Positions 1 to 39,886 of a stretch of DNA of 39,886 bases are shown in pieces. Position 1 is the first letter of the stretch, and every line of letters begins with the position of its first letter. Where the stretch lies: positions 1-39,886 of the forward strand of contig CAJFEW010000012.1 in the NCBI GenBank assembly GCA_904374805.1. The letters are read 5' to 3'. The position numbers and the translations under genes were made by a program. The notes under the pieces are model-generated. The model saw nothing but the letters and a program-made list of their open reading frames with translations, was not told where the DNA came from and ran no database searches. Source of the stretch: an uncultured Neglectibacter sp. (GTDB lineage Bacteria; Bacillota; Clostridia; Oscillospirales; Acutalibacteraceae).

Positions 1-357
1 CTCCAGCTCCATGTTCTGGAACAGCAGCTTGCCCAGGCTCTCCTCCAGCTCCGCCCGGTAGGGGGAGGCCAGCAGCGCCTGGCGGAAGGGCTGGAGCTTC
101 TCCTCCAGCAGGGGGGCCTGCTCGTCGTTGTAGGTGTTCTCCTCCTCATAGAAGGCATCCCGGGTGTCCACCGTGTGGCGGATGGAGCACAGGGTGGCCT
201 GGGTGCTCACGTGAGAGAGCAAAGTTTCATACTCCTTGTAGATGGCCACCTGCTCCTGGGCGTTGGCAGCGCTCTGCAGGCGGGTGGTCAGCTGTTCCAG
301 CTCCTTGGCCGCGGCGGTATAGTCGGGCCTGGTATAAGTCATTTCTGAAAATTTCAT
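1..357 (-). CDS. M3-family oligoendopeptidase, N-terminal part (runs off left edge)
   Basis: The first 119 codons of a zinc metallopeptidase of family M3 (oligoendopeptidase, the non-PepF branch), a cytosolic enzyme that cuts short peptides. The start is ATG at 357 (MKFSEMTYTRP), preceded by a GAAAGGAAC-type ribosome site. The visible part is the helical N-terminal region with the family-like stretch SIRHTVDTRDAFYEEEN at about residues 60-76. The HEXXH zinc site would lie outside the window, so the catalytic residues cannot be checked. It lies 129 bases downstream of the TetR gene on the same strand; no clear T-rich terminator separates them, so read-through is possible. Family assignment rests on recognising the N-terminus only. 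Confidence 0.8.
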   Translation of the reverse strand, partial: MKFSEMTYTRPDYTAAAKELEQLTTRLQSAANAQEQVAIYKEYETLLSHVSTQATLCSIRHTVDTRDAFYEEENTYNDEQAPLLEEKLQPFRQALLASPYRAELEESLGKLLFQNMELE

Positions 358-486
358 GGCTTTTGTTCCTTTCTTTCATGAGTTTGTTGGATGGAACCCT
401 CTCGATCCGGCCGAGAGAGATTCCTCTTCTGCCTTTGTGAGGCGGGGGCTTTTCCGGAGAGCCCCATCTTTCTAACGCCCAAAGGG

Positions 487-1080
487 CTACAGGGGCTCCT
501 GCTGGAGAAATCCGATGCCGTAGGTCATAATATTTTCCGCCAGTTGGGCCATCTCTTCCGCGGACGTGGCCATGCCTTCTTCCACCCATTTGCGCAGAAG
601 CTCCATGTGTCCCCCACTGGCAAAGGCGTAGAAATATTCCAGCTGCCGGGTGGTGGCCTCTGGAAAATGCTTGGCGTAGGCCTTCAGGCAGATTTCCCGC
701 CCCAGAGAGAGCAGGCGCAGGGCAAAGTCTTTGTCCCCGTTTTCTCCCAGGGTGACGGTACACACATCGGCGTTCTCCTTCAGGCACCGGTAGATTTCTG
801 TGGTGATCTGTAAGGGCGTGGGGAACTCCTCCAGCTGCGGATCCAACAGGGGTGCCAGAGCTTGTTGAAAATCTTCCAGCATTTCCTCTTCGATCCTGGT
901 CAGCAGGTCGTACAAATCCGTATAGTGGGCGTAAAAGGTGCTCCGGTTGACACCGGCCCGTTGGCAGACTTCCCGCACCGTAATACGCTGCAGGGGTTTC
1001 TCTGCCAGCAGGTCGGTGAACGCCCGTCGGATCAGTGACTTTGTCAGCCGCGTGCGGCGGTCTTTGTGGAGAGTGTTCAC
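487..1080 (-). CDS. TetR/AcrR-family transcriptional regulator
   Basis: A 197-residue one-component regulator. The N-terminal helix-turn-helix is clear at about residues 10-55 (RAFTDLLAEKPLQRITVREV, then CQRAGVNRSTFYAHYTDLYD), typical of TetR proteins that bind DNA as dimers. The rest is an alpha-helical ligand and dimer domain of the usual length; the ligand cannot be read from sequence. The start is GTG at 1080 with AGGAGG eight bases upstream. Transcription starts from a strong minus-strand promoter (-10 at 1129-1134, -35 at 1152-1157). The gene diverges from an acetyltransferase, and an inverted repeat covers both -35 boxes, so it probably represses itself and that neighbour. Confidence 0.88.
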   Translation of the reverse strand: MNTLHKDRRTRLTKSLIRRAFTDLLAEKPLQRITVREVCQRAGVNRSTFYAHYTDLYDLLTRIEEEMLEDFQQALAPLLDPQLEEFPTPLQITTEIYRCLKENADVCTVTLGENGDKDFALRLLSLGREICLKAYAKHFPEATTRQLEYFYAFASGGHMELLRKWVEEGMATSAEEMAQLAENIMTYGIGFLQQEPL

Positions 1081-1128
1081 AGCAGCGTCCTCCTGTCCTA
1101 CAGAGGGGAAATAGGTTTCCCTTTCCCC

Positions 1129-1157
1129 ATTATAATATACCCCTCTAAAAAGTGCAA
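1129..1157 (-). promoter_or_regulatory. Sigma-A promoter of the tetR gene
   Basis: On the minus strand the sequence reads TTGCAC, 17 bases, TATAAT: -35 at 1157-1152 and -10 at 1134-1129. The -10 is a full consensus match. It fires leftward into the TetR gene. Confidence 0.8.
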
Positions 1158-1189
1158 CGGAGGATTTCTATTCCTTGTTGCAGTTGCAC
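1151..1189. promoter_or_regulatory. Inverted repeat covering both divergent -35 boxes (candidate TetR operator)
   Basis: GTGCAAC at 1152-1158 is mirrored by GTTGCAC at 1183-1189, with a 24-base gap. Each arm contains the TTGCAC -35 box of one of the two divergent promoters. A further GTTGCA lies at 1178-1183. A TetR dimer on these arms would block both promoters. That it is the operator of the adjacent TetR protein is inference. Confidence 0.5.
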
Positions 1190-1212
1190 AAGAGGAAAAA
1201 GGGTGCTATACT
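1184..1212 (+). promoter_or_regulatory. Sigma-A promoter of the acetyltransferase gene
   Basis: TTGCAC (1184-1189), 17-base spacer, TATACT (1207-1212), placed 44 bases before the ATG at 1257. Confidence 0.8.
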
Positions 1213-1256
1213 GAAGCCCGGAAATCTAATCCAATTGCGGAAAGGTGGTTTTTTCC

Positions 1257-1907
1257 ATGGTGAAAGAGGAAGAGCGCATTTTTCAGGGTATTCTCTTCTG
1301 CCCGGGAGATCCGGAGCTGGTGGCAATCAAGCGGAAGACCCACAACTTGAATGTGGATTACAACAACACCTATGAGGATGAGGTGGAGAAGCGCCAGGCC
1401 ATTCTCCAGGATATTCTGGGAGAGATGGGCGAAGGCGTGCGCATTCAGGGGCCGATCGCCTTCCACTATGGCAAGCACACAAAAGTGGGAAAGAATTTCT
1501 TTGCCAATTTCAACTTGACCATTCAGGACGATGGGGAAGTGACCATTGGGGACAACTGCAACTTTGGCCCCAACGTGACCATTGTCACGCCGGTACACCC
1601 CATGGTGCCCGAGGAGAGGGACTTCCTGCTGGCGCCGGACGGTTCCAAAAAGCACCTGTGCTGGGCAAAGCCGGTGCACATTGGAAACGACTGCTGGTTC
1701 GGGGCCAATGTGGTGGTGTGCCCTGGGGTGACCATTGGAGACGGCTGCGTCATCGGTGCAGGCGCTGTGGTGACGCGGGACATTCCGCCCCGTACCTTTG
1801 CGGCAGGGAATCCCTGCCGGGTCATTCGGGAGATCACCGAGCAGGACAGCATGAAGCACAAGCCGGAAGTCCTTGCAGAGTATCGTGTGCCGGAAGCAAC
1901 CGAATAA
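1257..1907 (+). CDS. Maltose/galactoside O-acetyltransferase-like protein (left-handed beta-helix)
   Basis: A 216-residue acetyl-CoA-dependent sugar O-acetyltransferase of the maa/lacA (LbH_MAT-like) family. The C-terminal two thirds show the hexapeptide repeats that form a left-handed beta-helix (GDNCNFGPNVTIVTPVHP, then IGNDCWFGANVVVCPGVTIG), including the conserved catalytic His in TPVHP. The N-terminal maltose-acetyltransferase cap is also present. A GTG at 1245 is open in frame, but ATG 1257 is chosen because AAAGGTGG sits eight bases before it and overlaps the GTG. Such enzymes acetylate free sugars, often as detoxification; the true substrate is unknown. It is divergent from a TetR gene that may control it. 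Confidence 0.88.
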   Translation: MVKEEERIFQGILFCPGDPELVAIKRKTHNLNVDYNNTYEDEVEKRQAILQDILGEMGEGVRIQGPIAFHYGKHTKVGKNFFANFNLTIQDDGEVTIGDNCNFGPNVTIVTPVHPMVPEERDFLLAPDGSKKHLCWAKPVHIGNDCWFGANVVVCPGVTIGDGCVIGAGAVVTRDIPPRTFAAGNPCRVIREITEQDSMKHKPEVLAEYRVPEATE

Positions 1908-1923
1908 ACCCTGCTGGACGAAA

Positions 1924-1964
1924 AACAGGAAGGGCCATCCCCTGAGGGAGCGGCCCTTCCTGTT
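1924..1964 (+). terminator. Terminator hairpin after the acetyltransferase
   Basis: Perfect 13-base arms AACAGGAAGGGCC (1924-1936) and GGCCCTTCCTGTT (1952-1964). The T-run is weak, so efficiency is uncertain. Confidence 0.7.
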
Positions 1965-2016
1965 CATAAGAGGAAGTAAGGAGAAAAATGAGGATATAGA
2001 TGAGGATAGTATTGAG

Positions 2017-2040
2017 GGTGCGGTCTTTTTCGACCGCACC
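2017..2040 (+). other. Isolated perfect 9-bp hairpin
   Basis: GGTGCGGTC (2017-2025), loop TTTTTC, GACCGCACC (2032-2040). It lies in the 288-base stretch between the acetyltransferase terminator and the oadB promoter, where I see no gene. No T-run follows, so it is not a standard terminator. Confidence 0.4.
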
Positions 2041-2195
2041 TATAGAATACCCGGGAAATGTGAAATTCCCTTGAAGTTTTTTTGAGAGGATTCTTAAATT
2101 ACCGTGAACGGGAGAATGCCTTCCCAAGCCCTGAAAGGGGGAACGTTTTTTATAGCAGGTGGGAAATTCCTCAGGAAAAGTCTGGGGGGCAGTCC

Positions 2196-2224
2196 TTGAC
2201 ATGCATGGGGAAACATGCTACACT
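2196..2224 (+). promoter_or_regulatory. Sigma-A promoter of the riboswitch-oadB transcript
   Basis: TTGACA (2196-2201), 17 bases, TACACT (2219-2224). The expected start site near 2231 lies just before the riboswitch. Confidence 0.85.
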
Positions 2225-2235
2225 AAGCAGCGAAC

Positions 2236-2322
2236 TAGGGGAGTAGTCGGCATGGGTTTCCATGCAGCTAAGTCAACATTCTGGGCGTCCCCGCCCTGGT
2301 TTAGCTTGAAACGACAAGACCT
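2236..2322 (+). promoter_or_regulatory. yybP-ykoY-like (Mn2+-type) riboswitch aptamer upstream of oadB
   Basis: The RNA has the hallmarks of the yybP-ykoY class: AGGGGAGTAG on the 5' side of P1 (2237-2246) and CAAGACCT on the 3' side (2315-2322), which in known members form the metal-binding loop L1. A P2 hairpin follows (GCATGG 2250-2255 with CCATGC 2260-2265). A P3 arm is closed by AGCTAA (2266-2271) and TTAGCT (2301-2306). It contains GTCAACATTC and a GGGC/GCCC stem, like loop L3 of the Lactococcus lactis aptamer as I recall it. The P4 hairpin seen in that aptamer is absent. Known members sense Mn2+; the target here is a sodium pump, so another ion such as Na+ is possible. Confidence 0.75.
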
Positions 2323-2349
2323 GTGCCTTCGGCATAGGTCTATTTTTAT
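2317..2349 (+). terminator. Riboswitch-controlled intrinsic terminator
   Basis: AGACCTGTGCC (2317-2327), loop TTC, GGCATAGGTCT (2331-2341), then ATTTTTAT. The first six bases are also the 3' strand of aptamer P1, so ligand binding should free read-through (an ON switch). Gene expression would rise with ligand. Confidence 0.82.
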
Positions 2350-2388
2350 ATCTCCCCTTTTCAGGAAGAATCCCGTACAAAAGGAAGG

Positions 2389-3528
2389 ATGAAGAAAACT
2401 ATGGAATTCTTGTGGGAAGGTCTGCTGTCCATCACCTGGCAGCAGGTTGTGATGTATGTGGTGGGCGCCGTCCTGATTTGGCTGGCCATCAAAAAGGAGT
2501 ATGAGCCCACCCTGCTGCTGCCTATGGGCTTTGGCGCCATTCTGGTGAACCTGCCCAGCTCTGGCGTGCTCAACCAGGTGATGGAAGGCGCAGGGGAGAC
2601 CCACGGCATCATCCAGTGGCTGTTCGAGGTGGGCATTTCCACCTCAGAGGCATTCCCTCTCTTGCTGTTCATTGGCATTGGCGCCATGATCGATTTCGGG
2701 CCCCTGCTTTCCAACCCGAAGATGTTCCTCTTCGGCGCGGCCGCGCAGTTTGGCATTTTCCTTACCATTGTGCTGGCTGCCCTGCTGGGCTTTGAAATCA
2801 AGGACGCTGCCTCCATCGGCATCATTGGCGCTGCCGACGGCCCCACCTCTATTCTGGTGTCCCAGGTTCTGGGCTCCAACTATATTGGGCCCATCGCGGT
2901 GGCTGCTTACTCCTATATGGCTTTGGTGCCCATCATTCAGCCGGCGGCCATCAAGCTGGTGACCACCAAGAAGGAGCGGGCCATCAAGATGGAGTACCGC
3001 CCCAACCAGGTCACCAAGACTACCCGCATCCTGTTCCCCATTATGGTCACCTTCGTGGCTGGCCTGGTGGCTCCCGCATCCGTCTCTCTGGTGGGCTTCC
3101 TGATGTTCGGCAACCTGATCCGGGAATGCGGCGTGCTCAACCGTCTCTCTGAGACCGCCCAGAACGACCTGGCCAACCTGATCACGCTGCTGCTGGGCAT
3201 CACCATTTCCTTCTCCATGCGCGCCGACCAGTTCGTCACCGTGCAGACCATTATGATTATGGCCCTGGGCCTGGTGGCCTTTATCTTCGATACCATCGCT
3301 GGCGTAGTGTTCGCCAAGATTCTCAATGTGTTCAGCAAGACCAAGATGAACCCCATGGTGGGCGCCGCTGGCATTTCCGCGTTCCCCATGTCCGCCCGTA
3401 TCGTGGAGAAAATGGGCATTGCTGCCAACAACCAGAACCACCTGCTGATGCACGCCGTGGGCGCCAACGTCTCCGGTCAGATCGCCTCCGCTGTGGCTGG
3501 CGGCATTATCCTGGGCTTCTTTATGTAA
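2389..3528 (+). CDS. oadB: Sodium ion-translocating decarboxylase subunit beta (OadB/GcdB/MmdB)
   Basis: A 379-residue polytopic membrane protein, the Na+ channel subunit of biotin-dependent decarboxylases (oxaloacetate, glutaconyl-CoA or methylmalonyl-CoA), which couple carboxybiotin decarboxylation to Na+ export. About nine to eleven hydrophobic segments are visible. Family motifs include GIGAMIDFGPLLSNP (about residues 97-111), IGIIGAADGPTSILVSQ with the conserved Asp needed for Na+ passage (about 144-160), and GAAGISAFPMSARI near the C-terminus. Start choice is uncertain: ATG 2389 abuts AAGGAAGG, whereas ATG 2401 lies 12 bases after it. No alpha (carboxyltransferase) or biotin-carrier gene is present here, so the substrate is unknown. 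A broken small subunit follows. Confidence 0.93.
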   Translation: MKKTMEFLWEGLLSITWQQVVMYVVGAVLIWLAIKKEYEPTLLLPMGFGAILVNLPSSGVLNQVMEGAGETHGIIQWLFEVGISTSEAFPLLLFIGIGAMIDFGPLLSNPKMFLFGAAAQFGIFLTIVLAALLGFEIKDAASIGIIGAADGPTSILVSQVLGSNYIGPIAVAAYSYMALVPIIQPAAIKLVTTKKERAIKMEYRPNQVTKTTRILFPIMVTFVAGLVAPASVSLVGFLMFGNLIRECGVLNRLSETAQNDLANLITLLLGITISFSMRADQFVTVQTIMIMALGLVAFIFDTIAGVVFAKILNVFSKTKMNPMVGAAGISAFPMSARIVEKMGIAANNQNHLLMHAVGANVSGQIASAVAGGIILGFFM

Positions 3529-3645
3529 GGTGAACATCTGGCGATGTTCACCCAGAGAAGACCTCGAACACGCAGTGTTCGCCTTTCCCGCCACGGGGGG
3601 AAAGGACCGGCCTTCTCTCTGGCTCCCTAGGAGGGCCTCTTTTTC
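3529..3645 (+). other. Multi-hairpin spacer between oadB and the small subunit
   Basis: Directly after the oadB stop there are four stem-loops. The first is GGTGAACATC/GATGTTCACC (3529-3552, loop TGGC). The second is CGAACAC/GTGTTCG (3565-3581). The third is CCTTTCCC with GGGGAAAGG (3582-3605). CCAGAGAAG (3552-3560) can also pair with CTTCTCT-CTGG (about 3612-3622) to enclose hairpins two and three in a three-way junction. A last hairpin around 3621-3638 is followed by TCTTTTTC and may be a terminator. No known RNA family was recognised. Confidence 0.55.
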
Positions 3646-3726
3646 GGTTCTCGCACCAAGACAGAAAAACAACAATTGGTTTTCCATACAAGTCGCGCCC
3701 ACGCGCGGGAAGGAGAAAGCACTTTT

Positions 3727-3841
3727 ATGAACATGGACGTCGTAATGGAAGCCCTGGGCATCATGGGCAAAGGGATGCTGGGCATCTATCGCGTTGCTGG
3801 TCTACCTGCTGACCAAAATCACTTCCCGGAAAAAGTCCTGA
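3727..3841 (+). pseudogene. OadG-related small transporter subunit, apparent +1 frameshift
   Basis: ATG 3727, with AAGGAG upstream, opens MNMDVVMEALGIMGKGMLGI, the start of the roughly 40-residue single-span OadG-related subunit that accompanies OadB in Clostridia. The frame then degenerates (YRVAGLPAD...) and no membrane helix follows. Reading on after dropping one base near 3787-3790 gives FALLVYLLTKITSRKKS and a stop at 3839-3841, which completes the expected helix and basic tail. So one extra base breaks the gene. It may be a true loss, an assembly error, or programmed slippage; no slippery run is visible at the site. The subunit normally helps assemble or anchor the pump. Confidence 0.75.
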
Positions 3842-3852
3842 CAAAGGAAAGA

Positions 3853-3889
3853 GAGAAGGGCGGGCCCTGGAGGCTCGCCCTTTTCTTCT
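3853..3889 (+). terminator. Terminator of the oadB transcript
   Basis: AAGGGCG (3856-3862) pairs with CGCCCTT (3876-3882), extended by an inner GGCC/GGCT stem, followed by TTCTTCTCC. Confidence 0.75.
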
Positions 3890-3909
3890 CCTTGAAAAGT
3901 AAAATATAC

Positions 3910-3938
3910 TTGACTTTTAGAATACTATAAATTACAAT
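3910..3938 (+). promoter_or_regulatory. Sigma-A promoter of the Xre-membrane protein pair
   Basis: TTGACT (3910-3915), 17 bases, TACAAT (3933-3938). An imperfect inverted repeat AAAAGT (3895-3900)/ACTTTT (3913-3918) overlaps the -35 and could be an operator for the regulator it drives. Confidence 0.7.
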
Positions 3939-3957
3939 TGGATCATGAGGTGATGGC

Positions 3958-4155
3958 ATGGGTAAAAATCTAAAACTAAAAGCCGCTCGGGCCGCGTTGG
4001 GTCTGACCCAGCAGGATTTGGCGGAGGCGGTGGGTGTCACCCGCCAGACCATTGTGGCCATCGAGCGGGGGGACTACAACCCCACCATCAAGCTCTGCGT
4101 GGAAATTTGCAAGGCCCTGGGCAAGACCTTGGACGAGCTGTTCTGGGAACCGTGA
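3958..4155 (+). CDS. Small Xre/Cro-type HTH regulator
   Basis: A 65-residue single-domain DNA-binding protein of the YozG-like Xre group. The helix-turn-helix reads TQQDLAEAVGVTRQTIVAIE at about residues 18-37, followed by the family stretch RGDYNPTIKLCVEICKALGK and the typical end LDELFW. The start ATG 3958 follows GAGGTGATG. The gene is immediately followed (16 bases) by a membrane protein, a common pairing in Firmicutes in which the regulator controls the pair. Target sites are unknown, but the dyad at its own promoter is a candidate. Confidence 0.9.
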   Translation: MGKNLKLKAARAALGLTQQDLAEAVGVTRQTIVAIERGDYNPTIKLCVEICKALGKTLDELFWEP

Positions 4156-4170
4156 GAGGAGTTGTGCACC

Positions 4171-4617
4171 ATGAGAAAACGTACCGAGTTAGACGAGCGC
4201 CAACTGTGGCAACGGGGCAACGTGTTCAAGCACGCCTTTGTGTTTTTACTTGCGGCCCTGGCGGCAGAAGGGGCCTGTAAGGCCTTTGGTGTTACCTGGG
4301 CAGAGGGCCCTTGGGAGGCAATTATGATCATCTGGGCCAGCGTTGCCCTGTGCTGGTGGGAGTTTATCCTGCGGGATATCAACCCCATGGGAAGAAGCCA
4401 GAAGACTTTCTTTTTCGCCATGGGGCTGTGCGGCCTGTGCATCGTGGTGATGGAGCTGGCGTCTCTGGCGGCCGGCCGGGGCCCGCTGCTGGAGGAAGCC
4501 ATGCTCACCTCTGGGGGAGCCATCACCCTTATCGGCTGTCTGATGGCCAGTGTCTTGGCGGTGTACCTGGTAAAAACTTTCCGGGACAAGCGTCGCCCCG
4601 CCGGGGATGAGGAGTAA
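4171..4617 (+). CDS. Membrane protein partner of the Xre regulator (DUF6773/DUF2178-like)
   Basis: A 148-residue protein with four likely transmembrane segments (about residues 19-36, 47-64, 77-98 and 112-135) and a charged N-terminus MRKRTELDERQLWQRGNVFK. The DERQ-type N-terminus followed by paired helices resembles the DUF6773 or DUF2178 membrane proteins that sit next to YozG-type regulators. ATG 4171 is chosen over an in-frame TTG at 4162 because AGAGGAG lies nine bases upstream of the ATG. No enzymatic motif is seen and the function is unknown. Confidence 0.72.
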   Translation: MRKRTELDERQLWQRGNVFKHAFVFLLAALAAEGACKAFGVTWAEGPWEAIMIIWASVALCWWEFILRDINPMGRSQKTFFFAMGLCGLCIVVMELASLAAGRGPLLEEAMLTSGGAITLIGCLMASVLAVYLVKTFRDKRRPAGDEE

Positions 4618-4674
4618 ACTTGCAGCCGTCGGGGCCGCCTCCTGCAAAAATCCCTTCCCATTGGCGGTCAAACC

Positions 4675-4683
4675 TGCTATAAT
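4675..4683 (+). promoter_or_regulatory. Extended -10 promoter of asnA
   Basis: TGCTATAAT at 4675-4683 is a TGn-extended consensus -10 without a good -35 at 17 bases. It lies 32 bases before the asnA ATG. Confidence 0.55.
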
Positions 4684-4714
4684 AGAAAAGATCTTGAAGC
4701 AAGGGGGAACTGTT

Positions 4715-5716
4715 ATGACCATCCTGCCAGAACACTACCAACCCGCCCTGGGGCTTTATGAGACGCAGAAGGCCATTGGGCTCATCAAGAATATTTTCCA
4801 GGTTAAGCTCTGCGCGGCCCTGCACTTGAAGCGGGTTACCGCGCCCCTGTTTGTGGACCCGGCCACCGGCCTTAACGACGACTTAAACGGGGTGGAGCGC
4901 CCCGTGGGCTTTGACATCCCCGCCGTGGGCATCGAGGGTCAGGTGGTCCACTCTTTGGCCAAATGGAAGCGCCTGGCCCTTCACGACTACAATTTCTTTG
5001 TGGGCAATGGCCTGGTGGCGGACATGAACGCCATCCGCCGGGACGAGGAGCTGGACAACCTCCACTCCATCTACGTGGACCAGTGGGACTGGGAGAAGGT
5101 CATCGACGAATCCACCCGCAACGAGGCCTACTTAAAGGACACCGTCCGCCGCATCGTCAGCGCCATTTGCGGTACCCTGGATGAGCTGAAGTGGCAGTTC
5201 TCCAGCCTGGACACCGACCTGTGCCGGGACGTGTTTTTCCTCACCGCCCAAGAGTTGGAGGACATGTACCCCCAGCTCACCCCCAAGGAGCGGGAGGCTG
5301 TCATCACCAAAAAGCACAAGACCGTGTTTATCCAGCAGATCGGCGGCAAGCTGAGAAGCGGCCAGCCCCACGACGGCCGTGCCCCCGACTACGACGACTG
5401 GAGCTTAAACGGCGACCTGCTCTTCTGGCACGAGCCCTTGCAGTGCCCTTTGGAAATTAGCAGCATGGGTATCCGGGTGGACCCGGAAAGTTTGGACCGG
5501 CAGCTCACGGAAGCGGGCTGCGACAACCGTCGGGAACTTCCTTTCCACAAAATGCTCCTAAACGGCCAGCTGCCCCTGACCATCGGCGGGGGCATCGGCC
5601 AAAGCCGCCTGTGCATGCTGCTGCTGGGCAAAGCCCACATTGGCGAGGTCCAGGCCTCCCTGTGGGACGAGGAGACAAAGCGCCTTTGCAAGGAAGCGGG
5701 TATCGTCCTGCTGTAA
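4715..5716 (+). CDS. asnA: Aspartate-ammonia ligase (asparagine synthetase A)
   Basis: A 333-residue cytosolic enzyme that makes asparagine from aspartate, ammonia and ATP; length matches the family (about 330). It belongs to the class II aminoacyl-tRNA synthetase fold. Visible family segments are LPEHYQPALGLYETQKAI at the N-terminus, FVDPATGLNDDLNGVERPV, QWDWEKVI, the ATP-site region AVITKKHKTVFIQQIGGKL, and motif 3 LTIGGGIGQSRLCMLLL near the C-terminus. ATG 4715 follows AAGGGGGAAC; the frame is open upstream to 4607, but those codons overlap the preceding gene and its promoter. A membrane protein gene follows 12 bases downstream with its own SD. Confidence 0.96.
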   Translation: MTILPEHYQPALGLYETQKAIGLIKNIFQVKLCAALHLKRVTAPLFVDPATGLNDDLNGVERPVGFDIPAVGIEGQVVHSLAKWKRLALHDYNFFVGNGLVADMNAIRRDEELDNLHSIYVDQWDWEKVIDESTRNEAYLKDTVRRIVSAICGTLDELKWQFSSLDTDLCRDVFFLTAQELEDMYPQLTPKEREAVITKKHKTVFIQQIGGKLRSGQPHDGRAPDYDDWSLNGDLLFWHEPLQCPLEISSMGIRVDPESLDRQLTEAGCDNRRELPFHKMLLNGQLPLTIGGGIGQSRLCMLLLGKAHIGEVQASLWDEETKRLCKEAGIVLL

Positions 5717-5728
5717 GGAGTGTTTCCC

Positions 5729-6187
5729 ATGATAGGGTTTGTCAAAGTATACTGGTTGGAACTTGCGCTGTTCGCTGTGTCCTTGGTGGGGGTTTTGGTC
5801 GCTTGGCCGTTCTTGCCAGAGCAGGTCCCTGTTCTATGGAACCTTCCCACCCGTCCAGCACCCAAGTGGTCTCTGCTGCTTTTGACTATTCTGCAGCTTC
5901 CGGGAGCATGTCTGGTGCGTTTTGGCTTGCATCTCTATTTCGTAAGGTATCCTGCTTTGGCGTTCACCTTCGGCTGCCTAGAGCGTTTAGTGCCCCCTCT
6001 TTTTTCAGTGGCGCTGATTCTCTGCCAGCTTAGTTCAGTTCTGGGAGCTTTTGGCCTATTCTTTCCTGTCTTGTATGTCCTTTTGGGGGAGCTGGTGTTT
6101 CTGGTTCTCCTCTGTGTTTGCCTTGCTGCCAAACAATGGACCAAAAGGTGTAGGCTGAAATCCTCACTACGTTGTAAAAAGGAGTAA
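5729..6187 (+). CDS. Small integral membrane protein (DUF1648-like), diverged copy
   Basis: A 152-residue protein with about four hydrophobic segments. It is a paralogue of the next gene: both begin with FVKxYWLEL and share the pattern of helices and the central LERL/VERLLP segment. This copy has lost the IPLQFQGDGT-like stretch typical of DUF1648/SdpI-type proteins (here VPVLWNLPTRPAPKW), and it is less GC-rich with more T-ending codons, which suggests faster drift. ATG 5729 is preceded by AAGGAG at eight bases; a GTG at 5720 is also open. It is probably co-transcribed with asnA. Function unknown. Confidence 0.65.
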   Translation: MIGFVKVYWLELALFAVSLVGVLVAWPFLPEQVPVLWNLPTRPAPKWSLLLLTILQLPGACLVRFGLHLYFVRYPALAFTFGCLERLVPPLFSVALILCQLSSVLGAFGLFFPVLYVLLGELVFLVLLCVCLAAKQWTKRCRLKSSLRCKKE

Positions 6188-6192
6188 TACGC

Positions 6193-6651
6193 ATGAAAGC
6201 GTTTGTCAAAACCTATTGGCTGGAGCTTCTCTTTTTTGCCGTGGGCTTTGTGGGGGCGGTCCTTGCCATGCCCTTTTTGCCCAGGAGCATCCCTCTGCAA
6301 TTTCAAGGCGACGGAACCATCACCCGAACAGGTCCCAGATGGATGCTGTTCCTCATCCCACTGGTACAGCTGGTGGCGTGTTACGGCTTCCATTGGTGGA
6401 TCGGCCAATGCCTGGAGAAGCTGCCCGCTCTGGCTCCCACCCTTTCCGGCGTGGAGCGGCTGCTGCCGGCGGTGCTGTCCATTATTCTTCTGAGCCTGGA
6501 ACTGTGCGTGCTGCTGGCCGCCTGGGGCGTGACGGTCCCTGTGGGCACCGTGATGCTCATCGAGCTGTTGCTGGTGCCCCTAGTGTTTGTCGGCTTTGTG
6601 GCTGTGAAAATCATTCGGAATATTGGAAATCTGGGAAAGGGAAACCAGTAA
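6193..6651 (+). CDS. Small integral membrane protein (DUF1648-like)
   Basis: A 152-residue protein with four predicted membrane spans. After the first helix comes FLPRSIPLQFQGDGTITRTG, which resembles the IP..f...G conserved in DUF1648 domains of SdpI-type (toxin immunity/signalling) membrane proteins. The start ATG 6193 follows AAAAGGAG, which overlaps the stop codon of the related upstream gene, so the two are translationally close. It ends directly before a strong terminator. No substrate or partner can be named. Confidence 0.7.
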   Translation: MKAFVKTYWLELLFFAVGFVGAVLAMPFLPRSIPLQFQGDGTITRTGPRWMLFLIPLVQLVACYGFHWWIGQCLEKLPALAPTLSGVERLLPAVLSIILLSLELCVLLAAWGVTVPVGTVMLIELLLVPLVFVGFVAVKIIRNIGNLGKGNQ

Positions 6652-6658
6652 AAACAAA

Positions 6659-6692
6659 AAAGAGGCCGTTGCCAAGGGCAACGGCCTCTTTT
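6659..6692. terminator. Strong, potentially bidirectional terminator
   Basis: GAGGCCGTTGCC ending at 6673, loop AAG, and GGCAACGGCCTC starting at 6677, flanked by an A-run on the left and TTTT on the right. It ends the asnA transcript and could also stop the leftward patatin transcript, which ends at 6823. Confidence 0.88.
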
Positions 6693-6822
6693 CTCCTACA
6701 TGCAGCGGTAGGTCGTTCTCCGCTAGTGCTGCAGAAGCATTTTCCTTTTGTGTGTGATGCGCGGTTGCAAAGGTGCTTGCCACAGAAAATCGATTTCTTT
6801 TTCAGAAGGCAGCTGTGCGGCT

Positions 6823-7686
6823 TCAGGCGGTTCCCTCTCCCAAATAGTCCAGCAGGCGCTCCATCTGTTCCTGGGACGTCTGCCTGCCTTCCGCGTACAA
6901 GGCCCGCAGTTTTGCCACGTCTTTTTCCGTGCGGGAAACCGTAACCGGCTTGGATGGGCGGATCACATAAACCCTCCCCTGCGCCTCCAGGCGGTCCAAT
7001 TCTTCCAATTCTTTGGCATAGCGCCGGGGTGTGTTCAGCAGGGCGCGCACCAGGTTGGGATATTTTTTATAGCGGCGGGCATAGAGCCGCGCCAAAGGCC
7101 GGGAGACCAAGGGTTTCCGATAGCCGTGCTCCCGGGTGGTGACCACCACCACCTTCTCGTACCCCTCTTTCAAAGGCCTTTGGTACGGGATAGAGACAGA
7201 CACGCCCCCGTCTAAACAGGGCTTTCCCTCCACCAGCACCATGGGGGACAGCAGAGGCATGCTGGCGCTGGCCCGTATGGCCCCATAGATGTCCGTACAG
7301 GTGTGCTTTTCTGCATACACAGGCTGGCCGGTGCGGCAGTCGGTGGCAATGGCTGTGTAAGCGCAGGGGGACTTGGCAAAGGTCTCCCGGTCCAGAGGGA
7401 GCAGGCTGTCTGAGATTTCCCCAAACAGGAAATCAAAGTTGAAAATGCTCTTGTGAAAAATCAGGTTTCCCAAGCCCAAGTACCGTTTGTCGTTGACGTA
7501 GTCCAAGTTGACCTGGGCAGTGCGGCCGATTTGCCCGGAGACGTAGTTCACTCCGGTCAGCGCCCCTGCGGAAACGCCGAAGACTCCGTCGAACAGAAGT
7601 CCCCGCTCCATCATCACATCCACCACCCCTGCGGTGAACATGCAGCGCAGGGAGCCTCCTTCCAGGGCTAAAGCCCATTTGCTCAT
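6823..7686 (-). CDS. Patatin-like phospholipase (YjjU type)
   Basis: A 287-residue lipid acyl hydrolase using a Ser-Asp dyad. Visible are the oxyanion-loop region ALEGGSLRCMFTAGVVDVM at residues 6-24, the nucleophile elbow GVSAG (about 41-45) and the catalytic Asp in CLDGGVSVSIP (about 163). The C-terminal part is rich in Arg and Tyr, as in YjjU-like proteins. ATG 7686 is chosen because AAAGGAG lies upstream and the family starts close before the glycine motif; the frame stays open to 7815 but runs through the promoter. Likely cytosolic or membrane-peripheral; its lipid substrate is unknown. Confidence 0.88.
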   Translation of the reverse strand: MSKWALALEGGSLRCMFTAGVVDVMMERGLLFDGVFGVSAGALTGVNYVSGQIGRTAQVNLDYVNDKRYLGLGNLIFHKSIFNFDFLFGEISDSLLPLDRETFAKSPCAYTAIATDCRTGQPVYAEKHTCTDIYGAIRASASMPLLSPMVLVEGKPCLDGGVSVSIPYQRPLKEGYEKVVVVTTREHGYRKPLVSRPLARLYARRYKKYPNLVRALLNTPRRYAKELEELDRLEAQGRVYVIRPSKPVTVSRTEKDVAKLRALYAEGRQTSQEQMERLLDYLGEGTA

Positions 7687-7711
7687 ACGCCATTTCTCCT
7701 TTCCAGTTTCT

Positions 7712-7740
7712 ATTGTACTACGGAATTCCAGCGGTTGCAA
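7712..7740 (-). promoter_or_regulatory. Promoter of the patatin gene
   Basis: Minus strand TTGCAA (7740-7735), 17 bases, TACAAT (7717-7712). It is back to back with the trmB promoter, with only nine bases between the two -35 boxes. Confidence 0.75.
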
Positions 7741-7749
7741 CGACCCCGC

Positions 7750-7778
7750 TTGATTTCCTCCCGGCGGGCAGGTATAAT
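7750..7778 (+). promoter_or_regulatory. Promoter of trmB
   Basis: TTGATT (7750-7755), 17 bases, TATAAT (7773-7778), 35 bases before the trmB ATG. Confidence 0.8.
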
Positions 7779-7813
7779 AAAGCCTGCGAAACATCCCCCA
7801 AAGGAGAGAAATC

Positions 7814-8476
7814 ATGAGGATTCGAAGAAAAGCCTGGGCCCGGCCGGAGCTGTCCGCCTGCCCGTACTATATTTCCAACCCGGAACAGCGCCGGGGCCAT
7901 TGGACCGAGGTCTTTGGCGAAAAGCGACCCTTACACCTGGATCTGGGCTGCGGCAAGTGCGTGTTTCTGGCGGAGGCCGCCCATGTCCAGCGAGACGTGA
8001 ACTTTTTGGGGATCGACATCAGCCTGGACATTTTAGGCGTGGCCCGCCGCAATATTGCGGAAACGTTTGGCCAGGAAGAGCCGGACAACGTGGCCCTGTG
8101 CGCCTACAACATCGAGCGGCTGGAACAGCTGTTTGCCCCGGAGGAAAAGGTGGAGCGGATTTACATCAACTTCTGCAATCCCTGGCCCACGGCCCGCCAC
8201 CACAAGCGCCGGTTGACGCACACCCGCCAGCTGCTCCACTACAAACCCCTGTTGGCCCCCGGCGGGGAAATCTGGTTCAAAACGGACAACGACGACCTGT
8301 ACCTGGCCACCCGGCGGTACTTCGCCGAGGCGGGCTTTACGGTGTTTTTGGACACCAAGGACCTCCATGGGGAGCCGGGGGTGGAGAATATCCTCACCGA
8401 GCATGAGGTGCGCTTTACCGAGCAGGGCATTGCCACCAAGGCCCTGCGGGCCCGTCTGCCTGAGGAACATGCCTGA
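7814..8476 (+). CDS. trmB: tRNA (guanine-N7)-methyltransferase
   Basis: A 220-residue SAM-dependent enzyme that makes m7G46 in the tRNA variable loop. The Rossmann motif I is LDLGCGKCVFLAEAA (about residues 43-57), followed by FLGIDIS, and the family signature NFCNPWPTARHHKRRLTH (about 119-136; usually DPWPKKRHxKRR). The C-terminal FTEQGIATKALRARLPE end is also typical. The Asp usually seen before PWP is Asn here, a mild variation. ATG 7814 follows AAAGGAGAGAA. The gene is monocistronic between its own promoter and terminator. Confidence 0.94.
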   Translation: MRIRRKAWARPELSACPYYISNPEQRRGHWTEVFGEKRPLHLDLGCGKCVFLAEAAHVQRDVNFLGIDISLDILGVARRNIAETFGQEEPDNVALCAYNIERLEQLFAPEEKVERIYINFCNPWPTARHHKRRLTHTRQLLHYKPLLAPGGEIWFKTDNDDLYLATRRYFAEAGFTVFLDTKDLHGEPGVENILTEHEVRFTEQGIATKALRARLPEEHA

Positions 8477-8506
8477 TCTGTTTCTTGCCTTTTGCCGGAA
8501 AGAGAG

Positions 8507-8551
8507 AACCGGGGAGGCGCTGCGTGTGCGGCGTCTCTCCGGTTTGCTTTT
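8507..8551 (+). terminator. Terminator of trmB
   Basis: A 14-bp stem: AACCGGGGAGGCGC (8507-8520) with GCGTCTCTCCGGTT (8531-8544), two wobble pairs, followed by TGCTTTT. Confidence 0.8.
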
Positions 8552-8572
8552 GGGGAGTCGTGCTCCCCTTCT

Positions 8573-8806
8573 TTACAATTGAAAGTCTTCCGGGCTGTAC
8601 CGGGAGGTTTGCAGGGCGGGAGCCACCTGTGGCTCCCGGCGCAGGGGATCGTACTGGTACTTTTTGCAGGCCTCCCCATCTGGCTTGCGCTTCAGGGAGC
8701 AGACCACCGGCCCGGAAGCTGCCGCGTTGTGCTGGCAGTAGGCGCAGGTGGGTGCAATGTTGTTTCCAAACAGGGGAGGGTGCTTTTTCTTGCGAAACCA
8801 TTTCAT
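8573..8806 (-). CDS. Small conserved cysteine-containing protein, function unknown
   Basis: A 77-residue protein beginning MKWFRKKKHPPLFGNNIAPT. It contains CAYCQHN, a later C (VVCSLKR) and another (EACKKY), a C-x2-C...C...C layout that could bind zinc, then a conserved-looking tail YDPLRREPQVAPAL ending in EDFQL. I recognise this as a small family common in Clostridia but know no function. ATG 8806 has AAAGGAC nine bases before it. It lies 36 bases downstream of ylbJ on the same strand, so it may be part of the sporulation transcript. Confidence 0.7.
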   Translation of the reverse strand: MKWFRKKKHPPLFGNNIAPTCAYCQHNAAASGPVVCSLKRKPDGEACKKYQYDPLRREPQVAPALQTSRYSPEDFQL

Positions 8807-8842
8807 GGAGCGGCGTCCTTTCGCCCGGCCTTGCGGGCACTT

Positions 8843-10021
8843 CTAGTTTTCTTGCTCCATTGTACCATGGTTTTTTCTCGGGCGCAATGGGTCCTTCCCC
8901 TTTTGAGCCTGGCTGGTGAAAACCAGAAATGCCCCGCACAACAGCACCAGGGAAAGCCCTCCCGCCCAGGTGGAGGCAGTGCCCCCATAGGAAAGGGGGA
9001 CCGCTGCAGAGGCCCACACCAGTTGGCTTTCTCGGGGGAGGAGCCGTTCCCAAATCAGATAGATTCCCAAGGAGCCGATCCCGTGCAGCAGACGGAACAG
9101 GAAAAATTTCCACCGGGGACAGGGAAAGTCGTGGAAAAAAGAGAACACCTGCAGGTGGATGCAAAGCCCTCCAAAGCCCAGCCCCAAAGCGTACAGCGCC
9201 GTTCCTGCGCCTAAGCGGGCGGCCTCTCCTGTTCCCCCGGTGACTTCCAGAAAAAAGGAGAGGCACACGGCCGCGGCTTCTCGGGAGAGGACCCCTGTGG
9301 AGGACAGAAGGCCTACGGCCTCTTGCCACAGGCCGCTTCCCCGGAGGAGGGCGGACCATCCGGCAAACAGGAGAATGCAGCCGCACATCTTCACCACAGC
9401 GGAGGAAGCGTCCCACACGGCGGCAGGCAAAACGCCTGCAGGCGGGGGAGCGGCCCTTGTTTCCTCCTGGGGAGGAAGAGGCTTCCCAAGGCCGGAGAGC
9501 AGGCCCAACAGCAGGCTTCCCAGGGAAACGGAGAAAAAGAGCAGCCATCCTTGGGCTGGGCTGCCCAAAACGCCGTAGCCCAGAAAGGTGACCACAAAAG
9601 CAGGCCCGGGATTTATACAGAACAGCAGCATGCGGCCCGCCTGTTCCCGGCTGATTGCCTGCTGCTCCCACAGCAGGGAAACGCACCGGGCCCCGGCGGG
9701 ATAGCCGCCGAAAAAGCTCAGCAGGAGAGCGGCCCCGCAGCAGGCGGGCAGGCGAAACACCCGGCGGGTCAGGGGGGAGAGGAGCTTTCCCAAAGCCGCT
9801 CCTCCTGGGGAGCGCATACAGGCGCTGACCAGAACCATAAAGGGAAACAGGGAGGGCACCAAAGAGGTTATGCAGTACAGGGTGCTCTGGGCCACGCTGT
9901 CCCGGACAAAACCGGGCCAAACCAAAAGGCCTACACCCCACAGGGCCAGCCCCAAGGCGGCTGGCAGATGGCGCAGGGAGGGGCGGCGGGGAATAGAGGG
10001 AGAAAGGTGCAGCGCGGCCAT
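8843..10021 (-). CDS. ylbJ: Sporulation integral membrane protein YlbJ
   Basis: A 392-residue polytopic membrane protein with two nucleoside-recognition (Gate) halves. In Bacillus subtilis it is made under sigma-E in the mother cell and is needed for spore cortex formation. Visible are the start segment with LVPSLFPFMVLVSACM, the glycine-rich LLLSFFGGYPAGARCVSLLWE (about residues 100-120), CINPGPAFVVTFLGYGVLGS, and a second half with FLEVTGGTGEAARLG. ATG 10021 follows AAAGGAG at eight bases. The upstream region has a weak sigma-E-like match. It diverges from yqfC, another sporulation gene. Confidence 0.9.
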   Translation of the reverse strand: MAALHLSPSIPRRPSLRHLPAALGLALWGVGLLVWPGFVRDSVAQSTLYCITSLVPSLFPFMVLVSACMRSPGGAALGKLLSPLTRRVFRLPACCGAALLLSFFGGYPAGARCVSLLWEQQAISREQAGRMLLFCINPGPAFVVTFLGYGVLGSPAQGWLLFFSVSLGSLLLGLLSGLGKPLPPQEETRAAPPPAGVLPAAVWDASSAVVKMCGCILLFAGWSALLRGSGLWQEAVGLLSSTGVLSREAAAVCLSFFLEVTGGTGEAARLGAGTALYALGLGFGGLCIHLQVFSFFHDFPCPRWKFFLFRLLHGIGSLGIYLIWERLLPRESQLVWASAAVPLSYGGTASTWAGGLSLVLLCGAFLVFTSQAQKGKDPLRPRKNHGTMEQEN

Positions 10022-10057
10022 AGAAGGACTCCTTTTCCAAAAGAAAGCTGGTAAAAC

Positions 10058-10086
10058 AGCCTATGCAGTTTTGGGTGGATACATTC
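10058..10086 (-). promoter_or_regulatory. Possible sigma-E-type promoter of ylbJ
   Basis: On the minus strand GAATGTA (10086-10080), 14 bases, CATAGGCT (10065-10058) loosely resembles the sigma-E consensus (about ATATT and CATACA-T). On the plus strand GATACATT (10078-10085) also resembles a sigma-E -10 facing yqfC, but has a poor -35. Both are weak. Confidence 0.28.
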
Positions 10087-10179
10087 TCCCTCGCCTACAT
10101 AGAAATGGTACAGGGTTTTCCCAAGCCGGGAAATCGACGAAGAGGCCGGGGCGGTGCGCCCAGTTGGGAGGGACAGGGG

Positions 10180-10419
10180 TTGGAACTTGGACGGGAAGGC
10201 ATGGAGCTGCGCATTGTGGGAAACCGTTCCGCTGTGGCGGACGGCTGCGAGGGGATTGTGGATTACGGGGAGTCCCAGGTGGTTCTTCGGGCAGGGCGCT
10301 TACGCGTGACCATCCAGGGGGAAGCGCTCCAGCTCAAGCGGCTGACGGCCAGCGCCGCCGTGGTGGAGGGGAAGATTTTGCAAGTGGCCTATACCTATGG
10401 GGAAAGAGGGATGGCATGA
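10180..10419 (+). CDS. yqfC: Sporulation protein YqfC
   Basis: A 79-residue protein of the YqfC family, in which a short hydrophilic domain precedes YqfD in sporulating Firmicutes and is made during sporulation. The core reads MELRIVGNRSAVADGCEGIV, then DYGESQVVLRAGRLRVTIQG, matching the family pattern of an element like GNR, then ILEY, then a beta-rich end. The start is chosen as TTG 10180, which has GGGAGGG eight bases upstream; ATG 10201 has only GGGAAGG two bases away, and the frame is open further back to 10063. It overlaps yqfD by ATGA. Confidence 0.82.
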   Translation: MELGREGMELRIVGNRSAVADGCEGIVDYGESQVVLRAGRLRVTIQGEALQLKRLTASAAVVEGKILQVAYTYGERGMA

Positions 10420-11618
10420 CGGAGCGGTTGGCACATTTTCTTCTGGGGTGGGCCCAGGTGGAAATACAGGGCAGCTGGGCCAGGTTCCTCAACGGGGCAG
10501 CCCGGTCCGGCTGGGAATTTTGGGGATTCCAGCGGGAGGGGGACCGGGTTTTTGTCCGCTGCCGCGCCCGGGAATACAAACAGCTGCGCCCTTTGGCGCG
10601 GCGGTGGAAGGTGCGCTTGCGCCTGCGGGGCAAGGGGGGGCTTCCCTTTTATACGGCACGGCTCAAGAAGAGAAAGGGGCTGGCGGCAGGGGTTCTTTGC
10701 GGGGCGGTTGTCTACTGGTTTCTCAGCGGTTTCTACTGGGGGGTAACGGTGACCGGGGCGGAAACTCTCACGCCGGCGCAGGTGCTGGCGGCTGCCGCAG
10801 AAAACGGCGTGATCGCAGGGGCAAGCCGGCGGGGGTTGGACCCGGATATGGCGGCCCGGGCCCTGCAGAACGACCTGCCGGGCGTCTCTTGGCTGGCGGT
10901 AAACACAGACGGCTGCTTTTTGGAAATCTCCCTGCGGGAGAGCTTGGAGGCCCCCTCCGTAGAGGAGGACGACCACTGGTCCAACCTGGTGGCTGCCCGG
11001 GCGGGCACCGTGCTCACCGTGGAGGCGGAGCGGGGCAGGCCCCTGGTGCGGGCCGGGGACACCGTGGAAGAGGGACAGCTGCTGGTCACCGGCCTGTATG
11101 CCCAGGAAGAGGACCCCTACTCTCCGCCTCCGGCGGAGCCCTATCAGATTTTGGGCCCTGCCCGGGGCAGTGTGCGCGCCTTGACCTATCGGGAATTTGC
11201 CGTGGAGGTTAGCGCCCAGCAAAGGGAGGCCATTCCCGTTGGAGAGGTGCAGCGGCAGGCCAGCTTGGTCCTCTTTGGGGTGCGGATTCCCCTGGGCTTT
11301 TTCCAAGAGCCGGAGGGGCCCTGCCGCAGCTGGAAAGAGATCAAGGCTTGGACGCCCCTGGGAAGGGCCCTTCCACTGGTGTGGGAGGAGCAGTACGTGC
11401 AGCCTCTGGCAGAGAGGGAGAGAACCCTCTCTCCAGACCAGCTACGGGAAGCGGCCCTGTTGGCCCTGCGGCGGGAGCAGAAGAAGCAGCTGCCGGTTGG
11501 CAGCAAGGTGGTGGAGGAATCCCTGTCCTTTACGGTGACGGAAGAGGGCTGTGTGCTGCGCGCCCAATGCCGCTGTCAAGAGGAGATTGGAATGGAACAG
11601 AGGATTGAGGTTAATTAG
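10416..11618 (+). CDS. yqfD: Sporulation protein YqfD
   Basis: A 400-residue bitopic membrane protein of the YqfD (stage IV-like) family. The order is: an N-terminal domain of about 90 residues (WEFWGFQREGDRVFVRCRAR), one transmembrane helix at about 88-108 (LAAGVLCGAVVYWFLSGFYW), then an extracytoplasmic beta-rich part starting VTVTGAETLTPAQVLAAAAE. That opening resembles the POTRA-like segment of the family. A lipoyl/barrel-sandwich-like stretch AGTVLTVEAERGRPLVRAGD follows. Start codon overlap ATGA with yqfC implies coupled translation. The role is in mother-cell sporulation; the molecular function is unsettled. Confidence 0.9.
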   Translation: MTERLAHFLLGWAQVEIQGSWARFLNGAARSGWEFWGFQREGDRVFVRCRAREYKQLRPLARRWKVRLRLRGKGGLPFYTARLKKRKGLAAGVLCGAVVYWFLSGFYWGVTVTGAETLTPAQVLAAAAENGVIAGASRRGLDPDMAARALQNDLPGVSWLAVNTDGCFLEISLRESLEAPSVEEDDHWSNLVAARAGTVLTVEAERGRPLVRAGDTVEEGQLLVTGLYAQEEDPYSPPPAEPYQILGPARGSVRALTYREFAVEVSAQQREAIPVGEVQRQASLVLFGVRIPLGFFQEPEGPCRSWKEIKAWTPLGRALPLVWEEQYVQPLAERERTLSPDQLREAALLALRREQKKQLPVGSKVVEESLSFTVTEEGCVLRAQCRCQEEIGMEQRIEVN

Positions 11619-11664
11619 CACAAAGAGTGGGAAAAATTTTGGGTAGTCTTCATATAGTTTTGTC

Positions 11665-11694
11665 TTGAAGCACCCTCGAGTCCTGTGTTATAAT
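11665..11694 (+). promoter_or_regulatory. Promoter of phoH
   Basis: TTGAAG (11665-11670), 18 bases, TATAAT (11689-11694). It gives phoH and the genes after it a vegetative start separate from the sporulation pair yqfCD. Confidence 0.7.
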
Positions 11695-11707
11695 AGCCGC
11701 ATAGGGG

Positions 11708-11735
11708 AAAAGAGCTCGAGGAAAGGGCTCTTTTT
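11708..11735 (+). terminator. Leader hairpin with T-run before phoH
   Basis: AAAAGAGC (11708-11715), 11-base loop, GCTCTTTT (11727-11734), then TC. It lies between the promoter and the phoH start and could act as an attenuator, or be a weak terminator for yqfCD transcripts. Confidence 0.45.
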
Positions 11736-11763
11736 CGGCTACTATTTTTTTCAGAAACAGGAG

Positions 11764-12729
11764 ATGTCTTTGGAGCAAAAAATCAATTTGGACAGAATGG
11801 AGCAGGCTGTCGCCCTGTTTGGCAGCTTTGATGAAAACATCCGCCTGATCGAGCAGGAGTATGGCGTAACCCTAGTGGTGCGAGACGAAGAACTGAAGAT
11901 CACCGGAGAGAACCCGGAAGGGGTGGATAAGGCCTCGCGCACGGTGAAAAGCCTGTTGACGCTGCTTGGCAGCGGGGAGACCCTCACCGAACAGAATGTG
12001 CGTTACTGCATGCGCATGGTGGGAGAGGACAGCGAGGATAAGGTGGCAAAGCTGGCGGGGGATTGCATCTGCATCACCAGCAAGGGCAAGCCCATCAAGC
12101 CGAAGACGGTGGGCCAGCGCACCTATTGCGACAACATCAAGGAGAACACCATCACCATCGGGGTGGGGCCGGCAGGTACAGGCAAGACCTACCTGGCAGT
12201 GGCCATGGCGGTGAACGCCTTCCGCGCCCAGCAGGTGAATCGCATTATTTTAACCCGCCCGGCGGTGGAAGCCGGAGAAAAGCTGGGTTTCCTTCCCGGA
12301 GATTTGCAGCAGAAGGTGGATCCCTATCTGCGGCCCCTGTACGACGCCTTATTTGATATGCTGGGGGCGGAAACCTACCAGCGTTATGTGGAGCGGGGGA
12401 ACATTGAAGTGGCGCCCTTGGCTTACATGCGGGGCCGGACGCTGGACGACAGCTTCATCATTTTGGATGAGGCGCAAAACACCACCGGGGAGCAGATGAA
12501 GATGTTTTTGACCCGGTTGGGGTTTAATTCCAAGATGGTCATCACCGGAGACGTGACGCAGATTGACCTGCCCGATGGAAAACGGTCCGGTTTGAAAGAG
12601 GCGGTGCGTGTGCTCAAAGGGATTGAGGATATCGCCATCTTCCGGTTTACAGAGAAGGATGTGGTGCGCCACAAGCTGGTGCAGGATATCATCCGTGCCT
12701 ACGAGCGGGCCAGCCGCCCGGCAAGGTAA
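11764..12729 (+). CDS. phoH: PhoH family ATPase
   Basis: A 321-residue cytosolic P-loop ATPase of the PhoH family, related to superfamily 1 helicase cores and thought to act in RNA metabolism together with YbeY. An N-terminal KH-like region (residues 1-105) precedes Walker A GPAGTGKT at about 137-144, then LTRPAVEAGEKLGFLPGDL, Walker B DDSFIILDEAQNT (about 228-240) and GDVTQIDLP. ATG 11764 is used, although CAGGAG touches it directly; no better upstream codon is present and the family starts close to here. Clustered with ybeY, dgkA, era and recO as in other Firmicutes. Confidence 0.93.
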   Translation: MSLEQKINLDRMEQAVALFGSFDENIRLIEQEYGVTLVVRDEELKITGENPEGVDKASRTVKSLLTLLGSGETLTEQNVRYCMRMVGEDSEDKVAKLAGDCICITSKGKPIKPKTVGQRTYCDNIKENTITIGVGPAGTGKTYLAVAMAVNAFRAQQVNRIILTRPAVEAGEKLGFLPGDLQQKVDPYLRPLYDALFDMLGAETYQRYVERGNIEVAPLAYMRGRTLDDSFIILDEAQNTTGEQMKMFLTRLGFNSKMVITGDVTQIDLPDGKRSGLKEAVRVLKGIEDIAIFRFTEKDVVRHKLVQDIIRAYERASRPAR

Positions 12730-12808
12730 GGGGAAATAGTATGGCAGGGCTTAGGAGTTTGTACGAAACTAGGTGGGAAAAGCCCACGGAAAGGAAACGG
12801 TGCATAGC

Positions 12809-13315
12809 ATGGAAAAAATCAGAGTGATCATTTCAAATCAGCAGAAGACGGTGAAAATCCCCACAGGGGTGCGCATGCTCATTCGGCGGTGCTGCCACGC
12901 GGTGCTGCAGCTGGAGGGCTTTAAGGACTCCGCAGAGATCAGCGTCTCGTTTGTGGACAACGATCAAATCCGGGAGATGAACCGTCAGTATCGGGATATT
13001 GACGCCCCCACCGACGTGCTCTCCTTCCCCATGGGGGAAAACGGCCAGTACGATGTCAACCATGAGACCGGGGCAAAAATTCTGGGGGATATTGTCATTT
13101 CCGTGCCCAAGGCCATGGAGCAGGCCAAGACCTATGGCCACAGCTTAGAGCGGGAGATCGGCTTTTTGACCGCCCACTCCATGCTGCATTTGCTGGGATA
13201 CGACCACGAGGCCGGCGGCCTTGCCCGGGTGCGGATGCGGGAGAAAGAGGAGCAGGTCATGCGGGAGCTGGGCCTGCCCGCCAGCGCCAGCTACGCCACC
13301 AATCCGGATGAGTGA
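12809..13315 (+). CDS. ybeY: Endoribonuclease YbeY (rRNA maturation factor)
   Basis: A 168-residue zinc endoribonuclease that acts in 16S rRNA 3' processing and 70S quality control. The metal site is complete in HSMLHLLGYDHE near residues 127-138 (pattern HGxLHLxGYDH, with Ser in place of Gly), and the conserved DAPTDVLSFPM is at about 65-75. The start is either ATG 12809 (AAAGGA 13 bases away) or GTG 12800 (too close). Its last eight bases overlap dgkA. The 79-base gap to phoH holds a hairpin (GGGCTT 12747-12752 with AAGCCC 12779-12784). Confidence 0.94.
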   Translation: MEKIRVIISNQQKTVKIPTGVRMLIRRCCHAVLQLEGFKDSAEISVSFVDNDQIREMNRQYRDIDAPTDVLSFPMGENGQYDVNHETGAKILGDIVISVPKAMEQAKTYGHSLEREIGFLTAHSMLHLLGYDHEAGGLARVRMREKEEQVMRELGLPASASYATNPDE

Positions 13316-13817
13316 GAAAACGCCGCCTTCCAAACGGCGGATTTGGCATAGCTTCCAAGATGCCTTCCGGGGAATCGGGGCGTGCATCCGGTCGGAGCGA
13401 AACATGCGCATCCATGTGGTGATGTGCGTGTACGTGCTGTTTTTTGCCTCGCAGCTCTCTTTGAGCCGGGGGGAGATGGCAGCGTTGGTTTTGGCTATCA
13501 GTGGGGTCATGACGGCGGAGGCTTTGAACACAGCGTTGGAGAAGTTTTGCGACTTTACCCAAAAAAGCCGCAACCGGTATATTGGCCTGGTGAAGGATCT
13601 GGCGGCGGGGGCAGTGCTGCTCAGCGCCATAGGGGCTTTGCTGGTGGGTGTCATCGTGCTGTTCCGCACGGAGCTCTGGCAGCTTCTGTGGGACATTCTC
13701 ACAAATCCGCTTCGCCTGACCGTTCTCCTGTTTTCTCTGGGAGTGGGCGTTTGGTTCATCTTTTGGGGGCCGGCCTGGGTGGAAGAACAGCTGGACCGGT
13801 TTCGCCGCAGAAAGTAA
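13308..13817 (+). CDS. dgkA: Diacylglycerol/undecaprenol kinase (DgkA family)
   Basis: A 169-residue integral membrane kinase of the small DgkA family; Gram-positive members phosphorylate undecaprenol for cell wall synthesis. The N-terminal amphipathic stretch WHSFQDAFRGIGACIRSERN is followed by the first helices, and the catalytic motif AEALNTALEKFCDF is at about residues 67-80, then DLAAGAVLLSAIGALLVG. A fourth hydrophobic segment (about 130-150) extends beyond the usual three-helix core. ATG 13308 overlaps the end of ybeY by eight bases, so translation is probably coupled. No cdd gene follows, unlike in Bacillus subtilis. Confidence 0.92.
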   Translation: MSEKTPPSKRRIWHSFQDAFRGIGACIRSERNMRIHVVMCVYVLFFASQLSLSRGEMAALVLAISGVMTAEALNTALEKFCDFTQKSRNRYIGLVKDLAAGAVLLSAIGALLVGVIVLFRTELWQLLWDILTNPLRLTVLLFSLGVGVWFIFWGPAWVEEQLDRFRRRK

Positions 13818-13890
13818 AAGCAGATGAGTGTCAGGGAGGCGCCGCGGCTTCGTGGTGCCCCCTTGTGTTGCGCAGAAAGGAAGAAGACGT

Positions 13891-14805
13891 ATGGAGACAG
13901 TACCTCAGGAGCGCTCGGCGCTGCTGGCCATTGTAGGGAGGCCCAACGTGGGCAAGTCCTCCCTGCTCAACCGGATGATTGGCCAGAAAATTGCCATTGT
14001 GTCCCGCAAGCCGCAGACCACCCGCACCCGCATTATGGGGGTGCTCACCAAGGGGGCGGACCAGCTGGTGTTTTTGGATACCCCCGGGCTGGTAAAGCCC
14101 AAAAACTCCTTGGGAGATTACATGGTAAAATCGGTCACCCGCACCATAGACGGTGTGGACGCCTGCCTGCTGGTGGCGGAGGCGGGAAGCGGCATCTCCA
14201 AAGCGGATGAAGAATTGATGAAGCGCTTTCGCCAGGGAAAGATCCCTGCGGTCCTGGCCCTGAACAAAATCGACCTGCTGGAGGACAAGTCTGTTCTCAT
14301 GGAGCAGATTGCCCAGTTTGCCGCTCGGTGCGAGTTTCAAGCGGTGGTGCCGGTTTCTGCCCGAGACGGCAGCGGTGTGGAAGAGCTGCTGCAGGAGCTG
14401 GGCAAGCTGTGCCTGCCCGGCGGCCACCTGTTCCCGGAGGACACACTGACCGACCAGCCCGAGCGGGTGATCGCTTCGGAGATTGTCCGGGAAAAGGTGC
14501 TGCGCCTGTTGGAGCAGGAGGTGCCCCACGGCGTGGCAGCTGTCACAGAACGGATGCGGGACCGGGAGGACATTTTGGATGTGGATGTGACCATCTACTG
14601 TGAAAAACCGGGGCACAAGGGAATCTTAATTGGCAAGGGCGGGTCCATGCTGAAGAAGATCGGGACGTTGGCCCGGGAGGATATGGAGCGCTTTTTTGCC
14701 TGCAAGGTCAACCTGCAGCTCTGGGTCAAAGTGAAGGAAGATTGGCGCCAAAGACCGGAGACCCTCCAGAGTTTGGGCTTTTCCCAGAAAGACTTGGAAC
14801 TGTGA
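13891..14805 (+). CDS. era: GTPase Era
   Basis: A 304-residue GTPase that binds 16S rRNA and assists 30S assembly. G1 is GRPNVGKSS (residues about 16-24), switch I has the TTRTR element, G3 is DTPG, G4 is NKID (about 126-129) and G5 is VSARDG. The C-terminal KH domain shows VTIYCEKPGHKGILIGKGGS with the GxxG loop. ATG 13891 follows AAAGGAAG at seven bases; an in-frame opening to 13828 lacks a ribosome site. It lies 73 bases after dgkA in the conserved block and continues toward yqzL and recO. Confidence 0.96.
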   Translation: METVPQERSALLAIVGRPNVGKSSLLNRMIGQKIAIVSRKPQTTRTRIMGVLTKGADQLVFLDTPGLVKPKNSLGDYMVKSVTRTIDGVDACLLVAEAGSGISKADEELMKRFRQGKIPAVLALNKIDLLEDKSVLMEQIAQFAARCEFQAVVPVSARDGSGVEELLQELGKLCLPGGHLFPEDTLTDQPERVIASEIVREKVLRLLEQEVPHGVAAVTERMRDREDILDVDVTIYCEKPGHKGILIGKGGSMLKKIGTLAREDMERFFACKVNLQLWVKVKEDWRQRPETLQSLGFSQKDLEL

Positions 14806-15010
14806 GAGACGCGGGCCATTCCCCCTGTAAAAACCGGGGGCTTTCCTGGGCTGTGCCCAGGGGATGATTCCCAGAAGCACAAAAACCTTGCGAAATGTGG
14901 CGCAGGGTGTCGAACAAACAAATCTTTTCCTGTCATAGGCCGGGAAGATTCGCAAATACTCTTCTTAGTAAGAGAAAAGGCTGCGGCCTTTTCCAAAGGG
15001 GGAAGCGTTT
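14806..15010 (+). other. Structured intergenic region between era and yqzL
   Basis: About 200 bases without a gene. It holds CCCCC/GGGGG (14821-14840), CCTGGGC/GCCCAGG (14845-14861) and GAAAAGGC/GCCTTTTC with loop TGCG (14974-14993). The last lies two bases before the AAAGGG ribosome site of the next gene and could limit its translation. No convincing promoter was found. Confidence 0.4.
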
Positions 15011-15217
15011 GTGGATGTGAAAGAAGCTTGGAACAGCTTTTACCGGACAGGCAGGGTGCAGGACTATATTCACTATACCCAGCTGAAACAGCGGCTGGAG
15101 GCCCGGCAGGGCCTTGGCGGGGAGGCAGTGCATGCAGCGGAAAACCCAGGGGCTGGTCATCAAGGAACAGGCGGTGGGCGAGAGCGACCGCCTGGTGACG
15201 GTTCTTACCAAGGATGA
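15011..15217 (+). CDS. YqzL-like small protein, overlapping recO
   Basis: A 68-residue frame starting GTG 15011 with AAAGGGGGAAG upstream. Residues 1-27 (including AWNSFYRTGRVQDYIHY) match the pattern of the YqzL family, a roughly 45-residue protein of unknown function encoded between era and recO in Firmicutes. Here the frame runs past the normal end, and its last 86 bases lie inside recO in another frame, so residues after about 40 may be unconserved. Position and motif support the call; the C-terminal extent is less certain. Confidence 0.7.
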   Translation: MDVKEAWNSFYRTGRVQDYIHYTQLKQRLEARQGLGGEAVHAAENPGAGHQGTGGGRERPPGDGSYQG

Positions 15218-15875
15218 GGGAGTGGTGCGGGCGTTTGCCCGCCGGGCGAAACAGCTGAAAGACAGCAAGAATGCGGCCACGGGGCTGCTGTGCTACTCCC
15301 GTTTCACCCTTTCCAAAGGAAAAAGCGCATACAATATCAGCGAGGCCTTTCCCATTGAAGTGTTTTTCGACCTGCGTAAGGACATCACCCGCCTGGCCCT
15401 GGCCCAGTACTTCTGCCAGCTGGCTGTAGAGGTGGTGCCCGAAGGGGTGGAGGCGGGGGAGTACCTGCGGCTGGTGCTCAACGCCCTGCACTTTTTGTGC
15501 AAGGGCTCCCGGCCTCAGGCCGTGCTGAAAGCCATTGTGGAGCTGCGCATGCTCTCTGAAGCGGGATATATGCCCAATGTGGCCTACTGCGCCCACTGCG
15601 GCGCCTATGAGTCCCCGCGGATGTACTTTAAAATCAACCGGGGCGAACTCTATTGCCAGGAGTGCTACATCGACAACGGGGACCCCTGCGCTCCCCTTTC
15701 CCCGGCTGCGCTGACCGCCATGCGCCACATTGTCTTTGCAGACTTTGAGAAGATCTTTTCCTTTACGGTGTCCCCAGGGGCCCAGCAGGAACTGGCCGCG
15801 GCGGCGGAGGCCTACACCATGCAGATCCTGCAGAAACGGCCCAAAACTCTGGACTTTTACTACAGCCTGCTGTAA
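15132..15875 (+). CDS. recO: DNA repair protein RecO
   Basis: A 247-residue recombination mediator that loads RecA onto SSB-coated DNA with RecR in the RecFOR pathway. The N-terminal OB-fold is at about residues 1-80 (GLVIKEQAVGESDRLVTVLT), followed by a helical part. A C-terminal zinc finger has CAHCG (about 153-157) and CQEC (about 176-179), the four-Cys site of many Gram-positive RecO proteins. ATG 15132 has GGGGAGG six bases upstream, inside the yqzL-like gene. Confidence 0.93.
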   Translation: MQRKTQGLVIKEQAVGESDRLVTVLTKDEGVVRAFARRAKQLKDSKNAATGLLCYSRFTLSKGKSAYNISEAFPIEVFFDLRKDITRLALAQYFCQLAVEVVPEGVEAGEYLRLVLNALHFLCKGSRPQAVLKAIVELRMLSEAGYMPNVAYCAHCGAYESPRMYFKINRGELYCQECYIDNGDPCAPLSPAALTAMRHIVFADFEKIFSFTVSPGAQQELAAAAEAYTMQILQKRPKTLDFYYSLL

Positions 15876-16022
15876 GCAGAGAACGCCAGAGAGGAAAGCG
15901 GGAAAGCAGGGGCTCTCTCTTGAGAGGGAAACCCATCTTTACGAAAGATAGAAACGATTCCATAAAAATTCAGAGGGCAATACGCCGGGGGCTCCGGCGA
16001 TGTTGCTGAAAGGATCCAGAGA

Positions 16023-18374
16023 ATGGACAAACATACAAAAGCTTTAGAGCTGGATAAAATTTTAGAAATGGTGGCGGGGGAGTGTTCCAGCGCCGATGGG
16101 GCGGAGCTCGCCCGGGCGCTGACGCCGGTGCATACAGCCGGCGAAGTCCAGTGGCTGCTGCAGGAGACCGATGCTGCTTTTGTGGCTATGGCCAAATACG
16201 GCGCGCCCTCGTTTTACGGCATGAAAAATGTGACCAACCCCTTGCGCCGGGCTCAGGCAGGGGGCGGTTTGGGCCTGCGGGAGCTGTTGGACATTGGGGC
16301 CACCTTGCGGACTATTCGGGGATTGACCCAATGGTGGAGCAAGAGCGAGAGTGTCCGCACGGCCCTCACCGGCCGGTTTCAGGTGTTGGCGCCCAACAAA
16401 TATCTGGAGGAGAAAATTTTCACCTGCATTGTCAGCGAGGAAGAAGTGGCGGACAACGCCTCTCCCCAGCTGGCCGCCATCCGGCGAAAGATCCGGGCGG
16501 CCTCCCAGCGGGTGCGGGACCAGCTGGACAAATTGGTCCGCTCCCCGGCTCACCAACGCCATTTGCAGGAGGGCATTGTCACACAGCGGGGCGGCCGCTA
16601 CGTGGTTCCCGTGAAGGCGGAATTCCGGGGAGAGGTGCCGGGCTTGGTCCACGACACCTCCGCCAGTGGGGCCACCGTGTTCATCGAGCCCATGAGCGTG
16701 GTGGAAGCCAACAACGAAATCCGGGTTCTGCGCTCCGACGAGCAGGAGGAGATCTCCCGCATTTTGCTGGAGCTTTCCGGAGAGGCGGGATCTTTCGCAG
16801 ATTCCATCATCGAAAGCTACCAATACGCGGTGCAGCTGGATTTGATCTTCGCCAAGGCCCAGGTGGCCTATAAAATGAAAGCGGTGGTGCCAGACGTTGG
16901 CGAAGATGGACGGGTGGTTCTTCACAGCGCCCGCCATCCTTTGATCGCCAAGGAAAAGGTGGTTCCCACGGAGATCACCTTGGGGGACACCTTCGACACG
17001 CTCATCATCACCGGCCCCAACACCGGCGGCAAGACCGTGGCCCTGAAGACCATCGGTCTGCTGACCCTCATGGCCATGTGCGGCCTGATGATTCCCGCGG
17101 GGGAGGGAAGCCGCATCTCCGTGTTTCAGCACATTCTGGCGGACATCGGAGACGAGCAGAGCATTGAGCAGTCCCTTTCCACCTTTTCTTCCCACATGGT
17201 GAACATCATTCAAATTTTCCAAGTGGCGGACAGCAGCAGCCTGATCCTGTTGGACGAGCTGGGAGCGGGCACCGACCCGGTAGAGGGCGCCGCCTTGGCG
17301 GAATCTATCATCCAAGAGCTGCGGAGCAAGGGGGTGCGCCTGGCCTGCACCACCCACTACGCGGAGCTGAAGGCCTATGCCATCCAGACTCCCGGTGTGG
17401 AAAACGGCAGCTGCGAGTTTGACGTGACCACTCTGCGCCCCACCTACCGGCTGCTGATCGGCGTTCCCGGCAAGTCCAACGCCTTTGCCATCACCCAGCG
17501 GCTGGGCATGGACCCGTCCATTGTGGACCGGGCCCGGAAGCTGGTCAGCGAGGAGAGCAACGCCTTTGAACAGGTGGTGAGCCGCCTGGAAGAGGACCGC
17601 CGGAAGATGGAGGATGAGCTGGAGACACTGCGGGAATCCGCAGCCAAAGCCAAGGAGAACGCCCAAGAGGCCCAGCGTCTCAAAGAGGAGGCGGAGTCCC
17701 AGGCCAAAAAGGAGATCGAACAGGCCCGGCAAGAGGCCGCGCAGATTGTCCAGAAGACCCGCCAGCGGGCGGACGCCCTGGTAAACGAACTGGAGGAGCT
17801 GCGGCGCCAGAAGAACAAGCAGCTCTCTGCCGAGCAGAAAGCCCGGCTTCGCTCCGGCATGCGGGAGTTGGAGAGCTCTGCCGATCCGGTCCGCAAGCGC
17901 CGGGACGACCACTACACGCTGCCTCGCCCCCTGGTGGTGGGAGACGAAGTGCTGCTCTACGACATTGACAAATCTGCCACCGTGCTGGAGCTTCCCAAGG
18001 ACGACACAGTGCTGGTCCAGGCAGGCATTATCAAAACCCGAGTGCCCCTTTCCAACGTCCGCCTGGTGAGCAAGCGGCAGCTGAAGAAGCAGCAGGGGCG
18101 CTCCGTGACCAAAAGCGTCTCCACCCCGGAGATCTCCACCAGCCTGGATATACGCGGCCAAAACGTGGAGGAGGCCCTGATGGAGGTGGACGCCTTTTTG
18201 GACCGGGCTTCCCGCATGCACTTGCCCCTGGTGACCATCATCCACGGCAAGGGGACCGGCGTGCTGCGCAGCGCTGTGCAGCAGCATCTGCGCCGCTGTT
18301 CCCAAGTGAAAAGCTTCCGCCTGGGTGTCTATGGGGAAGGGGAAAACGGCGTCACCATTGCAGAGCTGAAGTGA
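16023..18374 (+). CDS. mutS2: Endonuclease MutS2
   Basis: A 783-residue protein of the MutS2 family, which resolves recombination intermediates and collided ribosomes rather than mismatches. There is no mismatch-recognition domain. The core and clamp precede the ATPase: Walker A GPNTGGKTVALKT at about 331, the DEQSIEQSLSTFSSHM signature at about 378-393, and Walker B LILLDELGAGTDP at about 406-418. A charged coiled coil follows (about 515-625). The C-terminal Smr nuclease domain (about 703-783) shows LDIRGQNVEEA and HGKGTGVLR. ATG 16023 follows AAAGGA. The 147-base gap from recO contains ATCTTT/AAAGAT (15935-15949) and CGCCGG/CCGGCG (15983-15999) hairpins. Confidence 0.96.
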   Translation: MDKHTKALELDKILEMVAGECSSADGAELARALTPVHTAGEVQWLLQETDAAFVAMAKYGAPSFYGMKNVTNPLRRAQAGGGLGLRELLDIGATLRTIRGLTQWWSKSESVRTALTGRFQVLAPNKYLEEKIFTCIVSEEEVADNASPQLAAIRRKIRAASQRVRDQLDKLVRSPAHQRHLQEGIVTQRGGRYVVPVKAEFRGEVPGLVHDTSASGATVFIEPMSVVEANNEIRVLRSDEQEEISRILLELSGEAGSFADSIIESYQYAVQLDLIFAKAQVAYKMKAVVPDVGEDGRVVLHSARHPLIAKEKVVPTEITLGDTFDTLIITGPNTGGKTVALKTIGLLTLMAMCGLMIPAGEGSRISVFQHILADIGDEQSIEQSLSTFSSHMVNIIQIFQVADSSSLILLDELGAGTDPVEGAALAESIIQELRSKGVRLACTTHYAELKAYAIQTPGVENGSCEFDVTTLRPTYRLLIGVPGKSNAFAITQRLGMDPSIVDRARKLVSEESNAFEQVVSRLEEDRRKMEDELETLRESAAKAKENAQEAQRLKEEAESQAKKEIEQARQEAAQIVQKTRQRADALVNELEELRRQKNKQLSAEQKARLRSGMRELESSADPVRKRRDDHYTLPRPLVVGDEVLLYDIDKSATVLELPKDDTVLVQAGIIKTRVPLSNVRLVSKRQLKKQQGRSVTKSVSTPEISTSLDIRGQNVEEALMEVDAFLDRASRMHLPLVTIIHGKGTGVLRSAVQQHLRRCSQVKSFRLGVYGEGENGVTIAELK

Positions 18375-18408
18375 CTCGTAACTGTTGCCAAATTGTAAAG
18401 AAACCAGG

Positions 18409-18438
18409 ACCGCCCTTGCAACAAGGGCGGTTTTGTAT
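18409..18438 (+). terminator. Terminator of mutS2
   Basis: ACCGCCCTTG (18409-18418), loop CAA, CAAGGGCGGT (18422-18431), then TTTGTATT. The right arm and T-run are embedded in the next gene's promoter. Confidence 0.9.
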
Positions 18439-18444
18439 TACAAT
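18416..18444 (+). promoter_or_regulatory. Promoter of the methyltransferase gene, overlapping the mutS2 terminator
   Basis: TTGCAA (18416-18421) is the top of the terminator hairpin; then 17 bases and TACAAT (18439-18444). The same element pair and spacing drives the patatin gene. Confidence 0.72.
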
Positions 18445-18493
18445 AATAAACCGAACATGAGTGTGGGAATTGTTTATTAAATGAGGTGCTCGC

Positions 18494-19225
18494 ATGCAGA
18501 AAAGTAAATATGACGATCCGGTGTTTTTCGCCAAATACAGCCAGATGAACCGCTCCAAAGAGGGGTTGGCAGGCGCCGGCGAATGGGAGGATTTGCAGAA
18601 AATTCTCCCCTCTTTTTCCGGGAAAACCGTGTTGGATCTGGGCTGCGGCTACGGCTGGCACTGTATCTATGCGGCAGAGCATGGGGCCGCCCACGTCACC
18701 GGCGTGGACCTTTCGGAGAAAATGCTGGAAGTGGCCCGGGAGAAGACCCAGTTTTCCCAGGTGGAATACCAGCGCGCCGCCATAGAAGAGGCGGATTTCG
18801 CCCCGGAAAGCTTTGACGTGGTGTTCAGCTCTCTGGCGTTTCACTATGTAAAGGACTACCCGACGCTTGTGGAAAAGGTGCGCTCTTGGCTCAAGCCTGG
18901 AGGGGACTTTGTCTTCTCGGTGGAGCATCCCATTTTTACCGCCTACGGCAGCCAGGATTGGTACTACGACGAAAACGGCAACATCCTCCATTTCCCGGTG
19001 GACAACTATTATTACGAGGGAGAGCGGAAGGCAAACTTTCTGGGAGAGGACGTTGGTAAGTACCACCGCACCCTCACCACCTATTTGGACACCCTTTTGA
19101 CGGGAGGTTTTGCCCTGCGCCGTGTGGTGGAAGCCAAACCCCCGGAACACATGCAGGATCTCCCCGGCATGAAGGACGAACTGCGCCGCCCCATGATGCT
19201 TTTAGTGGCAGCCAACAAGATGTAA
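18494..19225 (+). CDS. Class I SAM-dependent methyltransferase
   Basis: A 243-residue small-molecule-type methyltransferase. SAM motif I is VLDLGCGYGWHCIYAAEHGA (about residues 47-66), followed by TGVDLSEKML (motif II), FDVVFSSLAFHYV (motif IV region) and LKPGGDFVFSVEHPI (motif V). The C-terminal half (YYDENGNILHFPVDNYYYEG) resembles the group of methyltransferases annotated near ubiquinone/menaquinone or tRNA-like modifiers, but the substrate cannot be assigned. ATG 18494 follows GAGGTG. It is a single gene with its own promoter. Confidence 0.87.
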   Translation: MQKSKYDDPVFFAKYSQMNRSKEGLAGAGEWEDLQKILPSFSGKTVLDLGCGYGWHCIYAAEHGAAHVTGVDLSEKMLEVAREKTQFSQVEYQRAAIEEADFAPESFDVVFSSLAFHYVKDYPTLVEKVRSWLKPGGDFVFSVEHPIFTAYGSQDWYYDENGNILHFPVDNYYYEGERKANFLGEDVGKYHRTLTTYLDTLLTGGFALRRVVEAKPPEHMQDLPGMKDELRRPMMLLVAANKM

Positions 19226-19272
19226 GGAGTGCACCCCTTTGTCCCTTAGAGAAGGGTGGGGAACTGCCCTTC

Positions 19273-19281
19273 TGGTATATT
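19273..19281 (+). promoter_or_regulatory. Possible extended -10 promoter of htpG
   Basis: TGGTATATT is a TGn-extended -10 58 bases before the htpG ATG; no good -35. No CIRCE or other heat-shock operator is visible nearby. Confidence 0.35.
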
Positions 19282-19338
19282 TGCTTGCTTGCAGCCTTCT
19301 GGCTGTTTGCTTATATTCGAAAGGAAGTAACGGTACGT

Positions 19339-21231
19339 ATGGCAAAAAAAGAATTTCAAGCAGAATCCAAGCGTTTGCTGGACTTGATGATCAACTCCAT
19401 CTACACCCATAAGGAGATTTTTCTCCGGGAGTTGATCTCCAACGCAAGCGACGCCATTGACAAGCTCTATTACCGTACGTTGGAAGATGGGGCCACCGGC
19501 CTTTCCCGGGAGGATTTCTCCATCCGCCTGGACTTGGACAAGGAGGCCCGCACCCTGTCCATCACCGACAACGGCATCGGCATGACCCAGGAGGAGCTGG
19601 ATCAAAACCTGGGTGTCATCGCCAAGAGCGGGTCCCTCCAGTTTAAACAGGAGGCGGAGAAAAAGGAAGAGGTGGACATCATCGGCCAGTTCGGTGTGGG
19701 CTTTTACTCCGCCTTCATGGTCAGCGACCGGGTCACCGTGGACACCAAGGCCTTTGGCTCGGAGGAGGCCTGGCATTGGGAGTCCACCGGCTTGGAAGGG
19801 TATGAGATCACCCCCGGAACCAAAGCGGACCGGGGCACCACCATCACCCTGCACATTAAGGCGGATTCTGAGGACGAGAACTACAGCGAGTTTTTGGACC
19901 AGTTCCGGGTTCAGGACCTGGTGAAGAAGTATTCCGACTACATTCGCTATCCCATCCGCATGGAGGTTTCTCACACCCATGTGAAAGAGGGCACCGGCGT
20001 GGACGGCAAGGATCCGGAGTACGAAACTCACACGGAACTGGAAACCCTCAACAGCATGACCCCCATCTGGAAAAAGTCCAAGAGCGAAGTTTCCGAGGAA
20101 GAACTGCACGCTTTCTACAAGGAGAAGTTTTACGATTGGCAGGATCCCCTGAAGGTGATCCGCACCTCTACGGAAGGGGCCGCCACCTACACGGCCCTGC
20201 TGTTTATCCCCTCTCACGCGCCCATGGATTACTACACCCGGGAGTATGAGAAAGGCCTGCAGCTCTATGCCAGCGGCGTGCTCATTATGGACAAATGCGC
20301 CGACCTGCTGCCGGATTGCTTCAGCTTTGTCAAGGGCTTGGTGGATTCTCAGGATTTGTCTTTGAACATTTCCCGGGAAATGCTCCAGCACGACCGGCAG
20401 CTGCAGCTGATTGCCGGACGCTTGGAGAAGAAAATTGCCTCCGAGCTGCAATCCATGCTGAAAAATGACCGGGAAAAGTACGAGGAGTTTTGGAAGAGCT
20501 TTGGCCTGCAGTTGAAGTTTGGCATGTATGAAAACTACGGCGCCAAGAAAGACGAGCTGAAGGATTTGGTTCTGTTTGTCTCCTCGGCGGAAAAGAAACT
20601 GGTGACCCTGCAAGAGTATGTCTCCCGGATGAAGCCGGAGCAGAAGTATATCTATTACGGATGCGGGGAGACGGTGGAGCGGATCCTGGGCCTGCCCCAG
20701 GCGGAAGCCCTGCAGGAAAAAGGCTATGAAATGCTGTGCCTGACGGACAATGTGGATGAATTTGCCCTGCGCATGCTCATGAAGTATGAGGACAAGGAGT
20801 TCCGCAATATCTCCGCCGATGATTTGGAACTGGAGACCACTGAAGAGAAGGAAAAGACCAGGGAGCTGGCCGAAGAGAACAAGGAACTGCTCTCTTTCCT
20901 GAAAGAGTCCCTGGGAGACAAGGTGAAGGACGTGCGGGTTTCCGGCAAGCTGAAGAGCCACCCGGTGTGCATCACCACCGACGGCATGATTTCCACAGAG
21001 ATGGAAAAAGTGATCAACGCCATGCCTGCCCAGGAAAAGATCAAAGCCCAGCGGGTGCTGGAGATCAACGGAGAGCATCCCATCTTCCAGCGGCTCTGCC
21101 AGTTGTACCAGGAAGACAAGGACCGCTTGAAGCTGTACGGGGAAATTTTGTACGACCAAGCTTTGCTGATTGAGGGAATCTCCCTGGAAGATCCGGCGGA
21201 CTTCTCTCAAAAACTGTGCCAAATCCTGTAA
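19339..21231 (+). CDS. htpG: Molecular chaperone HtpG (Hsp90)
   Basis: A 630-residue cytosolic ATP-dependent chaperone. The N-terminal GHKL ATPase has the N-box LRELISNASDAIDKL (about residues 28-42), ITDNGIGM (about 75-82) and the lid region IGQFGVGFYSAFMV (about 116-129), plus GTTITLH. The middle domain with YTRE and NISREML and a C-terminal dimerisation domain follow; length is normal for bacterial HtpG. The frame is open upstream to 19285, but ATG 19339 starts the conserved KKEFQAESKRLLDL and has AAAGGAAG upstream. The CPBP gene begins 20 bases after the stop. Confidence 0.97.
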   Translation: MAKKEFQAESKRLLDLMINSIYTHKEIFLRELISNASDAIDKLYYRTLEDGATGLSREDFSIRLDLDKEARTLSITDNGIGMTQEELDQNLGVIAKSGSLQFKQEAEKKEEVDIIGQFGVGFYSAFMVSDRVTVDTKAFGSEEAWHWESTGLEGYEITPGTKADRGTTITLHIKADSEDENYSEFLDQFRVQDLVKKYSDYIRYPIRMEVSHTHVKEGTGVDGKDPEYETHTELETLNSMTPIWKKSKSEVSEEELHAFYKEKFYDWQDPLKVIRTSTEGAATYTALLFIPSHAPMDYYTREYEKGLQLYASGVLIMDKCADLLPDCFSFVKGLVDSQDLSLNISREMLQHDRQLQLIAGRLEKKIASELQSMLKNDREKYEEFWKSFGLQLKFGMYENYGAKKDELKDLVLFVSSAEKKLVTLQEYVSRMKPEQKYIYYGCGETVERILGLPQAEALQEKGYEMLCLTDNVDEFALRMLMKYEDKEFRNISADDLELETTEEKEKTRELAEENKELLSFLKESLGDKVKDVRVSGKLKSHPVCITTDGMISTEMEKVINAMPAQEKIKAQRVLEINGEHPIFQRLCQLYQEDKDRLKLYGEILYDQALLIEGISLEDPADFSQKLCQIL

Positions 21232-21251
21232 TCTGAGAAGGGAGGTCCCTT

Positions 21252-22883
21252 ATGAACTACGGTTCGTATCCACCCCCAGCAGCTCCGCCGGACCCCAGCC
21301 TGTACAGCATCCCTCCATCTCCGCCTGCCGGTTATGAACCGGTGGCTGGTCAGGGGGGCTATCCTGCTGGTTCTGCTCCTTCCGCTCCCGGGTACGGAGC
21401 CCCTGCCTACGCCCCCGGCGCCGCCTATCCGGTTGCGCCTCAGACCGGGCCCCAAGCCCCCGCCCCCGGGTACGGAGCCCCCGCCTACGGCCCCAGCGCT
21501 GCCTATCCGGCCGCGCCTCAGACCGGGCCCCAAGCCCCCGCCCCCGGGTACGGGGGCCCAGGCTACGGCCCCGGCGCTGCCTATCCGGCTGCGCCTCAAA
21601 CCGGGCCCCAAGCCCCCGCGCCCGGGTACGGGTGCCCAGGCTACGGCCACGGTGCTGCCTATCCAGCTGCGCCTCAAACCGGGCCTCAAGCCCCCGCGCC
21701 CGGGTATGGAGCCCCCGCCTATGGCCCGGGCGCTGCCTATCCGGCCGTGCCCCAGAATGTGCCCCAAGCTCCTGTGCCCCAGCCTCCTGCGGCTGTTCCC
21801 GTTTGGAACTCCGGCGGGGCTTCTGCGGCGGGCAGGGGGGAGCCTTGGCAGAGCTCTCTCCCGGCACAGGGGTGCGGCGCAGGCCCATGTGTTCCGGTGG
21901 CAGCGCCCCCCTTTGCCGTACAGGTCAAGGAGCACACGCGCACCAAGGGCGCTTCCCAAACCATGAACCGCATGGGTCTGCTCTCTCTGGCGCAAACGGC
22001 CCTGTCCTTTTTCTGGCAGGTCCCTCTGCTCTTTTTGCTGCTGGCCGTAGGGGTGGACGTCACAACGGATTCTATGGGGTACCTGTGGCTTTCAGCGGTG
22101 ATGGTGCCTCTTGCCACCGCTTTGCCCTTTGCCCTGTACTTGTTGGTCCTTCGGAAAGATCCCGGGGATTACTTAAAATTTGAACGGGTGGGCTTTACCG
22201 GCGGCGCTCTGTGCGTGCTGGCTGGGCTGGCCCTGGTTTTGCTGGCCAACTATCCGGCCTTAGCGGTGCAGAACTTCTTCCAGTTCTTCGGATACGAAAG
22301 CACCTCCGGGGTGGTGTCCGGGGAGGAATCCCTTCCCGCTATTCTTTTGGAGTTGGCTGTAACCGCAGTCCTGGTGCCCTTTTTGGAGGAGTTCGCTTTC
22401 CGGGGCGTGGTTCTCTCCGCGCTGCGCCGGTATGGCATCGGGTTTTCCATTGTGGCCTCTGCTTTGATTTTCGGCATGGCCCACATGGATTTGGCCACGG
22501 TGGTGTTTGCCACCCTTTCCGGCCTCGTCTTTGGGTTTCTGTACGCTAAAACCAACAACCTGTGGCTGACGGTGTGGATCCACGCATTAAACAACGGCAT
22601 TGCCGTGGTGGGCAGCCACACGGACTACCTGTTCGGAAGTTTTGCCGGCGGTGTGGATCTGGCGCTGATGCTGGTGCCCATAGGCCTGGGACTGGTGGCC
22701 TTGGTGCTGCTCTGCGTGTTCCGGCGGGGGATGTTTATCACACAGAACTCTCCCCGGTACGACGGCCCCCCCTACCCGCTGACCGCTTCCGAAAGCGCCC
22801 TGGCTGTGGTGCGCACGCCCATGTTCTGGGTGGCAGTGGGGTTGGTGGTTGTGTACTTTGTGTACAACGCAGTGGCCCTATGA
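21252..22883 (+). CDS. CPBP-family intramembrane metalloprotease with proline-rich repeat domain
   Basis: A 543-residue protein. Residues 1-215 are a low-complexity cytosolic-looking region rich in Pro, Gly, Tyr and Ala, with five 26-residue repeats. About eight membrane helices follow from residue 245. The CPBP (Abi/CAAX-protease) active site is present: LEEFAFRG (EExxxR, about residues 379-386), FGMAHM (FxxxH, about 410) and IHALNN (about 443). Members cleave CAAX-like or signal-related substrates, or act in bacteriocin immunity; the substrate here is unknown. ATG 21252 follows GGGAGG at six bases. The stop overlaps the tadA start. Confidence 0.88.
   Translation: MNYGSYPPPAAPPDPSLYSIPPSPPAGYEPVAGQGGYPAGSAPSAPGYGAPAYAPGAAYPVAPQTGPQAPAPGYGAPAYGPSAAYPAAPQTGPQAPAPGYGGPGYGPGAAYPAAPQTGPQAPAPGYGCPGYGHGAAYPAAPQTGPQAPAPGYGAPAYGPGAAYPAVPQNVPQAPVPQPPAAVPVWNSGGASAAGRGEPWQSSLPAQGCGAGPCVPVAAPPFAVQVKEHTRTKGASQTMNRMGLLSLAQTALSFFWQVPLLFLLLAVGVDVTTDSMGYLWLSAVMVPLATALPFALYLLVLRKDPGDYLKFERVGFTGGALCVLAGLALVLLANYPALAVQNFFQFFGYESTSGVVSGEESLPAILLELAVTAVLVPFLEEFAFRGVVLSALRRYGIGFSIVASALIFGMAHMDLATVVFATLSGLVFGFLYAKTNNLWLTVWIHALNNGIAVVGSHTDYLFGSFAGGVDLALMLVPIGLGLVALVLLCVFRRGMFITQNSPRYDGPPYPLTASESALAVVRTPMFWVAVGLVVVYFVYNAVAL
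21387..21776 (+). repeat. Five tandem 78-bp coding repeats (26-residue P/G/Y/A units)
   Basis: Units start at 21387 and follow every 78 bases. Consensus residues are PGYGAPAYGPGAAYPAAPQT followed by GPQAPA. Copies 3 and 4 carry GGPGYG and GCPGYGHG variants and copy 5 ends QNVPQAPV. Third-codon changes between copies show that the array is kept at the protein level, though copy number may vary. Confidence 0.9.
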
Positions 22884-23353
22884 TGTTGGAGCTGGCGTTT
22901 CTTCCGGAAAAGAAGTATATGCTCCGGGCCCTGGAACTGGCGCAGGAAGCGGCTGCCCACGGCGAGGTGCCGGTGGGCGCAGTGGTAGAGCGAGAGGGGG
23001 TTATCCTGGGGGAGGGGCGCAACCGCCGGGAGGCGGGCAAAAACGCCCTGGCCCACGCGGAGCTGGAGGCCATTTCCCAAGCCTGCCAAACGCTGGGCAC
23101 CTGGCGGCTGACAGGCTGCACCCTCTACGTGACCTTGGAGCCCTGCCCCATGTGCACCGGGGCCCTGATCAACGCCCACATAGACCGGGTGGTGTACGGG
23201 GTGGACGATGAGAAAGCCGGTTGCTGCGGCACGGCCGTGGATCTCTTTTCCCTGCCGTACAGCCACCGGCCTACTGTGTACCGGGGATTTTACGAAGCGG
23301 AGAGCAAGGCGCTTTTACAGGCCTTTTTCCAAACCCTCCGAAAGCGGGGGTGA
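22880..23353 (+). CDS. tadA: tRNA adenosine(34) deaminase
   Basis: A 157-residue zinc deaminase that converts A34 to inosine in tRNA-Arg(ACG). The zinc site is HAELEAI (about residues 55-61, HAE with catalytic Glu) and PCPMCTGALI (about 86-95, PCxxC). GEVPVGAVVE at about 27-36 is the usual N-terminal strand. The start is ATG 22880 or 22883, overlapping the CPBP stop, so it relies on translational coupling; a shorter start at 22919 with GGAAAAGAAG upstream is possible. A weak terminator follows at 23407. Confidence 0.94.
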   Translation: MMLELAFLPEKKYMLRALELAQEAAAHGEVPVGAVVEREGVILGEGRNRREAGKNALAHAELEAISQACQTLGTWRLTGCTLYVTLEPCPMCTGALINAHIDRVVYGVDDEKAGCCGTAVDLFSLPYSHRPTVYRGFYEAESKALLQAFFQTLRKRG

Positions 23354-23406
23354 CTCGGCTGTTTGTATCCTTGGCAGAACAAGTGAATGACGCTGAAATA
23401 GAGGAG

Positions 23407-23440
23407 GAAGGGCTGCCTGTTTGCAGGCGGCCCTTCTCTG
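23407..23440 (+). terminator. Hairpin after tadA
   Basis: GAAGGGCTGCCTG (23407-23419), loop TTTG, CAGGCGGCCCTTC (23424-23436), one T-G wobble, then TCTG. The T-run is poor. Confidence 0.65.
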
Positions 23441-23487
23441 TGCGCCAATGGAGCGAAATCGGGAACGGGAGGCAAACTCCTGTCCGT

Positions 23488-23516
23488 TTGACAAAACCCG
23501 CCGAATAGGGTATGAT
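23488..23516 (+). promoter_or_regulatory. Promoter of the cobalamin-riboswitch operon
   Basis: TTGACA (23488-23493), 17 bases, TATGAT (23511-23516), just upstream of the aptamer. Confidence 0.85.
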
Positions 23517-23532
23517 TATGCCCGCTGGGACT

Positions 23533-23698
23533 CCGGGTGCCCACGGATGGACTCCGTGGCCGAACACAGGAACAGGGGTGCAATTCCCCGGCGAACCCGT
23601 CGCCGTAATGGCAGAGGGGCGTTTCTTGCAGCCACTGGGCATGTGCCTGGGAAGGCGAAACGCACCGTTTGTATGCCTGAGCCGGAAGACTTGCCCGG
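23533..23698 (+). promoter_or_regulatory. Cobalamin (B12) riboswitch aptamer
   Basis: The order of conserved elements fits the cobalamin class. P1 is CCGGG (23533-23537) with CCCGG (23694-23698). A GGTGCC start is followed by a CACGGA/TCCGTG hairpin. Then come AACACAGGAA, GGGGTGCAATTCCCC and CCGTCGCCGTAA, then GCCACTGGGC with CTGGGAAGGCG. The B12 box variant is GAGCCGGAAGACTTGCC (about 23680-23696). Known members bind adenosyl- or aqua-/methylcobalamin and lower expression of uptake or synthesis genes. Here it controls a DUF4430 lipoprotein and an ECF S component. Confidence 0.93.
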
Positions 23699-23742
23699 AA
23701 TGGCCGTGCTGCCGCCACGGGTTCTTGGCGCGCCGCACAGGA

Positions 23743-23818
23743 GAGGCCGGGGAAACCCGGCCGGTTTTCCTGCCCGCACAGTTCTGTCGGAAAGAGGGGG
23801 ATCCCTTTTTTCCGGCAG
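23743..23818 (+). promoter_or_regulatory. Expression platform hairpins downstream of the B12 aptamer
   Basis: Hairpin one is GGCCGGG (23745-23751), loop GAAA, CCCGGCC (23756-23762), followed by GGTTTTCC, and looks like a terminator. Hairpin two is a 16-bp stem with three wobbles, CTGTCGGAAAGAGGGG (23784-23799) and CCCTTTTTTCCGGCAG (23803-23818), loop GAT, without a T-run after it. The leader continues another 90 bases to the start codon. Confidence 0.6.
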
Positions 23819-23910
23819 GCCTTGGTGAAGCGCCGTGCGCCAGAGCGCTGCACGCAACTGCGGGAGCCGTCCCTCAAATCTAAACTTTTTTAGAAATGAG
23901 GTTAACAAAA

Positions 23911-24465
23911 ATGATGAAACGTACCAAACGTAAGGCAGGCCGTTGGGGAGCTCTGCTTTTGAGCTTGCTGCTGGTGGTCTCTGTGCTGGCTGGCTGCGGA
24001 GACAGCACCGGTTCCTCTACATCTTCCCAGGTGGAATCCTCTTCTGCGGTTTCGCAAACAGAAGAGAGCTCCGCTGTGGATTCCCAAAGCCAGGTGAGCT
24101 CCTCTGCAGAGGAGGAGAGCTCTGCTTTGAAGCCGGAGCCCCGGGAGGGCGAGGCCTCTCAGGAGGAGAGCCAGGTAAAGGAGATCACCTTGAAGGTGGT
24201 CCACGGGGACGGGTCTGAGAAGGAGTTCCCCCTTTCCACCACGGCAGAAACCCTGGGAGAAGCCCTGGAGGCGGAAGGTTTGATCGCCGGAGAAGAGAGC
24301 AGCTACGGGCTGTTCATCACCACGGTGGACGGTGAAACGGCCGACGACGCCAACCAGGAGTGGTGGTGCCTGACCAAGGGCGGTGAAGCGTGGAACTACG
24401 GCGCAGATTCCACCCAGATCAGCGACGGCGACACCTATGAGTTGACCTTGACGGTGGGTTACTGA
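23911..24465 (+). CDS. DUF4430-domain lipoprotein, candidate corrinoid-binding protein
   Basis: A 184-residue surface lipoprotein. The signal peptide has basic MMKRTKRKAGRW, a hydrophobic core and lipobox LAGC with Cys29. A Ser/Glu-rich linker of about 60 residues follows. The C-terminal DUF4430 domain (about 95-184) shows TLGEALEAEGLIAGEESSYG, then DDANQEWWCLTKGG and the closing DGDTYELTLTVGY. DUF4430 resembles the C-terminal domain of transcobalamin and intrinsic factor. ATG 23911 is chosen since TGAGGT lies nine bases upstream; an ATG at 23896 has no SD. B12 control and the neighbouring ECF gene point to capture of cobalamin or another corrinoid; that function is inference. Confidence 0.85.
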   Translation: MMKRTKRKAGRWGALLLSLLLVVSVLAGCGDSTGSSTSSQVESSSAVSQTEESSAVDSQSQVSSSAEEESSALKPEPREGEASQEESQVKEITLKVVHGDGSEKEFPLSTTAETLGEALEAEGLIAGEESSYGLFITTVDGETADDANQEWWCLTKGGEAWNYGADSTQISDGDTYELTLTVGY

Positions 24466-24983
24466 TGAAAAGCCGCCTCACCAACCTGTGCTTGATGGCC
24501 ATGATGGGCACGGTCCTAGTGGTCTCTAAAGAGGTGCTGGCTTTTTTGCCCAATGTGGAATTGGTCAGCCTGCTGACCATCCTTTTTACGCTGGTGTTTG
24601 GAAAAAGGGTGGTGGGGGCCCTGGGGGTGTTTCTTCTGTTGGAGGGACTCCTCTATGGCGGCTTTGGCACCTGGTGGGTGATGTATCTGTACGTTTGGCC
24701 TCTGCTGGCCCTGCTCACTTGGCTGTTCCGCTGGATGGGGCACTGCTGGCAGTGGGCCATTTTGTCGGGGCTTTTTGGCTTGGCCTTTGGAACGCTCTGC
24801 TCTCTGACCTATCTGCCGGTGGGCGGCGTTTCTATGATGCTGGCCTGGATCGTCAGCGGTTTGCCTTTTGACTTTGTGCACGGGGGAGGAAACTTCCTTC
24901 TGGCGCTGTTGCTCTACCATCCCCTGCGCAAGGTGCTGGACCAGCTGGCAAAGTGGCTTCCAAGGAACGGCTGCACTTTGTAA
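24465..24983 (+). CDS. ECF transporter S component, probable cobalamin/corrinoid specificity
   Basis: A 172-residue membrane protein with about five to six helices and the S-component layout: LTNLCLMAMMGTVLVVSKEV, PNVELVSLLTILFTLVFGKR, then GLLYGGFGTWWVMYLYVWPL. S components bind a vitamin and use a shared EcfAA'T energising module, which is not encoded here, as is usual for group II ECF systems. It overlaps the lipoprotein stop by one base (TGATG), so the two are coupled under the B12 riboswitch. Substrate specificity is inferred from the riboswitch only. Confidence 0.85.
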   Translation: MKSRLTNLCLMAMMGTVLVVSKEVLAFLPNVELVSLLTILFTLVFGKRVVGALGVFLLLEGLLYGGFGTWWVMYLYVWPLLALLTWLFRWMGHCWQWAILSGLFGLAFGTLCSLTYLPVGGVSMMLAWIVSGLPFDFVHGGGNFLLALLLYHPLRKVLDQLAKWLPRNGCTL

Positions 24984-24991
24984 TAGTATGG

Positions 24992-25030
24992 GAAGAGCCG
25001 GTGAGGAAACTGACACCTCACCGGCTCTTC
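24992..25030 (+). terminator. Long perfect hairpin after the ECF gene
   Basis: GAAGAGCCGGTGAGG (24992-25006) with CCTCACCGGCTCTTC (25016-25030), 15 perfect pairs. There is no T-run after it; it precedes a better terminator. Confidence 0.7.
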
Positions 25031-25034
25031 GGAG

Positions 25035-25070
25035 AAAAAGGACGCCCGGGTCTTCCCGGACGTCCTTTTT
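25035..25070. terminator. Bidirectional terminator between the ECF gene and tspO
   Basis: AAAAAGGACG (25035-25044) and CGTCCTTTTT (25061-25070) enclose CCGGG/CCCGG with loop TCTT. A-run and T-run flank both sides, so it serves both converging transcripts. Confidence 0.9.
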
Positions 25071-25081
25071 GCAGGGGGGAT

Positions 25082-25552
25082 TTATGTGCCTGGGTTTAGA
25101 AGCCAAACTCCCCCATTTAAATAGGCGGCAAACGTCACCCAGAGCAGATAGGGAACCAAAAGCCACCCGGCTGCGGGCGTCTCCTTAAAAAAGCGCAGGG
25201 TGGTCACCAGCAGGAACAGCCAAAGAAGCAGCAGCCAGAAAAAGGCCAGGGCGTAATTTTGCAGGTTGAAGAAGAGCAGGGGCCACACAAAGTTCAGGGC
25301 CAGCTGGAGGGCATACAGTGCCAAAGCCCCATTGCGGCCGGTGCTGTCCCGCATCCACACCAAATAGGCGGCGATTCCCATCAGCAAGTATAAAAGACTC
25401 CACACTATAGGGAACACCCAAGCAGGTAGGGAGAGGGGCGGCTGCCGCAAAGCGCCGTATACCTGTCCGGCCCCCTGGGTGAGCAAGGCGGCCAACCCGC
25501 CTGTGCCCAGGCTGAGAAGCAGATTGGCTGCCAACGGTTTGCCTTTGATCAT
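25082..25552 (-). CDS. tspO: TspO/MBR family tryptophan-rich sensory protein
   Basis: A 156-residue membrane protein with the five-helix TspO fold (bacterial homologue of the translocator protein), which binds porphyrins, tetrapyrroles and sterols. Visible motifs are PPLSLPAWVFPIVWSLLYLL (about residues 38-57), ALNFVWPLLFFNLQNYALAF (about 85-104) and LLVPYLLWVTFAAYLNGGVW at the end. ATG 25552 has AAAGGGG eight bases upstream; earlier codons lie in likely leader. Its position next to a corrinoid uptake operon is suggestive, since both concern tetrapyrroles, but they are convergent and no shared control is seen. Confidence 0.92.
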   Translation of the reverse strand: MIKGKPLAANLLLSLGTGGLAALLTQGAGQVYGALRQPPLSLPAWVFPIVWSLLYLLMGIAAYLVWMRDSTGRNGALALYALQLALNFVWPLLFFNLQNYALAFFWLLLLWLFLLVTTLRFFKETPAAGWLLVPYLLWVTFAAYLNGGVWLLNPGT

Positions 25553-25636
25553 GGGACCGCCCCTTTCCGGCAGATAGTTGTGGGTACAGTATATGCCGGT
25601 TTTTTCCAAACATACCAATGCCAGCGTTCTCACATC

Positions 25637-26071
25637 CTACAAATAGGGCTGCATTTCCTGGGCCAGGCTGTCCTCCAAGGTGATGAGGCGGTCTGCAATG
25701 CGTTTTGCCTGTTCCTCGGCAGCCTTGTATTGGTTGAGGTAGCGGTTTAGGGATTTTACCCCCATATTGCAGCCGTCTGTAATCAGGTTAGCCACGGTTT
25801 TATCGCTGTCCTCTAAAGCGAGTTGGACGTTAGTTTTCATCCAGGACATTCCTTTAGCCACTGGACTGGGTTCCTTGCCCTGGTCCCCATATTGGGCCAG
25901 CAGGGAGTGGGTTTCGTCTCCCAGCTTGGTGTGGGCGCTGCGGCTTTTTTCCAAGGAATTTCGCAGCTGGCTGCCCTTCACCTTGGGCAGCACTTCGTCG
26001 ATGGAGCCCACGCCCATTTTAATGCCGGCGTTGCACTCCCGCAGCAGTTTTATGGTGTCTTCCTGGATCAT
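25637..26071 (-). CDS. Ferritin-like helical protein (DUF2383-like)
   Basis: A 144-residue, mostly alpha-helical soluble protein. MIQEDTIKLLRECNAGIKMG, later LRNSLEKSRSAHTKLGDETH and the C-terminal QYKAAEEQAKRIADRLITLE suggest a four-helix bundle like the DUF2383 (ferritin-like) proteins common in Clostridia. The metal-ligand pattern is not complete to my eye, so a metal role is not claimed. ATG 26071 has AGGAGG seven bases upstream. It is upstream of tspO on the same strand (84-base gap). Confidence 0.68.
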   Translation of the reverse strand: MIQEDTIKLLRECNAGIKMGVGSIDEVLPKVKGSQLRNSLEKSRSAHTKLGDETHSLLAQYGDQGKEPSPVAKGMSWMKTNVQLALEDSDKTVANLITDGCNMGVKSLNRYLNQYKAAEEQAKRIADRLITLEDSLAQEMQPYL

Positions 26072-26199
26072 AGCAGTTCCTCCTGTGGGTAGTTTTACCC
26101 TTAGTCTGCCCAGAATAGATCTGCCTATGCAGCTGTGGCTGCTTGGAGAAAATTGGCCGGCGGAAAGGGCATTTCCCCCGGGTTTGCAAGAGCGCCCCA

Positions 26200-26228
26200 T
26201 TGAATCCTGCACAGGGATTGTATATAAT
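26200..26228 (+). promoter_or_regulatory. Promoter of the thioesterase gene
   Basis: TTGAAT (26200-26205), 17 bases, TATAAT (26223-26228). Confidence 0.8.
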
Positions 26229-26262
26229 ACGGGGGAATACCAAAAGAAGAAGGGAGAGGCCT

Positions 26263-26748
26263 ATGGAGAAATACGTCCGGGATTCCTATACGGAGCATGT
26301 GCAGATTTTGTCCCAGTCCAGCTTGAACGGCTACAAACGCCTGTTTGGAGGCAGGTTGATGGAGTGGATCGACGTGGTGGCCGGGGTGGTGGCCCGGCGG
26401 CACTCCAACCACAATGTGACCACAGCTTCCGTGGACAACCTGCGCTTTGAAGGGCCCGCTTACGGCAACGAGACCATTGTGCTGTGCGGATATATCACCT
26501 ATACGGGCCGCACTTCCATGGAGGTGTGCGTGCGCACCTATGTGGAGGAGCTCAACGGCCACAAGCGGCTGATCAACGTGGCCTACCTGGTGATGGTGGC
26601 CCTGGATGAAAACGAGCGTCCTGTGGAAGTGCCCCGGCTAGTGTTGACCACGGAAGAGGAAAAGCGGGAGTGGGAAGCCGCCCAAGAACGCTACCAGTAT
26701 CGGAAAGAACGGCGCCGCCAGGAAAAGGCCGCCCGAGGGGAGCGGTGA
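26263..26748 (+). CDS. Acyl-CoA thioesterase (hotdog fold, YkhA/YciA type)
   Basis: A 161-residue hotdog-fold acyl-CoA hydrolase. Typical segments are GYKRLFGGRLMEWIDVVAGV (about residues 23-42; the usual catalytic region is N/GxxFGGxxMxxxD), NVTTASVDNLRFEGPAYGNE (about 51-70), and YTGRTSMEVCVRTYVEE. The last 30 residues are a charged tail rich in Arg, Lys and Glu. ATG 26263 follows AAGGGAG at six bases. It converges on feoB with only 12 bases between the stops and no visible terminator. Confidence 0.9.
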   Translation: MEKYVRDSYTEHVQILSQSSLNGYKRLFGGRLMEWIDVVAGVVARRHSNHNVTTASVDNLRFEGPAYGNETIVLCGYITYTGRTSMEVCVRTYVEELNGHKRLINVAYLVMVALDENERPVEVPRLVLTTEEEKREWEAAQERYQYRKERRRQEKAARGER

Positions 26749-26760
26749 CACCCTGGATTT

Positions 26761-28821
26761 TTATAGGGGGATCCAACGGGTGACAAAGGCCGTAAGGGCG
26801 CAGAGGGCCATGCCGCACAGCGTGGGCAGAAGGAAAGCGGTCGCCGTCCAGCGGAGGCTTTTTGTCTCCTTCCAGACGGTGAGGCAGGTGGTGGAGCAGG
26901 GCCAGTGGAACAGGGAGAAAAACAGTACGCACAGAGCGGTGACCCAGGTCCAGCCGTTTTCCACCAGAACGTTGTGCAGCAGGGAGAGGTTGCTCACCTC
27001 TGTCAAGGTCCCTTGAGACAGGTATCCCATGAGCAGCAGGGGCAAAACCAGTTCGTTGGCAGGCAAGGCCAGTAGAAAAGAGAGCAGGATCACCCCGTCC
27101 ATTCCCAGCAGCCGGGCGAAGGGGTCCAGGAACCCGGCCCCTTGGGACAGAAGGCTCTCCCCGCCGGGGGAGAGATTTGCCAGGCACCAAATCCCCACGC
27201 CTGCGGGAGCGGCCACCGCCGCGGCTCTTCCCAGAACGAACAGGGTGCGGTCCAGTAGGGAGCGCACCAAGATCTGCCCCACCTGGGGCGTGCGATAGGG
27301 CGGAAGCTCCAAGGTGAAGGAGGAGGGCTCTCCCCGCAGGAGGGTTTGGGCAAGCAGTTTGGAGGCCGCCAGGCTCATGCCCAAAGCCAGCAGGAGCAAT
27401 CCTGCCAAAAGCAATGCTCCCAGGAAGGAGGCGCCGCCCCCTGCGAAAAACAGAGAGATCAAGGTAACAAGCAGGGGCAGCCTGCCGTTGCAGGGGATAA
27501 AGCTGTTGGTCAGCAAGGCGATGTTTCGCTCCCGGGGGGAGTCGATAATCCGGCAGCCGGTGACGCCTGCCGCGTTGCAGCCCAGCCCCATGCAGGTGGT
27601 TAAGGCCTGTTTTCCGCAGGCGCCGCAGGCTTGCAAGCATCGGTCCAGATTAAAGGCGATGCGGGGCAGATAGCCCAGATCCTCCAACAAGGTGAACAGG
27701 GGAAAGAAAATGGCCATGGGAGGCAGCATGACTGCCACCACCCAGGACAGGGTGGTGTACGCTCCGTCCACCAAGACTCCCGTGAGCCAAGCAGGGGCGT
27801 TCCAAAACTCCAGTAATGCCCGCAGCCCGGTTCCCAGGTGGGCAAATCCCTGGCTGAGAAGCTGGGAGGGAACGTTGGCTCCCACCATGGTCAGCCATAG
27901 CAACAGGAGCAGCAGCAACCCCATGACAGGGAAAGCGGTCCATTTCCCTGTGAAGATCTGGTCCAACGCCCGGTCCCGAGGGCTGTATCCCCGGCCCATG
28001 CCGCAGACGGTCCGCCGGGCCAGATCCGCCGCCTTTTCCGCCAGGCCGGCAGCGATGGCGTCCCCATATTCTTCCGAGGTGTGACGGCTCCACAGGTCTT
28101 GCAGGACGGCGGCGACGGAAGGGTCTTCCAGCAAATAGGCGGCTGGGGGAGGCGTCTCCCCTTCCAGCAGCCGCAAACAGGTCCAGCGGGTGGGGAGGCC
28201 CTCCCGCTTTTTTCGATCCACCAGGGGAGCCAGCCGGTCCAGCGCCCCTTCCACGGGAGAGGGGTAGGGGACGGAAGGGGAGAAAGTGCTGGGAGAGGCC
28301 TCCATGGCCGCCACTGCGGTTTGCAGCAGCTGGGGGATCCCTTTGCCCCGGCGGGCGGCCGTGCCCACAACAGGAACCCCCAGCAGCTGGGACAGAGCCT
28401 GGGTGTCCACCTGTATGTTCCGGGCTTTCGCCTCATCCAAGAGGTTGACGCACACCACGATCCGGGGTGTGATCTCCAACACCTGCAGGACCAGCCCCAG
28501 GCTCCGCTCTAAGCAGGTGGCGTCACAGATCACCAGGACCGCGTCTGCCCTGCCGGAAAGAAGAAAGTCCCGGGCGGCCTCCTCCTCCGGAGACCGGGGA
28601 AGGAGGGAATAGCAGCCCGGCAGATCCACCAGCCGGAGGGTTTGCCCCTTCCACCGGCAGATCCCCTGGGCACTGGCCACGGTTTTCCCGGCCCAGTTTC
28701 CCGTGTGCTGCCGAAGGCCGGTTAGAGCGTTAAAGACCGTGCTCTTTCCCACGTTGGGATTTCCTGCCAGGGCTAAGATCCGTGGGCCCTCTTCCCAAGA
28801 AGGGCTTGCTGCAGCGTCCAT
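26761..28821 (-). CDS. feoB: Ferrous iron transport protein B
   Basis: A 686-residue Fe2+ transporter in the cytoplasmic membrane with an N-terminal GTPase. G1 is GNPNVGKST (about residues 19-27), G3 is DLPGCYSL (about 63-70) and G4 is NLLDEAKA. The membrane part has the Gate halves with GLGCNAAGVTGCRIIDSPRE and SFIPCNGRLPLLV in the centre, where Cys residues line the path. ATG 28821 follows GGGGAG at nine bases; a much longer open frame upstream is chance, because feoA lies there on the same strand in another frame. feoA precedes it by 92 bases. Confidence 0.95.
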   Translation of the reverse strand: MDAAASPSWEEGPRILALAGNPNVGKSTVFNALTGLRQHTGNWAGKTVASAQGICRWKGQTLRLVDLPGCYSLLPRSPEEEAARDFLLSGRADAVLVICDATCLERSLGLVLQVLEITPRIVVCVNLLDEAKARNIQVDTQALSQLLGVPVVGTAARRGKGIPQLLQTAVAAMEASPSTFSPSVPYPSPVEGALDRLAPLVDRKKREGLPTRWTCLRLLEGETPPPAAYLLEDPSVAAVLQDLWSRHTSEEYGDAIAAGLAEKAADLARRTVCGMGRGYSPRDRALDQIFTGKWTAFPVMGLLLLLLLWLTMVGANVPSQLLSQGFAHLGTGLRALLEFWNAPAWLTGVLVDGAYTTLSWVVAVMLPPMAIFFPLFTLLEDLGYLPRIAFNLDRCLQACGACGKQALTTCMGLGCNAAGVTGCRIIDSPRERNIALLTNSFIPCNGRLPLLVTLISLFFAGGGASFLGALLLAGLLLLALGMSLAASKLLAQTLLRGEPSSFTLELPPYRTPQVGQILVRSLLDRTLFVLGRAAAVAAPAGVGIWCLANLSPGGESLLSQGAGFLDPFARLLGMDGVILLSFLLALPANELVLPLLLMGYLSQGTLTEVSNLSLLHNVLVENGWTWVTALCVLFFSLFHWPCSTTCLTVWKETKSLRWTATAFLLPTLCGMALCALTAFVTRWIPL

Positions 28822-28872
28822 CCAATCACACTCCCCGTCTAAAAAGGGGGAGAAACTTTCTCCCCAGGAAAA

Positions 28873-28906
28873 GGCGCCCTCTTCGGAAAGCCCGAAGACG
28901 GGCGCC
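28873..28906 (-). terminator. Intercistronic hairpin between feoA and feoB
   Basis: On the minus strand GGCGCCC, one bulged base, TCTTCGG, loop GCTTT, CCGAAGA, GGGCGCC, then TTTTCC. It may attenuate feoB relative to feoA. Confidence 0.6.
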
Positions 28907-28913
28907 CTGTGTT

Positions 28914-29147
28914 TTACCAAGTGACAAGGACGCTTTGGGCGTCCTTTTTTCGCAGGGCGATCACGGCCCCTCGAATGCGGTAGGCCGAGGGGGTGCCCAA
29001 AGGGCTTTGGGCCACACACTCCACCACCGCGCCGGGCACCAGGCCCAGGTCCTGCAAGCGGCGGCGGATGGGCCCCTGGGCGTTGAGTTTCCAAACCCGG
29101 CCATGCTCCCCGGGGGAGAGCCTGGCCAAAGGGAACGCTTCCTCCAT
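28914..29147 (-). CDS. feoA: Ferrous iron transport protein A
   Basis: A 77-residue SH3-like cytosolic partner of FeoB, thought to regulate its GTPase or assembly. It has the family pattern LARLSPGEHGRVWKLN, IRRRLQDLGLVPGAVVECV, then SPLGTPSAYRIRGAVIALRK. ATG 29147 follows GGGAGGAAG at seven bases. Upstream lies a 157-base region shared with a divergent DUF134 gene, with an inverted repeat close to this start. Confidence 0.92.
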   Translation of the reverse strand: MEEAFPLARLSPGEHGRVWKLNAQGPIRRRLQDLGLVPGAVVECVAQSPLGTPSAYRIRGAVIALRKKDAQSVLVTW

Positions 29148-29163
29148 GTTGCTTCCTCCCTTT

Positions 29164-29202
29164 ACTGTCACCATATTCGGTTGGTAGAAAAACGGTGACA
29201 GT
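29164..29202. promoter_or_regulatory. Inverted repeat in the feoAB leader
   Basis: ACTGTCACC (29164-29172) and GGTGACAGT (29194-29202), 21 bases apart. On the minus strand the second arm ends 16 bases before the feoA start, so it could be an operator or an RNA hairpin that hides the ribosome site. No clear feo promoter was found on the minus strand. Confidence 0.5.
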
Positions 29203-29240
29203 TTTTGGTACCTTTCCAGGGGGAATTGAAAGAAATGTTG

Positions 29241-29269
29241 TTGACATATGTGCAAAACAAAGGTACAAT
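29241..29269 (+). promoter_or_regulatory. Promoter of the DUF134-fusion operon
   Basis: TTGACA (29241-29246), 17 bases, TACAAT (29264-29269). An imperfect dyad centred near CATATG (29244-29249), with TTGTTG and AAACAA ends, overlaps it and may be an operator. Confidence 0.85.
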
Positions 29270-29304
29270 GGAACTAAAGAAACTGGCGGAGAGGAGGAGT
29301 GCAC

Positions 29305-29658
29305 TTGGCCAGGCCTAGTAAATGCCGCTGCATCTGTTCTATGCCCCCTGTGACGGAGTTTTTTCCCAGAGGGGAGGGGAGCAGCCAGGAACCGGTGGTC
29401 CTTCGGCTGGATGAATACGAGACGATCCGGCTGCTGGATTACCGGCAATACACCCAGGAGCAGTGCGCGGCGCGCATGAACATCTCCCGGACCACGGTGA
29501 CGCGCATGTACGAAACAGGGCGCAGCAAGGTGGCTCGGGCACTGGTAGAGGGACGTCCTCTTGTGATCGAAGGCGGGGACGTTCTGGTCTGTACGGCTCC
29601 CCGGCCGGAGTGCGCTGGGGAACCCACTTGCTGCCACAGGCAGGGAAAGGATGCATGA
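29305..29658 (+). CDS. DUF134-family putative DNA-binding protein
   Basis: A 117-residue protein of the DUF134 family. It starts with ARPSKCRCICSMPPVTEFFP, where the paired Cys are typical, then a sigma-70 region 4-like helix-turn-helix: LRLDEYETIRLLDYRQYTQE followed by QCAARMNISRTTVTRMYETG. A Cys-rich tail ends in CAGEPTCCHRQG. The start is TTG 29305 (GGAGG seven bases before), giving the family N-terminus; a GTG at 29299 is also open. Family members are predicted regulators next to redox or iron-sulfur genes. The neighbours suggest it controls the fusion enzyme and perhaps feoAB. Confidence 0.88.
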   Translation: MARPSKCRCICSMPPVTEFFPRGEGSSQEPVVLRLDEYETIRLLDYRQYTQEQCAARMNISRTTVTRMYETGRSKVARALVEGRPLVIEGGDVLVCTAPRPECAGEPTCCHRQGKDA

Positions 29659-29659
29659 G

Positions 29660-32236
29660 ATGAAGGTATTAGTGATCGGCGGCGTGGCCGCAGGCACCAA
29701 AGCGGCTGCCAAATGGAAGCGGGAGAACCGGGGGGATGAGGTACTGCTCCTCACCAAAAGCGCGGATATCTCCTATGCGGGCTGTGGGCTGCCCTACTAT
29801 GTGGGCGGTTCCATTGCCAACAAGGAGGAGCTCATTGTAAACACCCCGGCAAAGTACCAAGGCCTCACCGGGGTGGAGGTGCGCACGCTGCGGGAAGCCA
29901 CCCAGGTGGATCCGGTTGCCAAACAGGTGACCGTGCGGCAGGTGGAGACCGGCGAAGAAGAGGTGTATGCCTACGACAAGCTGATTCTGGCCACTGGCGC
30001 TTCTGCCGTAAAGCCGCCCATCCCTGGGGTGGATCTTCCAGGCGTGTTCCCCATGCGGGCCCCGGAAGACGCCATCACCATGCGGGCCTATTTGGAGTCC
30101 AATGGGGTGAAGAAGGCTGTGGTCATTGGCGGGGGATTCATTGGCCTGGAGCTGGCGGAGAACCTGTTTGACCGGGGCATTTCCGTCACGGTGGTGGAAA
30201 TTGCCTCCCAGCTGCTGTCCGGTGTGCTGGACCCGGAGATGGCCCAGTATGTCAAGAACCATCTGACCCAGAAGGGCATCCGGGTGCTCACAGGGACGAA
30301 GGCTTCCGCCCTGGTGGGAGATGGCGCTGTGACCGGTGTGGAGACCAGCGCGGGGCTGCTCCCCTGTGGGGTGGTGGTCTTATCTGCGGGCATCCGGCCT
30401 AACACGGCTTTTTTGGAGGGCACCGGCATCCAGATGGAGAAGGGCGCCCTTGTGGTGGACGAATGTCTCGCCACCAGTGTGCCGGATATCTACGCCGCCG
30501 GGGACTGCGCCCTGGTGAAGAACCGCTTGACCGGCAAGGCCCAGTATTCCCCCATGGGCTCCTCCGCCAACCTGGAGGGCCGCACCCTGGCGCAGCATTT
30601 GAACGGAGAAAACAAGACCTACCCTGGCGTGCTGGGCACCGGCGTGGTGAAGCTGCCCGGTTTGAACGCAGGCCGCACAGGCTTGACGGAGGCGGCTGCC
30701 AGGGATGCGGGCTATCACGTGGAGACGGTGGTGGCTGTCACGGACGACAAGGCCCACTACTATCCGGATGCGGCTTTCTTTATCACCAAGCTGATCGCCG
30801 ACAAGGACAGCCACCGGCTGCTGGGTGTTCAGGTGCTGGGCCCCGGGGCTGTGGACAAAATGGTGGACATTGGGGTGCTGGGCCTCTCTATGGGGGCCAA
30901 GCTGGAGGACTTTGAGAACTTGGACTTTGCCTACGCGCCGCCCTTCTCCACGGCGATCCACCCCTTTGTACAGGCGGTGTACGTGCTGGAGAACAAGCTC
31001 TCCGGCGCCATGCAGAGCATGACCCCCGCCCAGTATGCCGCAGGGGCGGCTGAGGGCTACACTGTTATCGACGTGAACCCCCAGCCCACCATCCGGGGGG
31101 CCAAGTTTGTGGACCTGTCCAAAGTGGAGGGCCCCATCGAAGGCATCGGCAAAGAGGAGAAGCTGCTGCTGGTGTGCGGCCGTGGCAAGCGGGCCTATTT
31201 CCTGCAAAACCGGCTGAAGTTCTACGGCTATGAGAACACTTGGGTGCTGGAAGGCGCCACCACCTTTAACCAGGTGCGGGTCAAAGCCCCCGGCGCATCC
31301 GTTCCCCCGGAAGAGGTCACCCGGGTCAAGGGCTTAGGTTTCCTGTGGGATAAGAATACGCCCGACTGCTTCAACGCCCGGATCATCACCCGCAACGGCA
31401 AGCTCACCGCCGAGGAGTTGGCAGCAGTGACGGAAGCCGCCGACCGTTTCGGCAGCGGCCAAGTGGCCATGACCACCCGCTTGACTCTGGAGATCCAGCA
31501 GGTGCCCTACGACAACGTGGAGCCCCTGCGGGCTTTCCTGGCGGAGCGTGGCCTGGAAACTGGCGGCACCGGTTCCAAGGTGCGGCCGGTGGTCAGCTGC
31601 AAGGGAACCACCTGCCAGTACGGCCTCATCGACACTTTTGCCCTGAGCGAGGAGATTCACGAGCGGTTCTACCACGGCTATCACGAGGTGAAGCTGCCCC
31701 ATAAGTTCAAAATTGCCGTGGGCGGCTGCCCCAACAACTGCGTCAAACCCGACCTGAACGACCTGGGCGTCATCGGTCAAAAGGTGCCCCAGATCGACCT
31801 GGAAAAGTGCCGGGGCTGCAAGGTGTGCCAGGTGGAGAGGGCTTGCCCCATCCAGGTGCCGGTGGTGCAGAACGGCAAGGTGGTCATCGACGACAACGCC
31901 TGCAACCACTGCGGACGCTGCGTGGGCAAGTGTCCCTTCAAGGCTTTGGAGGGCTACACCAGTGGCTACCGGATCTATATCGGCGGGCGCTGGGGCAAGA
32001 AAGTGGCCCGGGGCCGCTATTTAGAGAAGGTCTTCACCGACAAGGACGAGGTACTCCGTGTGATTGAGAAGGCCATTCTGCTGTTCCGGGAGCAGGGCCG
32101 CACCGGCGAGCGCTTTGCCGACACGGTAAACCGCCTGGGCTTTGAGAACGTGCAGGAGCAGCTGCTCTCCGACGATTTGCTTCAGCGGAAAGAGGAAAAC
32201 CTCAAGCTGGATGTAAAGGGCGGCGCCACCTGCTGA
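29660..32236 (+). CDS. Fusion enzyme: CoA-disulfide/persulfide reductase + rhodanese + siroheme sulfite reductase-like + 2x[4Fe-4S]
   Basis: An 858-residue cytosolic protein. Residues 1-440 are a flavin pyridine nucleotide-disulfide reductase with FAD motif GGVAAGTKAAAKW, redox Cys42 in SYAGCGLPYYVGG (as in CoA-disulfide and NADH-dependent persulfide reductases) and NAD motif GGGFIGLELAE. Residues about 455-560 are a rhodanese-like domain with Cys506 in VCGRGKR (CX4R). Residues about 580-710 are a sulfite reductase-like siroheme/Fe-S domain with Cys647/Cys652 and Cys690/Cys694 (GGCPNNC). Two ferredoxin clusters follow (Cys717-729 and Cys748-758). ATG 29660 has GGGAAAGG nine bases upstream. 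Likely it reduces polysulfide, persulfide or sulfite with NAD(P)H; the substrate is inferred. Confidence 0.88.
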   Translation: MKVLVIGGVAAGTKAAAKWKRENRGDEVLLLTKSADISYAGCGLPYYVGGSIANKEELIVNTPAKYQGLTGVEVRTLREATQVDPVAKQVTVRQVETGEEEVYAYDKLILATGASAVKPPIPGVDLPGVFPMRAPEDAITMRAYLESNGVKKAVVIGGGFIGLELAENLFDRGISVTVVEIASQLLSGVLDPEMAQYVKNHLTQKGIRVLTGTKASALVGDGAVTGVETSAGLLPCGVVVLSAGIRPNTAFLEGTGIQMEKGALVVDECLATSVPDIYAAGDCALVKNRLTGKAQYSPMGSSANLEGRTLAQHLNGENKTYPGVLGTGVVKLPGLNAGRTGLTEAAARDAGYHVETVVAVTDDKAHYYPDAAFFITKLIADKDSHRLLGVQVLGPGAVDKMVDIGVLGLSMGAKLEDFENLDFAYAPPFSTAIHPFVQAVYVLENKLSGAMQSMTPAQYAAGAAEGYTVIDVNPQPTIRGAKFVDLSKVEGPIEGIGKEEKLLLVCGRGKRAYFLQNRLKFYGYENTWVLEGATTFNQVRVKAPGASVPPEEVTRVKGLGFLWDKNTPDCFNARIITRNGKLTAEELAAVTEAADRFGSGQVAMTTRLTLEIQQVPYDNVEPLRAFLAERGLETGGTGSKVRPVVSCKGTTCQYGLIDTFALSEEIHERFYHGYHEVKLPHKFKIAVGGCPNNCVKPDLNDLGVIGQKVPQIDLEKCRGCKVCQVERACPIQVPVVQNGKVVIDDNACNHCGRCVGKCPFKALEGYTSGYRIYIGGRWGKKVARGRYLEKVFTDKDEVLRVIEKAILLFREQGRTGERFADTVNRLGFENVQEQLLSDDLLQRKEENLKLDVKGGATC

Positions 32237-32268
32237 CCCCATAGGACTTTCTTCTCTCTAGACAAAGC

Positions 32269-32306
32269 AAGGAGCTGTTGTGGTTACACAACAGCTCCTT
32301 ATTTTA
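32269..32306. terminator. Terminator between the fusion gene and nptA
   Basis: AAGGAGCTGTTGTG (32269-32282), loop GTTA, CACAACAGCTCCTT (32287-32300), then ATTTTAT on the plus strand. On the minus strand GCTTTG follows, so it may also stop the opposing gene. Confidence 0.9.
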
Positions 32307-32323
32307 TGGGTACAGTAGGACTT

Positions 32324-33985
32324 TTAGGCTTTCTGAAGAGCAGGTGTAAGCTCTGCAGACAGGTCTTGCCCGATGTTGAGAATGTGATCGCCAATGCGCT
32401 CGAAATCGGTGAGCATTTCCGAGTACAGGGTGCAGGCCTCGTCGGAACAAGCCCCTTCCCGCAGCCGCACCATCTGGTTGTGCCGGTACTCCAGTGTCAT
32501 GTCGTCTATTTTCTGCTCATAGCGATAGATGCTTTCCAGTGTTTCCGGGGAAAGGCTGCCCAGCTCGCCCAAAGTTTGCAGGGCTTCCAGGCTTGTTTGA
32601 CGCATGGCCTGAATTTCTTCCCGTGCCTGCTGGGAGAAGGCAATGTGCTTTTCCTCCAGCATTTTTGTGTATTCGCAGATATTCACCGCGTGATCGCCAA
32701 TACGCTCCAGGTTGCTGGAGATTTTAAAGAACCGGCTGATCTGCTCCGAATCTCGCTCATTGGTCTCAAAGACAATGATGTGGGAGATATAACTGGAGAT
32801 TTCCTTGTTTAGGTAGTCGATATACTCCTCTGTTTCCTCCACTTTCTCCAACCGGGCGGGGGTGCTGTCCAGCACCGCCTGGAAGCTTTCGTCCACGTTT
32901 TGCCGCACCATGCCGGCCATGCGGGCCAGCTCATGCTGGACGCCGTTGAGCACAATAGCGGAGGTGCCCACATGGTGTTCCGCGGAGAGCTGGTCCACCG
33001 GTTTGATGTAGAGCAGCCTGTGAACGCCAGCCTCTTCTGCCTCCGAAGTTTTCTCCGGAAGGATCTTGGTGGCCAGGCTGGCCAAATAGGAGCCAAAGGG
33101 CAGCAGAAGCAGCGTGGTGACCACATTGAACAAGGTGTGCATGTTGGCAATCTGCGCAGAGGGGTTGTCCGGCGTCCAGCCAGCCACCCAGCTAGTGAGA
33201 GGGGTGCACATGCAAACCACGGTAAACAAGGTGGTGCCGATGACATTAAACAGCAGGTGAATAATGGTGGTGCGCTTAGCGTTGCGGCTGGTGCCGATAG
33301 AAGCCAGCACAGCCGTAATGCAGGTGCCGATGTTTTGACCAAAGAGCACATACACGGCGCTGTCCAAACCGATCAGGCCGGACTTGGCCAGCGTTTGCAA
33401 AATGCCCACCGAAGCCGACGAGGACTGGATGACGGCTGTAAACACCGTGCCTGCCAAAATACCCAGCAGGGGATTGGAAAACTGGGTCATCAGCCCGATG
33501 AAAGCTTCCGACTCCCGCAGGGGCAGCATGGAATCGCTCATCATGTTCATGCCCAGGAACAAAATGCCCAGGCCTGCAACAATCTGTCCCCAATATCGGA
33601 CAGTGGGCTTTTTGATAAACACCACCAGCGCCACGCCGATAAAGGCCATCAGAGGGGCGATTTCCCCCACATCCAGGGCGATGAGCTGGCCTGTAATGGT
33701 GGTGCCAATGTTGGCGCCCATAATGATCCATACCGCCTGGCGAAGGGTCATCATGCCGGAGTTTACAAATCCTACCACCATCACGGTTGTGGCGGAGGAG
33801 GATTGGATCACCGCTGTGATGCCTGCGCCCACCAAGACGCCTAAAATCCGGTTGGAGGTGAGCTTCTCCAAAATTCGTTTCATGCGGTTTCCTGCGGCGG
33901 CTTCCAGACCGGAGCTCATCATCTGCATGCCATACAGAAAGAGCGCCAGGCCTCCCAAAAGCGCCAGCACGTTTGTCCATGTCAT
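32324..33985 (-). CDS. Na+/phosphate cotransporter with C-terminal PhoU domain
   Basis: A 553-residue membrane protein of the NptA/YjbB-type Na/Pi cotransporter family. Two inverted membrane repeats each carry the QSSSA motif (AVIQSSSATTVMVVGFVNSG at about residues 59-78, and AVIQSSSASVGIL at about 180-195), plus GANIGTT and GQNIGTC. A PhoU-like helical domain occupies about residues 340-545 (LERIGDHAVNICEYTKMLEE and DFERIGDHILNIGQDL). It moves phosphate with Na+, as importer or exporter. ATG 33985 follows GAGGAAGTGGGAAAAG. The 210-base leader holds a peptide ORF and a terminator, so expression seems to be attenuated. Confidence 0.93.
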   Translation of the reverse strand: MTWTNVLALLGGLALFLYGMQMMSSGLEAAAGNRMKRILEKLTSNRILGVLVGAGITAVIQSSSATTVMVVGFVNSGMMTLRQAVWIIMGANIGTTITGQLIALDVGEIAPLMAFIGVALVVFIKKPTVRYWGQIVAGLGILFLGMNMMSDSMLPLRESEAFIGLMTQFSNPLLGILAGTVFTAVIQSSSASVGILQTLAKSGLIGLDSAVYVLFGQNIGTCITAVLASIGTSRNAKRTTIIHLLFNVIGTTLFTVVCMCTPLTSWVAGWTPDNPSAQIANMHTLFNVVTTLLLLPFGSYLASLATKILPEKTSEAEEAGVHRLLYIKPVDQLSAEHHVGTSAIVLNGVQHELARMAGMVRQNVDESFQAVLDSTPARLEKVEETEEYIDYLNKEISSYISHIIVFETNERDSEQISRFFKISSNLERIGDHAVNICEYTKMLEEKHIAFSQQAREEIQAMRQTSLEALQTLGELGSLSPETLESIYRYEQKIDDMTLEYRHNQMVRLREGACSDEACTLYSEMLTDFERIGDHILNIGQDLSAELTPALQKA

Positions 33986-34046
33986 ACTTTTCCCACTTCC
34001 TCTTCTCTCATACTGTGTTCCTGACGCGCCCCCTGCGGCAAAAGGA

Positions 34047-34096
34047 AAAGCACGACCGGCACCTGCTGCATAGACAGCGGTGCTCAGCCGTGCTTT
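34047..34096 (-). terminator. Attenuator hairpin in the Na/Pi transporter leader
   Basis: On the minus strand AAAGCACGGC (34096-34087) pairs with GTCGTGCTTT (34056-34047, one wobble). It encloses CACC/GGTG and GCTG/CAGC, and TCCTTTTG follows. It sits about 60 bases upstream of the transporter ATG. Its 5' arm encodes the last codons of the leader peptide. Confidence 0.75.
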
Positions 34097-34161
34097 GTTT
34101 CATGCATGGTAAACCCAGTTCTTTTTCGTCTTCGAAAAACGACTGTTGATGTGTGGCTCAT
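34084..34161 (-). CDS. 25-residue leader peptide ORF upstream of the Na/Pi transporter
   Basis: ATG 34161 with AAGGGG seven bases upstream opens MSHTSTVVFRRRKRTGFTMH followed by ETKHG and a TGA at 34086-34084. The Arg-rich run is coded CGA-AGA-CGA-AAA-AGA, codons that look rare in this GC-rich genome. The same bases form a hairpin (CAGT...ACTG ends, TTTTCG/CGAAAA core, 34116-34145). The stop codon lies at the end of the 5' arm of the terminator. A ribosome at the stop would cover that arm and prevent termination, while its release or stalling would change the outcome. This is the layout of a translational attenuation leader; the signal sensed is unknown. Confidence 0.65.
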   Translation of the reverse strand: MSHTSTVVFRRRKRTGFTMHETKHG

Positions 34162-34202
34162 CAGGATTCCCCTTAATACTTGCCTTTTTTCACGATATAT
34201 TC

Positions 34203-34231
34203 ATTATAAAGGGGAAGCGGGAAAATCACAA
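34203..34231 (-). promoter_or_regulatory. Promoter of the Na/Pi transporter leader
   Basis: Minus strand TTGTGA (34231-34226), 17 bases, TATAAT (34208-34203). The predicted start near 34196 gives a leader of about 210 bases. From 34232 to 34326 I see only AT-rich sequence without a recognisable element. Confidence 0.8.
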
Positions 34232-34326
34232 GTTCTTTTCTTATACTTTACAAAGAATTAACACAGAGGATTTTACAGACCGATTTTTTGTACAATGACA
34301 CTCCTGGCGTCTTTTGCACCTGGTTA

Positions 34327-35265
34327 TCACCGGAAAGTTCCTGCGGCCAGCTTTTGAAATAAGTCGGCAAACAACGGGTCCCGATGAATCTCATAGGCGT
34401 AGCGGATGGGATGCCTGCCCGGATCGAAACTGTAATGGTGGTCGTACTGGAAAATGGGGCTGGGCGCCAAGCGGTCCTCCACAAAGGAAGGGCCTAACAG
34501 CCAGGCAACTGCGGTCACATCCCAAATAGGCCTGCTCCAGCAAGGCCCGGAACCAGCCGCCTTCTCCGAGTCTTCTACCAGAGAAACCAAGTAGTCGCAC
34601 AAAGCGTTCTTCCCGCCTAGATGAAGCCGAAGCTCCGGGCCGGTAGTGCGGAATTGCGAGACCACCCCCTGACAGGGAAGCTGCACCACGGCGCAGCCGC
34701 TGTCAAAAAGAACTCGATCCGCCGCCACATCCTGCCAAGCGTTGAATTCCTGGTTGTGGGGCCAGTGCCAGGCGTGTCCGCCCAGCCAGACCAGCACAAT
34801 CCTGTCTCGAATCTCCGGCTGAAGCAGCAGGGCAGAGGCCACGTTGGTCAGCGCCCCAATGGCCACCACATACAGGGGATGGTCAGGGGAATATTCCCTG
34901 GCAAGCTTTGCCAAATGCTCGGCTGCAGGCGAGAAAACCGGCGTCTCCTCATTGGGAAGATAGTTCTGGGAGCCCCGGAAAACCAGCTCGCTGGGAAACT
35001 TGCTGCCGGCCAAGTCCAAGAGCCGAAGAATTTCGGCATAGCTTTTTTCCATGCCGTCGGCAGGGCCGGTGGAATTCTCGTTGAAGAAGGGGGCAGCGTA
35101 CAGGGCCTTTAGGGAGAGCTGCTCCTGAGAAGCCAACAGATAGGACAGGGCGAACTGGTCGTCCACTTCGTTGTAGGTATCGGTGTCTAAAACCACGTCT
35201 ACCGGCCCGGTGGGGCGTTCCAGCCGGCGGAGCAGGCTGGGCAGATCGGGTGCGGTGTGCTGCAT
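34327..35265 (-). CDS. Nucleoside hydrolase (IUNH family)
   Basis: A 312-residue N-ribohydrolase that splits nucleosides into base and ribose. The Ca2+-binding Asp cluster is DTDTYNEVDDQFAL at residues 27-40, which is two residues longer than the classical DxDxxxDD. Other motifs are YVVAIGALTNVASALLLQPE (about 133-152) and WDVTAVAWLLGPSFVEDRL, with the second conserved Asp near 247. The subgroup is the less-studied one with a C-terminal FDPGRHPIRYAYEIHRDPLF extension. ATG 35265 follows AAGGAGG at eight bases. Substrate unknown; nearby genes of NAD and ADP-ribose metabolism make ribosides of that pathway possible. Confidence 0.88.
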   Translation of the reverse strand: MQHTAPDLPSLLRRLERPTGPVDVVLDTDTYNEVDDQFALSYLLASQEQLSLKALYAAPFFNENSTGPADGMEKSYAEILRLLDLAGSKFPSELVFRGSQNYLPNEETPVFSPAAEHLAKLAREYSPDHPLYVVAIGALTNVASALLLQPEIRDRIVLVWLGGHAWHWPHNQEFNAWQDVAADRVLFDSGCAVVQLPCQGVVSQFRTTGPELRLHLGGKNALCDYLVSLVEDSEKAAGSGPCWSRPIWDVTAVAWLLGPSFVEDRLAPSPIFQYDHHYSFDPGRHPIRYAYEIHRDPLFADLFQKLAAGTFR

Positions 35266-35341
35266 GGCAAATCCTCCTTGTAAACGCTCCTAGAGAGCGC
35301 GTAGTTGTGGCAGCCTTTTGCAGAAGGCTGTGTTTTCCTTC

Positions 35342-35370
35342 ATTATAGTCCGGCCGCTTTCGTTGCGCAA
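35342..35370 (-). promoter_or_regulatory. Promoter of the nucleoside hydrolase gene
   Basis: Minus strand TTGCGC (35370-35365), 17 bases, TATAAT (35347-35342). The 75-base leader has two hairpins: AGCCTT/AAGGCT (35312-35329) and CGCTC/GAGCG (35285-35299). Confidence 0.75.
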
Positions 35371-35472
35371 GATGCCTCTGGGAAAAAGAGTCCACATGCC
35401 GGATGGAGTTTTGGAAAGGCCGGAAAATTTTTTTTGAAAAAAACACAGGGAAAAAACCAGGAAACTCCTCAA

Positions 35473-35529
35473 TAGTTTCTTTTCTGTAGGCTTAGTTACC
35501 AAAAAGCGTCTACTTTATAATAGAAACTA
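35473..35529 (+). promoter_or_regulatory. Promoter and candidate operator of the NAD(P)-binding protein gene
   Basis: TATAAT at 35516-35521; the -35 region holds TTAGTT at 35492 (spacer 18). TAGTTACC (35493-35500) sits on the -35 and is the same as the palindrome arm before the macrodomain gene. TAGTTTC (35473-35479) and GAAACTA (35523-35529) form a further inverted pair flanking the promoter. Confidence 0.5.
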
Positions 35530-35614
35530 AAGGAAGTATACTGCAGGCAAGAGCTGAGGAATACGGCCGGTCCAAAGCTTGCAGAATCTCATCGCGTTTA
35601 AGGAGGAACTCTTT

Positions 35615-36244
35615 ATGAAACTTGCAGTTGTGTGTGCCAATGGAAAAGCTGGGCAAAAAATTGTGAAGGAAGCTGTAGAACGAGGCCTGGACGTGACCGC
35701 TGTGGTGCGGGAGGAAAACCGCACTGTCGCTCAGAAGGTGCTGCAGAAGGACCTGTTCGATTTGACTCGGGACGATCTGTCCGGTTTCGATGTGGTCGTG
35801 GATGCCTTTGGGGCTTGGACCGAGGAGACCCTGCCTCAGCACAGCACTTCTCTCCAGCACCTGTGCGACATTCTCTCCGGCACGGACACCCGCCTGTTGG
35901 TGGTGGGCGGCGCCGGCAGCCTGTACACCAATCCGGAGCACACCGCCTGTGTGGCAGAAGGCCCCGGCTTCCCCGATACCTTCAAGCCCTTGGCAGCTGC
36001 CATGGCCAAGGCTCTCGGGGAGCTGCGTACTCGCACCGATGTGAAGTGGACCTACATCAGTCCTGCCGGTGATTTTCAGGCAGAGGGGGCGCGCACCGGA
36101 AAGTATATTTTGGGCGGGGAGGAACTGACCCTCAACGCCAAGGGGGAAAGCGTCATCAGCTACGCAGACTACGCCATTGCCATGGTGGACGAGGCCACCC
36201 AGGGCAACCACATCCAGCAGCGCATCAGCGTGGTGGAAGAGTAA
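35615..36244 (+). CDS. NAD(P)H-binding protein (atypical short-chain reductase, YwnB-like)
   Basis: A 209-residue Rossmann-fold protein of the NAD(P)-binding (PF13460-like) group. MKLAVVCANGKAGQKIVKEA gives the GxxGxxG-type nucleotide loop (here ANGKAGQ). VTAVVREENRT follows with the Arg that usually reads the NADP phosphate, then FDVVVDAFGAWTE, TRLLVVGGAGSLY and WTYISPAGDFQAEGARTG. Such genes often respond to quinone or electrophile stress under HxlR-type regulators, but no HxlR gene is in this window. ATG 35615 follows AAGGAGG at eight bases. It is a single gene with its own terminator. Confidence 0.87.
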   Translation: MKLAVVCANGKAGQKIVKEAVERGLDVTAVVREENRTVAQKVLQKDLFDLTRDDLSGFDVVVDAFGAWTEETLPQHSTSLQHLCDILSGTDTRLLVVGGAGSLYTNPEHTACVAEGPGFPDTFKPLAAAMAKALGELRTRTDVKWTYISPAGDFQAEGARTGKYILGGEELTLNAKGESVISYADYAIAMVDEATQGNHIQQRISVVEE

Positions 36245-36269
36245 CCGGTCCTCCAGAAAAAAGAAAGCC

Positions 36270-36298
36270 AGGGCTGCCGGAGAGGCAGCCCTCTTTCT
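36270..36298 (+). terminator. Terminator of the NAD(P)-binding protein gene
   Basis: AGGGCTGCC (36270-36278), loop GGAGA, GGCAGCCCT (36284-36292), then CTTTCTCT. Confidence 0.8.
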
Positions 36299-36307
36299 CT
36301 AGAGGGG

Positions 36308-36345
36308 GTAGTTACCCTCTGGTAACTACGGCACAAATTTGTGCC
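36308..36345. promoter_or_regulatory. Two adjacent perfect palindromes upstream of the macrodomain-sirtuin operon
   Basis: GTAGTTACC (36308-36316), CTCT, GGTAACTAC (36321-36329) is directly followed by the uninterrupted 16-base palindrome GGCACAAATTTGTGCC (36330-36345). They end three bases before the -35 box. The arrangement suggests binding sites for one or two dimeric regulators. The first arm recurs at the promoter of the previous gene. Confidence 0.6.
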
Positions 36346-36348
36346 CTC

Positions 36349-36377
36349 TTTACGGAAAGAAGAAACTAGGGTATGCT
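36349..36377 (+). promoter_or_regulatory. Promoter of the macrodomain-sirtuin operon
   Basis: TTTACG (36349-36354), 17 bases, TATGCT (36372-36377), both four of six to consensus, as expected for a promoter that needs an activator or is tightly regulated. Confidence 0.55.
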
Positions 36378-36410
36378 AAGGTCAGGTACAGAGAAAAGGA
36401 GCGGAAGGCC

Positions 36411-37232
36411 ATGACCCACGGGGAACAGAGAGTGTATTTGATTCGGGAGCTGCTGGGGGAAGATCCCCGGTATGCCGGGATTTCCATCCCCTCCCAGGAG
36501 CAGGAACAGAAGGATTTGCTGCGCAGTTTAATGAACGTGCGCTTGCCCAAGCCGATCAGCCGTGACTTTCTCCAAGTGCAAGATGAATTCCTGCAATACG
36601 AGCGGGACAAACGTGGCGTGACGGATGGCGCAGCGCTGCCCTCTCTCCCGGGGAATCCTCAACTGGTGTTGTGGCAGGGAGATATCACCACCTTGCAGGT
36701 AGACGCCATTGTAAATGCTGCGAACAGTGGGATGCTGGGCTGTTTTCATCCTCTCCATGGCTGCATCGACAATATCGTGCACTCCCGAAGCGGCATCCAA
36801 TTGCGGCTCTTCTGCGCGGATATGATGCATAAGCAGGGCCATGAGGAACCCACGGGACAGGCAAAGATCACGCCTGCTTTCAATTTGCCCAGCCAATACA
36901 TCTTGCACACGGTGGGGCCGATTATCTATGGGCCGGTCAGCAAACAGGATTGTGAGGCCCTGGCCTCCTGTTATCGCTCCTGTTTGAAGCTGGCTGTGGA
37001 GAACAACTGTCGGAGCATTGCCTTCTGCTGCATTTCCACCGGAGAATTTCACTTTCCCCAGGAACAGGCAGCCCAAATTGCCGTGAAAACAGTATCCTCC
37101 TTTTTGCGCACGCAGCAGGCGGATATCCGGGTGATTTTCAATGTGTTTAAAGACGAGGACCTTCGCATTTACCAAAGGCTGCTGGCTGTTCCGGCCCTGG
37201 ACGCGATGGGAACCGGAGAAAGGCGGTGGTAA
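36411..37232 (+). CDS. Zinc-type macrodomain protein-ADP-ribose hydrolase
   Basis: A 273-residue hydrolase that removes ADP-ribose from proteins, of the type encoded with SirTM sirtuins in Staphylococcus aureus and Streptococcus pyogenes. After an N-terminal helical part (residues 1-75) comes the macrodomain with GDITTLQVDAIVNAANSGML (about 91-110). The zinc-site signature is GCFHPLHGCIDNIVHSRSG (about 111-129), which is diagnostic of the Zn-macro subgroup. YILHTVGP and AFCCISTGEFHFPQEQAAQI complete the ribose and phosphate loops. ATG 36411 follows AAAGGAG. The sirtuin gene begins four bases after its stop. Confidence 0.92.
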   Translation: MTHGEQRVYLIRELLGEDPRYAGISIPSQEQEQKDLLRSLMNVRLPKPISRDFLQVQDEFLQYERDKRGVTDGAALPSLPGNPQLVLWQGDITTLQVDAIVNAANSGMLGCFHPLHGCIDNIVHSRSGIQLRLFCADMMHKQGHEEPTGQAKITPAFNLPSQYILHTVGPIIYGPVSKQDCEALASCYRSCLKLAVENNCRSIAFCCISTGEFHFPQEQAAQIAVKTVSSFLRTQQADIRVIFNVFKDEDLRIYQRLLAVPALDAMGTGERRW

Positions 37233-37236
37233 AGAC

Positions 37237-38172
37237 ATGGGAAAACAGAGGTTTGATGGATTGGAGGAAACGTCCGTCGGTTTGCAAAAGCTGAGAGAAG
37301 CCCTGCAGCAAGCGGATACCGTGCTGATCGGCGCCGGGGCCGGGCTGTCTGCCTCGGCGGGGTTTGTGTACACAGGAGAGCGTTTTGAGAGGTACTTCCA
37401 CGATTTCGCAGAGAAATACCGTTTTCAGGATATGTATGCCGGTGGGTTCTACCCCTACGGCACCTTGGAAGAGCACTGGGCGTACTGGAGCCGTTACATC
37501 TATATAAACCGCTATATGGATGCGCCCAAACCGGTGTATGAGACGCTTCTGGATTGTGTGCAAGACAAGGACTACTTTGTTCTCACCACCAATGTGGACC
37601 ACTGCTTTCAAAAAGCAGGCTTTGCCAAGCAGCGGCTGTTTTACACCCAGGGGGATTATGGGCTGTTTCAATGCAGTGTGCCCTGCCATCAGGAGACCTA
37701 CGACAACCGGGAGGTAATCCGGCAGATGGTCCTGTCCCAGGGGTATGAGATTTTGGAAAACGGAGCCCTTTACCTGCCCCAGGGTGTGACGCCTCGCATG
37801 CAGGTGCCCCGAGAGCTGGTACCCCGCTGCCCCTTGTGCGGCAAGCCCATGACCATGAACCTGCGGGCAGACGCCACTTTTGTGGAGGACGAAGGGTGGC
37901 ACCAGGCGGCCCAGCGGTACGCAGCGTTTATCCGCAGCCACCAGGGAGGAAACCTGCTGCTGCTGGAGATCGCCGTGGGATTCAATACGCCGACTATAGT
38001 CAAGTATAATTTCTGGCGCATGGCCTACGAGAGGGAGAACGTCACCTATGCCTGCCTGAATTTGGGGGAGGCCTTCGCTCCCCGGGAGATCCAAGAGAAA
38101 TCCATCTGCATCAATGGGGATGTGGGAGAAATTCTAAGCCAACTGCAGGGGAAGGGGAAGCCTGCCGCATAA
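37237..38172 (+). CDS. SirTM-class sirtuin (protein ADP-ribosyltransferase)
   Basis: A 311-residue NAD-dependent protein of the class M sirtuins, which in pathogens mono-ADP-ribosylate lipoylated GcvH-L in response to redox stress. The NAD-binding loop GAGAGLSASAGF is at residues 32-43 and TTNVDHCFQKAGF at about 116-128. The small domain has one CPLCG at about 200 rather than a four-Cys zinc ribbon. LLLLEIAVGFNTPTIVKYNF closes the Rossmann fold. It is tightly coupled to the macrodomain gene. The lipoate ligase (lplA2) and gcvH-L partners of the described operons are not in the window. Confidence 0.9.
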   Translation: MGKQRFDGLEETSVGLQKLREALQQADTVLIGAGAGLSASAGFVYTGERFERYFHDFAEKYRFQDMYAGGFYPYGTLEEHWAYWSRYIYINRYMDAPKPVYETLLDCVQDKDYFVLTTNVDHCFQKAGFAKQRLFYTQGDYGLFQCSVPCHQETYDNREVIRQMVLSQGYEILENGALYLPQGVTPRMQVPRELVPRCPLCGKPMTMNLRADATFVEDEGWHQAAQRYAAFIRSHQGGNLLLLEIAVGFNTPTIVKYNFWRMAYERENVTYACLNLGEAFAPREIQEKSICINGDVGEILSQLQGKGKPAA

Positions 38173-38178
38173 TACAAG

Positions 38179-38215
38179 GGAGAGAGTGTACCTTGGGTAC
38201 ACTCTCTCCATTTTG
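38179..38215 (+). terminator. Terminator of the macrodomain-sirtuin operon
   Basis: GGAGAGAGTGTACC (38179-38192), loop TTG, GGTACACTCTCTCC (38196-38209), then ATTTTGC. A further GCCGC/GCGGC pair lies at about 38230-38255. Confidence 0.9.
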
Positions 38216-38342
38216 CAAAAGAAAGGTTGCCGCCCTGGGTGAGCTTGTGCGGCAGCGCCTTTTCTTAACGGTCTTTCAATAGCAACTTCCCAAATTTGCC
38301 AGGTCCATACAAAGCTTGGAGAAGTGCCGGCCTTTTGCAGAG

Positions 38343-39455
38343 TTACAGACGGGACCCGGCCAACTCTTCCGCAGCGTCGTCCAAGGCGGCCCGGATCACC
38401 TGGTCCATGTTGTAGTAGCGATACGCTCCCAGCCTGCCCCCAAAGCGCACGTTCCTCCGGGATCGGGCCAGTTCCTGATACGTTTGGTAAAGCGCCTGGT
38501 TTTTGGGATCGTTGACAGGGTAGTAGGGTTCTTGACCGGGAGTCCAGGAGGCGGGATATTCCCGGGTGATGACGGTGTGGGGCTGGGTACCGAACAGAAA
38601 GTGCTTGTGCTCTATGATCCGGGTATAGGGCACCTCCCGGGCTGTGTAGTTGATCACCGCGTTCCCCTGGAAGTTGGGGCAGTCCAGCACCTCTGTTTCA
38701 AAGCGCAGGGAGCGGTACTCCAAGGGCCCGAACCGGTAGTGGAAAAAGCCGTCGATGGTGCCGGTATACACGGTTTTCTCCGCGCAGGCGGGCTGGTTTT
38801 TCACAAAGCTTTCATAGTCGGTGGAAAGCAGCACCTGGCTGCCCTCCAGCAGTTTTTCCACCAGGGCGTCGTATCCCTCTTCTGGAATGCCCTGGTACCG
38901 GTCGGTAAAGTAGTTGTTGTCGAAGGTGAAGCGGAGAGGCACTCGCTGGATGATGAAGGTAGGCAGGTCTTTGCAGTCCCGGCCCCACTGCTTTTCCGTG
39001 TACCCCTTGATCAGCTTTTGATAGATGTCGTCCCCCACCAATTTCAAAGCCTGTTCCTCCAGGTTTGCAGGTTCCTGGATGTTGTGACGGGCGGCTTGCC
39101 GGCGGATTTCCTCTTGGGCCTGGGCAGGGGTGATCACGTCCCACAAGCGGGTAAAGGTATTCATGTTGAAGGGCAGGTTGTACAGCTTCCCTTGGAAATT
39201 GGCCAGAGGCGCGTTGACAAACTGGTTGAAGGAAGCGTAGCTTCGCACGTAGTCCCACACCTTTTGGTCGGAGGTGTGGAAAATGTGGGCCCCATACCGG
39301 TGCACCTGAATGCCCTCCACCGTTTCGCAATGGGCGTTGCCTCCCAGATGAGGCCGCCGGTCAATGACCAAACAGCGTTTTCCGGCAGCGGTCATTTGCT
39401 GCGCGAACACCGCGCCGTATAGGCCTGCGCCCACAATGAGATAGTCGAATTTCAT
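38343..39455 (-). CDS. glf: UDP-galactopyranose mutase
   Basis: A 370-residue flavoenzyme that interconverts UDP-galactopyranose and UDP-galactofuranose for cell-surface polysaccharides. It starts MKFDYLIVGAGLYGAVFAQQ (FAD dinucleotide fold GxGxxG), then GGNAHCETVEGIQVHRYGAH (about residues 38-57) and IFHTSDQKVWDYV. GYTEKQWGRDCKDLP (about 153-167), FDNNYFTDRYQGIPEEGYD and the C-terminal GRLGAYRYYNMDQVI with the conserved Arg and Tyr are typical. ATG 39455 has AAGGAAG eight bases upstream. Length is as expected. It lies right next to a 104-base tandem repeat array on its upstream side. Confidence 0.96.
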   Translation of the reverse strand: MKFDYLIVGAGLYGAVFAQQMTAAGKRCLVIDRRPHLGGNAHCETVEGIQVHRYGAHIFHTSDQKVWDYVRSYASFNQFVNAPLANFQGKLYNLPFNMNTFTRLWDVITPAQAQEEIRRQAARHNIQEPANLEEQALKLVGDDIYQKLIKGYTEKQWGRDCKDLPTFIIQRVPLRFTFDNNYFTDRYQGIPEEGYDALVEKLLEGSQVLLSTDYESFVKNQPACAEKTVYTGTIDGFFHYRFGPLEYRSLRFETEVLDCPNFQGNAVINYTAREVPYTRIIEHKHFLFGTQPHTVITREYPASWTPGQEPYYPVNDPKNQALYQTYQELARSRRNVRFGGRLGAYRYYNMDQVIRAALDDAAEELAGSRL

Positions 39456-39481
39456 GCAAAGCACTTCCTTGTTCGAAGTCC

Positions 39482-39886
39482 GGGCAATGAGTTGCCCTTT
39501 TTGTCCCAGGTTCCGCCGCCCATTCGGCGGCGTGCGCGTCCTGTCCTGCCGGGGCCACCCGGCACAGGACCGCCCGGCCGAAACGCGGGCAGCCAGCTGC
39601 CCTTTTTCCCCAGGTTCCGCCGCCCATTCGGCGGCGTGCGCGTCCTGTCCCGCCGGGGCCACCCGGCACATGACCGCCCGGCTGAAACGCGGGCAGCCAG
39701 CTGCCCTTTTGCCCCAGAGTCCGCTGCCTATTCGGCGGCGTGCGCGTCCTGTCCTGCCGGGGCCACCCGGCACAGGACCACCCGGCCGAAACGCGGGCAG
39801 CCAGCTGTCCATTTGCCCCAGGTTCCGCCGCCCATTCGGCGGCGTGCGCGTCCTGTCCCACCGGGGCCACCCGGCACAGGACCGCC
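39482..39886. repeat. 104-bp tandem repeats, about 3.9 copies, each with three hairpins
   Basis: Copies start at 39482, 39587, 39691 and 39795; the last runs off the window. Each unit has hairpin A (GGGCAGCCAGCTGCCC then T-run), hairpin B (CCGCCG/CGGCGG, loop CCCATT) and hairpin C (GTCCTG...CAGGAC around GCCGGG/CCCGGC). Arm changes are often compensated: copy 1 has GGGCAA/TTGCCC in place of GGGCAG/CTGCCC, and copy 4 has a T-G wobble in hairpin A. Long open frames across the array are not genes, since the 104-base period is not a multiple of three. I see no glf promoter in it. Confidence 0.85.

Follow-up and report, generated by a model that had tools for sequence, protein, structure and literature searches.

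A candidate translation-gated attenuator upstream of a Na/Pi-PhoU transporter gene and related leaders of ion transporter genes in Oscillospirales

In the pyrE and pyrBI attenuators of enteric bacteria, which control pyrimidine genes and respond to UTP by way of polymerase pausing, a reading frame ends at or traverses the terminator and the ribosome blocks the hairpin, with no antiterminator involved. The attenuation of pyrBI is discussed in the accessible part of PMC4824070, which also describes that in E. coli termination fell from about 90% to under 10% when the distance between a stop codon and the terminator downstream of it was shortened from 28 to 5 bp.

We analysed a window of 39,886 nucleotides (the whole stretch of DNA under study, contig CAJFEW010000012.1 of an uncultured Neglectibacter sp.), in which a Na/Pi cotransporter gene is preceded by a leader with a short open reading frame (uORF). 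As in pyrE and pyrBI, the frame ends at a terminator before the gene, an antiterminator was not detected and the ribosome is proposed to block the hairpin; unlike them, the window has a phosphate transporter gene with a Pho-box-like repeat, belongs to the Oscillospirales and has a dedicated short uORF. The MgtL/mgtA and mgtQ leaders, in the available parts of PMC11282234 and PMC8092293, carry acidic or proline uORFs, and acidic peptide starts such as that of MgtL are described there as destabilising ribosomes in low Mg2+. The sister leaders reported below are likewise acidic and serve cation transporter genes, whereas the window uORF is basic, not acidic, its predicted terminator is intrinsic rather than Rho-dependent, and completion of the uORF is proposed to turn the gene on, in the opposite direction to mgtL. 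The mgtCBR leader of Salmonella resembles the window leader in that the amino-acid sequence of mgtM is unconserved, ribosome-polymerase coupling has been proposed and an ion transporter operon is served, but mgtM and mgtP work with alternative stem-loops and proline codons, as far as the excerpts of PMC3641672 describe them, where the window leader has a single terminator. Similarly, vmlR-type antibiotic leaders of Bacillus combine a uORF and an intrinsic terminator in a Firmicute, but the antiterminator, anti-antiterminator and drug stalling described in the accessible text of PMC9226507 have no counterpart detected in the Na/Pi leaders.

The transporter itself has a described relative in NptA of S. 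aureus, a PhoU-domain Na/Pi symporter of the same domain make-up. Its gene depends on PhoPR, in agreement with the Pho-box-like repeat of the window, and the accessible part of PMC13170248 does not mention leader regulation of nptA, unlike what is proposed here. An earlier note on this DNA had stated that no such leader was known for a Na/Pi-PhoU transporter; we likewise found no report in the open-access literature, a body that leaves out most subscription papers.

The leader in the window

All leader elements are present in the window, on the minus strand and 5' of the Na/Pi-PhoU transporter gene (Table 1). The promoter, Shine-Dalgarno sequence, 25-codon frame, Arg/Lys run, stop in the 5' arm of the terminator and transporter from which the earlier note had built its proposal were all found. 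The product of 33985-32324 scored above the cut-offs of the NCBIfam models TIGR00704 and NF037997 (NaPi_cotrn_rel, Na_Pi_symport) and, having both Na_Pi_cotrans and PhoU domains, is of the NptA type. The promoter had been called strong; it matches 10 of 12 consensus positions, but the call is weak taken alone, since the region holds 2 promoter-like sites against 1.1 in shuffles. Further upstream, none of 100 shuffles reached the score of the Pho-box-like repeat, given a motif drawn up for this analysis from the usual form of Pho boxes and from these same sequences; PhoP or PhoB would be expected to bind there. Repeats of a similar kind precede many of the orthologous genes.

The predicted terminator is followed 3' by TCCTTTTGC. 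The 5' arm of the hairpin contains the UGA of the uORF, whose A is the one base that bulges from the stem. Folding of the leader gave a z of -2.86, with 1 of 200 shuffles equally stable. The same bases that encode the CGA-AGA-CGA-AAA-AGA run also form a small hairpin (34139-34122). The codons of this run had been described as rare, which holds for the arginine codons, CGA and AGA accounting for 34 (5.4%) and 38 (6.0%) of 634 Arg codons, and not for AAA, which makes up 46% of Lys codons; these counts come from 24 long ORFs chosen mechanically from the window, at least one of which (35510-36211) is probably spurious. A search of Rfam 15 gave no match above the gathering score at the window leader and no leader match in ten orthologue loci.

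Table 1 Predicted features of the leader and its transporter gene in the window
Feature	Position	Strand	Detail
Na/Pi cotransporter with PhoU domain, NptA type	32324..33985	-	PF02690, PF01895
Possible second uORF MQQVPVVLFLLPQGARQEHSMREEEVGKV	33982..34071	-	AUG in hairpin loop; read from sequence
Interrupted U-rich tail TCCUUUUGC	34038..34046	-	sequence
Terminator hairpin	34047..34096	-	-34.6 kcal/mol; folding
uORF, 25 codons + UGA, MSHTSTVVFRRRKRTGFTMHETKHG	34084..34161	-	ATG at 34161, UGA 34086-34084
CGA-AGA-CGA-AAA-AGA run, uORF codons 10-14	34120..34134	-	sequence
Shine-Dalgarno AAGGGGA of uORF	34168..34174	-	sequence
Promoter TTGTGA-17-TATAAT	34203..34231	-	10/12 matches
Pho-box-like direct repeat TGTTAATTCTTTGTAAAGT, predicted PhoP/PhoB site	34245..34263	-	14/16 consensus positions

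Two other readings of the region were considered and rejected. The possible second uORF has a UGA overlapping the AUG of the transporter, and relatives show AUG-ACC at the corresponding place in the terminator, but the relatives do not keep the frame, and L199, L187, L189 and L178 have lost the AUG; the second uORF of the window may have arisen by chance. The hairpin could also have been the terminator of the upstream gene, which in the window is a nucleoside hydrolase gene adjoining the transporter (34327-35265, minus strand); among the 33 leader loci described below, L001 and L039-L041 alone have such a gene close to the transporter, as judged on 0.9-5.9 kb of upstream sequence per locus.

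Elsewhere in the window, a cobalamin riboswitch was found at 23518-23712 on the plus strand (86.4 bits), and overlapping ORFs with repetitive translations rich in Arg, Pro and Ala at about 39430-39870 suggest a tandem DNA repeat. Outside it, at G000:C59:9512-10297, the phosphate-binding-protein family PF12849 was matched in two pieces on one strand in swapped order, possibly two genes or an odd arrangement.

Layout and variation among orthologues

Orthologous transporters were gathered from the genus, from named genomes (best 80 of 428), from the family and the order, and from two further groups. From 134 distinct loci, 33 leaders were chosen automatically and by eye, an incomplete set beyond which at least five further Na/Pi leaders exist (L212, L215, L220, L221 and L225, found by the covariance model R1 described below). 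Three close orthologues (L039-L041, 81% identity) have a promoter, a uORF and a hairpin whose sequence is almost the same. In Massiliimalia massiliensis, Pseudoflavonifractor, Intestinimonas, Eubacterium callanderi and one further genus, unlike uORFs stop at the hairpin base, and in Neglectibacter timonensis (L044) and Anaerotruncus massiliensis (L073) the uORF passes through the terminator to the gene start.

We scored the layout as a uORF with Shine-Dalgarno sequence and ATG that ends at most 15 nt from the hairpin base, and took dinucleotide shuffles of the 110 nt preceding the hairpin as the comparison. Where the automatic search had missed a hairpin base or put it in the wrong place, we set it by hand, in both leader sets. 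The adjacency of uORF stop and hairpin across the relatives is beyond chance, with criteria fixed after the first examples had been seen and with relatives that are not independent. In the first set the layout was present in 13 of 21 leaders against 1.2 expected, and in 6 of 10 against 0.6 (P 1.6e-6) when one leader per lineage was kept. Other terminators, used as a control, gave 1 of 16 against 0.9 expected. The enlarged set gave 22 of 33 against 2.0 from shuffles, or 20 of 33 when the ambiguous L173 and L178, counted through an overlapping ATG, were left aside. Among the five Na/Pi leaders met only through R1, four (L212, L215, L221 and L225) fitted, their uORFs ending 0 to +7 nt from the core of the hairpin, and L220 did not. 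In the enlarged set, 10 of 44 alternative frames that share a start with the uORFs likewise ended within 15 nt.

The starts of the 20 unambiguous uORFs lie 54-72 nt upstream of the hairpin and their ends fall at -6 to +13 nt relative to its base, so that a terminating ribosome would sit on the base of the stem. The stop has moved in concert in L039, where the UAG comes two codons earlier in the same frame. Predicted translated frames that end at the terminator (20/33) or traverse it (L044 and L073) are the arrangement of the pyrE and pyrBI attenuators. This preservation of the stop-in-terminator layout, far above chance, supports the proposal of the earlier note that a ribosome-linked transcription attenuator precedes the Na/Pi-PhoU transporter gene; the layout and hairpin are what the relatives keep, while the peptide and its Arg/Lys run are not.

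The peptides of the uORFs are unlike between genera and drift within them, with pN/pS of 0.45-1.48 in nine usable pairs (eleven were computed; L187/L189, with a single synonymous change, and L156/L173, in different frames, were dropped). Among 22 leaders there was no conserved regulatory run of codons for one amino acid, as in trp- or his-type leaders, and the drifting peptides hold no conserved motif of the drug-arrest kind. A run of at least four Arg/Lys is absent from the other 21 uORFs of the enlarged set and was seen in the window only.

The leader is also dispensable, as indicated by six leaders that keep the terminator and have no recognised uORF (L048, L049, L057, L059, L157 and L171) and by most of the orthologues examined, for example in Blautia and Flavonifractor, which have neither uORF nor terminator. 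In one of the six, L171 (G682), no uORF precedes the hairpin, and an SD-like GAGAGG precedes an ATG inside it, where initiation could itself block the terminator. Leader types are scattered over several clades of the transporter tree, a quick tree with 32 of 93 inner branches open, which suggests that loss, gain or transfer has been frequent. In a scan of 95 loci, Pho-box-like repeats (at most 1/100 shuffles) were 227-294 nt upstream of the gene where a leader is present (11 loci) and 104-190 nt upstream where it is absent, except in the leaderless L062 at 263; the leader thus lies downstream of a predicted promoter of a common kind and ahead of the gene.

In 20 of the 33 leader hairpins the terminator stem has a single A.C mismatch, 5-10 bp from its base, and the unpaired A is part of the stop codon in 12 of the 20 unambiguous uORF leaders. 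The uORF-less terminators L048, L057, L157 and L171 also keep the mismatch, which makes it doubtful that it is a mere by-product of the stop codon.

Acidic leaders of cation transporter genes

The covariance model R1 was built from the hairpins of 14 relatives that share a core with A opposite C. Covariation was evident in these hairpins, 12 of 20 pairs changing on both sides and 90.9% of cells being paired against at most 60.6% when slid. A search with R1 of 64 genomes from a single genus and of 245 from the order gave, beyond Na/Pi leaders, matches upstream of genes for P-type cation ATPases and CNNM proteins and of one gene for an AI-2E permease. Twelve R1 loci were examined, among them five or six P-type ATPase leaders, two CNNM leaders, one AI-2E leader and one Na/Pi leader, and two unrelated terminators (L238, at the end of another gene, and L241, with no leader). 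The downstream genes of these sister leaders were assigned with Pfam for three loci and by similar sequences for the rest.

The sister uORFs begin with MDDADSSDADR, MDGSDSNAADR, MDDGDSNAPAK, MDNADSSDADE or MDTADSSNTAR. A pattern for such acidic starts gave 20 matches in 19 of 394 genomes, and the reversed pattern none; 17 of the 20 were leaders, which belong to P-type ATPase genes in 10 cases and to CNNM genes in 7, and the other 3 (L252, L261 and L263) lay in coding DNA. Together with L223, acidic uORFs (MDDADSSDADRS, MDGSDSNAADRS, MDDGDSNAPAK) followed by a terminator were present in L253-L260, L262 and L264-L271 of the Oscillospirales, before P-type cation ATPase, CNNM and AI-2E genes. Among these 18 sister leaders (17 and L223), 11 have the stop at -2 to +19 nt relative to the hairpin base and 7 have it deeper. 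Rfam 15 had no match, with E up to 0.5, in the eight sister loci searched, and we found no report of such a leader for CNNM genes of Firmicutes in open-access papers, a scope that most subscription papers fall outside. In L262, one of the 10 P-type ATPase leaders, the acidic leader is kept before a seemingly truncated P-type ATPase gene whose front part is apparently missing.

The genome of the window has a leader of this kind as well. At L272 (G000:C9, gene match at 24436), which was found through its CNNM gene and not through the acidic-start pattern, an acidic uORF (MDDGDSHPASANFPQ..., peptide beginning MDDGDSHPAS...) starts about 205 nt before the CNNM gene, and its frame reads through an R1-type hairpin. 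The score of this hairpin, 28.9 bits, is significant only in a small search of 48,766 bases (E 1.4e-4), and the hairpin was not among the matches of the genome-wide R1 search at E 0.001. Of five cation genes examined in this genome (two CNNM, three cation ATPases), this CNNM gene was the one with an acidic leader and R1-type hairpin.

R1 did not match the window's own hairpin, its best match in the window being 11.9 bits on the other strand, nor did it match the hairpins of L039-L041; it did match the Na/Pi hairpin of L044, from the genus of the window (27.6 bits, E 7e-4). A link between the window leader and the sister leaders is suggested by their shared layout together with the L044 match. 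An acidic or proline-rich N-terminus, as in MgtL-type leaders, was found in the CNNM and P-type ATPase sister leaders and not in the window uORF.

How the leader may work

The leader of the window is probably a translation-gated transcription attenuator. The RNA would begin at the Pho-box promoter, and a ribosome at the last uORF codons or at the stop, as RNA polymerase passes the terminator, would cover the base of the 5' arm, so that the hairpin could not close and the polymerase would continue into the Na/Pi transporter gene. If the uORF were untranslated or aborted early, or if the ribosome had already gone, the terminator would close and transcription would end. In the Na/Pi branch the peptide itself would be irrelevant, what counts being whether and when the ribosome completes the frame; phosphate transport would then be conditional on working translation or on a slow polymerase, for example one slowed by low NTP enough for the ribosome to catch up. 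The uORFs of L044 and L073, which read through the terminator, fit the same completion logic. Promoter use, termination, occlusion, direction and signal are all steps that we infer from sequence.

The ribosome footprint extends 12-15 nt from the P site, according to the excerpts of PMC3641672. In B. subtilis, as the accessible part of PMC9226507 describes, the polymerase outruns the ribosome, which would make occlusion harder. A trp-like switch is not supported, since the 5' arm pairs upstream no more than expected: in 0 of 15 leaders did this pairing exceed 95 of 100 shuffles, and in the window leader, where it was highest against shuffles, it reached 0.53 against 0.30, with 12 of 100 shuffles as high. 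The unconserved peptide, the run seen in the window only and the lack of a detectable antiterminator favour a pyrE/pyrBI-like device over sensing of amino acids or rare codons.

Among the alternatives, the one that survives best is a Mg2+-sensing uORF acting through intrinsic ribosome destabilisation, in which ribosomes would fall off in low Mg2+, the terminator would close and phosphate transport would be off, while Mg2+-replete cells would complete the uORF and express the gene. It would account for the conserved acidic leaders of CNNM and P-type ATPase genes to which R1, built from Na/Pi hairpins, leads, and of which the window's own genome has one before a CNNM gene; in addition, some Na/Pi uORFs begin with MDDA, MDNA, MADA or MLDDA, and high Mg2+ induces CorC/MgpA of Salmonella, as described in the available part of PMC12421838. 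We nevertheless regard it as unlikely for the window, where residues 1-20 of the uORF peptide include neither Asp nor Glu; the other Na/Pi uORFs are just mildly acidic, and R1 passes over the hairpins of the window and L039-L041.

A fixed premature terminator, accompanied by an incidental uORF and with no role beyond lowering expression or releasing a short RNA, would agree with the six leaders that have a terminator and no recognised uORF and with the absence of a leader from most orthologues; the recurrence of the uORF stop next to the hairpin in independent lineages, far above shuffles, makes this quite improbable. Antibiotic-induced arrest of the ribosome on the uORF could free transcription, as for ABC-F and erm genes, and the broad layout is shared with the vmlR-type leaders in the accessible text of PMC9226507, but the unconserved peptide allows no common arrest motif, no antiterminator was found and the gene encodes a phosphate transporter, so that we hold this reading to be very unlikely. 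Classical attenuation by Arg/Lys supply or rare codons, which the earlier note had suggested and which the rarity of all four Arg codons of the run would fit, was rejected as highly improbable, because the run is not conserved, the peptides drift, no antiterminator was detected and stalling at codons 10-14 would keep the ribosome about 11-14 nt away from the hairpin, so that the terminator could still form and the signal could only lower expression.

Taken with the sister leaders, the translation-gated attenuator proposed for the window may belong to a wider family in the Oscillospirales, in which completion of a uORF gates ion and phosphate transport by reading Mg2+ or ribosome fitness, an idea that we put forward tentatively, as a possibility with the odds against it. 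Its members would have a Shine-Dalgarno sequence, a uORF of 15-30 codons and a terminator whose 5' arm often carries the stop at the A.C mismatch; the peptide start would be of the MDDADSSDAD type on CNNM and P-type cation ATPase genes and variable on Na/Pi-PhoU genes. A completed uORF would open the gene, and low Mg2+ or failing ribosomes would close it. If completion opens the terminator, high Mg2+ would switch on Mg2+ efflux through the acidic leaders, the reverse of the mgtL response.

Should the attenuator work in this way, control of phosphate transport would read translation itself, beneath the Pho promoter, and there would be evidence that ribosomes keep close to RNA polymerase on some leaders of Clostridia, a group in which coupling has been questioned. 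In the sister acidic leaders one would have magnesium switches with a logic opposite to that of mgtL, and a connection of phosphate transport with Mg2+ and the stability of ribosomes that can be put to the test. If the wider family is real, Mg2+ efflux would be on only with ample Mg2+ and the fitness of ribosomes would be what permits phosphate transport, which would link the economies of Pi and Mg2+ in a phylum whose transcription and translation are thought to be uncoupled.
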